64,000 nucleotides of DNA from Candidatus Xiphinematobacter sp. Idaho Grape. GTDB taxonomy: Bacteria > Verrucomicrobiota > Verrucomicrobiia > Chthoniobacterales > Xiphinematobacteraceae. The notes beneath the pieces were generated by a model that saw only the letters and a program-made list of their open reading frames with translations, was not told the DNA's origin and searched no databases. The position numbers were made by a program, and so were the translations under genes. The DNA lies in the NCBI RefSeq assembly GCF_001318295.1, contig NZ_CP012665.1:310001-374000 (forward strand), in the 5' to 3' direction. This document shows, in pieces, positions 1 to 64,000 of this stretch (within the stretch, counting starts at the first letter, position 1; every line of letters begins with the position of its first letter).

Positions 1-252
1 GAGGGCATCCACCTCTATTCCGGAATCTTCAGCCAGCACCCAACCCGGGAAGAACTTTGAAACTCCTTCTGCTTTCAGCCGTGCATTAATCTCGAAAGTA
101 TCTCCATCTTCTTCTATTTCTGGGGCTTCGGAAGCAGCTTCCCTTCTCAGGAGTTCAAAATTTGGCCACATAAGCTCCAGCATTTCCTGGAACTTACCGG
201 GATTTCGCGTGGCCACCAAAACCCGATGCTTAGTGTGGGAAGAAAGCTTCAT
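1..252 (-). CDS. rdgB: RdgB/HAM1-family non-canonical purine NTP pyrophosphatase, N-terminal part
   Basis: Only the first 84 codons are in the window; the gene runs off the left edge. The family hydrolyses ITP, dITP and XTP to monophosphates and so keeps deaminated purines out of DNA and RNA. The visible part reads M-K-L-S-S-H-T-K-H-R-V-L-V then ATRNPGKFQEM, the family's opening strand and nucleotide-binding loop. It continues with EDGDTFEINA and the acidic AEDSGIEVDAL segment that carries metal-binding residues. The start is the ATG whose complement is at 250-252. A tRNA-Gln gene lies upstream on the same strand. Identification is firm, but completeness cannot be judged. Confidence 0.88.
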   Translation of the reverse strand, partial: MKLSSHTKHRVLVATRNPGKFQEMLELMWPNFELLRREAASEAPEIEEDGDTFEINARLKAEGVSKFFPGWVLAEDSGIEVDAL

Positions 253-396
253 AGAAATTTCTTCCAGGGATCATGTGAATATTTTCTTCTAAGATGGTGA
301 CTATTTTATCCGGTCTTTCTTCCAGGCCACACTTCTTGCTGTCTAGATGTTAATCGGCAGAAGGAGGACTATAGCTGTGGTATCTTTTTGCCCTTT

Positions 397-467
397 CTGC
401 CCCACATGGACTCGAACCATGAATAACGCCTCCAAAGGGCGCTGTGTTACCATTACACTACAGGGCA
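397..467 (-). tRNA. tRNA-Gln (anticodon TTG)
   Basis: A complete cloverleaf can be folded on the minus strand. It has a 7-bp acceptor with two G-U pairs, a D arm, a 5-bp anticodon stem around the loop CTTTGGA (anticodon TTG), a T arm CATGG-TTCGAGT-CCATG, and discriminator G. Its length is 71 nt and no CCA is encoded after the discriminator. Confidence 0.93.
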
Positions 468-624
468 AATGAGAGAAACCATGCCATCCATATTCTCCCA
501 GGATTTTTTCCGTAGACTCTACAGGCTCCCATATACTCGTTGACTCTGTAGCTATTTACCAGATTATTTTCCCTAAGTTTCGTAGACTGTGGTTCGTAAT
601 TGTACAGTGTCAGCCGACACATCG

Positions 625-1995
625 CTAAGGCGCTGGGACTTTTTTGCGCAAGTAACTTGGCAAGATGGAGAGTTGTACACGGTATTTCGCAACAATACGG
701 CGTGTGGCCAGAAGTCCCCTTCCTCTCAAGAGGGCGACTATCTCTTGATCGCGGAAGGGATTGTATCTATCTTCCCCAGCAACTATTCTTAGGATCTCTT
801 CACGCACACTTTCACTACTAGTGAAACCACCACTCTTGGTCCGATATCCGGAAGTAAAAAAACGTCTCATTGCAAGGACTCCATAGGGGGTATCCATATA
901 CTTTCCGGAAACTGCTCGACTAACGGTAGTCTCGTGAACTCCTATTGCTTTGGCTATTTCCCCCATGGTCATGGGATATAAGCCAGTAAAACCTTCCTCA
1001 AAAAATTTCTGTTGACGGATAACAATCTGCTCGGCAGCACCTAGGATAGTTTGTTGCCTCTTTTGGATACTGCGAATAAGGAAGAGGCCAGCTCGGATTT
1101 TCTTCTGGATGTATTCTCGCACTTCTCTGTTACTTCCCTCTCGTGAGAGTAGTTCTCTGTAGAGAGAATTAATTCGTAGACGTGGCAAACCTGCGTTGTT
1201 GAGAATGGGGTGGTACTCTCCATCTCTCCCCTTCCGTACAGTAACTTCTGCAGTTACGAAAGGTTCAACGGAGTCTTCTAATATCCTCCCTGGCCTAGGC
1301 TCTAGCTGGGCAATGTGATTAGCTGCCCGACACACTTGTGCAAGAGGGACTTGGAGTACCCTAGCGATTTCTTTGAATCTGCGATGTGCCAGTTGGTTTA
1401 GGCACAACTTGACGATTCTACTTTCCAAGTGGGTTGCTTTCCCCTGGCGTCTGAGTTGTAGGAGAAGACACTCCTGCAAATTGCGCGCCGCTATTCCAGC
1501 CGGATCTAGACTCTGAACTTGGCGTAACACGGCGTCCACATCCTCTGGACGTGCCTTTGCCAAGCTGGCGATTTCCTCAACGGAAGCTTCTAAATATCCT
1601 GCCTCGTTTAGACTGCCTATGATTAGTAGTGCAATACTGATGTCTTCTGCTTTTGTCTCCATTAATACAACCTCTTTCCTCAAAGAGCTCTGTAGTGTAC
1701 TAGCCTCTATTAGAGAGTTAATCAAATGATGATGCTGCTCTGCAGCTAGAGAAGAAAAGTTGGATTGTACAAAATAGGTATCCCATTCCTCTTGGAGCGA
1801 AAAAGGTTCCCCTCCTAGCAGAGAAAAATCCCTTGAGGAGGTCACCTCTTCCAGAGTGGGGTTCACCCTCATTTCATTTCCTACCAGATGTTTAAGTTCA
1901 CTAAGCGATGCCTGTAAGATCTGGAGGCTCCGTTGCATGAGAGGAGACGGAGCCTGTTGCACAGAAAGGGCATGTGTTTGTTCTATTCCAGGCAT
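625..1995 (-). CDS. rpoN: RNA polymerase sigma-54 factor RpoN
   Basis: Alternative sigma factor that recognises -24/-12 promoters and needs an AAA+ activator to open them. The N-terminus holds the glutamine- and leucine-rich region I (QQAPSPLMQRSLQILQ). A central core-binding region follows, then the helix-turn-helix HETTVSRAVSGKYMDTPYG near residue 353. The RpoN box, TRRIVAKYRVQL near residue 435, lies close to the C-terminus. The frame stays open upstream to a GTG at 2025, but the ATG at 1995 gives the usual short lead-in to region I, so I prefer it (456 aa). It is divergent from the type III secretion genes that start at 2116, so a regulatory link is possible but unproven. Confidence 0.93.
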   Translation of the reverse strand: MPGIEQTHALSVQQAPSPLMQRSLQILQASLSELKHLVGNEMRVNPTLEEVTSSRDFSLLGGEPFSLQEEWDTYFVQSNFSSLAAEQHHHLINSLIEASTLQSSLRKEVVLMETKAEDISIALLIIGSLNEAGYLEASVEEIASLAKARPEDVDAVLRQVQSLDPAGIAARNLQECLLLQLRRQGKATHLESRIVKLCLNQLAHRRFKEIARVLQVPLAQVCRAANHIAQLEPRPGRILEDSVEPFVTAEVTVRKGRDGEYHPILNNAGLPRLRINSLYRELLSREGSNREVREYIQKKIRAGLFLIRSIQKRQQTILGAAEQIVIRQQKFFEEGFTGLYPMTMGEIAKAIGVHETTVSRAVSGKYMDTPYGVLAMRRFFTSGYRTKSGGFTSSESVREEILRIVAGEDRYNPFRDQEIVALLRGRGLLATRRIVAKYRVQLSILPSYLRKKVPAP

Positions 1996-2115
1996 ACAGG
2001 CGCGGGTTAACGATGCGAATACCACAAGTCTCTTAAGTTTCCCATAATCTCTCTCAAGTAGAAGAAAGCCCCTTTCTAATATGCAAAAAAGAACCTACAA
2101 CGTGGATTGTATTTT

Positions 2116-2850
2116 ATGTCTGACATTGCTTCACTTCAGCCGATCCAACAGGCTAGTCCCTCCTCCCCAGGCCCTCAAGAAAGGGGTGTTTTTCAGGGGA
2201 TGACTGTTGAGATGGGTGCTACACAGGACGCTATGGGGGACGTCAGTTTCGATTTGCAGGGGATCCTTTCAGAACTCGAGATAGCACAGCAGTACCAGGA
2301 AGGACGGAGGGCCATTTTTCTAGGTCAGGTCAATCAGCTATTTGAGAGCGCCAAGGAATCAATTGCATCACAGACACTCGGTGATTTTTCTGGTGTGTAC
2401 GGTGCTTTATTCCACGACTTCCTCGCTGAGTTAAAGTCCATTCAGAAAAAGAGGGATTATGACCTCTCTAACATTCGGGAACTAAGCAAACGGATATTTG
2501 ATGACCCATCCGTGCAACATGCAGCTGTTCTCGCTGCTGCGCAAATGGAAAACGGTATGGCTGAGGGCAACAATATGGAGCAGATGCTCCGGCAGTTTGC
2601 TCAGATCCTTGTGGAAGAAAATGGGCCTGCCATCCGTGCTGGATATAACATTAACTCTACCATTACACTCTTTGCTGGAGAGCGGGTTGAGCATTTTCGC
2701 ACGTTGCGCGAGGTGTATCGATCCGTACTACTTTCTGACATGAGTGAAGAGGAAATCTATGATTTTGTTGTGCACACACTACCTACACGCTTCCGTTTCC
2801 TCTTTAGACCTAAAGAAAATCCAGACAGCCAGGGGGGAAGGAAAAAATAG
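2116..2850 (+). CDS. sctW: type III secretion gatekeeper SctW (YopN/CopN/InvE family), N-terminal HrpJ part
   Basis: SctW plugs the export gate until host contact and ranks translocators before effectors. The 244-aa product has a low-complexity secreted-type N-terminus. A helical HrpJ domain follows from about residue 100, including FDDPSVQHAAVLAAAQ, IRAGYNIN and LREVYRSVLLSDM. The start is the ATG at 2116; a TTG nine bases upstream is also in frame. The protein ends at TAG 2848-2850, right after a G6-AA-GG-A6 tract. The same frame resumes and supplies the missing C-terminal domain, so this looks like a gene split by a nonsense codon. It precedes a chaperone gene and sctV, as in the Chlamydia copN region. 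Confidence 0.75.
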   Translation: MSDIASLQPIQQASPSSPGPQERGVFQGMTVEMGATQDAMGDVSFDLQGILSELEIAQQYQEGRRAIFLGQVNQLFESAKESIASQTLGDFSGVYGALFHDFLAELKSIQKKRDYDLSNIRELSKRIFDDPSVQHAAVLAAAQMENGMAEGNNMEQMLRQFAQILVEENGPAIRAGYNINSTITLFAGERVEHFRTLREVYRSVLLSDMSEEEIYDFVVHTLPTRFRFLFRPKENPDSQGGRKK

Positions 2851-2865
2851 ACAGATTTATCGACC

Positions 2866-3480
2866 ATGGGTTATGCCCAGGATAAGTTCTTATGCAGACT
2901 GACCCTAATGTCTCTGCGTGTCTCTACTTCGCAAAGAGTTCATATAGTGGAACCAAAAAAGATAGGATCTCAGAAATTCCCCGAGGAAGACACTGCCCTA
3001 GGATTCATTTACGCATCCATGGATTTTCTTCTTGGTGCTTTAGCAGAGGATCTAAACACGCCGATCCCCAGCAAAGAATCCGCTTTCCTTCATTTACTCA
3101 ATGATCGCATATGTCTCGTTCGTTCATTGGTAAGGGAGCTAGAGCTTAGCAAACATCTCTTGACTATCATTGATAGGCATTTCTTGAAGGAAGATCTTGC
3201 CACTCCCCCCAAAGGAACGGAACTAGATCGCGCAGATGCTTTGTTGTGGACACTCCTCGAAATGCTGAATCGAGACGTACCTACGGCAGAAGCGTTCCAC
3301 GAGTTGGCGAACCAAGCGCAGATTCCTCCCTCCCCACAAGCCTACATCTATTTTTTTACCCAGCTCTATCAGCTAGTTCATGATTTTCCCATGAGGCTAT
3401 TCCGTGGCCCGGAGCGCCGAGAAGACATTCTCTGTGCCATTCAGGATGCGCTCGACAACGCGGTCATTCTGGAAGAATGA
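2866..3480 (+). CDS. SctW C-terminal half with TyeA-like domain, in frame after the stop
   Basis: This 204-aa frame is in the same phase as the preceding SctW part and begins five codons after its TAG. From about residue 50 it matches the second half of SctW proteins (FLLGALAEDLNTPIPS). Its last 80 residues resemble TyeA, which clamps YopN in Yersinia: IPPSPQAYIYFFTQLYQLV, then FPMRLF and a terminal ALDNAVILEE. The first ~45 residues match nothing I recognise and look like an insertion relative to CopN. No ribosome-binding site is evident before the ATG at 2866. It may be translated separately, as YopN and TyeA are, or be the tail of a broken sctW. Confidence 0.6.
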   Translation: MGYAQDKFLCRLTLMSLRVSTSQRVHIVEPKKIGSQKFPEEDTALGFIYASMDFLLGALAEDLNTPIPSKESAFLHLLNDRICLVRSLVRELELSKHLLTIIDRHFLKEDLATPPKGTELDRADALLWTLLEMLNRDVPTAEAFHELANQAQIPPSPQAYIYFFTQLYQLVHDFPMRLFRGPERREDILCAIQDALDNAVILEE

Positions 3481-3520
3481 CAAGACTAAGATGTAGGAGA
3501 GCTATCCTCTTTGTTTTCTT

Positions 3521-3880
3521 ATGGAACAAGTGCTAAAGGACTTTGGAAATCTGTTAGGGCTGTCCAATTTGGTCCTTCCTCCTGGGAAGTCTGTGCGTCT
3601 ACGTATAGAATCGTTGGGAGAGCTTGACCTTATCCATAAGGACAGTCATCTCCTGATGCGACTAAGTAAGACTCTACCTTCCTTCAGCAAGGAGACCCTT
3701 TTGGAGCTCCTTAGCGCGACTCATTTTTTTTTCCTTTCCACAAGGCCCGTGCGAGTCTGGATTCGAAATCCAGACCGTTTAGGCATTGGGCTTCTCTTTT
3801 CTCAGCAAGAAGCCACCGCTCATTGTCTTTATCAAGGGCTAGAGCTTTTAGGTAAGGAATTCAGGAGAATATGTCCGTAA
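3521..3880 (+). CDS. type III secretion chaperone, SycN/Scc1-like
   Basis: The 119-aa protein has the size and layout of class I type III chaperones. There is an N-terminal helix (MEQVLKDFGNLLGL), beta strands around RLRIESLGELDLI and LLMRLSKTLP, a central helix, more strands (RVWIRNPDRLGIGLLF) and a C-terminal helix. The pattern fits the SycN/Scc1 group, which escorts SctW. Its position directly after the SctW parts and before sctV agrees with that client. The fold is fast-evolving, so the subfamily rests on pattern and neighbours rather than on a diagnostic motif. An AGGAG sequence lies about 22 bases upstream, further than usual. Confidence 0.65.
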   Translation: MEQVLKDFGNLLGLSNLVLPPGKSVRLRIESLGELDLIHKDSHLLMRLSKTLPSFSKETLLELLSATHFFFLSTRPVRVWIRNPDRLGIGLLFSQQEATAHCLYQGLELLGKEFRRICP

Positions 3881-4397
3881 TGATGATTGTTGGACAGTAG
3901 ACTGGATTTACACATAGCTCACCGGAAAGAATCCAGAGGAATAGCTCTCGAAGGTTGTAAACGTGCCTGGAATCGCTCTGCACACTCACTAGTATAAGTT
4001 AACACTCAGGTTTCTGGAGATTCTGCAAAAAATTTTCCCAAGGACATAAGAGTTCTCTAAAAACAATGGAACGAAAATGAGAAAAGAACATCTTACACGC
4101 ACACTTGTTAACATGAATGCCCTATGGAAAACTGCTAACAGTTGATTAGATCTCCAACTGCTGTCTTAGACGGGAAATTATTGTAGCCTTTCCGCCCCTT
4201 GTTTTTTCTGACAGCCTCCGTAGGCAAAGCTGCCCTCTAAGGGGAATAACTGAAGAAGATCCGCAACCACTCCCTTTCCGGCAAAGAGCGTACCTCATCA
4301 CCTTAATGGGGTATGACCTGCATCATCAGATACTTACCACACCTACTATAAAAAACTTCTTAAGTAAGACCCTAGCATTCAACCAACTCACCCTAGA
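3881..4397. other. 517-bp gap between chaperone gene and sctV; no gene seen
   Basis: All frames are broken by frequent stops and no family motif could be read. It could be the remains of another secretion gene. The only feature I can support is a candidate sigma-54 promoter near 4307. Confidence 0.6.
4307..4322 (+). promoter_or_regulatory. candidate sigma-54 (-24/-12) promoter ahead of sctV
   Basis: The sequence TGGGGTATGACCTGCA places GG and GC exactly ten bases apart, with TGG at -24 and TGCA at -12 as in the RpoN consensus; the CAC after TGG is not matched. It lies 75 bp upstream of the sctV start, in a window that also encodes RpoN next to the secretion block. No activator site was identified. 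Confidence 0.3.
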
Positions 4398-6512
4398 GTG
4401 TCGGGCCCTTCCTCCATGAAAGAGCTTTTGACAAAAATACACTCTCTCACACTCAGAAACCAGCGGCGCTACAGCGACATCTACATCGCTGCCATCATCA
4501 TCTGTATCGTTCTGTTACTAGTAGTACCAGTGCCAGCCTGGTTGTTGGACACGCTGATCACGCTTAATCTCATGCTCTCCGTGATACTCCTAATGATGGC
4601 CATTTATGTCCCTAGGGTCCTTTCCTTTTCTACATTCCCCAGTGTTTTACTCATTACGACACTGTTTCGGCTAGCAATTAATATTACTTCAACTCGCATG
4701 ATCCTCATGGAGGCTTCTGCCGGAGAGATTATTTTTACCTTTGGGAACTTCGTAGTGGGTGGGAATTTTGTAGTAGGTACGGTCTTATTTCTGATCCTGC
4801 TTATTATTCAGTTTATTGTCATTACCAAGGGAGCAGAACGAGTGGCAGAGGTGGCGGCAAGGTTCACCTTAGACGCCATGCCTGGCAAGCAGATGAGCAT
4901 TGATGCTGACATGCGTGCGGGTGCTATTGACATTCGAGAAGCACAGCACAGACGTGGGGTTCTAGAGAAGGAAAGTCAACTGTTTGGAGCTATGGATGGT
5001 GCTATGAAGTTTGTTAAAGGAGACGCTATCGCCTCACTCATTATTGTCGCCATCAATATCACTGCTGGTATTTGCATTGGAGTGTTCCAAAATGGCCTGG
5101 CGGTAAGCCAGGCAGTTACCACTTACTCCGTATTAACCATTGGAGATGGTCTTATTTCTCAAATTCCAGCACTGCTCATTTCCATCACAGCTGGCATGAT
5201 CACCACGCGTGTTAGTTCAGACGAACGCAGCAGCCTGGGAAGTGATATCTTTAGACAAATATCTGCAGTGCCTAAAGCTATAATTATTGGTGGAGTCGTA
5301 CTAGGCGGTTTCTCGATGATCCCTGGGTTTCCCAAGTTACAATTTGCCGTAATCTCGGCTGCCGTTACCGCTCTAGGCATCATTTTGCAGCGCAATGTCA
5401 AGACCAAGCCAATAGCGCTCATCATGCAGAAGAAGTCTCCACTTGCTTCCTCGTTTCAAGCAGAAGACCAAGAAGGCGATGAACTTATATTCACCAGGAT
5501 ACTAGTAGACATCGACCAGGATGTTCAACAGCAGACTGCACCACTCGAACTTAGTGCTGAACTTGTTAAAATACGCAAGGCACTCTGCGCTGACCTAGGG
5601 GTGCCGTTTCCCGAGATTCACTTTCGCTTTAAGAAATTCCCCAGGAATGGCTTTTTATACCAGGTCCTTTTGCAAGAGGTACCAGTAAGTGGGGGTGCCT
5701 TTCAGCCAGAAAGTCTCTATGTCTACGCAGATTCGGACAGACTGCATGGTTTAGGTGTTGATTTTACTCCTGTCGTAGAACTGGTTGATCAGCACCCTGC
5801 TAATTGGGTTCCAAAGACCTTCCTCCATAACCTGCAACAGCTAGGCATTACATTCATGAGGCCATCGGAGCTACTTGCCTATCATGTCTCTCTCGTATTG
5901 CGCAAGCATGCATGGGAATTTCTCGGCCTGCAAGAGACACGTACCCTCCTCAATAAGATGGAAAAGGAATGTGGAGAGGTAACACGTGAAGTCCAACGGA
6001 TAGTACCAATACAAAGAATTACCGAAGTGCTTCAACGCCTGGTGCAGGAAGAGATCTCTATCCGAAATTTAAATGCAATCTTCCACGCCTTAGTAGAGTG
6101 GGGTAGTAGAGAAAAGGATCCTGCGCTATTGGTCGAGTATGTCCGAATTGCTCTCCGCCGCTACATTAGTCACCGTTTTAGCGGAGGGAAAGGCGTCCTT
6201 TCTGCCTACTTGATTGAACCCAAAGTAGAAGAGGAAATCCGTAAGGCAATTCGACAAACTTCAAGTGGGAGTTTTCTTGCCCTAGAACCGACCGTGGCAC
6301 TTAACATTGTAAACGCGGTGAAAAGCCTGATAGGCAGGACAGCCTCAGCCTATCTAGACGACGCCACGCCTGTCATCCTAACGTCTATGGATATCAGGCG
6401 CCACACAAGGAAACTGCTGGAAATTGACCTTCCAACCGTTCCTATCCTCTCGCATCAGGAACTTACCGAGGAGGTCCAAATCCATCCGTTGGGGAAGATC
6501 AGTCTAGAATAA
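4398..6512 (+). CDS. sctV: type III secretion export gate protein SctV (FHIPEP family)
   Basis: SctV is the large inner-membrane export gate protein; its nonameric cytoplasmic ring receives chaperone-substrate complexes. The 704-aa product has about eight hydrophobic helices in residues 20-330. The FHIPEP signature AMPGKQMSIDADMRAG lies near residue 160, and a soluble domain spans about 350-704. The length is normal. The start is taken as GTG 4398; ATG 4416 is equally possible. No sctU or other export-apparatus gene adjoins it: the next gene, hemQ, converges from the other strand 13 bp away. FlhA is the flagellar paralogue, but the SctW-chaperone context favours the injectisome. Confidence 0.92.
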   Translation: MSGPSSMKELLTKIHSLTLRNQRRYSDIYIAAIIICIVLLLVVPVPAWLLDTLITLNLMLSVILLMMAIYVPRVLSFSTFPSVLLITTLFRLAINITSTRMILMEASAGEIIFTFGNFVVGGNFVVGTVLFLILLIIQFIVITKGAERVAEVAARFTLDAMPGKQMSIDADMRAGAIDIREAQHRRGVLEKESQLFGAMDGAMKFVKGDAIASLIIVAINITAGICIGVFQNGLAVSQAVTTYSVLTIGDGLISQIPALLISITAGMITTRVSSDERSSLGSDIFRQISAVPKAIIIGGVVLGGFSMIPGFPKLQFAVISAAVTALGIILQRNVKTKPIALIMQKKSPLASSFQAEDQEGDELIFTRILVDIDQDVQQQTAPLELSAELVKIRKALCADLGVPFPEIHFRFKKFPRNGFLYQVLLQEVPVSGGAFQPESLYVYADSDRLHGLGVDFTPVVELVDQHPANWVPKTFLHNLQQLGITFMRPSELLAYHVSLVLRKHAWEFLGLQETRTLLNKMEKECGEVTREVQRIVPIQRITEVLQRLVQEEISIRNLNAIFHALVEWGSREKDPALLVEYVRIALRRYISHRFSGGKGVLSAYLIEPKVEEEIRKAIRQTSSGSFLALEPTVALNIVNAVKSLIGRTASAYLDDATPVILTSMDIRRHTRKLLEIDLPTVPILSHQELTEEVQIHPLGKISLE

Positions 6513-6525
6513 AGCTTAACAAGGT

Positions 6526-7371
6526 TTACAACCCTAATCGAAAGAACAAATCATTTAAGGGCAATTGCAACCCAATTAAAAACTCACCGAATTCCGCGTA
6601 CTCTGCACTAACTGAATCGAATCGCATCTCATAAACAATTGCCTTAATATCCGACGTAGTGTGTGCAAAAAGAGTGACCCCCCATTCCATGTCATCCAAA
6701 CCGGTTGAACCGGTGATCAATTGCCGTACCCTTCCCGCGTATGTCCTGCCTAGACGTGCATGTCCGGCCATCAATCTTTTCCTTGTCATAAAGTCTAGTG
6801 CATACCAGTTTTTTGAGGGATAGCGCCGCTTAGACATTGGGTAAAAGCAGACCACTGGCCAGTTAGGTAAACAAGGATAGAGACGGTCTTGCGAATACTT
6901 TGTCATCCGACTGCGGAAGTCTGCCAGCTTTATCTCAAGCTTTTGGTCACAGGCTCCTGAGCCCCCTTCTCTCTTCAAGTCAACCATATACTCTGCTTCG
7001 GTCGTTGTGTACTCACTCAGTTCAGTTACTGACAACCAACTCAGTACGGGTTCCATAACCTGAGGGCCCAACGATCTTGCGAGTTGCTTGGCAAAGTGAT
7101 CCACCATATGTAGGTCTGGAGAGATAAGAATAAAACCCACATCAGCCTTAGCCCCCACCGTACTCAGAGTAAGCAACTGGGTGTTTGGTTCCAAGCGAAT
7201 CCTCTGCACTACAGATGAGAAATGCTCTAGGGCTCCAGCATGCCCTCGTTCCGTAAAAGACCTCCATTGTGCATGGTTTATCCGAAAAAACGAATGCGAA
7301 ACATGCCACCCCTCCTTAGGTACGATAGGTATGATTGCAGAACATGTTGTTTGCTTAGGGAGATCTGTCAT
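6526..7371 (-). CDS. hemQ: coproheme decarboxylase HemQ/ChdC (chlorite dismutase family)
   Basis: It catalyses the last step of the coproporphyrin-dependent heme pathway, the peroxide-driven decarboxylation of coproheme to protoheme. The 281-aa protein carries the diagnostic CFYPMSKRR motif near residues 175-183, where the reactive tyrosine sits. GHARLGRTYAGRV near residue 203 contains the proximal heme histidine. GLDDMEWGVTLFA and YEMRFDSVSAEYAEFGEF complete the ferredoxin-like fold. No signal peptide is seen, so it should be cytoplasmic. It is convergent with sctV and divergent from the ferredoxin gene. True chlorite dismutase is unlikely given these motifs. Confidence 0.9.
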   Translation of the reverse strand: MTDLPKQTTCSAIIPIVPKEGWHVSHSFFRINHAQWRSFTERGHAGALEHFSSVVQRIRLEPNTQLLTLSTVGAKADVGFILISPDLHMVDHFAKQLARSLGPQVMEPVLSWLSVTELSEYTTTEAEYMVDLKREGGSGACDQKLEIKLADFRSRMTKYSQDRLYPCLPNWPVVCFYPMSKRRYPSKNWYALDFMTRKRLMAGHARLGRTYAGRVRQLITGSTGLDDMEWGVTLFAHTTSDIKAIVYEMRFDSVSAEYAEFGEFLIGLQLPLNDLFFRLGL

Positions 7372-7491
7372 GTAAGTAAGAGGTTAAATCTATGGAGAGT
7401 AACCGGTAATGCTTGCTTCTTCCCTATTTTAGGCTTACCGTTCCTACCGTGTCTTATTCTTATCTGAGGAAGCATCGACATTTAAACTGAA

Positions 7492-7731
7492 ATGGCTGAC
7501 TTTAACAATAGGTATCCGGAGAATGTTTCTGGGAGGTTTTACGTGGATGATCAGTGCATCGACTGTGATCTATGTCGGGAAACTGCTCCTGCTAATTTTA
7601 AGCGTAATGATGATGAAGGACGCTCCTTCGTCTATAAGCAGCCAGCAACAATTGAAGAGGTTGAGCTTTGCCAGCAAGCCTTGGAGGGCTGCCCAGTAGA
7701 AGCTATTGGAGATTCCGGGATACAAGAGTAA
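7492..7731 (+). CDS. small [4Fe-4S] ferredoxin
   Basis: The 79-aa protein has one cluster-binding set: CIDCDLC near residues 23-29 and a remote cysteine in EGCPVEAIG near residue 67. This is the C-x2-C-x2-C...C-P pattern of single-cluster ferredoxins. It would carry single electrons in the cytoplasm; the partner is not shown by the sequence. The second half-cluster of classical 2[4Fe-4S] ferredoxins is absent. The ATG at 7492 has only a distant GAGGA upstream. The gene is followed closely by dciA. Confidence 0.88.
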   Translation: MADFNNRYPENVSGRFYVDDQCIDCDLCRETAPANFKRNDDEGRSFVYKQPATIEEVELCQQALEGCPVEAIGDSGIQE

Positions 7732-7741
7732 AAGCGCGCCT

Positions 7742-8161
7742 GTGGTTTCTAACGAAATAGCGAGGGAATGGAGGAGAGCGAGTCCACAGAACTGGAGGGC
7801 AGCAGGGAAGCCGCAGGCGCGCAGGTTGCGTGTAGTTGCTGAGTGGCGTGGATATCCGGAAGGGCCAACAGAGACTAGCGGGTGCTTTTGCGCAATAGGA
7901 GAAATACTCAAAGCATTTCTCGGAAAGCTGAATCTGAGCGAACGCCCGGGTGAAAACACGGTTTTGGAGGCCTGGAAAGAAATGGTAGGGGGCTTCTTTG
8001 CTAGTCACTCTACACCTGTCTGTCTAAAATCGGGCGTTTTGTATGTTCAAGTTCATCAATCTTCCGTTCGCTATGAGCTAGACCGTGTTTGGAAACCTCG
8101 AATTCTCACAAGGCTACAACAAAGGTTTGGGAAAATGACTGTTCGTGAACTACGCTTCTAG
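7742..8161 (+). CDS. dciA: DciA-like (DUF721) helicase-loading protein
   Basis: DciA loads or aids the replicative helicase DnaB in bacteria that lack DnaC. The C-terminal 90 residues fit the DUF721 domain. They include ILKAFLGKLNL, the WKEMVG motif, SGVLYVQVHQSSVRYELDRV and a final helix with LQQRFGKMTVREL. The N-terminal 50 residues are basic and variable, as in other members. The GTG at 7742 lies just after the ferredoxin stop. A TTG at 7706 would overlap the ferredoxin by 26 bp and is the alternative start. Confidence 0.75.
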   Translation: MVSNEIAREWRRASPQNWRAAGKPQARRLRVVAEWRGYPEGPTETSGCFCAIGEILKAFLGKLNLSERPGENTVLEAWKEMVGGFFASHSTPVCLKSGVLYVQVHQSSVRYELDRVWKPRILTRLQQRFGKMTVRELRF

Positions 8162-8229
8162 GAGGCTCCCACTGCCGCGACAAGAGCATCCAGGAATTGT
8201 GATGCAGGAAGGGGGCTAAGAAAGTTGGA

Positions 8230-8625
8230 ATGCTGGAGTTCCCCGCAGAACCTCAACTCTCCCCATTCTCCGTGTTAGAAGATGATGTCATTCAAATTCA
8301 GGGACTCTCCGTCTGCACCCGTATTGGAACAACTGAGGAAGAGCACCTCTTCCATCAGCACCTCCTGCTTGACCTTCAAATACAGCCTCAAAGTCCCTTC
8401 TCTGCCCAGAAAAGTACTCAACCATCGGTTGACTATAGCGCCCTTGCACAAAGGATTCGAAGCCTATGCGCCGTGGGCCAATGGCGACTGATGGAAACCC
8501 TTGCTGCGGAAATCTCTGACACGTTGCTTCTGGAGTTTCCAGTTAAAAGGCTTACCCTCCGTATTCGCAAGTTTGTCCTTCCCTATGCTGAGTTTGTTGC
8601 TGTCCAAACCACACGAGAAAGATAA
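8230..8625 (+). CDS. folB: dihydroneopterin aldolase FolB-like
   Basis: It makes 6-hydroxymethyl-dihydropterin and glycolaldehyde in folate synthesis. The 131-aa product shows the family order. DVIQIQGLSVCTRIGTTEEE opens the T-fold. VDYSALAQRIRSL follows, then the short helix MMETL-type segment read here as RLMETLAAEIS. LRIRKF comes near the end. Length is typical. No other folate genes are in the window. The related FolX (dihydroneopterin triphosphate epimerase) cannot be excluded. Confidence 0.78.
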   Translation: MLEFPAEPQLSPFSVLEDDVIQIQGLSVCTRIGTTEEEHLFHQHLLLDLQIQPQSPFSAQKSTQPSVDYSALAQRIRSLCAVGQWRLMETLAAEISDTLLLEFPVKRLTLRIRKFVLPYAEFVAVQTTRER

Positions 8626-8690
8626 ACGTTGACTTTGACCATAAGTTTTGATCCCTTCTTCCCCTCCCCTCTGGGAGAGGAGCCTAGTAT

Positions 8691-8763
<73 letters not shown>

Positions 8764-8809
8764 CGGGCTCGGGTTCAAACAGGCGGAGGGAAAATAAGCG
8801 AGCAAATTC

Positions 8810-9235
8810 TTACGGCAGGCCACCCCTCGTGTATCGCCTCCGTTTTAACCGGAGCTGTGCAATAGACTTTTCTAGATTTGCTCGAACGAACGCCAGTTCT
8901 TCTTCTTTCATATGTCCTTCACGCATAGCCACTTCTGCACGACGAACTGCTTCCTCTACCTTTTTCTCGTCAATATTTTCTTCTGAAATGGCAAGGTCAG
9001 TTAGAATTGACACTTGAGTGGGCACTATTTCTACAAAACCTTCCCCAACTGCTAGCCGATTCTCTGCACCATTTTTCCGGAAATATAATTCCCCTGGGAC
9101 AATTTCGGTCAATAAGGGGCAATGTCCAGGCAGAATCCCAAGCTCACCTTCTTTTCCTGGTATGACCACTGTATCCACTTCTCCAGAAAAAATACATTCA
9201 GAGGGTGTAACAAGCTCAAGTAAAAGTTTCTCCAT
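8810..9235 (-). CDS. atpC: ATP synthase F1 epsilon subunit
   Basis: Central-stalk subunit that contacts gamma and the c ring and can inhibit ATP hydrolysis. The 141-aa protein has the N-terminal beta sandwich (LLLELVTPSECIFSGEVDTV, GKEGELGILPGHCPLL, LAVGEGFVEI). A C-terminal helical hairpin from about residue 85 is rich in E and K. It is the last gene of the leftward atp operon, three bases after atpD. Confidence 0.95.
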   Translation of the reverse strand: MEKLLLELVTPSECIFSGEVDTVVIPGKEGELGILPGHCPLLTEIVPGELYFRKNGAENRLAVGEGFVEIVPTQVSILTDLAISEENIDEKKVEEAVRRAEVAMREGHMKEEELAFVRANLEKSIAQLRLKRRRYTRGGLP

Positions 9236-9238
9236 ATT

Positions 9239-11540
<2,302 letters not shown>

Positions 11541-11552
11541 AGGAAGGTAGCT

Positions 11553-13085
11553 TCAGAGGAAAAGCTTGGCAAATTCCTCCAGGGCGTGCTTTAGCTCTTC
11601 TTCGAGCACATCGTCGATCGCTTGTTGTGTTTTGGAGATTTTTTCTACCAACGCGCTCTTCCTAGAATCCATAAATTCAATAAGTCTGGTGCTATACTCA
11701 CGGACCTGATCTATCCCTAGGGCATCCAAAAACCCGTTTTTCGCCGCCCAAAGGAAGATGATTTGATGATGCAGGCTAAGCAAGGAGTGCTGGCGCTGTT
11801 TGAAAAGCTCTACAATGCGTTGGCCGCGGTTTAGCTGTAGGCGGGTTTTTGCATCTAGATCTGACCCAAATTGTGCGAAGGCAGCTAACTCACGAAACTG
11901 CGCAAGATCCCCTCTGATCTTTCCGGCAACTTGCTTCATTGCTTTTACCTGAGCAGCGGAGCCCACACGGGAAACGGAAAGGCCTACAGAGATAGCCGGG
12001 CGCACGCCTTGATAGAAAAGCTCAGTCTCTAAATAAATTTGGCCATCGGTAATCGAAATAACGTTTGTTGGAATATACGATGAGACATCGCCAGCTTGCG
12101 TCTCAATAATCGGTAATGCGGTTAAAGAACCATTCCCTACTCCTATGTTGAGACGCGCAGAACGCTCTAAAAGGCGGCTATGCAGGTAAAAGACGTCTCC
12201 TGGGTAGGCCTCTCTCCCAGAGGGTCTCTTCAGCAGAAGAGAAATTTGGCGATAGGCAACAGCATGCTTAGAAAGATCATCGAATACAACCAGGGCATCC
12301 CTACCATTTTCCATAAACCACTCTCCCATACTCATCCCGGCAAACGGGGCAATATATTGAACAGTTGCACTCTCCGAAGCGCTGGCACAGACAACAACTG
12401 TATAACGTAGAGCATCTCGCGATTCTAAGATGGAGACAACGCGGGCGATGCTAGCGCTCTTCTGTCCAATTGCGACGTAAATGCTATAGACGGGCCTGAA
12501 ATTCGGATTGTGGGTGCCCGCGTGATTAATTACAGCTTGATTAAGAATAGTATCCAGAGCGATTGTGGTCTTTCCAGTAGACCGGTCTCCAATGATTAAC
12601 TGACGCTGGCCACGACCGATTGGTGTCATCGCATCGATGGAAATAATACCAGTTTGTAGAGACTGAGTGACCGGCTGACGCTGGATAATACCAGGAGCAT
12701 TACGCTCCAGAGGATAGAAGTCCTTGGTGGGGATGGGACCCTTTCCATCGATAGGTATGCCTAAGGCATTTACTACACGCCCTAAGAGGGCTAGTCCAAC
12801 AGGTATCTGGAGCAGTTTCCCAGTGCAACGGACTTCATCGCCTTCGCGGATACTCGTGTAATCACCCAGTATGATCGCACCAACGCTAGTTTCTTCTAGA
12901 TTGAGAGCTAATCCAACCTCCCCTCGGGGAAACTCAAGCATCTCGTTGAGTACAGCCTTACTTAACCCTTCAATCTGCGCAACTCCATCACCAATCTCTT
13001 GAACCACTCCCACGTAGATTTGCGCCGGACTGATAGTCTTAATGCTTTCAATCTTAGCTTCTATCTCCTGTAAAATTCTACTCAT
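11553..13085 (-). CDS. atpA: ATP synthase F1 alpha subunit
   Basis: Non-catalytic nucleotide-binding subunit of F1. With the ATG at 13085 the protein is 510 aa, the usual length. An open frame extends upstream to 13214, but the added 43 residues are not family-like and run into atpH. The N-terminus [15 protein letters not shown] is typical. The P-loop GDRSTGKT is near residue 168, and the alpha signature [13 protein letters not shown] follows. A 62-bp spacer separates it from atpH. Confidence 0.97.
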
Positions 13086-13147
13086 GGCATTTAAAAAATA
13101 GGAGTCCCCCTTGTAATGAGAGGTAAAAAGTAGAAAACGGGTGACGG

Positions 13148-13576
13148 CTAGGTATCTAGATCTAGAAGAAACGAAGAAACACGCCCCAAATAGCTCAGGA
13201 CTGTACCATCCCATACCTCGCTGCCAATCTGAATGTGTAGGCCTCCCAATACCTCAGCGTTGTCCTCAAACTGTACCTCCAAATCTTTGTCATAAAAGGA
13301 TATAAGCCTTTTTTTAATGAGTGATCTCTCTCTGGAAGAAAGAGGCACCGCGCTCTGTACCCTAGCTTGACTATCAGCAAGTGCTAAGCGAATCCGCCTC
13401 GTCAGTTCACGCAAGATTTGAAGATACTGACGCGGCTTCTCTTTTATCAAAGCATCTACCACTGCAAAAACACAACCCTCCGCCACTTTCCCCTGGTTCA
13501 CACACAAGAGAAAGAGCTTTCTAGAGAGAATACGACCTGCCTTCTTTACTTTCACAGCTGGGGTACTTTCAATCAA
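13148..13576 (-). CDS. atpH: ATP synthase F1 delta subunit, compact form
   Basis: Peripheral-stalk subunit that ties alpha to the b subunits. At 142 aa it is about 35 residues shorter than the E. coli form, with a reduced N-terminal helical domain ([27 protein letters not shown]). The C-terminal part is well preserved: [38 protein letters not shown]. This compact form is consistent with the short delta subunits I recall from Verrucomicrobia, so it is probably not a truncation. Its start overlaps the atpF stop by four bases, which suggests translational coupling. Confidence 0.88.
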
Positions 13577-14082
13577 CTAGTCACTACACGCAACACCTCT
13601 GCAGATAAACGTTTTTGATCTTCGTCAGTTAGCACTTTACCGACAACCTTAGCAGTCGTCTTTACTACTAAAATAGCCGTCTGCTCCTTGACTTCCTTTA
13701 TCATTCTTGCACGTTCGCCAGCAATAGTTTCCCCTGCTCGTACAATCATTGACTCGGCCTCCTGTTTTGTTTGCTGAAGTGCTCTTTGTGCTTGAATCTT
13801 GGAAGCTGCCTGTATCTCCCTAAAAAGGACTTGTGCCTCCTCATTTGCCTTACGAAGAATTGCCTGGCGGTGAAGTTCGGCCTCATCCATGAGGCTTTTT
13901 GCCCTCTCTGCATTTAGCTTAGCTTCTTCGATAAGCTTCTGCCGATCAGACAGTATCTTAAGTACAGGTTTAAAAGCGAGTCGATCCAGAGTGAAATAGG
14001 CTGTCAGAAAAAGAACAACTTGTGCTGCAAAGTGGGGCCAGTCCACCCCAAACTGCTTGAGAATATGGTCAATTGCGCCCAT
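13573..14082 (-). CDS. atpF: ATP synthase Fo b subunit
   Basis: Peripheral-stalk membrane subunit. The 169-aa protein has one hydrophobic N-terminal segment (WPHFAAQVVLFLTAYFTLDRL). A long charged helix follows with the hallmark pattern KPVLKILSDRQKLIEEAKLN and further A/E/Q/K-rich heptads to the end. Only one b gene is present, so the stalk should be a homodimer. It lies 89 bp after atpE. Confidence 0.95.
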   Translation of the reverse strand: MGAIDHILKQFGVDWPHFAAQVVLFLTAYFTLDRLAFKPVLKILSDRQKLIEEAKLNAERAKSLMDEAELHRQAILRKANEEAQVLFREIQAASKIQAQRALQQTKQEAESMIVRAGETIAGERARMIKEVKEQTAILVVKTTAKVVGKVLTDEDQKRLSAEVLRVVTS

Positions 14083-14171
14083 GGGTCGGGAGGCCCCCCT
14101 TCAAGGGAGAAAGCATGGCACCACGTACGATATCTTCTGATCCTCACATTCAAAGCCCACTGGAGTTCTCA

Positions 14172-14411
14172 CTAGCGTCCCTGGAAAGCCAAAATCAAGG
14201 CATATATGGCAATAGATTCCGCTAGTGCAATTCCAAGAATACCGAGTGCCAGCACGCGTCCAAAAGTTCCTGGATTGCGGCCAACGGCCTCTACCATTTT
14301 GGCACCGATCCAACCGATACCTAACGCTGCTCCAGCTCCTGCCATACCTAGTGTGAGACTGCCAGTGAGTCCTGAAGTAGTAGCTGCTTCTGCAAGAATT
14401 TGAGTTAACAT
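14172..14411 (-). CDS. atpE: ATP synthase Fo c subunit (proteolipid)
   Basis: The 79-aa hairpin has two hydrophobic helices joined by the polar loop GRNPG. The ion-carrying glutamate is in ALAESIAIYALI of helix 2, near residue 65. In Na+-driven rings a glutamine in helix 1 assists this site; the aligned position here is an isoleucine (GIGWIGAKMVEA). This points to proton coupling, by inference from the motif. It lies 141 bp downstream of atpB. Confidence 0.96.
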   Translation of the reverse strand: MLTQILAEAATTSGLTGSLTLGMAGAGAALGIGWIGAKMVEAVGRNPGTFGRVLALGILGIALAESIAIYALILAFQGR

Positions 14412-14552
14412 AGGATTCTGATGTTTTTAGGGATAAGATTTACGGACTTCAAGCGGTTAAAACGCCTTGAACGCGAAAAACAGCTTGTACAGAAGAATAC
14501 GCTGACCAACAGCCATAGAAACACTTTCCTCAAAGGGGGAGTCTTAACTGTG

Positions 14553-15416
14553 TCATTCTGAGTGGACTGTGGAAAGCTGAATATATACCGCAATTAGAAG
14601 CGTAAATACTACAGCCTGGAGAAATCCGATTAGCAGTTCCAAAAAGTAAAAGGGAATTGGTACTACTACACTCATTAGGGCAGACACCCACTGTGAGAAG
14701 CCAAGGCTGTTCCCCAAGTCCGTCATGGTACGCATCAAGATTTCTCCCGCATAAACATTGCCATAAAGGCGTAAAGACAGGGACATAGGACGGACAAGGA
14801 TGGAAATAACCTCTAGAACTCCAACAAAGAGAAAAATAGGGCTTAATACAAGAGAAAGTACCCCTTTAACACCACCCTTTACTTCAAAGAGGGCCTTAAC
14901 AAGACCAAAAAATCCCACTTCCTGGACGGTCCATAGAAACCAGAAGTACATCGCTACTGTAGCTAATCCAAGAGTCATGTTTAGGTCCGCTGTAGTCGGT
15001 CGAAGCAGAGGAATTTCCACCTCACTCACAGTTAAAAAACCTGCCTTAGATCCCCATCCAACAGTACCAACGCCGGGTAGCAGGCCGAACCAATTTGAGA
15101 AAAGGATAAAGAGAAATAATGAGGCAAGAAATCCGAAAGCTTTCTGTGCCATGCGTCTACCAATAATTCCCTCAATAACATTAAGGGTGATTTCCACTAT
15201 TGCCTCAAAAAAATTTTGCATTCCTCCAGGAATTACACGCAGCCTGGTAGCAAATCGATAGGCAAATAGAAGTACTGCCCCAGTAACTAGGACAGAAACC
15301 AAAATAGAATTGCTAAGCCAGGCAGTGAAGCTTAGTGATTCCGTCGGAAAGAACCGGTAGGCAGATTCCGCCTTCAACGGAAAAGTAGCTACTAAGACCG
15401 GCGCATAAAAAGTCAT
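14553..15416 (-). CDS. atpB: ATP synthase Fo a subunit
   Basis: Membrane stator that forms the ion half-channels next to the c ring. The 287-aa protein has five to six hydrophobic helices, and the essential arginine lies in LSLRLYGNVYAGE near residue 220. The penultimate helix FLELLIGFLQAVVFTLL is also typical. It is the first recognisable gene of the operon; no atpI or atpZ was found upstream. The first 40 residues include an extra hydrophobic start that may be part of helix 1. Confidence 0.96.
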   Translation of the reverse strand: MTFYAPVLVATFPLKAESAYRFFPTESLSFTAWLSNSILVSVLVTGAVLLFAYRFATRLRVIPGGMQNFFEAIVEITLNVIEGIIGRRMAQKAFGFLASLFLFILFSNWFGLLPGVGTVGWGSKAGFLTVSEVEIPLLRPTTADLNMTLGLATVAMYFWFLWTVQEVGFFGLVKALFEVKGGVKGVLSLVLSPIFLFVGVLEVISILVRPMSLSLRLYGNVYAGEILMRTMTDLGNSLGFSQWVSALMSVVVPIPFYFLELLIGFLQAVVFTLLIAVYIQLSTVHSE

Positions 15417-16373
15417 CGTGCTTATATTCTAAAGTTGCGATTAGTACCCCTACTATTTTCTCTGCCAGCAGAGCACGCAGTACAGGTAGGGGTTACGATG
15501 TATCTGTTATTCATCTGGGAATGGCAAATATTAAGTTATGGATCACTTCTATCTCAGGCGGGAGGTAGGTTTTCGGCTTATACTCTCACTTCCCTATAGT
15601 GTTTGTTACGGTAACGCTGCTTCTCCATAAGTTTCCTGGTTTTTATGCTCCTGATGGGGTTCCCTCTAAACGGGTGGTTAGCACCATGGTGTCACACCAG
15701 CGCTGTTTACAGTTGGCAACAGTTGAGGGAGAGAAGAGACCCTCCTTCTTAGAAGAATGCCATGCCATGTAGATACAGTTGGGCTACCTGCGGGGCACTC
15801 TACAAAGACTCTCAGAGAATGCTTCTGCTTGTGGACCTGGGAATGTAAAACTAAAGTCGTTATAGCTTCATGGGCTGTTCTTGTAGTTTGCTTGGAAGGC
15901 GAAGCGCAAGCAGCCAACAATTTCTTGTTGAACTGTAAAAGTCGACGAATGACCAGAGAAGGTGAAAAACACCTGCTGCACACCTTTGCAATCGGCAATA
16001 GCTGAGAATAACCTGGTTATACATAGCTAACGTAGAGCTCTCTTAGTACTTAGGCTTTCTAGCTTTCTATCTACTATGAAAGGTTGACAGAAATAAAAAC
16101 GTGCCAAAAACATTAGTTTTGTTGAATTCCCTTCGAGGGAAGGATCACACTTACAGTCACCGTCATAACCTGTAGACAGAGAGCTAATGCAAATAGTATA
16201 TGCAAGATATGCGAATGCGACGCGGCATCCACCTGACGGTGTCAGAATACAGAACACAGTCCACCTTATGGATCACTACAGGATGCCTAAGGCGCTCTCC
16301 TCACGCCCCAGGGTGAGAGTTACGGGAAACTTTCCTTTCGCGGCGGGCTTTACTGAAACCCCGAAGGAGGGAT
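15417..16373. other. 957-bp gap upstream of the atp operon; no gene seen
   Basis: The stretch separates the divergent atpB and bactofilin genes. Open frames of 82 and 106 codons (for example 15678-15998 minus) have no recognisable motif and biased, cysteine- and serine-rich composition typical of chance frames. The atp promoter should lie at its left end, but no clear -35/-10 pair was found. Confidence 0.6.
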
Positions 16374-16376
16374 ATG

Positions 16377-16475
16377 ATGGGGCGCATGGCACACCAAGAG
16401 ACCAAGAGGCGCCACCACCATATCAGCCCACCATATGGAACCAATGCCCGTAAGCTGCTTATACTGGTAACATGA
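16377..16475 (+). CDS. possible 32-aa basic micro-protein coupled to bactofilin
   Basis: A strong Shine-Dalgarno sequence, AAGGAGGG at 16364-16371, sits five bases before the ATG at 16377; a second ATG at 16374 is closer. The frame encodes 32 residues, rich in H, K and R, beginning MGRMAHQETKRRHHH. It ends at TGA 16473-16475, which overlaps the bactofilin ATG at 16472 as ATGA. This is among the best ribosome-binding sites in the window and the overlap implies translational coupling. Whether the peptide itself has a role, or the frame only delivers ribosomes to bactofilin, cannot be told from the sequence. Confidence 0.42.
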   Translation: MGRMAHQETKRRHHHISPPYGTNARKLLILVT

Positions 16476-16984
16476 ACCTCAATAGCCTTACCCACGACGT
16501 ACAAGACCAAACCCACCAAACGAGAAAAAATATACTCACTAGTGAAGTAGAAATCAAAGGTACACTTCACTTTAAGGGTGAGCTAATCTTTGACGGAAAA
16601 ATTGAAGGTGAAATTGTTTCGGAGGGAGATTTGATTCTAGGGAAAAATTCTTTCATCAAGGGAGAGGTAAGAGTTAAAGCAGCCATTATCCACGGGACTG
16701 TAATGGGAAACATTACTGTAACTGAAAAATGTGAATTGAAATCCAGTTCTCAGCTTACTGGTGATCTCATAGCCGCACGCATGCAGATTGAAGAGGGGGC
16801 CACTTTTGTAGGGAAATCGGAAGTTAGCCCCAACAAGGCTAGGAAGCCTACTGAAAAACCGGGGAAAACTGCTGAAAAACCAGTAGAGAAAGTCGCAGAG
16901 CCTTCTAAGGTCGTCGCTACTGCACTCCCTGCACAACTACAAGACCTTCATCGTAAACCAGTCGTTCCCCAATCTAGAACCTGA
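16472..16984 (+). CDS. bactofilin-family cytoskeletal protein
   Basis: Bactofilins polymerise without nucleotides and scaffold cell-wall or division machinery. The 170-aa protein has a central right-handed beta-helix of repeated short strands, about residues 28-115. It contains EIKGTLHFKGELIFDGKIEG and later turns such as VMGNITVTEKCEL and SSQLTGDLIAARM. Both tails are disordered; the C-terminal one is a K/P/E-rich repeat (KPTEKPGKTAEKPVEKVAEP). Its ATG overlaps the stop of a 32-codon frame with a strong ribosome-binding site, so translation is probably coupled. Confidence 0.9.
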   Translation: MNLNSLTHDVQDQTHQTRKNILTSEVEIKGTLHFKGELIFDGKIEGEIVSEGDLILGKNSFIKGEVRVKAAIIHGTVMGNITVTEKCELKSSSQLTGDLIAARMQIEEGATFVGKSEVSPNKARKPTEKPGKTAEKPVEKVAEPSKVVATALPAQLQDLHRKPVVPQSRT

Positions 16985-17151
16985 TTCAATTCCCAATTAT
17001 CCCGCAGAGAGGATGGGTCATTAGCATAAGCATAACTTTCTCCCTCCTTATCTGCATTTGGAATTAAGCTCTGGATCCAGTTTCGCGCCTCATCGTGTGG
17101 GTACCACTGGGTTTTGGCGAATTTTGGCGTCTCGTTGTTTTCAATTCTCAT
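16948..17151 (-). CDS. hypothetical 67-aa protein, doubtful
   Basis: A 67-codon frame starts at an ATG preceded by GGAAAGACA, a fair ribosome-binding site. Its composition (acidic, W/Y/N-rich, for example HDEARNWIQSLIPNADKEGE) looks protein-like. It matches no family I know, and its last 12 codons overlap the bactofilin tail on the other strand. It lies just after the glycosidase gene on the same strand and could be a remnant. Treat as tentative. Confidence 0.28.
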   Translation of the reverse strand: MRIENNETPKFAKTQWYPHDEARNWIQSLIPNADKEGESYAYANDPSSLRDNWELNQVLDWGTTGLR

Positions 17152-17215
17152 TGTCTTTCCATCGCCCCTCGGTCTTTATCAGTCCTTTCTTACATAACTG
17201 TGCCGGTTTTCAGCT

Positions 17216-18403
17216 TCATTCACGAGCAACGATGGAAGAGATCCCTTTAACGTCTGTTACCAATTGGTGCAGGCGCCATAGGATGAATCCACCTTTTCCC
17301 CGGGGGCGCGTGGCCTTTTCGAGGCGCATTTGAAGCACAATTTCTGATACTGGCCAGCTATTTCTCTGTGCTAAGCGCTCCAGAGTGATTCCAGGATAGA
17401 TCGGGATTCCGTGGGGGTTAATTTTCTGGCTGCGCCACCACTTTAATAGTGTACTAAAACTCCGTGGACCGCCTTCCTTCCAGTACAATTGGGGAGCGAT
17501 GTAGTCTACCCACCCATGACACATCCAAAAGACTGGGTCCGAATATAAGCAATTTAGTTGATCTAAATCTGCTTCTACCGTAGATGGACTGCCCCTAGTG
17601 TAGATACCAAATGGGCTAATACCGAACTTCATACCGGGCCGCTCTTGGTGAATAAGTATGCTTAACTTATGTACTAGTCTGTTGATGTTCTGGCGCCGCC
17701 AGTCTCCGATCTCCAATTGTCCCCCTAAGGTACGGTAAGACAGGTAGGCCTGAGCGTCAGGAAAAGGACCAAGAAGCCGGTTTGGGTATGGGTAAAAGTA
17801 GTCGTCTAGATGGATTCCTGCCAGATTGTAACGGGAAATGAGGTCCTTCACCACTCTCAGTATATGATTTTGGGCTGCGACACTGGATGGGTCCATCCAA
17901 AGGAGGTTGCCTACCCGTCTTATATGAGGCGCTAGAGATTGGCTAACATGTTTTCTGTCGAACGAATTTGTTGCGTTGGTTGCCACCCGATAGGGGTTGA
18001 TCCATGCATGGACAGCAATACCTCTGAGTTTAGCTTCTCTAATGAAGACTTGAAGCGGATCAAATCCTGGAGTGCGTCCTTGTCTACCAGTTAAAAATCG
18101 GCTCCATGGTTCAATAGATGAAGAATACAGAGCATCACTCTCTGAACGTACCTGCACAAAAATATTGTTTAAGCGGCAGCGTGCAGCTACAGCTACGAGG
18201 TGACGGATTTCTTTAAGCTGTTCAACCGGTTCCATGTTCTTACGGGAAGGAAAATCTAGATTGTAAACCGAAGGAATCCAAGCCCCCCGCATTTCGGTAG
18301 CCCACAGTAGGCTAGAGCTACAGGAAAATGGGCCGTAGGAAGAGACACAGTATACCATCCCAGTGACGCAAAGATTCCAAAATAGATGCATGTCGACTGT
18401 CAT
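17216..18403 (-). CDS. GHL10/DUF187-type glycoside hydrolase-like protein
   Basis: The barrel begins MRGAWIPSVYNLDFPSR and continues with FVQVRSESDALYSSSIEPWS, GIAVHAWINPYRV, LAGIHLDDYFYPYPN and YIAPQLYW. This is the strand order of the GHL10 family (YngK-like), thought to act on cell-wall or other polysaccharides. The HLDDYFYP acidic pair is the likely catalytic region. The ATG at 18403 (or 18391) gives a hydrophobic, cysteine-containing leader of about 35 residues, probably a signal peptide. An open frame extends to 18550 but would run into the divergent aldo-keto reductase gene. The substrate is unknown. Confidence 0.82.
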   Translation of the reverse strand: MTVDMHLFWNLCVTGMVYCVSSYGPFSCSSSLLWATEMRGAWIPSVYNLDFPSRKNMEPVEQLKEIRHLVAVAARCRLNNIFVQVRSESDALYSSSIEPWSRFLTGRQGRTPGFDPLQVFIREAKLRGIAVHAWINPYRVATNATNSFDRKHVSQSLAPHIRRVGNLLWMDPSSVAAQNHILRVVKDLISRYNLAGIHLDDYFYPYPNRLLGPFPDAQAYLSYRTLGGQLEIGDWRRQNINRLVHKLSILIHQERPGMKFGISPFGIYTRGSPSTVEADLDQLNCLYSDPVFWMCHGWVDYIAPQLYWKEGGPRSFSTLLKWWRSQKINPHGIPIYPGITLERLAQRNSWPVSEIVLQMRLEKATRPRGKGGFILWRLHQLVTDVKGISSIVARE

Positions 18404-18536
18404 GAGGCTATGTTTGGGAGGATTATACTCGTTCGAAAGAAATCGATCGCAGCTTTTCGAGAAAAGTATGCAGTGAGCACTTTGCCTAGAAGATTCTGGC
18501 TTGCAGCCAATATTTAAGTTTAAACTCGCGAGTATT

Positions 18537-19562
18537 ATGAAGTATCGCAAACTACCTAGTGGGCTCCAAGTAAGCGAAGTTGGCTTTGGAATGTGGACGG
18601 TTTCTACAGGTTGGTGGGGGAATTACTCTGACATGGAAGCCATACGGCTTTTGCGCGAGGCCTTTAACCTAGGGATTACGCTTTTCGACGCAGCTGACAC
18701 TTATGGAAACGGCAGGAGTGAAGATCTTATTCGACAAGCATTTGGGACAGAACGTGAACAAATCGTTATTGCTACTAAGGTAGGTTACAATTTCCTTGAG
18801 CATGGTAATGACCGCCGTGGACAGCGTGCAATCCCTCAGGATTTTAAGGCCGAGGCCATTCGGCAAGCTACGGATGCCGCACTTTGTCGTCTAGGTACAG
18901 AAACCATTGATATTCTGCAGTTACATAACATCCACATGGAGCAGGTACATGACGACGAACTTTGGGAAACGCTAGAGAACTTGCGTTCCCAGGGGAAAAT
19001 TCGCCTCTATGGCGTGTCCCTTGGGCCGGCCATTGGCTGGCTGGCAGAAGGTGTTCTGGCAGTTCAGCGCCGTAACCCAGCTGTCCTCCAGCACATTTAC
19101 AACATTCTGGAGCAATATCCAGGTTCTGCCATCCACAGAGCGGCCCAGGAGGGAAATGCTCAAACTCGTTTTTTTGTCCGTGTCCCCCACTCTTCTGGTA
19201 TGTTGGAGGGACACTACAGGGAAGATACTGTGTTCCAACCTGGTGATCATCGAAGCCATCGCCCCAAGAGTTGGCTCGTTAATGGAATCAAAAAGGTGGA
19301 GCAGCTGCGTTTTCTGGAATTGGAAAACCGTACTCTTGCTCAAGCTGCTCTTCTTTGGTTGCTAGCAGAGGATCGGGTGGCCTCCACTCTGCCCAATATT
19401 TATAACGCTGACCAGCTGCATGAGTTTGCGGCCGCCCCCGACTCTCCCTCTCTCACCAGAGAGGAGCTGCAATGCATTCAAAATCTATCTACCACTAACT
19501 TTGGTTTAGAACCAGAGCCAGTGAGTTTTAAAGGGACCATGGAAACTATTTCCGCCGCTTGA
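18537..19562 (+). CDS. aldo/keto reductase
   Basis: An NADPH-dependent oxidoreductase of the AKR barrel family, 341 aa from the ATG at 18537. The catalytic tetrad is readable: Asp in FDAADTYG (about residue 52), Tyr in the same motif, Lys in ATKVGYN (about 81) and His in LQLHN (about 124). The C-terminal cofactor segment is less clear. An ATG-like extension to 18501 exists but adds residues not seen in the family. The stop overlaps the next gene's TTG, so the pair is probably co-translated. The substrate cannot be inferred. Confidence 0.85.
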   Translation: MKYRKLPSGLQVSEVGFGMWTVSTGWWGNYSDMEAIRLLREAFNLGITLFDAADTYGNGRSEDLIRQAFGTEREQIVIATKVGYNFLEHGNDRRGQRAIPQDFKAEAIRQATDAALCRLGTETIDILQLHNIHMEQVHDDELWETLENLRSQGKIRLYGVSLGPAIGWLAEGVLAVQRRNPAVLQHIYNILEQYPGSAIHRAAQEGNAQTRFFVRVPHSSGMLEGHYREDTVFQPGDHRSHRPKSWLVNGIKKVEQLRFLELENRTLAQAALLWLLAEDRVASTLPNIYNADQLHEFAAAPDSPSLTREELQCIQNLSTTNFGLEPEPVSFKGTMETISAA

Positions 19563-20332
19563 AACAGTTTACTAAGTTAGTCTCGAGGAGGATCTGCCAT
19601 AGGTGGCCCCATCGCCCTTTCGATGTTCAAATCCCTAGAAGCCCAAAGCTTCTGGTTTTTGACTTCGACGGTACTATTGCTGATACTTTTCAATCCAGTC
19701 TTTGCATCTTCAATGAGATGGCTGCTGAGTTCGGGTATCGTCCACTCCTGGGTAGCGAAGTTGAGGTTGCGAGAGGAATGAATACCCGTCAGTTTATGAG
19801 ATACTTGGGAATTTCCACAGTGCACCTACCAAAGATTTCTCTCAGGGGCTTTCGGCTGCTCCACTCTCGAATTGAGAACATTCTTCCGATCCGTGGCGTA
19901 CCAGAACTTTTGCACGAACTTCAGGATCGAGGCATTCCTATGGGGATTCTTACGTCCAACTCTGAGGAAAACGTGCGTGCCTTCCTTCATCGCCACTGTT
20001 TGGAAGTTTTCTCATTCACTCACAGCTCATCTCACCTTTTCGGAAAGGCGCGTGAAATCAGAGCCATCCTACGCCGAAACCGGTTGTCTGCTCAGGAAAT
20101 TATCTTTATTGGAGATGAAACTCGTGACGTAGAGGCTGCTCAGCAAACAAAGGTTCCAGTAATCGCAGTGGGCTGGGGATATAACAGCTACAAAGTGCTA
20201 CAAGAAAGAAAACCGCAAGCCACCATCGAGTGTCCAAGACAGCTGTTAGAGTTTCTTCCTCCAAAGAGAGTTTCTGTCTCTCCCTGCTTTTATGAAAGTT
20301 ATGAAGGCCTACTGGATCAGCATGGACTTTAA
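19559..20332 (+). CDS. HAD-superfamily phosphatase, phosphoglycolate phosphatase-like
   Basis: The nucleophile motif LLVFDFDGTIADT lies near residue 32. Motif II is ILTSNSEEN, a lysine follows in LFGKAREI, and motif IV is IIFIGDETRDVEAA. The helical cap between motifs I and II fits the Gph-like group. The only in-frame start near the 5' end is TTG 19559, which overlaps the stop of the aldo-keto reductase gene (TTGA). The 257-aa product has an unusual basic 30-residue leader. Substrate specificity is open. Confidence 0.82.
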   Translation: MKQFTKLVSRRICHRWPHRPFDVQIPRSPKLLVFDFDGTIADTFQSSLCIFNEMAAEFGYRPLLGSEVEVARGMNTRQFMRYLGISTVHLPKISLRGFRLLHSRIENILPIRGVPELLHELQDRGIPMGILTSNSEENVRAFLHRHCLEVFSFTHSSSHLFGKAREIRAILRRNRLSAQEIIFIGDETRDVEAAQQTKVPVIAVGWGYNSYKVLQERKPQATIECPRQLLEFLPPKRVSVSPCFYESYEGLLDQHGL

Positions 20333-20429
20333 CATCCCTTTCGCCATTTCATCCATTTCGAAGCCGGACGTCATTACAGACCTGGATTTGTCTAGTTGAT
20401 CCTCTTTAGGAGAGTGGTCAATTTCATCT

Positions 20430-21176
20430 ATGAAGCACCTTCGTTTGGATTCTCTCCTTGTCAGTCGCGGCCTTTTTGAGTCCAAGGAAAGGGCCCAGTG
20501 TGCCATTCTAGCTGGTGATGTACAAACGGAGGGATCGCTCCCGCTCCCAGTCAACATTAAACCAGGTACATTCGTTTCTGCAGATATAACCATAAAAATC
20601 AAAACTCACCAGCGTTATGTGAGTCGTGGTGGAGAGAAGTTGGAATACGCCCTTGACTATTTTGTGATAGATGCCGGCGGTAAGATCTGCATGGATGTAG
20701 GTTCCTCAACAGGAGGCTTCACTGACTGTCTCTTAAAACACAATGCTAGGTTGGTGCATGCCATTGACGTAGGACGGGGCCAACTCCATTGGAGCTTGAG
20801 AAAAAATCCTCATGTTATTACCCATGAGGGAATCAATGCGCGTTACTTGCAGTATTCTGACTTTACGGACTCTGTGGAAATCATTGTTGTGGACGTCAGC
20901 TTCATATCCCTGACGCTAATTTTACCGCCCGTGCTCAGGATACTTGCATCAACGGGTCATATGATTATTTTAATCAAGCCACAGTTCGAATTAGACAGGA
21001 AGCGGGTGGGAAAAGGTGGCATTGTCCGTGATCCAACAGCTCACTTGGAAGCCATAGGGAAGGTTTATGCCTTTGCTACGGGGTTTTCTCGTGCTCGCTG
21101 GATGGGAATGACGGAATCTCCTATTGTCGGCAGGGGAGGCAATAAGGAATTTTTTGCCCACCTTTGTCCAGTATGA
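20430..21176 (+). CDS. tlyA: TlyA-family rRNA 2'-O-methyltransferase
   Basis: TlyA methylates riboses in 16S and 23S rRNA. The 248-aa protein has an N-terminal S4 RNA-binding domain (residues 3-65, LDSLLVSRGLFESKERAQ), the linker YVSRGGEKL, and an FtsJ-type methyltransferase domain. Its SAM motif DVGSSTGGFTDCLL is near residue 88, and the catalytic lysine region is ILIKPQFEL. Older annotations call such proteins hemolysins; the domain layout supports the methyltransferase role. Its TGA overlaps the nadK ATG. Confidence 0.92.
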   Translation: MKHLRLDSLLVSRGLFESKERAQCAILAGDVQTEGSLPLPVNIKPGTFVSADITIKIKTHQRYVSRGGEKLEYALDYFVIDAGGKICMDVGSSTGGFTDCLLKHNARLVHAIDVGRGQLHWSLRKNPHVITHEGINARYLQYSDFTDSVEIIVVDVSFISLTLILPPVLRILASTGHMIILIKPQFELDRKRVGKGGIVRDPTAHLEAIGKVYAFATGFSRARWMGMTESPIVGRGGNKEFFAHLCPV

Positions 21177-22036
21177 TTGGTCTTATTGCGCACATCCCCA
21201 AACCGGAGGCGAAATCGCTTTCACTTATCCAGCAGTTTGTAGAAAACCTAAGAGCGGTTGGAGTAAAATTCCTATTAGAAGAGTCCACAGCTACTGTTAT
21301 GGGAGAAAAATGTCACGGCAGTACGGAAAAGATTTCCAGATGTGACCTTGTCGTCGTATTCGGAGGAGATGGAACTATTCTGCGGGCTGTCCATCGTATG
21401 ACACCCCATTTTCCCCCCATATTTGGAATCAACACTGGATCCTTGGGATTTCTCACCTGCCTTGGACCACAAGAAATTAATCGAGCCATTGAATGCATCA
21501 TCCGTCGAAGTTTTGTGCTCAGCTATCGTTCCATGTTGTCCTTGGAGATCGAAAGTAAAATCGTTTCACAGCCCACTTTTAATGGGATGGGACTAAACGA
21601 CATTGTAATCAGCAGAGGATCACGTTCTCAACTTGTTCGTCTCACAGTACTTATTAATAATAACGTGCTGACCAATTATTACGCAGACGGTCTGATCATT
21701 GCCACCCCGACTGGTTCTACTGCATATTCTCTTGCGGCGGGAGGTCCAATTCTCATGCCAGAATCTGGCGTGTTTGTTATTACCCCAATTTGTCCACATG
21801 TGCTGACTAACCGATCTACCGTAGTAAGTGATCATTCAGTGATCGAAGTCCGTCTCCTTATTCCGGAACAGGAGATAAATGTTTCCATCGATGGACAGGC
21901 CACTCACCGGATGTCTCCTGGAGAAACACTCCGTCTTACCAAGGCCCACACAGCCCTTCCGCTGGCTATGCTTCCGGAGAGAGACTTCTCTCAGGTACTC
22001 AGCCAAAAATTAAAATGGAGCGGCAGCAACCTATAA
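21173..22036 (+). CDS. nadK: NAD kinase
   Basis: Phosphorylates NAD to NADP. The 287-aa protein carries the GGDGTILRA motif near residue 64, FGINTGSLGFL near residue 83, and the glycine-rich TPTGSTAYSLAAGGPI segment. The ATG at 21173 overlaps the tlyA stop (ATGA); an in-frame TTG nine bases earlier is less likely. The tlyA-nadK pairing is widespread. Confidence 0.95.
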   Translation: MIGLIAHIPKPEAKSLSLIQQFVENLRAVGVKFLLEESTATVMGEKCHGSTEKISRCDLVVVFGGDGTILRAVHRMTPHFPPIFGINTGSLGFLTCLGPQEINRAIECIIRRSFVLSYRSMLSLEIESKIVSQPTFNGMGLNDIVISRGSRSQLVRLTVLINNNVLTNYYADGLIIATPTGSTAYSLAAGGPILMPESGVFVITPICPHVLTNRSTVVSDHSVIEVRLLIPEQEINVSIDGQATHRMSPGETLRLTKAHTALPLAMLPERDFSQVLSQKLKWSGSNL

Positions 22037-22109
22037 AGCACGAGCCAAACTTCCAACCAGCTCTCTTTAGAATCCTCCGCCTTGCAGAATAAGCGCGCTC
22101 CCTTGTTCC

Positions 22110-23480
22110 ATGAGCACTCCCGAGTATTCGCAACACCTTCGGCAACTCGCCATCCGGATTGTTTCTAGACTCCGACACGCCGGCCACACAGCCCTCTTTG
22201 CAGGAGGATGCGTACGCGATCAACTCCTCAGAATCCCACCACACGACTACGATGTCGCTACTGATGCCCGTCCTGATCAAGTACAATCTCTCTTTGAGAA
22301 AACACTACCCATAGGCGCTCAATTTGGAGTCGTGCTAGTCGTCGAACAGGGTAGTCCGTTTCAGGTAGCTACCTTTCGCGCAGAAGGGAGTTATGTAGAT
22401 CATCGCCATCCCAGAGAAATTTCCTTTGGGACTCCTGAGCAAGATGCTTTCCGGAGAGATTTCACTGTAAATGGGCTTTTCGAGGACCCTTTTGAGGGTT
22501 GTATCCTTGACTATGTTGGAGGACGGGAGGACCTAGAGAAGGGGATAATTCGTTGCATTGGGAATGCAACAGACCGTTTTGAGGAGGACCGCTTACGCGT
22601 TATGCGTGCTATACGTCTCGCGTCAACTTTAGACTTCCAGATTCATTCAAACACGTGGAAAGCATTAACCATCTGTGCTTCCAATCTCAATGAGATTAGC
22701 GCTGAACGCATCCGTGAAGAGCTTAACCGGATTCTGCTTTCCCCAAGACGAATGCAAGGCTTCGATCTGTTAGACAAAAGTGGCGTGCTTAGTTTTCTAC
22801 TCCCTGAAGTAGAAGCTCTAAAAGGCTGCAAACAGCCCCCAGAGTTCCACCCAGAAGGAGATGTTTTTATCCATACGCGCTTAATGCTCGCCTTGCTCCA
22901 CGCACAAGTGCCACTCCATTTAGCCTTAGCCACCCTTTTCCATGATATCGGAAAGCCTGGTACTATGCAAGAGGACCAAGCTGGGCGCATACGCTTTAAC
23001 ACTCATGAGAAACTCAGTGCTGAAATGGCCTACAAAATCATGAAACGCTTGCGCTACTCTAATACAGAAATTGAGGTCACTCAAACTCTCATTCGCAATC
23101 ATATGGCTTTTAAAGATGTGCAAAACATGCGTCCTTCTACACTGAAACGCTTCCTTGCGCGACACAGCTTCAAAGATGAGTTAGAACTCCACCGCATAGA
23201 TTGTTTGAGCAGTCATGGCTCGCTCAGCAACTACGAATTCCTTATCGCGAAGTGCGCAGAGTTCTCCCATGCGCCTCTTGCACCCACTGCATTGATCAGT
23301 GGTAAGGACCTCCTCGCTCTTGACTGGAAGCCTGGTCCTCAATTTAGAATAGCACTAGAGGCTGCCTATAATGCTCAACTTGAAGGTCTTCTTTCTTCCA
23401 AAGAAGAAGCTATCACCTTTCTTTTGGAAAAATTTTCCGATTTGGGAAGCGATAAGACATCGTCCCGAGGAAAAATATAA
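22110..23480 (+). CDS. cca: CCA-adding tRNA nucleotidyltransferase with HD domain
   Basis: Class II nucleotidyltransferase that builds or repairs the CCA end of tRNA. The catalytic head shows GGCVRDQLL near residue 31 and the metal pair in HDYDVATDARP. RRDFTVNGL and DRFEEDRLRVMRAIR follow; the latter includes the arginine and aspartate that read ATP and CTP. An HD domain (FHDIGKP, near residue 277) follows. Poly(A) polymerase I shares this head, but here no tRNA gene encodes CCA, which fits a CCA-adding role. Length 456 aa; the convergent tRNA-Val lies just beyond. Confidence 0.88.
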   Translation: MSTPEYSQHLRQLAIRIVSRLRHAGHTALFAGGCVRDQLLRIPPHDYDVATDARPDQVQSLFEKTLPIGAQFGVVLVVEQGSPFQVATFRAEGSYVDHRHPREISFGTPEQDAFRRDFTVNGLFEDPFEGCILDYVGGREDLEKGIIRCIGNATDRFEEDRLRVMRAIRLASTLDFQIHSNTWKALTICASNLNEISAERIREELNRILLSPRRMQGFDLLDKSGVLSFLLPEVEALKGCKQPPEFHPEGDVFIHTRLMLALLHAQVPLHLALATLFHDIGKPGTMQEDQAGRIRFNTHEKLSAEMAYKIMKRLRYSNTEIEVTQTLIRNHMAFKDVQNMRPSTLKRFLARHSFKDELELHRIDCLSSHGSLSNYEFLIAKCAEFSHAPLAPTALISGKDLLALDWKPGPQFRIALEAAYNAQLEGLLSSKEEAITFLLEKFSDLGSDKTSSRGKI

Positions 23481-23515
23481 CGGCATCTTGGGAAAGATCA
23501 CAATATACTCCCTCA

Positions 23516-23587
23516 TAGGCGGTGGGGGTCTCGAACCCCCGACCTACTGGGTGTAAACCAGTCGCTCTACCGCTGAGCTAACCGCCT
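23516..23587 (-). tRNA. tRNA-Val (anticodon TAC)
   Basis: 72-nt cloverleaf: acceptor AGGCGGT/ACCGCCT, D arm with AGCTCAGCGGTAGAGC, anticodon stem ACTGG around TTTACAC (anticodon TAC), T arm GGGGG-TTCGAGA-CCCCC, discriminator A. The next bases are TGA, so no CCA is encoded. Confidence 0.95.
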
Positions 23588-23606
23588 GCTAAAAAAGTAA
23601 GGGGAA

Positions 23607-24716
23607 TTAGGGCAGTCGATGCATTTTCTCTATCCACTTGGCATGGACAAACGGCGAAATTTCCGACGGTTTGATCTCACTACGACCTCCCCAAAATATA
23701 TTGGTGTAACGGACGGGGATACCCACGGACTGTAGATGTTGATCGATAGACGTCTTGTGGGCAAGTAGTACCTCCTTGCGCGTACCATGCGCCACGGCCA
23801 TGATATTTACGTTATTGAACTCTGGACCAGCTTCTCTCCAGTAGCAATGAGTAAGAATTTCGTGGCGCCCTACCTCCGCCCCAGCCCTTTCTTCAAATCC
23901 TGCAGGGACCGCCCAGTGGAAGAGGGCATTAAAGCGAGTAACACGCTTGCCACTCTGAGAGGGTTTTACATGTTCAAGAAATGTGGAAAATCGTCCGATA
24001 AACTTGCGTGATTCTAAAGACTTAGCTATCCGGAAAAAATCCTCTGCTTTTAGGCCTAGCCGGCAAATCCTCCTTTCCCAGGCAGGTTCGCAAATTTCTT
24101 CAGGAGAAAATTCTTCCTTTAGAGCTAAGAGAACTTTCCACTCCAGCGGAGTAACGGGAGATGTAGAAGTCACTAACATCTTTGCCGAGCTGGCAGACTT
24201 ATCACCAGGCTGGATGGACTTGCGCCGAACATGCCCAACACCAAGAGTGAAGATCCCCTTGGCTCGCATAAGTCGAAAGCTCTCCGCACCCGTCCTACAC
24301 AAGAGAATATTACAGTGAGATTCTAACGATTCACCAAGAGGGACCTTTAACGTTGTCCAGAGTCGATAGGATCCACCTGGAGTTCCTGCGTCAGCAGAAC
24401 GGACGACAACATGGCCTGAGAACGGATCTTCTTGGAACATAAAATCAAAGGCAGAATCCAGTTTCTCCCCAGAAATCTTCCAAGCCACAAGCGCCCCCTC
24501 TGCTATGCGGTTAGCAAGCAAAGTCTGACGTACCCTGCGGATGGTACCCATCTTCAGCATAGTTCGAATTCTTTCTAGTACAACCGCCAAATCTACACCG
24601 CTACGGAGGGAAATTTCTCTAAACGGCTCTCTAAAAAACCCAGAGATTTGATCCTCAGAGACTTCTAAAATCCGAGCGTTTATCGGATCATCATGATCAG
24701 ACGATACTGTATACAT
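23607..24716 (-). CDS. duplicated Lrp/AsnC-like protein resembling siroheme decarboxylase AhbA-AhbB
   Basis: The 369-aa protein contains two winged-helix plus RAM-like modules. The first starts with FREPFREISLRSGVDLAVVL and GTIRRVRQTLL (residues 30-70). The second begins near residue 190 and ends with THCYWREAGPEFNNVNIMAV and AHGTRKEVL. The HCYWRE...AVAHGT pattern resembles AhbB, one half of the siroheme decarboxylase that removes two acetate groups in the alternative heme route. Related proteins are often annotated as Lrp regulators. The genome also has HemQ, which serves a different heme route, so the role is unclear. It lies 25 bp after citrate synthase and could share its transcript. Confidence 0.62.
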   Translation of the reverse strand: MYTVSSDHDDPINARILEVSEDQISGFFREPFREISLRSGVDLAVVLERIRTMLKMGTIRRVRQTLLANRIAEGALVAWKISGEKLDSAFDFMFQEDPFSGHVVVRSADAGTPGGSYRLWTTLKVPLGESLESHCNILLCRTGAESFRLMRAKGIFTLGVGHVRRKSIQPGDKSASSAKMLVTSTSPVTPLEWKVLLALKEEFSPEEICEPAWERRICRLGLKAEDFFRIAKSLESRKFIGRFSTFLEHVKPSQSGKRVTRFNALFHWAVPAGFEERAGAEVGRHEILTHCYWREAGPEFNNVNIMAVAHGTRKEVLLAHKTSIDQHLQSVGIPVRYTNIFWGGRSEIKPSEISPFVHAKWIEKMHRLP

Positions 24717-24741
24717 AAATCCACATACCCTCTTTCTATTA

Positions 24742-25866
24742 TTAGCGCTGCCCGATAGGCTTTACCTTTTTCCCAGGAACTGGTCCGGTATACTCGCTTA
24801 GCGGCCGATAGAGCCGATTATCCGCGAGCTGCTCCAGGATGTGAGCCGTCCATCCAGCCGTGCGTGCGATGGTGAAGACAGGAGTGAACATATCGGTTGG
24901 AATGCCCAGGGAGTAATAGACCGTAGCCGAATAAAAATCAACGTTAGCATGAAGGCCTTTCTTTGCCTTCATGATAGCAGCAATGCGTTCAGACATTTGG
25001 ATCCACTTCTTCTCGCCCAGCCTATTACAAAGCTTAAGAGCCATTTGCCGTAGATGTGGAGCACGAGGATCTAATGTACGGTAAACACGGTGGCCAATAC
25101 CCATAATTTTCTTTTTTTGAGCAAGACGCTCCCCGACCCAATCATCCACCCGATCTAGACTCTCGATTTCGAGGAGCATGTGAATGACACCCTCATTAGC
25201 TCCGCCGTGGAGAGGTCCCTTGAGAGTACCAATAGCGGAAGTAATAGCAGAGTAAATATCACTCAAGGTAGAAATGGTAACGCGTGCAGAGAAAGTAGAA
25301 GCGTTCATACCGTGATCGGCATGGAGCACGTAGGCGAGATCTAATGCATTTACTACCTCAGCTGAGGGCTCCTCTGCATTGAGTAAATAAAGAAAGTGGG
25401 CAGCCTCTCCAAGGTCTTCACGAATTGGAGGCAGACTTTTGCCTTGGCGGGCACGGTGAAAGTAAGCGGCTATAATTGCTACCGCAGCTGTGATATCAAT
25501 AGCCCGCTTCTGATCAGCTTCGGCACCACCCTTCTTCACCCTGTCATAGAGCCCCATCATTGATATGCCTGTACGGAGTATATCCATGGGATTAGCGTCT
25601 TTCGGTGCTCCCATAATAAAACTCAGCACTCCTTCAGGTAACCTGCGGCAATGGCTCAAATCAGCCTTGAGGTGATTAAGTTCATTTTGGTCAGGTAATC
25701 TCCCGTGCCAGAGCAAATATACCACCTCTTCATAACTGACTTTACCGGCCAGTTCGTTGATATCATACCCAGCATAGATCAGAATTCCTTTTTCTCCCAA
25801 CACATCACTAATGGTGGTGCTGTTTGCAACGATCCCCTCTAGCCCTTTGGCAGTAGTAATTGTCAC
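24742..25866 (-). CDS. gltA: citrate synthase
   Basis: Condenses acetyl-CoA with oxaloacetate. The 374-aa protein, a short type, has the active-site residues in order: HADHGMNASTF (His, about residue 187), MGIGHRVYR (His, about 257) and HANVDFYSA (Asp, about 312). The start is GTG 25866. 2-methylcitrate synthase is a near relative, but the adjacent sucCD genes favour the TCA role. A TATAAT sits 22 bp upstream. Confidence 0.93.
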   Translation of the reverse strand: MTITTAKGLEGIVANSTTISDVLGEKGILIYAGYDINELAGKVSYEEVVYLLWHGRLPDQNELNHLKADLSHCRRLPEGVLSFIMGAPKDANPMDILRTGISMMGLYDRVKKGGAEADQKRAIDITAAVAIIAAYFHRARQGKSLPPIREDLGEAAHFLYLLNAEEPSAEVVNALDLAYVLHADHGMNASTFSARVTISTLSDIYSAITSAIGTLKGPLHGGANEGVIHMLLEIESLDRVDDWVGERLAQKKKIMGIGHRVYRTLDPRAPHLRQMALKLCNRLGEKKWIQMSERIAAIMKAKKGLHANVDFYSATVYYSLGIPTDMFTPVFTIARTAGWTAHILEQLADNRLYRPLSEYTGPVPGKKVKPIGQR

Positions 25867-25887
25867 GGTAGCGCTGGGACAACCCCC

Positions 25888-25893
25888 ATTATA
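25888..25893 (-). promoter_or_regulatory. candidate -10 box ahead of citrate synthase
   Basis: On the minus strand TATAAT lies 22 bp before the GTG start, which would leave a leader of about 15 nt. No good -35 hexamer is present at 16-18 bp, so this is a weak call. Confidence 0.3.
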
Positions 25894-25988
25894 TTATGTA
25901 GCATACAACTCTTTCCTAGCCGTGAAGAGCCGAGAGAGTGAAGGAACGCAGGCTGTCGTAAACATGTAAGGGTTTGCTAACACAGCTA

Positions 25989-26870
25989 CTACTTATTAGC
26001 TTTTAAGGCCTGAATCAGAGCTTCTGCAATATCCGCAGGTGATCTAGCTATGTGGAAACCAGCCTGTTCTAGGGCCTCTATCTTACTCTGTGCAGTCCCC
26101 CTTCCTCTGGAAATAATGGCTCCGGCATGTCCCATGCGTCGCCCAGCTGGTGCGGTTGCACCGGAAACAAAGGCAGCGAGAGGTTTTTCACCATGTTCTT
26201 TTGCCCAAGTAGCGGCTTCCTCCTCTGCTGTACCCCCAATTTCTCCAACGAGAACAATTCCTTGTGTCTCTGGGTCATCGTGCAGCATCTTGAGAGCCTC
26301 TAGGTGTGAAGTCCCCTGGATAGGATCGCCCCCGATGCCAATACACGTGCTCTGTCCATAGCCACGTCCTGTTAATTGCCAGACAGCCTCGTAAGTAAGA
26401 GTCCCGGAGCGAGAGATAATTCCAATGGAGCCTGGTTTGTGGATATAGCCAGGCATAATGCCGATCTTACACTGCCCAGGCGTTATAATGCCTGGGCAGT
26501 TAGGCCCGACTAACCGACACTCTTTATCCTTCAATATTGCCATTACTCGTACCATATCCATAACAGGAATACCTTCAGTAATACAGACAATAAGCCTCAC
26601 GCCTGATGCAGCCGCCTCCAGCACTGCATCAGCAGCAAATGGGCCCGGTACAAAGATCATTGTGGCGTCACATCCAGTATTCTTCCGCGCCTCCTCTACA
26701 GTATCAAATATCGGCACTTTAGAATCAAAAGTTTCTCCTCCATGCCCTGGAGTCACCCCAGCCACGACATTGGTTCCATATTCCATGCAACCACGCGCGT
26801 GAAAGGAACCAGACTTCCCTGTGATCCCCTGCACCAGCAGGCGAGTATTCTTGTTAATCAAGATTGCCAC
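25989..26870 (-). CDS. sucD: succinyl-CoA synthetase alpha subunit
   Basis: It carries the phospho-histidine that links CoA-ester cleavage to nucleotide phosphorylation. The 293-aa protein starts with [20 protein letters not shown], the CoA-binding Rossmann segment. It contains [19 protein letters not shown] and the histidine in [16 protein letters not shown] near residue 246. The start is GTG 26870. It lies 31 bp after sucC on the same strand. Confidence 0.97.
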
Positions 26871-26901
26871 ACTTTTTTCCTAAAAAGGATTCTACGGTTA
26901 C

Positions 26902-28101
26902 TTACGGCAAAGGCAGAGATGTTTGGGCCGCCACCACTGCTCTCTGGGCAGCATCAGCCAAGCTATCCGCCGCAATAATAGGGAGGTGGGACTCTACAAG
27001 CAATTTTTTTCCAAACTCTCCATGAGTACCTTCCAAGCGGATAATGAGCGGTACAGATAAGCCCACTGTACGCACAGCGTTAAGAATTCCTTGGGCGATA
27101 ATATCGCATCTCATAATACCCCCAAAAATGTTTACTAGGATTGCCTTGACACTTTTATCACTAATAAGAATTTTGAAGGCTGCTGTTACCTGTTCTTCAC
27201 TTGCACTACCACCGACATCAAGGAAATTAGCAGGACTACCTCCATAATATTTGATAATATCCATCGTTGCCATGGCCAGCCCTGCACCATTTACTAGACA
27301 AGCGACGTTTCCGTCCAGTCTAACGTAGTTTAGGTTAAACCTAGAGGCTTCTACTTCACGGAAATCCTCCTCTGCAAGATCGCGTAGAGCCGTAACATCT
27401 GGATGCCGAAAAAGTGCGTTATCGTCGAAGCTGCACTTTGCATCCAAAGCAAGGACTCTGCCATCCATCGTTGATACAAGCGGATTAACTTCTACAAGGG
27501 CACAATCAAAGGAAACAAAAAAGTTAAAAAGGCGAAGAAAGAAAGCAGTAGCCTCAGTAATCTTTGAGTGCTTAAAGCCAAGCCGATACGCTAAATTTCG
27601 TGCTTGATAAGTCTGTAGACCCATTAAAGGGTGCACAGGCTCACGGAAGATTTTTTCAGAAGATCTCTCAACCATATTTTCGATTTCTACCCCCCCCTCT
27701 GGGCTAGCAACTAAAAGCGGAACGCTCGTCTCGCGATCCACGACAATTGCAAGGTAACATTCCTTACTAATCTCCACACTTTCAGCTATAAGCACCTGAT
27801 GAACAATCTGTCCCTCCGATCCAGTCTGACAAGTAACTAGAGTATTGCCTAACATTTGAGAAGTCACTTCAGCAACTTGTTCCGTTGAGTTGCAAAGGTG
27901 GACCCCTCCGCAAAATCCGTTTATAAATACACCTTTTCCACGCCCTCCCGCGTGAATTTGCGCTTTAACAACGAAACGATGCACACCTAGTTCGGCAGCA
28001 ACTTCACGTGCCTGGTTTGAGGTAGACGCTGGAGCTCCTTTAGGAGTAGCCACTTGGAATTTTTCAAACAACTGTTTGGCTTGGTATTCGTGGATATTCA
28101 T
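26902..28101 (-). CDS. sucC: succinyl-CoA synthetase beta subunit
   Basis: ATP-grasp subunit of succinyl-CoA synthetase. The 399-aa protein begins MNIHEYQAKQLFEKF. It has VVKAQIHAGGRGKGV (nucleotide lysine region), EVNPLVSTMDGRVLALDAK (metal site) and VNGAGLAMATMDII. INIFGGI-type residues read here as LVNIFGGIMRCD. Intact and of normal length. It is the first gene of the sucCD pair; the upstream 777 bp hold no working gene. Confidence 0.97.
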   Translation of the reverse strand: MNIHEYQAKQLFEKFQVATPKGAPASTSNQAREVAAELGVHRFVVKAQIHAGGRGKGVFINGFCGGVHLCNSTEQVAEVTSQMLGNTLVTCQTGSEGQIVHQVLIAESVEISKECYLAIVVDRETSVPLLVASPEGGVEIENMVERSSEKIFREPVHPLMGLQTYQARNLAYRLGFKHSKITEATAFFLRLFNFFVSFDCALVEVNPLVSTMDGRVLALDAKCSFDDNALFRHPDVTALRDLAEEDFREVEASRFNLNYVRLDGNVACLVNGAGLAMATMDIIKYYGGSPANFLDVGGSASEEQVTAAFKILISDKSVKAILVNIFGGIMRCDIIAQGILNAVRTVGLSVPLIIRLEGTHGEFGKKLLVESHLPIIAADSLADAAQRAVVAAQTSLPLP

Positions 28102-28312
28102 TCTTCAAAGGTTAGTGCAGAAGAGCAAGTAGAGTTGGGGACAGGAGCGAGGGCGTCAAGTGCTTGTGGAGGAATAAAAATCGCTAGCGCCAAAAATCCT
28201 GATTTGCCATTGTCTTCCACACGGAAAGTTACTCTCTCCCAGTTTCTATCAAGAGTCATCCTTTTATTCATACCCTCCCATTGGACGTTAAGGCTTTCCC
28301 ATTAACACACTC

Positions 28313-28342
28313 CGCCCCACCCATTAATTAATGGGTGGGGCG
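28313..28342. repeat. perfect 30-bp palindrome, possible terminator or protein-binding site
   Basis: The arm CGCCCCACCCATTAA is followed at once by its exact reverse complement, with no loop bases. As RNA it could form a strong GC-rich hairpin on either strand, but neither side carries a T tract, so it is not a standard intrinsic terminator. It stands 212 bp upstream of sucC and after pyk in the direction of transcription. Confidence 0.7.
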
Positions 28343-28418
28343 CCAGGACCATCCTACCAAAGGGAGGCATCTGTGGCAAGAAGCTGTTATCAGCACTGGG
28401 AATTGTTTGCCTTCCGAT

Positions 28419-28427
28419 TGTTATAAT
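28419..28427 (+). promoter_or_regulatory. candidate extended -10 promoter
   Basis: TGTTATAAT fits the extended -10 form (TGnTATAAT). A TTGTTT at 28403 is too close (13 bp) to be a standard -35. It points at the decayed plus-strand frame that starts about 40 bp downstream. Confidence 0.35.
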
Positions 28428-28451
28428 AGAACTGAAAACTGTGTTAGCTGC

Positions 28452-28874
28452 TAGTCGCATCCACAGGAATGGGGTTTCGACAATGCCTGAGGGAAAAGAT
28501 ATCCGCTCAGCGCTTTGGCATCATTATAGGCAGTTACAACTCGCAGGGTATCAGTTTTTGGCAAGGTGACCAAAACATCCAAATTATAGGCCGTCCGTCG
28601 TTAACTAAGTCAAAAGACCAAACCTTTCGCCTAACCTGTTCCACCCAGCAGGTAAGATTTCGAAAATGCATCGCATAGCTTTGCAGATGAGGGAAGAGCT
28701 AGGAAGAGAACCTAGCAATGGGAGTTAGCAGACGAATTTAGTACGGCCCACATTCTAGATGTCTCTGTTAATGATAACAAAGATGCAATGGAATTTAGCG
28801 AAACTGTGCGTGATGCTGAAGCGCAGGCTGCGAGACAAGAATCTTTACGAAAGAGGTGGGAGAACTTAAGATGA
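28452..28874 (+). pseudogene. probable relic of a sigma-70 family sigma factor gene
   Basis: Fragments in three frames line up in the order of sigma-70 regions 2 to 3. PQEW and GFRQCLREKIS (28461-28504) recall QEGNxGLMRAVEKF. AGYQF follows near 28540. RPSLTKSKDQTFRL (28592-28633) recalls the end of region 2.4. GKISKMHRIALQMREELGRE followed by PSN (28651-28719), then ELADEF after a shift near 28720, recalls GREPTxEELAxEL of region 3. At least three frameshifts break it. The last frame stays open to a TGA at 28872, but its tail does not look like regions 3-4. The match is by eye only and no single frame is long. Confidence 0.38.
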
Positions 28875-28878
28875 CTAT

Positions 28879-30282
28879 CTAGAAGACGGTCCTCAGCTGA
28901 ATGGAGTGGAAAGTGTTCCCTCCTATCAGGATGTCGCTGACGATTACAAGTTGGTCACCTGTTTGAATTAGGCCACGCTGCTTGAGCAGATTCTCTGCAT
29001 TTGTGACAGTATGGTCCGGGGAGCTTGCAAATGGCATATGGATAGGAAAAATATTCCAATTCAACATCAACTGGCGTACCACTTCCTCGTTGGGGGAGAA
29101 GGCAAATACCGAGGTTCCTATCAATCGAAGGTGACTTACGTAGTAAGCCATTACACCACGTCGGGTGAAGACGATCAGCTTTGAATTAGGAAGAGAATTG
29201 GCCAAAACTATCGCTGATTTTATCAACTCCTGTTTGCAATCTACAGCGGTCATCTCCTGAGCTCGGAAAGTTTTATTATCACTTTCGACCCGGCAAGCAA
29301 TCTGATCAAAAGTGCGTACGCATTCCACTGGATACCTTCCTATGCTGGTTTCTCCGCTTAACATGATTGCGTCTACCTGTTCGAAAACAGCGTACGCGAC
29401 GTCTATGATCTCTGCACGGGTCGGAAGGGGATTTTTAGTCATGGACTCCAGCATATGAGTAGCAACGATCACAGGCCGTCCAATCTGTAAGCAGCGTCTG
29501 GTAACACTCCTCTGAATAATAGGAAGTTCCTCCATTGGACACTCAATACCAAGATCACCACGGGCCAACATGATGGCATCTGCTTCACGAATAATTTCAT
29601 CGATAACCTGTACAGCATGCTGGTCCTCAATCTTCGCAATGATAGAGGCAACACTCCCATGTTGACGGAGGATTTTACGGAGCTCCTGAATGTCGCTTGC
29701 TTCCCGACAGAAACTGAGAGCTACAAAGTCTACTCCTATCTCCATGCCTAATTTAATGTCCGCGAGATCCTTCTCGGTTAAAGGTGGTATACTAACTCGA
29801 ACACCTGGGAGATTGATATGTCTACGCGATCTTAAGATCCCCGGAGTCAGCACTTTGCAACGTATCCTGTTCTCTTGCTTTGCGAGCACTTGCATACGAA
29901 TCACGCCATTGTCTACAAGGAGAGTACTTCCTACAGATACATCTTGGGCTAAGCCATTATAGTTGACATCCACAGAGTAGACTTCTTTTTTGCTAGTGCC
30001 ACGAACTGTAAATTCTACGATGTTCCCCATCTTAAGATGGAGAGGACTACTTAAGTCACCAGTTCGAATGGCTGGACCTTGAGTGTCGAGCAGAATGCCA
30101 ACCACTTTCCCCTTCTTGGTAGCAACCTTGCGGATACTTTGAACTACTTTATACACCCAGCCATGGACAGCGTGGCTCATGTTTATCCTAAAAATGTTGC
30201 ATCCAGCTTCAATTAGTTCAGAGATCTTTTCTTCAGAATCTGTCGCTGGGCCTAGGGTGCAGACGATTTTTGTTTTGCGCAT
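28879..30282 (-). CDS. pyk: pyruvate kinase
   Basis: Last step of glycolysis, making ATP from phosphoenolpyruvate. The 467-aa protein starts MRKTKIVCTLGPATDSEEKI. It has FRINMSHAVHGW (substrate arginine and potassium site), the IIAKIEDQHAV lysine motif, MLARGDLGIECPMEELP, and MLSGETSIGRYPVECV. The C-terminal regulatory domain is present. It lies 188 bp downstream of tsf on the same strand and may share the long transcript. Confidence 0.97.
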   Translation of the reverse strand: MRKTKIVCTLGPATDSEEKISELIEAGCNIFRINMSHAVHGWVYKVVQSIRKVATKKGKVVGILLDTQGPAIRTGDLSSPLHLKMGNIVEFTVRGTSKKEVYSVDVNYNGLAQDVSVGSTLLVDNGVIRMQVLAKQENRIRCKVLTPGILRSRRHINLPGVRVSIPPLTEKDLADIKLGMEIGVDFVALSFCREASDIQELRKILRQHGSVASIIAKIEDQHAVQVIDEIIREADAIMLARGDLGIECPMEELPIIQRSVTRRCLQIGRPVIVATHMLESMTKNPLPTRAEIIDVAYAVFEQVDAIMLSGETSIGRYPVECVRTFDQIACRVESDNKTFRAQEMTAVDCKQELIKSAIVLANSLPNSKLIVFTRRGVMAYYVSHLRLIGTSVFAFSPNEEVVRQLMLNWNIFPIHMPFASSPDHTVTNAENLLKQRGLIQTGDQLVIVSDILIGGNTFHSIQLRTVF

Positions 30283-30470
30283 AGCCTTTGAGCCTTAACC
30301 GGAAAGGAAGTGCCATAGTCTGGTGAGTGCCTTTCTACAGGCCACTGATTGCACGAAAGTTATCTAGTTAGTAAGAGTTGCGACGCGTACGATGTGAATA
30401 CGCTCCCTGCAAACTTATGATCTTCGTGAGCGCTGTTCCCTTTGTCCCTTTGATCTTTTATCGATATTTC

Positions 30471-31106
30471 CTAAGAAGAAGAAACACTTTGACTTTCGTT
30501 TTCCGGAGAAAGCTCTTCGCCAACTGCATAGCGGACAAAACGGCGAATCACAATATTTTCCCCTAGCCTTGCAATTTGTTTATTCACAAGTTCCTGGATA
30601 GTAGAATCAGGGTATTTTACAAAAGCTTGTTCAAGCAGACAAACCGTGGAGTAGAATTTGTCTAGTTTTCCTTCTACGATCTTCTCCACCACACGAACAG
30701 GCTTACCCTGAACCTGAGCGGCGTAGACTCTGCGCTCGCGCTCAACTATGTGAGTGGGCACCTCCCCACGCTTTAGATAGATCGGATGGGAAGCCGCAAT
30801 GTGCAGAGTGATGTCTTTTACAAACTCACGAAAGGTTTCATTTTTAGCGACAAAGTCGGTCTCACAATTAACTTCAACAAGCACTCCAACCTTTCCCTGT
30901 AGATGGATGTAGGATGCTACAATGCCCTCCTGCACCGTGCGAGAAAATTTCTTTTCGGCAAACGCAATGCCTTTTTCACGAAGAAGGTTTTCTGCCTTAG
31001 CAATATTCCCACCTACCTCAACGAGAGCACGCTTGCAGTCCATTATACCTGCATTAGTCTTTTCGCGAAGGTCCTTAACAAGTCTTGCGGTAATTATTTC
31101 AGCCAT
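30471..31106 (-). CDS. tsf: elongation factor Ts
   Basis: Nucleotide exchange factor for EF-Tu. From the ATG at 31106 the protein is 211 aa and begins MAEIITARLVKDLREKTNAG, followed by MDCKRALVEVGG. The core EVNCETDFVAKNETF that inserts into EF-Tu is intact. It is a short form with a single core repeat. The frame extends to 31169 without family match. It follows rpsB by 80 bp. Confidence 0.96.
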   Translation of the reverse strand: MAEIITARLVKDLREKTNAGIMDCKRALVEVGGNIAKAENLLREKGIAFAEKKFSRTVQEGIVASYIHLQGKVGVLVEVNCETDFVAKNETFREFVKDITLHIAASHPIYLKRGEVPTHIVERERRVYAAQVQGKPVRVVEKIVEGKLDKFYSTVCLLEQAFVKYPDSTIQELVNKQIARLGENIVIRRFVRYAVGEELSPENESQSVSSS

Positions 31107-31186
31107 AACGGAATGCGCCGATCCAACCTCCTCCTGCCAATGTGGATACAGGGGAGAGGCCAGAACCATGTAACATCTTCTTAAGT

Positions 31187-31939
31187 TTATCCGGCAATAG
31201 TAGAATCTGGCTCTACGCCGCTTACCTTGCCTCTCAGCTGAGAGGCTTGATAGATGGCGTCCACCAGCATCTGTAAAATCATTCGGACTGATCGGATAGC
31301 ATCATCATTGCCAGCAATGGGATAATCGATACAGGAGGGATTGCTGTTGGTATCTACAACGGCAACGATTGGAATGCGGAGGCGGTTGGCCTCGGATATG
31401 GCAATTTTTTCACAGAGAGTGTCAATAACAACAATTGCATCAGGCAGCGTTTCCATTTCAGCGATCCCGTCGAGATTGGAATGCAGCTTAATGGACTCCC
31501 GATGGAGAGCAGAAGCTTCTTGCTTGTTTATTCGAGACCAGCCGGCACTCCCTTCAAGGGCTTCCAGCTTCTGCATACGGGCAACACTTTTCCGAATCGT
31601 TATTAAATTGGTTAATGTCCCACCCAACCACCGCTGATTGACAAAAAATTGGCCAGTGGCGATAGCTGCCTCTTTCACAGCTTCTTGCGCTTGTTTTTTT
31701 GTCCCCACAAAAAGAACTCTGCCTCCACCTTGCACCACCTGCCCTAAAAAGAGAGAGGCCTGTGCCAACTGCTCGACCGTCTTCTCTAAGTTGATAATGT
31801 AGATCGAGTTGCGTTCTTCTAAAATATAGTCACGCATCTTGGGATGCCATCTTTTAGTTTGATGCCCATAGTGGACTCCTGCTTCTAGCAGTTCAGTCAT
31901 AAGTTCCATTTTCGGTCGAGAAAGAGAGAGGTCATTCAT
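31187..31939 (-). CDS. rpsB: 30S ribosomal protein S2
   Basis: The 250-aa protein contains LLEAGVHYGHQTKRWHPKM, IYIINLEKTVEQL, FVGTKKQAQEAVKEAA and QRWLGGTLTN, all hallmarks of S2. VVIDT and PIVAVVDTNSNPSCIDYPIA come later. The ATG at 31939 is nine bases after the rpoC stop, so rpsB-tsf is an extension of the rpoBC operon here. Confidence 0.98.
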   Translation of the reverse strand: MNDLSLSRPKMELMTELLEAGVHYGHQTKRWHPKMRDYILEERNSIYIINLEKTVEQLAQASLFLGQVVQGGGRVLFVGTKKQAQEAVKEAAIATGQFFVNQRWLGGTLTNLITIRKSVARMQKLEALEGSAGWSRINKQEASALHRESIKLHSNLDGIAEMETLPDAIVVIDTLCEKIAISEANRLRIPIVAVVDTNSNPSCIDYPIAGNDDAIRSVRMILQMLVDAIYQASQLRGKVSGVEPDSTIAG

Positions 31940-31948
31940 AGAGTCTCG

Positions 31949-34900
31949 CTAAAGGGAGTCTACCTTTAGGGTTTGATCCTGACTGCATTCCGGAGGATGG
32001 GACCCAGTCTGTTCACCAAAAAGGATAAGCTCAAGATCACGGTTGGCCTTAAAGCCACTACCTGCTGGAATGAGGTGTCCCATAATAACGTTCTCCTTAA
32101 ATCCACGGAGAGAATCTGTTTTACCCAGAGTGGCTGCTTCCGTAAGTATGCGGGTAGTGTCTTGAAAAGACGCTGCCGAAATAAAACTGTCGGTCTCTAG
32201 GGAGGCTTTGGTAATTCCAAGTAAAATAGGGGAGGCTTCAGCTGGTTTTCCACCCTGTTCTGTGACTTTGTCGTTTTCCCCTTTAAACTCTAGCCGGTCC
32301 ACTTGATCACCCCAGAGCATAGAGGTGTCACCTGGATCGGTGATCTTAACCTTTCGTAGCATTTGACGCACAATGATCTCGATATGCTTGTCATTAATTT
32401 CTACCCCCTGTAGTCGATACACCTCTTGCACCTCATTGAGGAGGTGTTCCTGTAGCTCTTGAGGACCACACACCTCTAACACCTCATGTGGCACGACGGG
32501 ACCTTCGGTCAGTTGTTGTCCCTTTTTTACGAAATCCCCCTTAAAAACAATGATGTGCCTGCTAAGCGGAATGAGATGTTCCTCTTCCACGCTTGCTGCC
32601 TTGTTGGTAATGATAAGGCGACGTCTCCCACGAACTGTCCCACCAATTTCAACCGTACCGTCTACCTTCGCAATCTCCGCAGCATCCTTTGGGCGGCGTG
32701 CTTCAAATAATTCGGCAACCCTGGGTAATCCACCCGTAATGTCCTTAGTTTTGGCGATCTTTCGTGGTGTTTTCGCGAGCAACTGGCCGGCTTGAACAAT
32801 TCTTCCTTCCGTTACGGTAATGTGGGCCCCAGCTGGAATAGAATAGCTAACGACTACCATCGCCTGGTCATCCAGAATGACTATCTGAGGATGAAGATCT
32901 TCCTTGTGCTCGATCACCATCGTGCCCATAAGTCCAGTTGTTTCGTCCACCTGTTTTCGAATGGTGACCCCAGGAATCATGTCTCGAAATTCAATACGTC
33001 CCGACTTCTCTGTAATAATTGGCACATTATAAGGATCCCACTGGATGAACGTCCTGCCACGTTTGACGAAAGATCCATCTGCTATTGAGATGACAGAACC
33101 AACCACAACGTTGTGACTTTCCAGTTCACGCCCATCCTTCTGATGGATGGTGACAGTACCATTCTTGTTTAGGACAATGAAGTTCTCTTCAAGGGAACGT
33201 ACAGTACGAAGGTCATTGAAGCGCACCCAACCATCATTCTTAGCCTTGATAATGGGCTGCTTAAACGTTTGACTGGCAGTCCCACCTACGTGGAATGTCC
33301 GCATGGTAAGCTGAGTACCAGGTTCTCCGATACTCTGAGCAGCAATGATTCCGACTGCCTCTCCAAGTTTTACCATGCTGCCCGTGGCGAGATTTCTTCC
33401 GTAACATTTGGCGCAGATGCCCTGCTTCGATTCACAAGTAAGCGCAGAGCGGATCTTAAGCTGTTCGACCCCCATGTTTTCCAGGGCAGTAGCGATCTCT
33501 TCGTCAAGGAGATTTCCAGAGCGAACCAAAATTCTCCCAGTCACTGGATCTTTAACGGCCTCACAACTCGTGCGACCCACAATGCGATTGCTTAGGCTGA
33601 CTACTTCCTCATCCCCTTCGTAGATAGGACGCACTGTAATACCGTTTGCTGTTTCACAATCATATGAGGTGACAATCACGTCCTGGGCAGCATCAACGAG
33701 TTTGCGCGTAAGATAGCCTGAGTCAGCCGTTTTCAAGGCAGTGTCTGCAAGCCCCTTGCGGGCGCCATGTGTCGATATGAAGTATTCCAGTACAGTGAGA
33801 CCCTCACGAAAATTGGATGTAATGGGACTTTCGATGATTTCTCCAGACGGCTTAGCCATGAGACCACGCATGCCAGCAAGCTGTTTGACCTGCGTGCGGT
33901 TTCCACGCGCACCAGAGTCCACCATCATATAGACAGGATTCATTTCATGTCGACCTTCATTATGCTCTAGTGTTCGGAAGAGGGCATTTGCAACCTCTTC
34001 TCCCGTGTGAGTCCAGATGTCTTGCACCTTGTTCTTACGTTCACCGTCCGTGATAATACCACGATGGTATTGCTTTTCCACTTCGGTAACCTCTCTATAA
34101 GCACGTTCTAGGAGTGGAGTCTTCTCCCTTGGAATAATCATGTCTGTAATCCCGATCGAGATCCCTGCCTTAGTAGCAGCACAAAAGCCTACTTCTTTAA
34201 GACGATCAAGCGTCTCTACCGTCTTCTGATGGCCGGCGACCTTATAGCAACACCAAATGATTTCGCTAAGTTGCTTCTTACCAGCCACCTTATTGTAAAA
34301 ACCAATTTCCTGAGGCCAAATTTGGTTGAAAATCACACGGCCTGCAGTTGTTTCAATGACTTTTGTACTAGAATCTCCGTAGGGGGTCTGCCTTCCAAAA
34401 TCTGGGTTTTGAAGGCGGATTGTAGTATGAATTTGGATCGCCCCTCCAGAGAGGGCTAACTCAACTTCAGCGTGTCCTGCAAAAAGAGGTGGATGTTCTT
34501 TCTCCTTATAAGCCACACTTTGGCGCGGATTCTGTGTAAGATAGTAGCATCCCAACGGGATGTCTTGGGAGGGAGTTGTAATTGGCTTTCCACTAGAGGG
34601 AGAGAAAATATTATTGGAAGCTAGCATAAACAGCCGAGCTTCCATTTGCGCTTCTACAGAAAGCGGCACGTGGACCGCCATCTGGTCGCCGTCAAAGTCT
34701 GCATTATAGGCAGTGCAAACTAGCGGGTGGATCCGGATTGCCTCACCCTCAATAAGAATAGGTTCAAAGGCTTGGATGGAGAGACGATGCAATGTGGGGG
34801 CACGGTTCAGAAGCACAGGATGTCCTCTAGTTACCTCATCCAGAATATCCCACACTTCTGGTGTTTGGCGTTCAATCATCTTCTTGGCACTGCGTACAGT

Positions 34901-36079
34901 ATGCACGTATCCCAATTCTTTCAGCCGTCGAATGATAAAGGGTTCAAAGAGAACCAAAGCCATTTTCTTAGGGAGGCCGCACTGGTGAAGCTGTAATTCT
35001 GGCCCAATGACTATGACGGAACGTCCCGAGTAATCCACTCGCTTTCCCAAGAGATTTTGCCGAAAGCGACCTCCCTTACCCTTTAGCATATCACTGAGAG
35101 ACTTTAGTGGACGATTTGCTGCTCCAGTTACAGCACGGCCATGGCGACCATTATCAAACAAGGCGTCTACCGCCTCCTGAAGCATCCGCTTCTCATTGCG
35201 AATAATTACCTCGGGAGTTTTGAGCTGTAAAAGCGTTTTTAGGCGATTATTTCGATTGATAACACGACGGTAAAGATCATTAAGATCTGAAGTTGCAAAA
35301 CGTCCTCCCTCCAGCGGAACCAACGGACGCAGATCCGGAGGAATTACCGGCAGCACATCCACGATCATCCACTCCGGGCGTGTGCGCGAGGTAGCAAACC
35401 CCTGCACAAGTTTCAAGCGTTTGGCAAGCTTTTTACGTAGTTGTTTGCTTCTAGTGGAAGTCATCTGCTTTTCGATCTCATCGTTCAATTTAATGAGCTC
35501 AATTTGTTCCAGAAGCTTCTGAATAGCCCTTGCGCCCATAGCAGCGCTGAACGTTGCACCATAACGTTCCTCTACCTCAATAAATTCCGCTTCGGTCAAT
35601 AGCTGACAAAGTTGCAAGTCGGTGCTCCCAGGATCAATGACAATATAGTCCTCGTAATAAATCACCCGCTCTAGTTGTCTGGAAGTCATATCTAGCATTA
35701 GCCCAATGCGTGAAGGCATACACTTATAGAACCAGATATGCGAAACCGGAACAGCTAACTCGATGTGCCCCATGCGCTCACGCCGCACCCGAGCAAGAGT
35801 AACTTCCACACCGCAGCGGTCACAAACTACCCCCTTGTGTTTGATCCGCTTATACTTCCCACAAGAGCATTCCCAGTCTCGAGTAGGCCCAAAGATTCTC
35901 TCACAGAAGAGACCACCTTTTTCCGGCTTGAAGGTACGGTAGTTAATGGTTTCTGGATTTTTTACCTCTCCCTTACTCCATCTGCGGACAGCTTCTGGGG
36001 AAGCGACGGTAATACTGACTTCTTCAAAGGCTTCCTCGCGTGGGTCAAGGAGGACGTCACGAGAAGCAAATTCTTTCAT
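31949..36079 (-). CDS. rpoC: RNA polymerase beta' subunit
   Basis: The 1376-aa protein has the N-terminal zinc finger [20 protein letters not shown] and the catalytic [14 protein letters not shown] loop with three aspartates. It also has the trigger-loop region around [19 protein letters not shown] and a second zinc site [13 protein letters not shown]. No internal break is seen. It follows rpoB by 49 bp and is followed by rpsB. Confidence 0.99.
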
Positions 36080-36128
36080 GGTTTCTTATTCATAATGTTG
36101 GAGTGCGAAAGAGTGGAATGGAATAGGG

Positions 36129-39100
36129 CTAGACTGTGTCCACTGTAATTTGTAGTGGTGGCAGAGGAATCTGGGAGCGAGCCGAAGCCTGTACATTTAG
36201 GCCCAGACCCTGCATTTCTTTAATCAAAACGTTGAATGATTCAGGAACGCCTGCCTGGAGAGAGTGATCCCCCTTAACAATACTCTCATAAATTCTTGTT
36301 CGTCCCTGCACATCATCAGACTTAACCGTTAGCAGCTCTTGTAAAGTGTAAGCAGCACCATATGCCTCCAGAGCCCATACTTCCATTTCCCCAAAACGTT
36401 GACCTCCATACTGGGCCTTACCACCTAGGGGCTGCTGGGTAACCAACGAGTAAGGACCAACTGCTCGAGCATGAATTTTATCAGCGACCAAGTGACCCAG
36501 CTTAAGCATGTAAATGTATCCCACCACAACTTGTTGGTCAAAGGTATCACCAGTTCGGCCGTCAAACACCGTGGCTTTCCCATTTTCATGGATCCATGTG
36601 AAACCCTCCTTATTTCTAGCTTCCCTCAAGTAATGGCGGATGCGCTGCTCTGAAATACCGTCAAAAACTGGGGTGGCAACTTTTAGGTCCAGGGCTTTAG
36701 CAGCAACTCCTAAGTGTGTTTCCAAAACTTGGCCGACATTCATACGGCTTGGCACCCCTAATGGATTCAAGATAATGTCCACTGGCGTCCCATCCTCGAG
36801 GAAAGGCATGTCTTCTTCTGGAACAATCTTAGCTACCACTCCCTTATTGCCGTGACGGCCAGCCATTTTGTCTCCAACGCTCAGTTTGCGCTTACTGGCA
36901 ACATAGACTTTAACCTGTTTGATGATTCCTGGATCGACATCATCTCCACTTTCGACACGTCCTAGGTTCTCGTCTCTCTCGCTCTCTAACTCAGTGAATC
37001 GATGCTCGTACTGGCTAATAATCTCACGGATCTTATTTCGAATTGGGCTAGGGTCAATTTCTACGTGTTCATAGACGGAAGCTAATTTCCTCAGAAGCTG
37101 TTTGGTAATTTTGCGGTTGGCAGGAATAATGATTTCACCACTTTGCGCATTGACCACATCCAAAGGTATCTTTTCGCCAAGGAGAATGTTAGACAACGCT
37201 CCTGTTAGCTGTTCATGCAGCTCTTCTTTACGGCGTCTATGATCGTCTTCAATCATCTTCTGTTGCCTTCTAGATTCTGCTACCGTCATCTTCTGGCGCT
37301 GGATTTCCTTTTTTGAGGAAACTTTGACATCCATTACAATCCCGTAGGTACCAGAGGGTACAGTTAAAGAGGTGTCCTTTACATCAGCCGCCTTTTCGCC
37401 GAAAATGGCCCGCAGGAGGCGCTCTTCTGGAGCTAGTTCTGTTTCGCTCTTTGGGGTAATCTTCCCAACTAAGACGTCTCCAGGTTTAACCTCCGCCCCC
37501 ACTCGCACCACCCCGTCCGTGCCAAGGTTTTGGAGCACCTCTTCGCTCACGTTCGGGATATCACGCGTAATTTCCTCGGGACCCAGCTTGGTGTCACGAG
37601 CGCCAATCTCGAATTCGTCAATGTGGATCGAGGTGTAAACATCTTCCTTAACTACACGCTCAGAAATTAGGATGGCATCCTCGAAATTATACCCATGCCA
37701 GGGCATGAAAGCGACCAACACATTGCGTCCTAGAGCCAATTCTCCATTCTCGGTATTAGGACCATCGGCGATTACATCTCCGGCTTCGACTGTTTGCCCT
37801 TTATGTACAATAGGCTTTTGGTTGATGCAAGTACTGCTGTTAGAGCGGAGGAATTTACGCAGTTCGTAGACATAGACACCAGATCCAATGTTTGTCCTGA
37901 GCTTTTTTTTCCAGTCGGGTAGCCCTCCGTCTCTAGTAATGACAATCCGTGAGGCAGTAACAGATGCTACTTTTCCGTTTCCTTCAGAAACGACTACTGC
38001 TAGAGAGTCACAGGCTACCCTTCTCTCTAGTCCAGTTCCAACTAATGGGGCCTCAGAAACAAGTAATGGAACGCCCTGACGTTGCATGTTAGAGCCCATT
38101 AGTGCACGATTAGCATCGTCGTGTTCCAAAAACGGAATTAGCCCGGCGGCGACAGAGACAAGCTGTTTGGGAGACACATCCATAAACTCTACACGGTCAG
38201 ATTCAACCTCTATGAAGTCTCCCCGGTAGCGGGCAGAAACTTTGGCATCAATCAAATTCCCTCTCTCATCTACAGGTGTATTAGCTTGGGCAATATAAAA
38301 ATTTTCATCTCTATCTGCGCTTAAGTAAACCACCTCATCCTGCACACGACCGTTCTCTACCTTGCGGTAGGGGGTTTCTATGAACCCAAACTCATTGATG
38401 CGTGCAAAGGTGCTCAATGAATTGATTAAACCAATATTAGGTCCCTCTGGGGTTTCGATAGGGCAGATGCGCCCATAATGTGACGGATGCACATCGCGAA
38501 CCTCAAATCCAGCACGATCGCGACTGAGTCCCCCTGGCCCAAGTGCAGAGAGGCGACGCTTATGAGTCAGCTCAGAAAGCGGATTGGTTTGATCCATAAA
38601 CTGGCTTAACTGAGAGCGCCCGAAGAAATCGCGAATTACTGCACTGAGCGACTTTGGATTAACCAGCTTGGAAGGAGTAATATAGTCGGCGCCGGTGTCA
38701 TAAAGCGTCATTCTCTCACGTACTAGCCGCTCAGTGCGAGCGAGGCCTACGCGGCACTGGTTGGCAAGGAGCTCTCCTACAGTCCGCACTCGTCGACTAC
38801 CCAAGTGATCAATGTCATCAGTCATCCCTTCTCCCTTGCTAAGCTCAATGAGGTACTTTATCGCGGCTACAAAGTCCTCCTTATTCAAGGTCCGCTCTTT
38901 TAGATCAACTTTGAGACTCAGCTTCTGATTAATCTTGTGTCGACCCACCCGACCAAGGTCATAGCGCTTTGCATCAAAGAAAAGGCGTTTTAGCATGTTG
39001 CGTGCATTCTGCACAGTGGGAGGATCACCAGGCCGCAGCTTACGGTAGATATCCTTCAAGGCTTCTTCCTCAGTGCGAGCTGGATCTTTTTTTAGGGACT

Positions 39101-39941
39101 TTATAATGGCATCACCTTTTTTCGTCTCTACTACTTGAACAGTTTTGTAACCAAGATTTATTAGTTGCCGCACGGTAGTACTGCTAAGGGGCTCAAAAAC
39201 ACGTGCAACAGCAATCTCTCCATCACGAATGTCGGAAACGAGCACCTTAGTGCTGATGATCTCTTCATCTAAATCGTCCGACAAAGTTATTTCCTCAATC
39301 TCATAGAAAAGCCGGAGAATATCTATATCTCCCCCGTAGCCTAGTGTCCGCAGGAAGGTAGTTGCAAGGAATTTACGGCGGCGTTTACGGCGATCAAGGT
39401 AGACGTATAAGAGGTCATTAGTATCAAACTGTACCTCGATCCAGGAGCCCCGATCTGGAATGATCCGGAATCCATGGAGGAGCTTCCCGTTCACATGAAC
39501 ACTCGTTTCAAAGCAAATACCTGGCGAACGGTGTAGTTGGCTAACCACTACCCGCTCTGCCCCGTTAACGATAAACGTTCCTTGTGGTGTCATGAGAGGG
39601 ATCTCTCCCATATATACCTTTTCCTCTTTTGTGGATCGCTCGTCCTTATAAGAGAAAGTGACGTAGAGTGGCGCACTATACGTCTGCCCTTCTCGCTGTG
39701 CCTCCATAGCACTTACCTTGGGTTCTTCTAGCTCATAGCTAACGAAATCAAGCAAAGACTTTTCCTCAAATCCAAAGATGGGAAAAAATTCCTGAAAGAC
39801 TGCTTGCAAGCCGACAGCCCTGCGTCTGGAAGGTTCTACTTGCTTTTGGAAAAACTCCTCATATGAATGCACCTGAAGCTCGATTAGGTTCGGTGGCTTG
39901 ATAACCTCCTGAATATTCCCAAAGTGGATTCTTTCTGACAT
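36129..39941 (-). CDS. rpoB: RNA polymerase beta subunit
   Basis: The 1270-aa protein has the rifampicin-pocket segment [20 protein letters not shown] followed by RLSALGPGG. The residues most often changed in resistance (D, H and S) are wild-type, so rifampicin sensitivity is expected by inference. [15 protein letters not shown] and the C-terminal [20 protein letters not shown] are also present. The ATG at 39941 follows a 325-bp spacer after rplL. Confidence 0.99.
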
Positions 39942-40266
39942 TTTCAGTTAAATTAAATAATGCTAGAGCTATGACGGAGGGTCAAAAGAAACTATCGACT
40001 CACGAAACAAATGTAGAATTCGGGGGAGGGATGCCCCAATGGGTGGAGAAAACTCCAAGAGTTGGGCTAACAAGAAAAAGGTAGTCCACGCTTTCCCTTG
40101 AGGAAAGAATGCTCCGTTACCACGGATTGCACTGCTAAGACGGGACACTTTAGAAAGATAATTAAAAGCCCTGGACCTATCCTGCAGACACTTGAGAATG
40201 CAAGAAGGGCGTCCTTCTCTGCGGTCGCTGTACCCTAAAACATTGGGAAAAGAGCAATTTTATTAG
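39942..40266. other. 325-bp rplL-rpoB spacer; no gene seen
   Basis: A spacer of this size between rplL and rpoB is common in bacteria, where it can hold an attenuator or processing site. I found no strong hairpin with a T run, only a weak AGAAGG/CCTTCT hairpin near 40205 on the minus strand. Confidence 0.6.
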
Positions 40267-40647
40267 CTACTTAATTTCTACTTTTGCACCGACTGCCTCA
40301 ATCTTCCTTCTGATCTCTTCAGCTTCATCCTTGCCTATCCCCTCCTTAATTAATTTTGGGGCAGATTCAACGAGGGCCTTAGCCTCAGCCAGCCCCAGAT
40401 TGGAAACCGCTGCTCGAACCTCTTTAATAACGGCAATTTTGTTGCTGCCACACTCACTGAGATAAACATCAAATAAGCTTTTTTCCTCCATAGGAGCCGC
40501 TGTAGAAGTACCCGGAGAGGAAACAGTTGGAACCATAACAGGTGTGGCGCTAACCCCCCACTTCGCTTCCAGTTTTTTAACTAGATCAGCCATTTCTAAA
40601 ATAGAGAGCCCACTCAGTTCTTCAATTAAGGTATCAGGATTTGCCAT
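40267..40647 (-). CDS. rplL: 50S ribosomal protein L7/L12
   Basis: Stalk protein that recruits translation factors. The 126-aa product has the N-terminal dimer segment (LIEELSGLSILEMADLVKKL), an A/P/S/T-rich hinge, and the C-terminal domain. The latter contains NKIAVIKEVRAAVSNLGLAE, AKALVESAPKLIKEGI and a final AVGAKVEIK. The first strand of the C-terminal domain is slightly altered. It is separated from rplJ by an unusually long 267 bp. Confidence 0.97.
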   Translation of the reverse strand: MANPDTLIEELSGLSILEMADLVKKLEAKWGVSATPVMVPTVSSPGTSTAAPMEEKSLFDVYLSECGSNKIAVIKEVRAAVSNLGLAEAKALVESAPKLIKEGIGKDEAEEIRRKIEAVGAKVEIK

Positions 40648-40765
40648 TTGGATTTACTTTGATTTAGTTTTTTCTGTGCTTGAAACCCCCAAAGACTTGA
40701 CAAAGGTCTCTCCGGTACAGGCGGTGTGACGCGCGTACAGCGTGCAGTCTGTTCCCTTATGTGCC

Positions 40766-40792
40766 CAGCCTCCCATTTGGTGGGAGCGGCTG
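40766..40792 (-). promoter_or_regulatory. hairpin in the rplJ-rplL spacer
   Basis: CAGCC-TCCCA and TGGGA-GC-GGCTG can pair around a TTTGG loop (10 bp with a 2-nt bulge). There is no following T tract in the direction of transcription, so it is more likely an RNA structure for processing or control than a terminator. The whole 267-bp spacer otherwise contains no credible gene. Confidence 0.4.
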
Positions 40793-40914
40793 TTCCTCAG
40801 CTTTTCGTCTTGCTCAGGACCAACGGCACGCACATCTATCTCAGCGGCTTCAACCGTGGTTCGCCCGAATGTCTTCCTGTTCATTCCCCGTTTAATTATC
40901 TTTATAGGACACCT

Positions 40915-41436
40915 CTACAGGGGAGGAACTGACTTATTTGCTTTGAGCCAAAACAGGCGAACCAGGCTTGCTCCAGGTTCAGATAAAACGCGAAGCAAGC
41001 GGCCGGCAGGCTCTTTGAAAAGACCAAGAAGCTGTGCGCGCAACTCATCGTATGAAGGTAGACTAGCTAAAACCTCAACCTGTGCAAGACTTAAAGGAAC
41101 ATCACCGAGCATCCCCATTTTTATGGCCGGTTTTTCAAACTCTAAAGCAAATAGTCTGAGAACCTTGGCAGCTGCACACACATCACCATCCCCAGTAATT
41201 AGGGCGTTTTGACCACAAAAATCTAGTCCGAATTTCGAGAAACCCAATCCCTGCATAGCACGGAGGAGGAGAGTGTTCTTTACCACACACAGTTTTGCAT
41301 TCACCGCCTTCAAACGTTTGCGTAACTCATCGAAATGGGCCACCTGCATACCCGCATATCCAACCATAAAAAGAAAGGAAGACTGCTTTAGGCAATTCTG
41401 AATATCTGCGGCGATGCTGGTCTTTTCTGGCCTCAT
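40915..41436 (-). CDS. rplJ: 50S ribosomal protein L10
   Basis: Base of the L12 stalk. The 173-aa protein shows RPEKTSIAADIQNCLKQSSF, AKLCVVKNTLLLRAM and GQNALITGDGDVCAAAKVL. LPSYDELRAQLLGLFKEPAG leads into the C-terminal helix that binds L12 dimers. It begins 13 bp after rplA. Confidence 0.96.
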   Translation of the reverse strand: MRPEKTSIAADIQNCLKQSSFLFMVGYAGMQVAHFDELRKRLKAVNAKLCVVKNTLLLRAMQGLGFSKFGLDFCGQNALITGDGDVCAAAKVLRLFALEFEKPAIKMGMLGDVPLSLAQVEVLASLPSYDELRAQLLGLFKEPAGRLLRVLSEPGASLVRLFWLKANKSVPPL

Positions 41437-41449
41437 AACAATTAGCTCA

Positions 41450-42151
41450 TTAGCCCTTTAGGGAGAAGGATGACTCTATATTCAGTCCAGGGGACATAGT
41501 GGCACTAAGGATAATCTTCCTAAAAAACAGACCCTTGGCGGTAGCAGGGCGCGCCCTGAGAAGTGTATCAATTACCGCCCTTCCATTCCCCATGAGACAG
41601 TCCTCCAAAAAGGAAAACTTTCCTATTGGAACAGATACGTTTGCGTTCTTATCTAACTTGAACTCTACACGACCGGACTTGACCTCCTTTACTGCCGCAG
41701 CGGTATTTTCCACCACCGTTCCGGCCCTAGGATTAGGCATGAGACCGCGAGGACCGAGGATTTTTCCCAACTTCCGCACCTCTACCATGGCTGCTGGAGT
41801 AGCGATAGCAACATCAAAACTAGAAAATCCAGTCTCTACCTTTTTTAAAAGATCTTCATAGCCTACGTATTCTGCCCCAGCTTCCCGTGCATCGATAGCC
41901 GCCTGACCCGTTGCAAACACCAAAACACATACCAACTTTCCACTTCCATGGGGAAGTAAGCACGTACCTCGGACCATATGATCGGTCCGCTTGGGGTTAA
42001 CCCCCAACTTAAAGGAAAGGGCAACCGTTTGATCAAACTTAGTAGGAGGCAATTTCTTAAGAAGACTAACCGCCTCCGCCAAGGGATATTTCCTTCTGGG
42101 ATCTACTAACTCGGCAGCACGCCGGTAACGTTTGCTTGTTTTCTTCTGCAT
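41450..42151 (-). CDS. rplA: 50S ribosomal protein L1
   Basis: The 233-aa protein from the ATG at 42151 starts MQKKTSKRYRRAAELVDPRR. It includes FDQTVALSFKLGVNPKRTDH, the RNA-binding KLGKILGPRGLMPNPRAGTV and VEFKLDKNANVSVPIGK. The frame extends seven codons further upstream without family support. Confidence 0.97.
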   Translation of the reverse strand: MQKKTSKRYRRAAELVDPRRKYPLAEAVSLLKKLPPTKFDQTVALSFKLGVNPKRTDHMVRGTCLLPHGSGKLVCVLVFATGQAAIDAREAGAEYVGYEDLLKKVETGFSSFDVAIATPAAMVEVRKLGKILGPRGLMPNPRAGTVVENTAAAVKEVKSGRVEFKLDKNANVSVPIGKFSFLEDCLMGNGRAVIDTLLRARPATAKGLFFRKIILSATMSPGLNIESSFSLKG

Positions 42152-42255
42152 TTTATTCGGCTGGTGAACCACGCGATGTCCTTTTTATCTGTGGGGTACA
42201 CGCAAACTGCTAGGAACGATGTAACGACTGAAGAACTGCCATGCCTATGCCTTCC

Positions 42256-42684
42256 CTAGCTAGGTAGAACCTCAATGCCAGCTTGGCGGGCAGTCCCAGC
42301 GAGAATGCGAAATGCGGCCTCTTCATTTTCCGTGTTAAGATCCCCCCTTTTAATTTTCACAATCTCCATAACCTGCCTTCTAGTGAGTTTCCCCACCTTT
42401 ACCTTGTTAGGTTCCTTGGAGCCCAGAGCGATACCAGCTGCCTTTTTGAGCAGGACGGCAGCAGGAGGAGATTTGGTAATGAACGTGAAAGTTTTGTCCT
42501 TGAAAACTTGAATGACCACAGTGAGAATGTCTCCCACTTGCCCTTGTGTTGCGGCATTGAACTCTTTACAAAAGGCCACAATGTTTACCCCGTGCTGCCC
42601 TAAAGAGGGGCCCACTGGCGGAGCTGGGTTCGCTTGTCCGGCCGGAATTTGCAGTTTAACGGTAGCAACAACCTCTTTTGCCAT
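42256..42684 (-). CDS. rplK: 50S ribosomal protein L11
   Basis: The 142-aa protein from the ATG at 42684 begins [20 protein letters not shown] and contains [39 protein letters not shown] and a C-terminal rRNA-binding domain ending [14 protein letters not shown] follow. It is the first gene of the leftward ribosomal block; nusG, secE and tuf are not next to it. Confidence 0.97.
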
Positions 42685-42755
42685 AAAGATAAGTGGAGAA
42701 GACACACGGCCCGAGCGGGGCGTGGCTAGAAGGATCGCACTTCATCACTTTGTAG

Positions 42756-42771
42756 CTGCTTGATCAAGCAG
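42756..42771. repeat. 16-bp palindrome upstream of rplK
   Basis: CTGCTTGA is followed directly by its reverse complement TCAAGCAG, 72 bp upstream of the rplK ATG. It could be an operator or part of the mRNA leader; no partner is known. Confidence 0.4.
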
Positions 42772-42868
42772 AAATTTCTAGTTTTTTCGAACATCTCTCC
42801 ATATTTCTTTTGGAAGACCAAAAAACAGGTACTTTTCATGTAAGTAAGTTTTATTTATCAATGTTCGT

Positions 42869-43225
42869 GTGTTTCAAATAATTTTTAATGCAATAAGTGC
42901 CGCGGAAATGAGCGCCCTTCCGAAAGGGTTACAGTTGGAGCTTCTTGCAGAGTTTCGATTGTTTCCGAAAGACTCTGAGGATACGAAAGGCTGCTTTGGG
43001 ATGTTACGTCGAGGACATCGCAAGTTATTCCGGTATCGCTCCAAGGACTACCGGATTTATTTTGAGCAACACCCGGAGGGTGTGCTTATTCGCCGCGTTC
43101 TCCATAAAAATACACTGCAAGATTTTCTCTTTCGCTCCAGTCTAACTACAGCAGAAGAGGACGAGAGGTTAGGGGCAACTAGTGCCTTTTGGAAATTGAT
43201 TGAAGAAGGTCAAAAACCACACTAG
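42869..43225 (+). CDS. RelE/ParE-like cytotoxic translational repressor family protein, orphan
   Basis: The 118-aa protein has the small RelE-type fold pattern. It begins FQIIFNAISAAEMSALPKGL, followed by FGMLRRGHRKLFRYRSKDYR and IYFEQHPEGVLIRRVLHKNT, and ends with an EEDERLGATSAFWKL tail. It resembles proteins annotated in Verrucomicrobia as toxin-antitoxin translational repressors. No antitoxin-sized gene adjoins it on either side. The start is GTG 42869. It may be a domesticated or non-toxic member; function is not established. Confidence 0.65.
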   Translation: MFQIIFNAISAAEMSALPKGLQLELLAEFRLFPKDSEDTKGCFGMLRRGHRKLFRYRSKDYRIYFEQHPEGVLIRRVLHKNTLQDFLFRSSLTTAEEDERLGATSAFWKLIEEGQKPH

Positions 43226-43892
43226 CCCGCCACCCAACGAAGGGGAGCTTGTCCTTATTTGCCACTCTTCCCCTCCTATAAAGTTAAGCTGACAAGACCG
43301 AGCTGGAAGGAAATCTTGGATAGTTCTGGGTAACGCGTCCCAAGAGATCTTCGTAGCGGTTATGATGCTACCCCCCCTATCCAATAGAGACCAATGGAGA
43401 AGCTGTGATATTTTGCAGGCAAAAGCTAATCCCGTGCCCACAACGTTATTAGCTTACGAGAAATAAAAAATCTGCCGGCTATCCCCGAGCAACATCCCAT
43501 CCTACCATATTCAAGAATGTGGAACTCATTAAGTTTCCAATCACAAGCGTTTTTCTGGTGGGAATAATCTGATGGGAGCGCGTTTCTCCCCTCGAGAGGC
43601 TCCTAGAACACCAATTCCTCGCAATTACATCTAGCATGATGCAGCCAAGAACTTTTTATGACCGTTGGTCCTATCCTAACTTTCCCGCGTGCGCTGCTGC
43701 AGGGCTTTTGCAGGGCTTTGTATAAATTGATGGGTCTTCTTCAGTTGTAAGTCCATGCTAGAAGACAGAGAAGAGTCATAACAAACTCTTTAAGTGGTGG
43801 AAGCTTGCGACAGACGCGCATACCCTCCTCTTGCAAGCCTTTCCAGACCCTTTCTTCCTCCCCCCCCTAAGGTTCCTGGGATTTCATCATTT
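43226..43892. other. 667-bp gap between the RelE-like gene and secG; no gene seen
   Basis: Frames are short and broken. An 11-bp tandem direct repeat (GCAGGGCTTTT, second copy missing the last T) lies near 43699-43719. No RNA gene or terminator was recognised. Confidence 0.55.
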
Positions 43893-44219
43893 CTATTTCT
43901 GTCTGGCAGAAGAGGGATGGACCTTTGACGAACGAGAGAGATCGTCTAACTCCTTCTGGAGGCGAAGGTGCCCTGTAGATGTTCTTGCATACGCAATAGC
44001 AAGGAATAATGTGAGGACGAAGAAGATGGCCCCTAAGTACGTCGTAACCTTGGCAAGAACACTGGAGGCCTGTGCTCCGAAGAAGTTATCGGCTGCTCTG
44101 CTGCCAAAGGTAGTGCCCAACCCCTCACCTCGGGTTCTCTGCATAAGTACAGCAACAATAAGCAACAAGCAGACTCCTACGTGGAGCGTTAAGAGGACTG
44201 GTATAAACAATTTGCCCAT
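43893..44219 (-). CDS. secG: protein translocase subunit SecG
   Basis: Accessory membrane subunit of the SecYEG channel. From the ATG at 44219 the 108-aa protein has a first hydrophobic helix (FIPVLLTLHVGVCLLLIVAV) and the conserved LMQRTRGEGLGTTFG loop. A short segment with NFFGAQASSVL and a second helix (YLGAIFFVLTLFLAIAYA) follow. The charged C-terminal tail is longer than usual. An in-frame TTG at 44258 is less likely as start. Confidence 0.88.
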   Translation of the reverse strand: MGKLFIPVLLTLHVGVCLLLIVAVLMQRTRGEGLGTTFGSRAADNFFGAQASSVLAKVTTYLGAIFFVLTLFLAIAYARTSTGHLRLQKELDDLSRSSKVHPSSARQK

Positions 44220-44410
44220 AGAAAAGCCTGACCCCGCAGGCGGCAGCGTGCCAAACAAGGTTAGGAATGTAAAGAGAGAACCTTCCGCCGGAATCCCTCT
44301 TACTTTTTTGGACCTGAGCGCTTATACGCCACTCGTGTGTAGATGCTTGACCCCTGCTTTAGGGAGAATACAACAGCATTAGAAAATTTTCCTTCCTTTT
44401 CCTTCCTCTA

Positions 44411-44905
44411 GTGGATTCTTACCTTAAAGAGATACGCTCGCTCATCGGTCTAATGAAGAAAAGCGGTATCGTCTTTCTTAAAATGGAGCGAGAGGGGTTT
44501 CGGATTACTCTTAGTGCAGCAGACGTTGTTACTCCCGGTTCGGTTACCGTTTTACCTCCGTCTCCATCCCCGTCTTTCTTGCCATCATCGCCCTATCCTG
44601 GGGTTGTACAGGAAGCCACTTCTGGGAGCTTTTCCCCTCCCTCCTCCAAGGAAGGCTCAACAAAGACTGTTACCTCACCCATGGTAGGGACTTTTTATGC
44701 AGCTCCCTCCCCAGATGGTGTTCCGTTCGTGCAAGTGGGTACCTTGATTACACCGGATACAGTAGTCTGCATCGTAGAAGCCATGAAAGTAATGAATGAA
44801 ATCAAAGCTGAAGTATCAGGAGTTATTGTAGAAATCCTTGCTGAGAATGGGACGTCAGTCCAGTTTGGACAACCTCTTTTTCGGATAAGCATAAGTGGTG
44901 TTTAA
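44411..44905 (+). CDS. accB: biotin carboxyl carrier protein of acetyl-CoA carboxylase
   Basis: Carries biotin between the two acetyl-CoA carboxylase reactions. The 164-aa protein has an N-terminal helix, a P/S-rich linker (residues 45-80), and the biotinyl domain. The lysine in [15 protein letters not shown] near residue 125 is the modified residue. The start is GTG 44411. It overlaps accC by 11 bp, the usual accBC pair. Confidence 0.95.
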
Positions 44906-46265
44906 AAAGGTTCTTATTTCTAATCGGGGTGAAATCGCTCTGCGTATCATCCGAGCCTGTAGAGAGCTTGGCATCCAAACAGTTGCCGTCTATTCGGAGC
45001 CAGATGTTGAGTCCCTCCACGTTCAACTTGCAGACGAAGCAGTTTGTATTGGTCCGGCTGCTAGTTCTGAGAGCTATCTAAGGGTTGACCGTATTATCAG
45101 TGCTGCAGAAATTACCGACGTGGATGCTATTCATCCAGGCTACGGCTTCTTGGCCGAAAACGCTCATTTTGCTGAAGTTTGCGCTAGCTGTAACATTACC
45201 TTTATTGGGCCCTCGCCAAGGGTCCTTCGCTTGATGGGAAATAAGAGTGCTGCAAAGGAGTATGCAAACAAGACAGGCATCCCTATAATCCCTGGAAGCA
45301 AGAGCGCCGTTGATTCCGAGGTAGAAGCGCTTAAGCTTGCTCGGGCTATTGGTTATCCCGTGATGGTCAAGGCTACTGCTGGCGGAGGCGGGCGCGGGAT
45401 GCGGACCGCGCACAATGAAAACAGCCTAGTTCAGGGCTTTCACAGCGCTCGCATGGAGGCTGAGAAGACCTTCAATGACCCGGCGGTCTACATCGAGAAG
45501 CTAGTTCTAAATCCACATCATATCGAATTTCAAATATTCGGAGATAATTACAGCAAGGTGATCCATCTAGGAGAACGCGACTGCTCCATCCAACGTCGTA
45601 ACCAGAAGATCGTTGAGGAATGCCCCTCTTCTCTCATGACAGAAGAGCTACGAACCCAGATGGGGGAAGCATCGATCCGATTGGCACAAGCCATAGGCTA
45701 CACCAATGCAGGAACAGTGGAATATTTGGTAGATGAGGAGCTGAACTTTTATTTCGTGGAAATGAACGCTCGTATCCAAGTAGAACATCCCGTTACCGAA
45801 GAAGTATATCGATGTGACCTCGTAAAGCAACAGATCAGGGTCGCTGCTGGCGAACGTCTGGGTAACTACATGACCCGTGCCACTCCACGCTATCACGCTA
45901 TTGAATGTCGTATTAACGCTGAAGATCCCTCGAAAAATTTTCAACCCTCTCCAGGAACTATTAAACTCTACTACGCCCCTGGAGGCTACGGCGTACGCAT
46001 CGATTCTCACGCCTATGCAGGTTATCCAGTTCCTCAGCACTACGACTCCATGATTGCAAAGCTAATTGTGGCAGCCTCTTCTCGAGAATCTGCTATTTAC
46101 CGTATGGGCCGTGCCCTCAGCGAATACCTCATTACTGGCGTTCATACGAACATCCCTTTTCAACAAGCTATTTTTAGGAATGAGGACTTCTGCCGTGGAA
46201 GGTATAACACCAACTTGGTAGAAAGGATGATACAAGAGATGTCCTTAGCACGTGCGGAGAAATAA
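44895..46265 (+). CDS. accC: biotin carboxylase subunit of acetyl-CoA carboxylase
   Basis: ATP-dependent carboxylation of biotin on AccB. The 456-aa ATP-grasp protein starts [20 protein letters not shown]. It has [16 protein letters not shown], the glycine loop [32 protein letters not shown], and the catalytic [16 protein letters not shown]. Two tandem GTG codons (44895, 44898) can serve as start. Pyruvate carboxylase-type fusion domains are absent. Confidence 0.96.
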
Positions 46266-47510
46266 AAGGAAAGAGGAGCCTTCTTCCCTAGCGTGAGCCA
46301 CCACCCGGATAAAACTAATCTCTGGAAACTACGAATGATGGCATTAGAAGGTCTCTAACGTCATGCTTTAAGCAGCATGGGTGTGTCCCCGTATGCGAGC
46401 CTAAACACATAGCTCCTTTAGTTCCCCCCCACTCGCTGAATTCATAAAACCCTATGATTCCCATGAAATTGCTTTCTGAATACGTCCTTTACAGTATCCT
46501 GTACCTAGGTCAGTAAGGTAAGTTAATAGGGCAAGGAGGGGTATATATAATTCAGCTCCGTGCCCACAAGGGATATCCTCAAAATTAGATCTCTTGCTTG
46601 CTCCTTGCCCCCTCTTCTTGCAGATATTCCACTCATCCTCAACGATTATCCTTAGTTGGTAACTGAAACGGGAGTCTCGGGCTTTCCACGTCGGGCAAGA
46701 GGACCTCTCGCTCGACGAAGCGCGGATCCCTGCTGGGAGGAAATGCTTATAAGTAAGTGGTTGCTCCACACAGCCTCATCCAGGCACAAACAGCTCCCGC
46801 CGCCGAGACGGGATTATATCAGCCCCTTCTTCCCCACAACTTACTAAGCCCTAATTTCTGTATTGGAGGAATTAGACAAGAAAACCTACCCGCTATTATT
46901 GAATGCTGCTACCCAACGTGTCGCCATCGTTTCCGGATGTCCTCCAATCTGCTGACATCAAGAGATTTTGTTGAGAGACTGCAAGGCAATATTGGGAGAA
47001 AAGCCCTGCAGACCCAATCTATAGCCTCCACCACGGCGTCATAAGGCGGCGCGCACCCCTTCCTCTACTGCAAGAAGGGTGATCGATTACTCACATCAAC
47101 CGGCATCACTCAATACAACCCTTCTTCATCATACTCATAGATAGTATCGCTGCAACTTGACTCTGTCAGACCGTGAATTTCCACCTAAGTCGACCATCTT
47201 AGCTAAGATCAGCCGATGATTCCTTGTCTTCTTGGAGCACAAGCTGTTGCAAGAACCCATGCTCAGCTCGGGCCTATGCGGTTTTTTGGAGCCCCCCTAT
47301 GGAGGAGGAACAACTCTGTTCTAGATCCAATAGAGTTTGCTTAAAACGACACGTCGCATTCCTGTATACAAACGTGCGTAGTGTACGAAAGGCACAAAAG
47401 CAGCACCAGGATTTATTCTAACTGTGTGCGCGACAGACGGCCAAAAAGCTCCTCTGTATGGTTATTGTATAATGCCAGGCAATCTGAGCCTTTCAGATTG
47501 ACGGCAAATC
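46266..47510. other. 1.25-kb gap between accC and recO; no gene seen, possible decayed genes
   Basis: This is the longest gene-free stretch. The longest frames (105 codons at 46452-46769 minus, 95 codons at 46757-47044 plus) have no family motif. Short minus-strand pieces, such as one near 46900-47060 with YDAVVEAIDWVCRAF and one near 47200-47270 with GFLQQLVLQEDKESSADL, look protein-like but are boxed in by stops. I could not identify them. Confidence 0.55.
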
Positions 47511-48062
47511 TTATCTCGCTGGGGAGTATCTCTCCGCACGCGATAAAACGCGAAAAGCGGTAGCTCTACTGCGCGGCAGACATCCGCAGTAATGTTCCAG
47601 GGCCTCTAGAGGATTCCCGCCTATTCCTATCCTTTGGCAAAGGTTACTTTCAAATTTAGTCAAAGCGCACAGAGAAGCAGGGGATTTTCGCAGATAGCGT
47701 AACCCCCTTCTAAGGAGATCAAATACCTCTGGTGCAGACTCATCTAAAACTGGTAGTACTGCTTCAGCTAGTTCTGAGAAATATGCCGCCAAAACGAAAT
47801 TGAAATAGGACAAATTTCCTGCCATAAAGGGGAGTAGGGCACGCGCTTCCCTCAAAGAGTACAGATCCGACTTCCGACTTCTCTTGAAACAGATCTCTAC
47901 TTCATAAAAGAGCTCCAAGCTTCCCTGGAAAGGGCTCCTGAAATTCCTTGCTCCGTGAGCGCTGGTTTTTATCCTTCCGCACCGCTCTGATATCCAAGTA
48001 CAGAGCAGCGTTGTCTCAGAGAATGGTGTCTTCCGAATAAGAATAGCAGCAGTTCGTTCCAA
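47511..48062 (-). CDS. recO: DNA repair protein RecO, compact
   Basis: RecO helps RecR load RecA on gapped DNA. The 183-aa protein has the N-terminal OB fold (AAILIRKTPFSETTLLCTWI, GRIKTSAHGARNFRSPFQGS). The helical middle follows (LFYEVEICFKRSRKSDLYSL, then YFSELAEAVLPV). It ends soon after the cysteine-containing LCQRIGI and HYCGCLP and lacks the longer zinc-binding C-terminus of many RecO proteins. The start is TTG. Five codons upstream, in frame, is an ATA that may be a mutated ATG. It is probably functional, but a shortened C-terminus cannot be excluded. Confidence 0.78.
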   Translation of the reverse strand: MERTAAILIRKTPFSETTLLCTWISERCGRIKTSAHGARNFRSPFQGSLELFYEVEICFKRSRKSDLYSLREARALLPFMAGNLSYFNFVLAAYFSELAEAVLPVLDESAPEVFDLLRRGLRYLRKSPASLCALTKFESNLCQRIGIGGNPLEALEHYCGCLPRSRATAFRVLSRAERYSPAR

Positions 48063-48436
48063 TTGACTTGATATGCCCCGAAAGGTGTGGACGCAGCCTA
48101 TCGGCTGCGCTTTAGACCATCCTTAGTCGCTTCTATTTGAATTATTAAGATGGATAGTATGAATTCAACCGCCTTATCGCTCGGAAATATAGCACTATGC
48201 CCCTCATGTGTATGCCTGAAGCAGCTTTTCGAAGGAAAACTATCCAGCCCCCCCTTTCCCTCTTGTCAAGATAGACCTTTAAGTTTTCCATCTGTAGTTC
48301 GTGTTGGTAGCCCTTCTTTGTGATATGCATGTAGCCGTTTGTTGCTACATGTAATCTCCCTCAAGAGGGGAGTCCACGTAAAATAAGGACCAAATTTTGT
48401 TCGGGACGACACAAAATCTACTCTGCAGCAAAGGTT
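48063..48436. other. 374-bp divergent spacer between recO and leuS; no gene seen
   Basis: It contains a GC-rich hairpin CGCAGCC-TATC-GGCTGCG at 48092-48109 with a short CTTT after it on the plus strand. A 61-codon minus frame at 48145-48330 shows no family feature. Promoters for the two divergent genes should lie here but were not resolved. Confidence 0.5.
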
Positions 48437-50983
48437 ATGGCTTACTCACACACAAAAAAAATCCCTTTCAACGAATACGAATCCAGATGGCAACTCTCCT
48501 GGATCAGGAACAATTCCTTCAGTGTACCCAACCCTGGAGAAGCGGAATTTGATCCTTGCCGTCCTAAATATTACCTTCTAGACATGTTTCCGTATCCAAG
48601 TGGAGAGGGACTCCACGTCGGCCACGTCGAGGGGTATACTGCCACTGACATTCTGGCTCGTTATAAGCGCATGTGTGGATTTCAAGTGCTCCATCCCATG
48701 GGTTGGGATGCCTTTGGTCTGCCAACGGAGCAATTTGCCATAAAGACAAATCAGCACCCAGCCGTTACCACCAAAAAAAATATCAACCGGTTTCGTGCTC
48801 AGCTCCGATCGCTTGGATTCAGCTATGATTGGAAACGTGAGATAAATACGACTAGCCCTGAATATTTTCGATGGACGCAATGGATTTTCTTGCAACTCTA
48901 CAATTCGTGGGTCAACCCCTCTACTGGGAGGGCGGAAGCTATTTCTACTTGCCGCGGAAATGATCCAGATTCTATGAGACTTGCCTACGTAGCCGAAGTG
49001 CCGGTGAACTGGTGTCCATCTCTTGGTACTGTACTCGCTAAAGAAGAAGTGAAAGGAGGGTATAGTGAAGTAGGAGGATTCCCAGTGGAACGACGCCCAA
49101 TGAAGCAATGGATACTGCGCATCACAGCGTATGCACAACGGCTGATAGATGACCTAGAAGGTTTAGACTGGCCAGAATCTATCAAACTACTTCAAAGGAA
49201 CTGGATTGGACGGAGCGAAGGAGTAGAAGTTATTTTTTGTGTAGTTTCCCATACTTGTTCTCTTAGGGTTTTTACTACTCGCCCAGACACTATCTTTGGG
49301 GTTACTTATTTGGCTATTGCTCCGGAACATCCACTATCCAGCGCTTTGACAGTTTCCTACCGAAAATCCGAAGTAGAGGCATATTTAAAACTGGTTTCTT
49401 CCAAATCCGACTTGGAACGCACTGATTTGAATAAGGATAAAACAGGCATCTTTACTGGATCCTATGCTATTAATCCCGTCAATGGAGAAAAAATCCCGAT
49501 CTGGATCTCCGATTATGTTCTCATGAATTATGGTACTGGCGCTGTTATGGCTGTACCAACGCATGATGAAGAGGACTTTGAGTTCGCTAAGAAATTCCAC
49601 CTGCCTATTGACTCTCAGAAATCTGTAGGGAATTACTTCCCCAAAGAGGGTATTGCGGTCCACCCTCCCCTTATTGAGGGGTTGCCGACCGAAAAAGCTA
49701 GGGAACGTATTACCACATGGCTTGAAAAACAGGGGATAGGCAGACCGGCAGTTTATTATAAGCTTCGCGACTGGCTATTCTCACGGCAGCGCTACTGGGG
49801 TGAACCATTTCCAGTTGTTTGGGAGAGGGGACGACATCGTGCTCTTAAGCCCTCAGAGTTACCTATTCGTCAGCCAGCTGTATCTGACTTTAGGCCCTCC
49901 AAGACAGGAGATCCACCCCTTGCACAGGCAAAGGAATGGGTACGCTATTCGGATACAGCCCAGAGAGAAACTAACACAATGCCCCAGTGGGCAGGTTCAT
50001 GTTGGTATTATCTACGCTTCTGTGACCCACAGAATTCCCTAAATTTCGTTGGAGCAGAAGCAGAAAGGTATTGGATGGGAAGCGGAAAGAAAGCCGGCGG
50101 CGTTGACCTTTATGTGGGAGGCACTGAACACGCTGTTTTGCACCTTCTCTACGCCCGGTTTTGGCATAAGGTCCTATTTGATCTAGGATATGTTTCCGCG
50201 CCGGAACCTTTTCAACGACTGATCAACCAAGGGATGATACTTGGCTCAGATGGGCAAAAAATGTCCAAGAGCCGGGGCAATGTTGTCAACCCAGAGGATA
50301 TCATAGCAGAATATGGGGCAGATTCTCTACGCCTATACGAAATGTTCATGGGGCCCCTAGAACAGACAAAACCCTGGAGCACAAAGGGTGTAGAGGGTGT
50401 TTACCGCTTCCTAGCACGAGTTTGGCGCCTTGCATTTGAAGAAGACCAAGAAGGCAGCTGGAAAATTTCCTCTGCACTGACTACAGAACAGCCCTGTACC
50501 CCCTACCAGTTACGAATAATTCACGCTACCATCAAGAAGGTTACAGCTGACATCGAAGCTTTTTCCTTCAACACGGCCATCGCTCAGCTAATGACTTTTG
50601 TTAATGAGTTCACATCTGTTAATCCTCGTCCCGTAGAGGTCATTCAAACTTTACTCCAACTCCTTAGTCCGTTTGCCCCCCATCTTGCTGAGGAAGTTTG
50701 GTTCCGACTTGCCTCACGATTCTCGTGCTTTACTTCTAGTGCTTCTACCCAACCTTGGCCTAAGCACGAAGAATCTCTGCTTGCAGAAACTGAAAAAGAA
50801 CTAGTTGTGCAAATTAATGGAAAAACTAAAGACCGTGTGCATGTCCCAGGTTCTGTCTCCTCCACGGAGGTTGAATTGGTCGCACTTACTCTACCAAAAA
50901 TCCGCGCAGCACTTGGCAAAAAAACACCTGCCCGCTTTATTCATGTACCTGGAAAATTGGTCAACCTTGTCGTCCACCAATAA
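48437..50983 (+). CDS. leuS: leucyl-tRNA synthetase
   Basis: Class I synthetase. The 848-aa protein has the HIGH motif as HVGH in MFPYPSGEGLHVGHVEGYTA near residue 59. The editing domain contains VFTTRPDTIFGVTYLAIAPE. The KMSKS loop QKMSKSRGNVVNPEDI is near residue 609. The C-terminal anticodon and tRNA-binding domains are complete. An AAAGG lies five bases before the ATG. Confidence 0.98.
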   Translation: MAYSHTKKIPFNEYESRWQLSWIRNNSFSVPNPGEAEFDPCRPKYYLLDMFPYPSGEGLHVGHVEGYTATDILARYKRMCGFQVLHPMGWDAFGLPTEQFAIKTNQHPAVTTKKNINRFRAQLRSLGFSYDWKREINTTSPEYFRWTQWIFLQLYNSWVNPSTGRAEAISTCRGNDPDSMRLAYVAEVPVNWCPSLGTVLAKEEVKGGYSEVGGFPVERRPMKQWILRITAYAQRLIDDLEGLDWPESIKLLQRNWIGRSEGVEVIFCVVSHTCSLRVFTTRPDTIFGVTYLAIAPEHPLSSALTVSYRKSEVEAYLKLVSSKSDLERTDLNKDKTGIFTGSYAINPVNGEKIPIWISDYVLMNYGTGAVMAVPTHDEEDFEFAKKFHLPIDSQKSVGNYFPKEGIAVHPPLIEGLPTEKARERITTWLEKQGIGRPAVYYKLRDWLFSRQRYWGEPFPVVWERGRHRALKPSELPIRQPAVSDFRPSKTGDPPLAQAKEWVRYSDTAQRETNTMPQWAGSCWYYLRFCDPQNSLNFVGAEAERYWMGSGKKAGGVDLYVGGTEHAVLHLLYARFWHKVLFDLGYVSAPEPFQRLINQGMILGSDGQKMSKSRGNVVNPEDIIAEYGADSLRLYEMFMGPLEQTKPWSTKGVEGVYRFLARVWRLAFEEDQEGSWKISSALTTEQPCTPYQLRIIHATIKKVTADIEAFSFNTAIAQLMTFVNEFTSVNPRPVEVIQTLLQLLSPFAPHLAEEVWFRLASRFSCFTSSASTQPWPKHEESLLAETEKELVVQINGKTKDRVHVPGSVSSTEVELVALTLPKIRAALGKKTPARFIHVPGKLVNLVVHQ

Positions 50984-51025
50984 CGATCCCATATCCAACT
51001 GAAAGTGACGCTTTTTTTCACTGGG

Positions 51026-51097
51026 AGCCGACAGTCGGATTCGAACCGACGACCTGCTGATTACAAATCAGCTGCACTACCGCTGTGCTATGCCGGC
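51026..51097 (-). tRNA. tRNA-Thr (anticodon TGT)
   Basis: 72-nt cloverleaf: acceptor GCCGGCA/TGTCGGC with one G-U pair, anticodon stem GCTGA/TCAGC around TTTGTAA (anticodon TGT), T arm GTCGG-TTCGAAT-CCGAC, discriminator T. The following bases are CCC, so CCA is not encoded. Confidence 0.94.
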
Positions 51098-51116
51098 ACC
51101 TAAAACCACCGTGATT

Positions 51117-52226
51117 TCAGCTACTAGGGATTCTCATAGGCATGAGAACATAAAGGAAGTTCTCCTTAGTTGGTACGCGAAGTACGCTCGGACCTATTTC
51201 ATCGAAAAAATCCAAGTCAATTTGTTTATCCAAAATATTACGTAGTGGATCCAATAGAAACTCGGGATTAAACGCGATGGAAAAATCTTTCCCATGGTAT
51301 ACGACGGGGAGAGATTCTTTCGCTTCTCCTATTTCTGGAGTAACCGCCGTAATATCCATCTTGTTCTTAGTGAAAGTTAGACGAACTGAGTTCGTCTTGT
51401 TTAGGCTCAGTAGGGATACGCGTCTTACTGTATTTAAAAGTACTTCCCGCTCGAGCTTAATTCTTTCACCAGGCTTACCGGGAATGACCCGACGGTAGTC
51501 AGGGTAGTCTCCTTCTATCAACTTAGAAATCAGGAAGATAGTTCCTAGATGAAATGCCACGACATTTTGGGTAATGGAGAGCGTCAGATTACCGTCTTCC
51601 CTAAGAAGACGCTGCAACTCACTAACAGTTTTAGTTGGTAGAATAAACTCCAATTCTTGTTGATTATGAGGTAGTTGTACTTCTATCTCGTAGAGGGCGA
51701 GGCGGCGACCATCTGTTGCAACAAGCGTTAGCCTTTCGTCTCTAATGGAAAAGAGGATACCGTTGAGAATATAGCGAGTCTCATCCGTAGAGATTGCATA
51801 AGAAGTGCATTTAAGGCCTTCAAAGAGAGTAGATTGTTCTATAGAAACATGAGTGGCGTCCTTTATCTCAAAAAGTTCTGGAAATTCCTCCTTAGGGAGA
51901 CCGAATATTCTAAAGAAGCTAGACATACACCGAATAGTAGAGACGTTCCTGGAGTCTGTTTCAATTGAAACATCGCCACCACAGAGTTCGCGGACAATGG
52001 CGGCAAGCCGGCGCGCCGGCAGGGTGGTTGCTCCCGGTACTTCTACGGAAGCGGGAACGTGGCATTGGATGGTGGTACTTTGGTCCGTAGTGGTTATCCT
52101 TAATCTCTCCTTAGCAGTCTCCAAGAGAGCATTAGAAAGGACTGGCAAAGTTGGTCGTGGACCTACAACATTCTGTGTGCGTTGCAACCCTTCCAGTAGT
52201 GCTTCTTTAGTTAGAACGAGTTTCAT
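51117..52226 (-). CDS. dnaN: DNA polymerase III beta sliding clamp
   Basis: Ring-shaped processivity clamp. The 369-aa protein starts MKLVLTKEALLEGLQRTQNV and shows TLPVLSNALLETAKERLRIT, ATDGRRLALYEIEV in domain 2, and FNPEFLLDPLRNI in domain 3. The C-terminal VLMPMRI signature ends it. dnaA and recF are not next to it; tRNA-Thr and argA flank it, so this is not the classical origin cluster. Confidence 0.97.
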   Translation of the reverse strand: MKLVLTKEALLEGLQRTQNVVGPRPTLPVLSNALLETAKERLRITTTDQSTTIQCHVPASVEVPGATTLPARRLAAIVRELCGGDVSIETDSRNVSTIRCMSSFFRIFGLPKEEFPELFEIKDATHVSIEQSTLFEGLKCTSYAISTDETRYILNGILFSIRDERLTLVATDGRRLALYEIEVQLPHNQQELEFILPTKTVSELQRLLREDGNLTLSITQNVVAFHLGTIFLISKLIEGDYPDYRRVIPGKPGERIKLEREVLLNTVRRVSLLSLNKTNSVRLTFTKNKMDITAVTPEIGEAKESLPVVYHGKDFSIAFNPEFLLDPLRNILDKQIDLDFFDEIGPSVLRVPTKENFLYVLMPMRIPSS

Positions 52227-52477
52227 AGGAAAACATACCGTACGAATGGAAACGACACCCCTATGGTCCTAAAAACCCCCTTTGTCAAAGATAAACTGGG
52301 TGAACAGCAGGTGAGGCTGAATTTTGGCGGTCTACTGGTGTGCTAAAGTCGGCTTATCCTTTCAACACAAGTCCGGGTCGTTGCGGCATGTCGGTTTCAC
52401 AGTGCCCCTTCCGTACCTATATGAGTTTTCCTACCTATTGAGGTAAAAGGGTTATCTTCTGGACCCATCGTAACTCC

Positions 52478-53761
52478 TCAGTAAACGAGCTCTTTGACGA
52501 GGATACGAGAGCATCGTCCGCTGGCTTCGTATTTCTCTCGGCGACTAACTGGCAAATCCTCCGGTTGTGCTACCCTAAATCCTCCCTTTTGCTGGAGGTA
52601 GTTAAACGCTTGTGTGGAAAGAGCATAGATTTTCTTTAGTCCCTTTTCTCTTGCAAGAGTTTCGACGAAGGCCATCAATTTACGGCCATGGCCTTTGTTC
52701 TCATGGCTGCTATGTACGTACAGACAAGCCATCTCCCCAACAACTTCCTCCGGATAGGTATGTAGAGCCACGCAAGCTACCAGACTGCGGTTAATGTCCA
52801 GTACCCAATAGTCTTCCATATGAGCCAGGATCTCACCGCGTGTACGGCGGACTAGTTCTTCGTTCTTCACTGACTGTCGGATAAGATCCAGGATCCCCCG
52901 AACATCCTTCTTAAAAATTCCGCGGATCTGTTGATACTCATCTGAGTACACCATGGTGCCGAACCCTTCGTCACTAAAAACCTCCCTAAGCAGCGCCCCA
53001 TTTACGCTACCATTCAAAATGTGTACCCGCGGTACCCCCTGTCGACACGCGCGAGATGCGCTATCTAACTTAGAAATTAAATTAAGGGGCCAGCGGGTTT
53101 GATTACGTATAACGAGTTCTTCTGATTCCGAGACGGAAATTTGCTTGGGAAGTTGGACTTTTGATCCGAAAGCGGCAGTGGAGGCTAAAAAGATAACTTT
53201 TGCTGCCTGAAGCTCCCCAGCCACTTCGACAGCAATCGAATCAGAATTCACTCGGTAAGTATGACCTTCTCCATCGAATCCCAGTGGGGGTAGTATTGGA
53301 GTGATATCCTCCCTTAGGAGCAGGTCCAACACCTTGCTATCTACCCGCTCTACACGTCCTGTAAATTGGTAATCTTTCCCACCAAGGATGCCTGCTGAAT
53401 GAGCTATAATGGCATTGACATAAGCAACTCGTAAGTCCACAGCAGACAATCCTTGCATGATTTCACTGGTGAGGCGCATTGCCGCATCAATGCTTACCTG
53501 CAAAGAAGCCACGTCTGTCATCCCGATTCCACTGGAGCTGGAAAGCTTGACCCTATATTTATGCGCCAGGCGTTCAATCTGGATACTGGCGCCGTGTACT
53601 AAAATCACCTTGATACTTAGTGAACGCAGGACAGCTAAATCCAAAAGGATATTGGAGAAATTTTCAGATCCAGCAACTGATCCGTCAATTGAGATTACAA
53701 ATATACGCTCCCAGAATTGGGGGATGTATTGAAGAATTTCTCGAAGATAAGCAACATTCAC
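52478..53761 (-). CDS. argA: N-acetylglutamate synthase ArgA (kinase-like domain plus GNAT)
   Basis: First step of arginine synthesis, acetylation of glutamate. Residues 1-270 form an amino-acid-kinase-like domain (ILVHGASIQIERLA, RVNSDSIAVEVAGEL). It probably binds arginine for feedback. Residues 285-427 form the acetyltransferase with the acetyl-CoA loop SSHENKGHGRKLMAFVE. The start is GTG 53761. The 427-aa length matches the classical ArgA form. Other arg genes are outside the window. Confidence 0.92.
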   Translation of the reverse strand: MNVAYLREILQYIPQFWERIFVISIDGSVAGSENFSNILLDLAVLRSLSIKVILVHGASIQIERLAHKYRVKLSSSSGIGMTDVASLQVSIDAAMRLTSEIMQGLSAVDLRVAYVNAIIAHSAGILGGKDYQFTGRVERVDSKVLDLLLREDITPILPPLGFDGEGHTYRVNSDSIAVEVAGELQAAKVIFLASTAAFGSKVQLPKQISVSESEELVIRNQTRWPLNLISKLDSASRACRQGVPRVHILNGSVNGALLREVFSDEGFGTMVYSDEYQQIRGIFKKDVRGILDLIRQSVKNEELVRRTRGEILAHMEDYWVLDINRSLVACVALHTYPEEVVGEMACLYVHSSHENKGHGRKLMAFVETLAREKGLKKIYALSTQAFNYLQQKGGFRVAQPEDLPVSRREKYEASGRCSRILVKELVY

Positions 53762-53904
53762 AAGTGCACATAAGAATCAAAAACTGCCACTAGAGAAGAA
53801 AATTGTGAAATGAGAGAGCAACAGACTCTTGTCATATGCACCTCCTGTCAAAAGCCGTACAACGATATATGGAATCCCCTTAAGCAGGGAGTATTGCCAA
53901 GGAG

Positions 53905-54882
53905 CTACGGTACCAAGATAGAGGGTAGAAGATAAAGGCGTCCAGGCTCGAGTGCAAAAACATGCAGAAGGTTCAGTTGAACTTTTTGAGTAACCCCTTG
54001 ACTCAGTCTACTCAGGAATGTTGAGAAAGAAAATTGTACTGTATAGCTGACAATTGAGGCATCGGAGGCACTGCCGAGCTCTTTCGCCTTGGCGTAAGCA
54101 TCCTCAATATAGCCGAGACTGTCTACTAGCTTTTCGCGATAAGCGTCCTCTCCACTGAGGATACGACCATCTGCGACCCCCTTATAGAGAATGTCAGGGG
54201 CTAGGTTTCTAGCAGAGGAGACTACTTGTACAAATCGCCTGTAGGTCTGCATGACGAGTGCTTGGACATAAACCCTTTCTTCAGGAGCCATTTCCCTTGC
54301 TGGGTTAAGCATGTCCTTGAATTTTCCGCTTCTAAAAACCAGAGACCGCAGACCGATTTTGCCAAAAAATTCCTGGTAGTTCAGAGTGGAAATTATCACA
54401 CCAATACTGCCTGTAAAGGTAGTGGGGCTGCACATAATCCAGGAAGCTCCACAAGCGGTGTAATAGGCTCCAGAGGCTCCTATGGAATTGATGTAGTAGA
54501 CAACTGGTTTCTGTTGCGCAAGGCTACGCAGAGAATGATAAAGAACATCAGATGCTGTTACCTCACCCCCCGGAGAATCTGCAGAGATTACAATGGCTTT
54601 GACATCAGGGTCGCTAGCTGCTTGCTGGAAAGCTTCCTTTAGATCATCTACCATAGAGTCGCCTAGTGCATTGGACTGAGAAAAACCAATAGTTCCAACG
54701 AGAGGAATGAGCACAATCTTTGAGTTTTCTGCTCCTGGCAGGAGGACAGTTTCACGGTAACGTCTTTCCAGTGCGAAAAGCCCTTTTTTATCAGTAAGAG
54801 TTACCAGCAAAAAAATGTTAAAGAAGACGCTCAGGCAGAATAGCAGAAGGAACGCAATACTTAGGAGGCCACCTTTGTTCAT
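53905..54882 (-). CDS. sppA: signal peptide peptidase SppA, single-domain type
   Basis: Membrane serine protease that degrades cleaved signal peptides. The 325-aa protein has an N-terminal anchor (LLSIAFLLLFCLSVFFNIFL). The nucleophile serine is in NSIGASGAYYTACGA near residue 138, and the general-base lysine is in FRSGKFKDMLNPAREM near residue 187. It lacks the second domain of E. coli SppA, as in the short form. Divergent from rsmA. Confidence 0.93.
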   Translation of the reverse strand: MNKGGLLSIAFLLLFCLSVFFNIFLLVTLTDKKGLFALERRYRETVLLPGAENSKIVLIPLVGTIGFSQSNALGDSMVDDLKEAFQQAASDPDVKAIVISADSPGGEVTASDVLYHSLRSLAQQKPVVYYINSIGASGAYYTACGASWIMCSPTTFTGSIGVIISTLNYQEFFGKIGLRSLVFRSGKFKDMLNPAREMAPEERVYVQALVMQTYRRFVQVVSSARNLAPDILYKGVADGRILSGEDAYREKLVDSLGYIEDAYAKAKELGSASDASIVSYTVQFSFSTFLSRLSQGVTQKVQLNLLHVFALEPGRLYLLPSILVP

Positions 54883-54891
54883 TGAGATGGA

Positions 54892-54900
54892 TGCTATAAT
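54892..54900 (+). promoter_or_regulatory. candidate extended -10 promoter for rsmA
   Basis: TGCTATAAT is a perfect extended -10 (TGnTATAAT) 91 bp before the rsmA ATG, in the divergent spacer with sppA. No clear -35 is needed for this class. Confidence 0.5.
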
Positions 54901-54991
54901 GGGGAATTTCCTAGCTCACAAGAAACGTTTTCAATAAGTTGAAAGTGGATCTATGAGGAGAAAGGACACTTGGTAGAATGAAATCGGTTCA

Positions 54992-56323
54992 ATGACACTC
55001 GGAGAGGTGCGAAGCTATCTCAAGGAACTCGCTCTGGAGCCTATAAAAAGTCTGGGGCAGAATTTCTTGCATGATCAAAATCTTGCTCGATGGATGGTGT
55101 CGGAACTCTCCCTAGATTGTAGGGACCATGTAGTAGAATTAGGTCCTGGGTTAGGTGCTCTTACAGAGTACTTGGTGCAAGCTGGAGTGGGGCGGCTGAC
55201 TGTGGTAGAGAAGGATGGCCGTCTTGCGAGTGCGTTAGTTCGGAGGTTGGGGAATTCTTTCCATGTTATCCAGGCAGATGCAGCACGTGTTGACCTCCTT
55301 GGACTTTACGGATTCGGACGAGTGGAGGTCATCGGGAATTTGCCTTATTATGCGACCTCTTCCATCCTTATGCGATTTCTTGACAGGCTCTCACCAGCAA
55401 CTCGACTGATTTTTGCTGTGCAAAGGGAATTAGCACATCGGCTCGTCGCGGTTCCGCACACTAGAGAGTATGGAGAAATGGCAGTCTATATCCAACATCG
55501 TTGGAAGATACGATTCTTGCGCAACCTTCCACCTAGTGTTTTTTATCCTAAGCCTAAGGTAGATTCGGCCATTATCCTTTTCACGCCACGGAAGGTTATC
55601 CCCTTCTGTGACGAGGTCCTTTTTGAGAGGATAGTACACCGCGGGTTCTCTGAGCGCAGGAAACAGTTGCGGAAGTTGCTTGGGAATACGAATGGTGTTT
55701 GGGAAAAATTTTCTGCCGAGAGGAAAATCTCCCCACTCGCACGGGCAGAAGAACTCTCCCCTACTGATTACGCGGAACTAGTTTTTCGGCTTAGTCCATT
55801 CCATCCCCAAACTGTGGCCGCGCATGTGGAGGAATTTGATGTTGTGGATTTCCAGAATCGAGTGGTGACTCGCTCTCCTTGCTTAAAGGTCCACGCAAAA
55901 GGGCTTCCACATCGGTCTGTACACATTCTGATACAGAATAGGGCCGGCAAATGGTTTTTACAAAAAAGATCTCTTTGGAAGGACAGCAATCCAGGTAAGT
56001 GGGATTCTAGTGTTGCAGGGCATCTCCGAGCTGGAGAAGGTTACGAGACTGCTGCACGTAGGGAGTTGCGCGAGGAATTAGGAATCACAGAATGCAACTG
56101 GCTGGGGAAAAAAGGCAGCTTACAAGCCTCTTCGGAAACTGGATGGGAATTCATTGAGGTTTTTTATACCCAACAAGAGGGACCTTTTACTCTTATGCCT
56201 ATGGAGACTGATACTGGAGCCTTTTTTGAGGAAGGGACCATCCGGAGATGGGTACAGAGAGAGCCAGAGTTGTTTAGTCCAACATTCTTACAGTGCTTTG
56301 ACTTAGTAGTTAACAACCACTAG
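54992..56323 (+). CDS. rsmA: RsmA (KsgA) 16S rRNA dimethyltransferase fused to a Nudix hydrolase
   Basis: Residues 1-270 are a complete KsgA: LGQNFLHDQNLARW, SAM motif VVELGPGLGALTEYL, VVEKD, catalytic IGNLPYYATSSILMRFL, and the C-terminal helices with RRKQLRKLLG. It dimethylates two adenines near the 3' end of 16S rRNA. Without any start codon at the junction the frame continues into a Nudix domain (residues 278-443). That part has HAKGLPHRSVHILI, the LQKRSLWKDSNPGKWD segment and a perfect Nudix box at about 343-365 (G-x5-E-x7-REL-x-EE-x-G-I). The Nudix part resembles isopentenyl-diphosphate-isomerase-like hydrolases (YfcD type). Its substrate is unknown. Confidence 0.9.
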   Translation: MTLGEVRSYLKELALEPIKSLGQNFLHDQNLARWMVSELSLDCRDHVVELGPGLGALTEYLVQAGVGRLTVVEKDGRLASALVRRLGNSFHVIQADAARVDLLGLYGFGRVEVIGNLPYYATSSILMRFLDRLSPATRLIFAVQRELAHRLVAVPHTREYGEMAVYIQHRWKIRFLRNLPPSVFYPKPKVDSAIILFTPRKVIPFCDEVLFERIVHRGFSERRKQLRKLLGNTNGVWEKFSAERKISPLARAEELSPTDYAELVFRLSPFHPQTVAAHVEEFDVVDFQNRVVTRSPCLKVHAKGLPHRSVHILIQNRAGKWFLQKRSLWKDSNPGKWDSSVAGHLRAGEGYETAARRELREELGITECNWLGKKGSLQASSETGWEFIEVFYTQQEGPFTLMPMETDTGAFFEEGTIRRWVQREPELFSPTFLQCFDLVVNNH

Positions 56324-56425
56324 TTTTCGTTGCAAAACTGCCGCTGGATAAAGTTATACAGGACCATTTTGCAAGTTCCAATAAGCGCCTCCTCTTAACT
56401 GCGTAGCTGTCCCTCTCAAGCGCAA

Positions 56426-57427
56426 ATGCATGCACTTTTCTCAGACTGCCTACACCCCACAAGGCTTGGAAGGGGCGACGGCAATGTTGTTTACCACACA
56501 CCTGTACTAGTCAACGAGGTGGTTGACTATCTTCGACCATCTCATAAAGCACTTATTCTGGATGGAACACTAGGAGGAGGAGGCCACAGCGCAAGTCTAC
56601 TCCGGAGTGGGGCTTCCATTATTGCTGTGGATCAAGACCCTGAAGCAATCACTTATTCTAAGGAGCGGCTCGCGCGCTATAGCTCGCGCATTCGCATTGT
56701 CCAAGATAACTTCAGAAAGATCCACCACGTACTTTGTTCTCTTAATGTACAGAAGTTGGACGGCGCCCTCTTAGACGTGGGTGTATCCTCCCGTCAGCTG
56801 GAAAACCCAAATCGTGGGTTTGCCATTCTCAAAAATGGGCCGCTCGATATGCGGATGGATCCCCTTGCTCCCCTTTCAGCGGCGGACATTGTCAACACAG
56901 CCAGTCTCTCGGAACTTGCCCACATTTTTCGTGAATATGGTCAAGAGCCTCACGCTTTTCGCATTGCCTCTCGTCTTGTCGTGCTGCGCAGCCGCCGTCC
57001 TGTCAGCACAACCTTTGATCTTGTTTCCATCGTCAAATCTGTTGTCTCTCGATATTGTCACAACTCATACCGGCCAGTAACACGAGTATTTCAAGCCCTA
57101 CGTATAGCAGTTAATGATGAGTTAGGGGCTCTGCAGGAAGGACTTAGTGCCATCTCCTCTCATCTTGCCTATGGAGCACGCTTTACCGTAATCACTTTCC
57201 ATTCACTAGAGGACCGCATAGTAAAACATTTCTTTCTGAGAAATAGTATGAAATGGATCAATTATCTCGCTTGGCCTGCTCCGCGTCCCAATCCGTATCG
57301 TATCTTCAGACTCCTCACTCCTCACCCCATCAGAGCAAGTAGAGAGGAGATCCATAACAATCCTAGAGCCCGTAGCGCCAAATTGCGTGTCGTTGAGAGT
57401 ATCCTGAGGGGGAAGAGGGGCCAATGA
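56426..57427 (+). CDS. rsmH: 16S rRNA m4C1402 methyltransferase RsmH (MraW)
   Basis: First gene of the division and wall cluster here. The 333-aa protein has YHTPVLVNEVVDYLRP, SAM motif LDGTLGGGGHSASLL near residue 47, GALLDVGVSSRQLENPNRGF and RVFQALRIAVNDELGALQEG. FTVITFHSLEDRIVKHFF follows. About 20 residues precede the usual start; no better start is in frame. mraZ, its normal upstream neighbour, is absent and rsmA lies there instead. The stop overlaps the ftsL ATG by four bases. Confidence 0.96.
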   Translation: MHALFSDCLHPTRLGRGDGNVVYHTPVLVNEVVDYLRPSHKALILDGTLGGGGHSASLLRSGASIIAVDQDPEAITYSKERLARYSSRIRIVQDNFRKIHHVLCSLNVQKLDGALLDVGVSSRQLENPNRGFAILKNGPLDMRMDPLAPLSAADIVNTASLSELAHIFREYGQEPHAFRIASRLVVLRSRRPVSTTFDLVSIVKSVVSRYCHNSYRPVTRVFQALRIAVNDELGALQEGLSAISSHLAYGARFTVITFHSLEDRIVKHFFLRNSMKWINYLAWPAPRPNPYRIFRLLTPHPIRASREEIHNNPRARSAKLRVVESILRGKRGQ

Positions 57428-57780
57428 ACACAAAAAAGAGCAGAAACTCTATTGAGCCTCGCCCCATTTTCCAGTGGACTTTGATTGCACTTGTTTTGGG
57501 AGGAGTCGGATTGCAAGTAGTCTACCTAAAAAACCAACAGTTTCAACTCGGGCAAAACATTCGGAAACTTGAAAGAAGTCTTTGCGAGGTACACATAAGG
57601 AATCAAGTACTTCTGGCTGAAATTGCTACACTTTCCTCGCGTTCTGCTGTCCTGAAAAAGCTAGAATCGATGGCTATTATCATGCATGCGATTCAGGATC
57701 AGTGCATTACTCGCCTGCCTGTTCCAGAGGTTTCACGCGACGGCGTACGGACCGCCCTTAACGAAGAGTTACGCCAGTGA
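57424..57780 (+). CDS. ftsL: FtsL-like cell division protein
   Basis: The 118-aa protein has a basic N-terminus, one membrane helix (residues 18-36, WTLIALVLGGVGLQVVYL) and a coiled-coil periplasmic segment (LGQNIRKLERSLCEVHIRNQ). This is the layout of FtsL, which links FtsB and the FtsW-FtsI synthase. Sequence similarity in this family is weak; the identification rests on size, topology and position between rsmH and ftsI. It overlaps both neighbours by four bases. Confidence 0.72.
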   Translation: MNTKKSRNSIEPRPIFQWTLIALVLGGVGLQVVYLKNQQFQLGQNIRKLERSLCEVHIRNQVLLAEIATLSSRSAVLKKLESMAIIMHAIQDQCITRLPVPEVSRDGVRTALNEELRQ

Positions 57781-59540
57781 GATGGAATGTACAGATTCGC
57801 ATGACTTGGGCAGGAGTTGGGCTTTCCTTAATTCTCACTGGATACTCTGCCCAGCTAGTCTACATTCAGATTGCCAAGCACCACGAGTTTACGGCTTTAG
57901 CTGCACAGAAACATTCCATTCGCCAAATTCTCCATGCTCGTCGTGGACTTATTCTCGATGCCAACAAGGAGATTCTGGCTGCCAATCTCCCGTTGAAAAC
58001 GGTTGTGGCAGACGGCTCCTTAATCAAGGATGCAAATGCGCTGGCAAGGTGTGCCGCTCCTTTTCTTGCGATTCCTATTGAAGAACTGCTCTCAAAGCTT
58101 AAAACGGAACGTAAGTATGTGGTAATCAAGAGAAAATTTCCCGAGGATCAAGCTAGGGCATTAATGAAGGAATTACGAAAGACTTCACTACGTGGTCTGT
58201 CTTTTGAGCAAGAGTTACAGCGCATCTACCCTAATGGCGAGCTGCTTTCCCAAGTGCTGGGATTTTTGGATCATAGTGGACGAGGCGTACAAGGCTTGGA
58301 GTCTTCTATGGCAGCCTACCTAGACGGTAAAAACGGGTTTCGCCTCATTGAACGTGACCGTGCCGGACGAGAAATTGTGATTTACCGTGGGCAGGAATAT
58401 CCAGCCCGCAACGGAATTAATGTCCAACTCACTATTGATATGAACCTACAGGCCATTATGGAAAAGGAGGTAGATGCCGCTTATCACGAGCTTAAAGCGG
58501 CATACATCAGCTCCATCATGATACGCCCTCAAACTGGTGAGATCTTGGCTATGACCAATCGTCCCACGTTTGATCCTAATAACGTAGGAGCTTCTGGTCC
58601 CAATCAGCTAAGGAACTACGCTGTTATGGATATGATAGAGCCAGGATCCACCTTTAAGATCGTCACTACCTCTGGAGTGCTGAACGAAAGACTATTACGT
58701 CCGGAAAATACCATTTTTTGCGAGAACGGCGAATTCCACTACGGCGGGACCGTCCTCAAGGACCATAAAGCCTACGAGTATCTTTCTGTACACGACACTT
58801 TAGTCAAGTCTTCCAATATTGGTGCAGCCAAGCTAGCGTTTTTATTGGGTAATCAGCGCCTGTACAAATACATTCGAAAATTCGGGTTCGGAGATAGAAC
58901 AGGCGTTGAGTTACCTAGCGAAGGTAGTGGAATTATCCACCAGCCGCATCATTGGAGTAAGATAAGCATTACCCGAGTCCCTATAGGGTACGAGGTGGCT
59001 GTCACTCCCCTTCAGCTCACTGTTGCCATGAGTGCTATTGCCAATGGAGGAAAACTTATGGCTCCGCACATTGTAAAGGCACTTCTTGATGAAAAAGGAA
59101 AACCACTTAGTACCATCTCGCCTCACTTTGTTCGACAAGTAATCTCTCCGGAGGCGGCTAAAGCAGTACGGGATGCGCTAACAGAAGTCGTGAGCCAGAA
59201 GGGAACTGCGGTGCAAGCACGCGTCGATGGATTTGAAGTAGCTGGGAAAACGGGAACTGCTCAAAAGGTGGATTACAATGGAGGATACCACAAGGGACGC
59301 TACGTCGCTTCCTTCGCTGGCTTCCTCCCCAGGGAGGATCCGCAATTTGTTTGCTTAGTCGTAGTGGATGACGCCAGAGTGTCCCCCAGCATGGCTTACG
59401 GGGGGTTGATATCCGCTCCAATCTTTTCCCGCATCGCAGAAAGAACGGCCCGTTATATGGATTTACCTCACTCCTCATCAAAGACTGCCTTATTCACCGC
59501 CTTTCCAAAAGAGGCATGTAAGCTTAACTCAGTACGATGA
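57777..59540 (+). CDS. ftsI: peptidoglycan transpeptidase FtsI (PBP3)
   Basis: Septal transpeptidase, class B penicillin-binding protein. The 587-aa protein has an N-terminal membrane helix and the dimerisation domain with ARRGLILDANKEILAANLP. The active-site motifs are STFK in EPGSTFKIVTT (serine near residue 290), SSN in KSSNIGAAKLA (near 345) and KTG in VAGKTGTAQKV (near 490). No PASTA repeats follow. The start is GTG 57777, overlapping the ftsL stop. Confidence 0.95.
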   Translation: MRWNVQIRMTWAGVGLSLILTGYSAQLVYIQIAKHHEFTALAAQKHSIRQILHARRGLILDANKEILAANLPLKTVVADGSLIKDANALARCAAPFLAIPIEELLSKLKTERKYVVIKRKFPEDQARALMKELRKTSLRGLSFEQELQRIYPNGELLSQVLGFLDHSGRGVQGLESSMAAYLDGKNGFRLIERDRAGREIVIYRGQEYPARNGINVQLTIDMNLQAIMEKEVDAAYHELKAAYISSIMIRPQTGEILAMTNRPTFDPNNVGASGPNQLRNYAVMDMIEPGSTFKIVTTSGVLNERLLRPENTIFCENGEFHYGGTVLKDHKAYEYLSVHDTLVKSSNIGAAKLAFLLGNQRLYKYIRKFGFGDRTGVELPSEGSGIIHQPHHWSKISITRVPIGYEVAVTPLQLTVAMSAIANGGKLMAPHIVKALLDEKGKPLSTISPHFVRQVISPEAAKAVRDALTEVVSQKGTAVQARVDGFEVAGKTGTAQKVDYNGGYHKGRYVASFAGFLPREDPQFVCLVVVDDARVSPSMAYGGLISAPIFSRIAERTARYMDLPHSSSKTALFTAFPKEACKLNSVR

Positions 59541-61009
59541 AACTAAGTAGGCTCCTTTCTGCGACAAAAGTGCAAGCTATATCCGGTAATTATGACCCAC
59601 AAATTGCCTCGATTTCTTATGATTCACGGCGAGCAAGTCCTAGGATGCTTTTCTTTGCTCTACAAGGCGAGAAATCGGATGGTGCCTCATTTGCACAAGA
59701 AGCCATAGAAAATGGAGCAGTTGCCGTTGTGACTTCCAAACAACTGAAGTTGCAGGTTCCAGTAATTCGTGTAGAAAATCCTAGGCTCTCCCTAGCAGAG
59801 GTTGCTTCCATGTTCTATTCCAACCCATCTTCTGCTCTTAAGGTGGCTGGAGTAACAGGTACCAATGGCAAAACCACTACTACTTTCCTAATTCGGCATA
59901 TTTGCTCGAGCGCTAGATTGCCCTGTGGGCTTATTGGAACCGTCGTTTACGACACGGGAGGCGGCACACTAGAAGCTAGACGAACCACCCCAGAGGCTCC
60001 AGATATACAAGAAATGCTTGCTCGTATGCGTAACTATGGCTTGCGTGCCTGTGCATTAGAAGCTTCTAGTCATGCCAGCACTCTTCATAGATTGCACGCT
60101 GTAGAATTTGAGACTTTCGTGTTTACCAATCTTACTCAGGATCACTTGGATTTTCATGGCAATATGGAGGCATACTTCAATGCCAAGGTCGAATTTTTCA
60201 AGCGCCTCCCTACTCAAACCAAGCGTGCTAAAGCAATCATTAACTGCAACGATCGCTATGGACGTCTGCTAATAGAGCGGTTACAGCAGCACGTTCCCAT
60301 TATTCGTTATGGACTAGGTGTAGGGGCAGACTTTCGTGCTTTAAGTGTACGTTCTGGTACCATCGGTACGACATATCAACTAGAAGCGCGTGGCCGAAGC
60401 TATTTCGTTCGTCTTCCTCTGATTGGTATGTTTAACGTTCACAATTCTCTTGCTGCGCTATCCGCTGCTAGCTCTCTGGGTATAGAGCCTCGTGCTGCGG
60501 TGGCCGCTTTAGCATCTGTGCCTCAGATACCAGGTAGGTTAGAACGTGTGCCTGCAAAGCGTAGTTTCCAAGTGTTCGTTGATTACGCTCATACTGCTGA
60601 TGCCCTGAAAAATGCTCTCCTGACCTTACGAATGCTCCATCCATCTCGACGACTTATTGTCGTCTTTGGCTGCGGTGGAGATCGCGACGGTTCTAAGCGC
60701 CCACTCATGGCTCGTGTTGCAAACGATATAGCAGACTGGACCATTGTGACATCAGATAACCCACGTGAGGAGGATCCAGAGGCCATTATCTCTGAGATCA
60801 GAGGGGGATTTTTTAACAAGCACTATGAATGCATCACTGACAGAGAAATCGCCATTTTCCGTGCTGTTTCCCTGGCGCAAGCGGGTGACGTCGTCCTTGT
60901 TGCAGGAAAGGGCCATGAAAAAGCCCAAGAATTTTCTGGCCGGACGACGCCCTTTGACGATGTAGAGGTGGCTGCGCGTGCCATTGCGGAAAAACCGGTG
61001 GGGCTTTGA
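59537..61009 (+). CDS. murE: UDP-MurNAc-tripeptide ligase MurE, meso-diaminopimelate type
   Basis: Adds the third residue of the peptidoglycan stem. The 490-aa protein has ATP motif VTGTNGKTTTTFLI near residue 110, DHLDFHGNMEAY, FVDYAHTADAL, and FGCGGDRDGSKRPLM. The motif DNPREEDP near residue 407 is the DNPR signature that selects meso-diaminopimelate rather than lysine. It overlaps ftsI by four bases and is one base before murF. Confidence 0.96.
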   Translation: MKLSRLLSATKVQAISGNYDPQIASISYDSRRASPRMLFFALQGEKSDGASFAQEAIENGAVAVVTSKQLKLQVPVIRVENPRLSLAEVASMFYSNPSSALKVAGVTGTNGKTTTTFLIRHICSSARLPCGLIGTVVYDTGGGTLEARRTTPEAPDIQEMLARMRNYGLRACALEASSHASTLHRLHAVEFETFVFTNLTQDHLDFHGNMEAYFNAKVEFFKRLPTQTKRAKAIINCNDRYGRLLIERLQQHVPIIRYGLGVGADFRALSVRSGTIGTTYQLEARGRSYFVRLPLIGMFNVHNSLAALSAASSLGIEPRAAVAALASVPQIPGRLERVPAKRSFQVFVDYAHTADALKNALLTLRMLHPSRRLIVVFGCGGDRDGSKRPLMARVANDIADWTIVTSDNPREEDPEAIISEIRGGFFNKHYECITDREIAIFRAVSLAQAGDVVLVAGKGHEKAQEFSGRTTPFDDVEVAARAIAEKPVGL

Positions 61010-61010
61010 A

Positions 61011-62372
61011 ATGGATATCTGTACCATCAGAGAAGTTGCAGAGATGTGCGGGGGTGTACTTTTGCAGGGGAACCCTCAGTGTCTCGTCAGCCGACTTTCT
61101 CGAGATACTCGCACACTGCAACCGGGCGATGTCTACATTGCATTGCGTGGTGTTCGCTTTGACGGAAACCAGTTTCTGGCTCAAGCGGAAGCACACGGCG
61201 CTAGTGCTGCAATTGTGGAGTCCCTTTCCACACTACCTACCAACTCCCAGTTAGCTGTTATTCTAGTTCCGAACTCACTAGTAGCGCTACAGCATCTCGC
61301 CGAAAGTTGGCGAGGCAAGATCACGCCAAAAGTGGTTTGTATCACCGGGAGTAATGGTAAAACGACTACCAAGGAACTTACTGCTAGAGTTCTAGCAAGA
61401 CGATATTCTGTTTCTTACACACAAGGCAACTTTAACAACCACATCGGACTACCACTTACTATTCTTGCTACATCTTCTGCTCACAATGTAGCAGTTTGGG
61501 AAATTGGTATGAATCACCGCGGAGAAATCCTTCCTTTAGCCAAACTAGCTCGCCCTCAGATCGGCATTATCACCAATATCGGAGTTGCCCACATTGCAAA
61601 CATGGGTTCACGCGAAGCAATTGCAGCAGAGAAAGGGAACCTGATTCGCCAGATTGCGCCGGATGGCACACTGGTTCTTCCCGCAGAAGACGATTTTTCT
61701 AAAAGTCTGGCCTTTTCCTCACTGATCCGTACTCTCTTTGTCGGATTAGGCTCTGGTGCAGTTACTGCTTCAAATATTGAGGTCCTTTCCAATGGAACTC
61801 GTTTTATCGCACACGGTTTTGGGCAACGCGCTCCTGTGACGTTAAGTATTCCTGGAAGGCACATAGTAAAAGACGCTTTATTTGCCCTAGCAGTTGGCCT
61901 TGAATTGGGAATTTCTATTCCTGAGGGGGCAACAGAGCTAAGTCATACTCCTCTATTGCACTGCCATCCGCAACTGAAGGCCAAGCGTAAGGTTCAATTC
62001 CTAGACGATAGCTATAACGCCAACCCAGATTCGGTGATGACCGCTCTTAACACTCTCTCTGAAATTCCATGTAAGGGACACCGTCTTGCCATCCTTGGAA
62101 AAATGGATGAATTAGGAGCCTATGCAAAAAGGGGATATCAGAAGGTAGCCCAAGCGGCAGCAGTCTCCCTTGTAGATACCCTAGTAGCAGTTGGAGAAGA
62201 AACTTTCCCACTTATCGAGGAGGCGACAAAAAGAGGGATGCGAAACGTCTATCATATTCCGGATACTCCTGCCGCAGCACAGCTTCTCAACAGCATAACA
62301 AATCCTGGAGACTTGGTCCTGATCAAGGGCAGTAATTCAGCACGCATGAGTCGCGTCATTGAGCAATATTAA
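61011..62372 (+). CDS. murF: UDP-MurNAc-tripeptide:D-Ala-D-Ala ligase MurF
   Basis: Adds D-Ala-D-Ala to complete the pentapeptide. From the ATG at 61011 the 453-aa protein has CITGSNGKTTTKELTARVL near residue 113, QGNFNNHIGLPLTIL, VWEIGMNHRGEI and LDDSYNANPDSV. The frame extends 11 codons into murE without family support. Its last base is the first base of the mraY start (TAATG). Confidence 0.95.
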   Translation: MDICTIREVAEMCGGVLLQGNPQCLVSRLSRDTRTLQPGDVYIALRGVRFDGNQFLAQAEAHGASAAIVESLSTLPTNSQLAVILVPNSLVALQHLAESWRGKITPKVVCITGSNGKTTTKELTARVLARRYSVSYTQGNFNNHIGLPLTILATSSAHNVAVWEIGMNHRGEILPLAKLARPQIGIITNIGVAHIANMGSREAIAAEKGNLIRQIAPDGTLVLPAEDDFSKSLAFSSLIRTLFVGLGSGAVTASNIEVLSNGTRFIAHGFGQRAPVTLSIPGRHIVKDALFALAVGLELGISIPEGATELSHTPLLHCHPQLKAKRKVQFLDDSYNANPDSVMTALNTLSEIPCKGHRLAILGKMDELGAYAKRGYQKVAQAAAVSLVDTLVAVGEETFPLIEEATKRGMRNVYHIPDTPAAAQLLNSITNPGDLVLIKGSNSARMSRVIEQY

Positions 62373-63514
62373 TGCAGTCTATGCTCTACTATTTCTTTGA
62401 AATGAGTGAGTGGGCGAAGATCCATGGGATCGAGTGGAGTCTTCTTAAGAAGCTTAACGTCTTTCAGGACATTACTTTTCGTGCTGTTGGTGCCTCCGTC
62501 ACGGCTTTTCTCCTATCCCTGGTTTTCGGAAATCTTGTTGTTCGCCAACTTGTTTCCCTTGGGCTTGGTCAACCTATCCGTACCCGAGGGGAAACTCGCA
62601 AGTTGTTTGAACTACACAGAGAAAAGAGAGGCACTCCTACAATGGGAGGACTTCTTCCACTAGGTACCACCATTATCTCCTCTTTACTATGGGCTCGTCT
62701 TCCAAATCCCTTTGTGTGGTTAGCCATTCTTTCTATAGCTTATCTAGGTCTTTTAGGACTTGTGGACGATTATCTGAAGGTCGTCCGGTGCTCTTCTAGC
62801 GGTATTAGCAGCCGTTTCAAGTTCGGACTACAATGTTTACTCGCCGCGGCTGTGGTCCTCTTTTTGTTTCTTAATCCTCAGTCAAATGCGCTTTTCCAAC
62901 AGCTTTATATCCCCTTCTCTTCTGGGAGCCCAACTATCCTCCATCTTGGATGGTTTGCCTTTTGCATCTATCCACTAGTTATTGTAGGAGCTTCTAATGC
63001 CGTAAACCTTACAGATGGATTGGATGGGTTGGCTGCTGGCTGCACGGCCGTCGTGGCGGCCTCCTATGGGATTCTGTCCTACGTTGCTGGAGATTTCAAA
63101 ATTGCTTCCTACTTACAAGTTCCGTTTGTCCTTTATTCCAGAGAGTTAAGCGTGCTTTGCATGGCTTTGTTTGGCTCCTGCCTTGGATTTCTCTGGTGGA
63201 ACTGTCATCCTGCTCGCGTGTTTATGGGGGATACGGGCTCCCTCGCCATGGGAGGGTTTCTTGGAATAACTGCCATCTGCTGCAAGCAAGAGCTTCTTCT
63301 TACCATTATCGGCGGAACCTTTGTTATAGAGGCGTTGTCAGTCATTCTTCAGGTAGCAAGTTTTAGACTTACTGGAAGACGCCTCATTAAAATGTCTCCC
63401 CTACATCACCACTTTGAGCTCAGTGGCTGGAAGGAAAGTACTGTTATTGTCCGATTTTGGATAATGTCAGTCCTTTTTTCTCTACTCGGTCTGGCCACTT
63501 TAAGGTTGCGGTGA
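62372..63514 (+). CDS. mraY: phospho-MurNAc-pentapeptide transferase MraY
   Basis: Transfers phospho-MurNAc-pentapeptide to undecaprenyl phosphate, making lipid I in the inner membrane. The 380-aa protein has about ten hydrophobic helices. It has KRGTPTMGGLLPL, GLVDDYLKVV, the catalytic NLTDGLDGLAAGCTAV, FMGDTGSLAMGGFLG and SPLHHHFELSGWKES. All catalytic aspartates and the HHH loop are present. Confidence 0.97.
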   Translation: MQSMLYYFFEMSEWAKIHGIEWSLLKKLNVFQDITFRAVGASVTAFLLSLVFGNLVVRQLVSLGLGQPIRTRGETRKLFELHREKRGTPTMGGLLPLGTTIISSLLWARLPNPFVWLAILSIAYLGLLGLVDDYLKVVRCSSSGISSRFKFGLQCLLAAAVVLFLFLNPQSNALFQQLYIPFSSGSPTILHLGWFAFCIYPLVIVGASNAVNLTDGLDGLAAGCTAVVAASYGILSYVAGDFKIASYLQVPFVLYSRELSVLCMALFGSCLGFLWWNCHPARVFMGDTGSLAMGGFLGITAICCKQELLLTIIGGTFVIEALSVILQVASFRLTGRRLIKMSPLHHHFELSGWKESTVIVRFWIMSVLFSLLGLATLRLR

Positions 63515-64000
63515 CACCGCTTTTGATGAGGAAAAAAGCGGCTATCTTGGGAATAGGATGCAGTGGAGAAGCGGCTGCAAGGCTTCTGCATACTCATGGC
63601 TGGTTAGTTACTAGCCTCGATAGCTCTGCTTGCACGTCGATACGTACCCGCATTCAGACACTCCCCAAAAAGGGAATGGCCTTTATTATCGGAGCAGAGG
63701 CAGACGTCGATCCTGCTTCCTACGACCTTTGTGTGCTTAGTCCAGGTATTAAGCTAGCAAGTCCGATTGCACAAAATATTCTACGTAAGCAAATTCCCAT
63801 TATCAGTGAGATTGAGTTAGCTTTTAGGAAATGCCAAGTTCCTGTCATTGCCGTTACTGGAACTAATGGGAAGAGTACTACCGCCAAGCTGATAGAAACC
63901 CTACTTAATCGCTGTGGGACCCACTCCCGCGCCTGTGGGAACATCGGACCCCCATTTTCTGAAATTGTCGCCCAACCGCGCTCTGATCTACACGCCGTAA
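63511..64000 (+). CDS. murD: UDP-MurNAc-L-Ala:D-Glu ligase MurD, N-terminal part
   Basis: The gene runs off the right edge after about 163 codons. The visible part has the Rossmann start AAILGIGCSGEAAARLL, LCVLSPGIKLASPI, EIELAFRKC and the ATP motif AVTGTNGKSTTAKLIE near residue 115. The GTG at 63511 overlaps the mraY stop and has a TAAGG just upstream; the ATG at 63526 is the alternative. Confidence 0.93.
   Translation, partial: MTPLLMRKKAAILGIGCSGEAAARLLHTHGWLVTSLDSSACTSIRTRIQTLPKKGMAFIIGAEADVDPASYDLCVLSPGIKLASPIAQNILRKQIPIISEIELAFRKCQVPVIAVTGTNGKSTTAKLIETLLNRCGTHSRACGNIGPPFSEIVAQPRSDLHAV

Follow-up and report, generated by a model that had tools for sequence, protein, structure and literature searches.

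One open reading frame for RsmA and a Nudix domain

Why would a bacterium make RsmA (KsgA), one of the best-conserved enzymes of ribosome assembly, which dimethylates two adenines in 16S rRNA helix 45 during 30S assembly, as one half of a protein whose other half is a Nudix domain? The question is raised by a gene in the window (the whole stretch of DNA analysed, 64,000 nucleotides). The organism is Candidatus Xiphinematobacter, which has a genome of a single 915,884-bp contig and is a symbiont of the nematode Xiphinema americanum (PMC4607532). The open reading frame starts with ATG and encodes 443 aa with no internal stop (ORF list and translation). A sequence-only reading had described it as a complete KsgA domain running in frame into a complete Nudix domain with a perfect Nudix box, and domain scans bore this out, both domains scoring above their cut-offs with no stop between them. 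The Pfam RrnaAD model matched aa 19–264 with 142.1 bits (cut-off 24), the NCBIfam ksgA model TIGR00755 matched aa 17–264 with 204.2 bits (curated equivalog cut-off 171; model positions 3–253 of 256), and NUDIX (PF00293) matched aa 306–374 with 55.6 bits (cut-off 21.1). The Nudix box, aa 343–365, reads GHLRAGEGYETAARRELREELGI, a perfect fit to GX5EX7REUXEEXGU. The protein shares the whole domain and all motifs of a standard RsmA (TIGR00755, PF00398), above the curated cut-off, but a standard RsmA stops near aa 270 whereas the fusion protein continues into the Nudix domain. Comparison with PHROGs gave nothing further on the protein. The features of the locus are as follows.

53905–54882, reverse strand: sppA-like gene (peptidase S49), lying divergently beside the fusion (Pfam scan)
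54992–56323, forward strand: ksgA-nudix fusion gene, 443 aa (ORF and domain scans; both halves under purifying selection)
55040–55783, forward strand: RsmA/KsgA 16S rRNA m6,2A1518/1519 dimethyltransferase domain, aa 17–264 (TIGR00755; SAM and catalytic motifs)
55337–55351, forward strand: catalytic NLPYY motif, aa 116–120 (sequence; N116, P118 and Y119 invariant in 136 fused rows)
55784–55828, forward strand: inter-domain linker, aa 265–279 (alignment; lowest model confidence at aa 271–280)
55829–56299, forward strand: IDI/YfcD-like Nudix hydrolase domain, aa 280–436 (PF00293; profile and Foldseek matches)
56018–56086, forward strand: Nudix box GX5EX7REUXEEXGU, aa 343–365 (sequence; key residues invariant in relatives)
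56426–57427, forward strand: rsmH (mraW), next gene downstream of the fusion (Pfam scan)

The claim that no internal start interrupts the two halves needed some amendment. The linker holds no ATG codon and no conserved or Shine-Dalgarno-supported start; it does hold GTG at codons 275 and 279, both without a Shine-Dalgarno match. Across an alignment of 136 fused rows, some of them the same genome taken from two collections, a start codon with a Shine-Dalgarno-like site was not commoner in the linker than in a control stretch (7 versus 9). A free Nudix protein made from an internal start was rejected, there being no conserved start with such a site.

The junction might in principle have arisen as a sequencing or assembly artefact that deleted a stop and a start, a danger the sequence-only reading had itself named. 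The probability of this is negligible: the same full-length fusion recurs at full coverage in many independent assemblies, which excludes sequencing error, and the Ca. Xiphinematobacter genome is finished, at a read depth of ~1,290x (PMC4607532).

Distribution of the fusion in Verrucomicrobiota

The fusion protein served as query against a phylum sample of 388 genomes, with fused matches counted by hand from the match table. Full-length fusions were present in all 54 genomes sampled from eight families, of which six (f1–f6) belong to the window's order and two (f8 and f11) lie elsewhere in the class; judged from their organisms, the order appears to be Chthoniobacterales and the two further families appear to lie within Verrucomicrobiales. 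The other ~334 genomes gave no fused match among the matches listed. In this list, sorted by E-value, nothing lies between 1e-88 and 1e-48, so that no further fused match can rank lower. Conservation in Verrucomicrobia, which the sequence-only reading had proposed checking, therefore applies to these eight families and not to the rest of the phylum sample. Nor are the domains separate adjacent genes in all relatives, as that reading had allowed: they are fused in all 54 sampled genomes of the eight families and were seen as adjacent genes in one genome only (G320).

Family f8 is that of Akkermansia muciniphila, which carries the fusion; within the family it was found in 59 of 60 genomes, the 60th having a contig-edge fragment. 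Among named records, the query matched 80 loci, including Chthoniobacter flavus Ellin428, and one open reading frame spanned both domains in all except L109. In that draft contig (L109:4467-5791) the fusion is broken into two frames, probably by an assembly frameshift. Both Pfam domains were present in all 46 proteins of a further alignment (A1). Six draft genomes of the order had no full match (G389, G390, G396, G398, G403 and G427); they yielded no separate pair of ksgA and nudix, and either nothing or weak KsgA-like hits, and the fusion gene may be absent from them or merely unassembled, assembly gaps being the simplest explanation. The weak matches in two of these drafts (L164 in G427 and L165 in G390) are ~30% identical, carry no Nudix domain and may be other methyltransferases. 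A match in another class (G261) extends to aa 340, with a TAA; it was rejected as a fusion or adjacency, with no Nudix ORF after its ksgA.

Gene order around the fusion is partly conserved: the sppA-like gene adjoins it not only in Xiphinematobacter but also in several of the other genomes of the order. The rsmH gene lies downstream in only the two Xiphinematobacter genomes among the loci compared.

That the architecture is not a standard one is correct in general; in the window's order and the two further families it is standard, and it had already been listed. A table in a 2013 metagenomic study gives, for an Akkermansia-like gut clone, a 450-aa 'Dimethyladenosine transferase' (ksgA, NUDIX hydrolase) (PMC3861447). 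The clone protein has the architecture of the fusion and nearly its length (450 versus 443 aa), and its neighbours in the table (UDP-glucose 4-epimerase and MATE efflux) match in kind those of the A. muciniphila locus, read by eye from sequences. The terms ksgA and NUDIX occur nowhere outside the table in that study, which does not treat spread, origin or function, and our literature search for KsgA and Nudix fusions found nothing beyond this table and no paper discussing the fusion. The architecture is thus already on record, though unremarked; what is new is its spread, the single-change pattern described below and the placement of the Nudix subfamily.

Origin of the fusion

Elsewhere in the class, ksgA and the Nudix gene are mostly separate and usually far apart, the Nudix protein being 34–51% identical to the fusion's domain. 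In G320 (L149:1477-2885), ksgA and an IDI/YfcD-like nudix are adjacent on the same strand, unfused, with a gap of 53 bp. This pair may show what the locus looked like before the fusion; it is a single data point for an adjacent intermediate, from one genome, and its adjacency could be secondary rather than ancestral.

We built quick, unrooted maximum-likelihood trees of the two domains, and in each a single branch parts the fused from the separate rows (SH-aLRT 96 for KsgA and 98 for Nudix). Because fused and separate forms differ by a single change on both trees, the best fit, and the simplest reading of such trees, is that the domains were fused once and then passed on vertically. A second close homologue of either domain is mostly absent from fused genomes, which suggests that the fused version stands in for the separate one. 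We infer that the fusion arose from adjacent genes: ksgA and nudix were probably once neighbours, an arrangement still present in G320, the intervening stop would have been lost once, before the window's order and the two other fused families split, and the joined genes would have been inherited together ever since.

Conservation and selection in both halves

Across the 136 fused rows, the SAM and catalytic motifs of KsgA (GQNFL, E49-x-GPG and N116-L-P-Y) are invariant or nearly so. On the Nudix side, G343, R357, E358, E361 and E362, together with H301, H307, H344, E386 and E405, are invariant in the same rows and in all 15 separate homologues. In the symbiont, whose genome is reduced, purifying selection acts on both halves: dN/dS against the other Xiphinematobacter genome (Nei-Gojobori) is 0.157 for KsgA and 0.192 for Nudix. 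Only two PF00293 proteins are detectable in this genome, the fusion and an RppH-like one, and the Nudix domain has thus survived genome reduction.

These patterns suggest that both domains are catalytically active. They speak against a Nudix half that has lost catalysis or serves as a structural appendage, for example as an RNA- or ribosome-binding module. Non-enzymatic roles do occur in some Nudix-clan proteins (PMC5389931), but the invariance of the box glutamates and metal-site residues in the fused rows, and purifying selection on Nudix near that on KsgA, make such a role here quite improbable.

Identity of the Nudix domain

By profile, the Nudix domain matched YfcD best (2fkb, E=2.4e-28), then DR_0079, and also IDI. 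Its predicted model (pLDDT 94.9) supports a Nudix fold, and Foldseek placed 2fkb as the nearest solved fold (TM 0.89), making E. coli YfcD (2fkb, NF011922) the closest solved structure by both profile and fold. YfcD differs in having no His at the positions matching 301 and 344, both present in the fusion. The YfcD equivalog model NF011922 scored the fusion protein at 73.5 and the separate Nudix homologues at 83.9–87.6, all below its cut-off of 152. The substrate of YfcD is listed as undetermined in PMC5389931.

The type 1 IPP isomerases (IDI of E. coli, Salmonella and human) share the fold, and their profiles match aa 280–432. Their metal-site His and Glu positions align to H301, H307, H344 and E386 in the profile alignment, and we take the counterparts of these four residues to be the named IDI metal ligands. 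If the domain were itself such an isomerase, the fusion would supply DMAPP/IPP balance. Several observations make this very improbable. Both IDI profiles fall short of their cut-offs (TIGR02150, 34.4 versus 105.8; NF002995, 52.8 versus 127). The position of the catalytic Cys (S-V-C-G-H) is Ala342 in the fusion, with Ala in 130, Ser in five and Gly in one of the 136 fused rows, and is Ser in 14 of 15 separate homologues. The box is of the hydrolase type, RExxEE, against RRxxxE in IDI. The genome also encodes IspH, a producer of both isomers, and IPP and DMAPP are therefore presumably made in the symbiont. Isopentenyl diphosphate, which the sequence-only reading had listed for assay, is accordingly disfavoured as an isomerase substrate by the missing Cys. 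Beside this position, aa 341 (window 56012–56014) is Cys in 12 of 15 separate homologues and mostly Ala in the fused rows, being Val here.

With the His and Glu residues of IDI kept, the catalytic Cys missing and a hydrolase-type box, the domain is probably a diphosphate hydrolase of the IDI/YfcD-like group, and IPP isomerase activity is unlikely. Two other Nudix proteins point to what it may cleave. DR_0079 of Deinococcus (PDB 1q27, 2o5f), the second-best profile match and without the IDI-type His, is described in the title of its paper as a nucleotide hydrolase preferring cytosine di- and triphosphates. Arabidopsis NUDX3, whose Nudix domain presumably has sequence kinship with that of the fusion, is likewise joined to an unrelated enzyme, although its partner is a different one (dipeptidyl peptidase III) and it belongs to a eukaryote. 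It was reported to dephosphorylate IPP, DMAPP, GPP and FPP (PMC11062433; PMC6412517). By analogy with these two activities, the likely substrates are small diphosphates of two candidate classes, prenyl diphosphates (IPP/DMAPP) or nucleoside di-/triphosphates, and hydrolysis of IPP/DMAPP is a good candidate.

Independent halves or a coupled enzyme

The preferred reading, to which we give a probability of about 0.7, is a bifunctional housekeeping protein in which adjacent genes were joined once, the halves keep their own activities and the link provides co-expression. The N-terminal half would be the cell's RsmA/KsgA, acting on 16S rRNA helix 45, and the C-terminal half a metal-dependent IDI/YfcD-like Nudix pyrophosphohydrolase, whose homologue in sister families is a separate enzyme. 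Each half most likely has its own activity, and the link would ensure that the two are expressed together in constant proportion, not that they share a reaction, with no regulatory coupling predicted. Simple co-expression, which had been offered as the plainer alternative, fits better, with separate Nudix homologues in sister families and adjacent genes in one genome; the existence of the former argues that neither half needs the other.

The sequence-only reading had also proposed that the fusion could link ribosome maturation with metabolite clean-up or stringent-type signals, for which we found no support. Such a coupling would have the Nudix domain sense or remove a metabolite (a nucleotide, a ppGpp-like alarmone, a prenyl diphosphate or a nucleotide by-product near the ribosome) and thereby gate or inform RsmA's maturation of the 30S subunit. 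That many families have retained the fusion, as has a symbiont with a genome of 0.9 Mb, is in keeping with it. So is the AlphaFold model of the whole protein (pLDDT 93.2, pTM 0.89), in which both domains are of high confidence and the pTM for the two together hints at a defined, fixed packing with room for coupling. The linker is the weak spot of that model (lowest pLDDT 58 at aa 271–280), and its length varies from about 11 to 32 residues in relatives, which points against fixed packing. Together with the sister families, whose separate homologues manage unlinked, and the lack of any active-site residue pattern specific to fused proteins, save the lost Cys beside the IDI-Cys position, this leaves functional coupling rather unlikely. 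A more specific form of it is also unlikely. In this form, how fast or where RsmA acts in the window's order and in the Akkermansia lineage would be set by the Nudix domain cleaving a prenyl or nucleotide diphosphate; if true, it would tie 30S maturation to the isoprenoid and cell-envelope state or to the nucleotide state.

Implications

It is unusual for RsmA to keep a fusion partner in many families of one bacterial class, and within the phylum the fusion cleanly marks these groups as a trait they share. The Nudix subfamily, with its IDI-like metal site, hydrolase box and lack of the Cys, provides a useful case for the relations between isomerases and hydrolases in the clan. Since the much-studied gut bacterium A. 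muciniphila has the fusion, coupling versus mere co-expression is directly testable.
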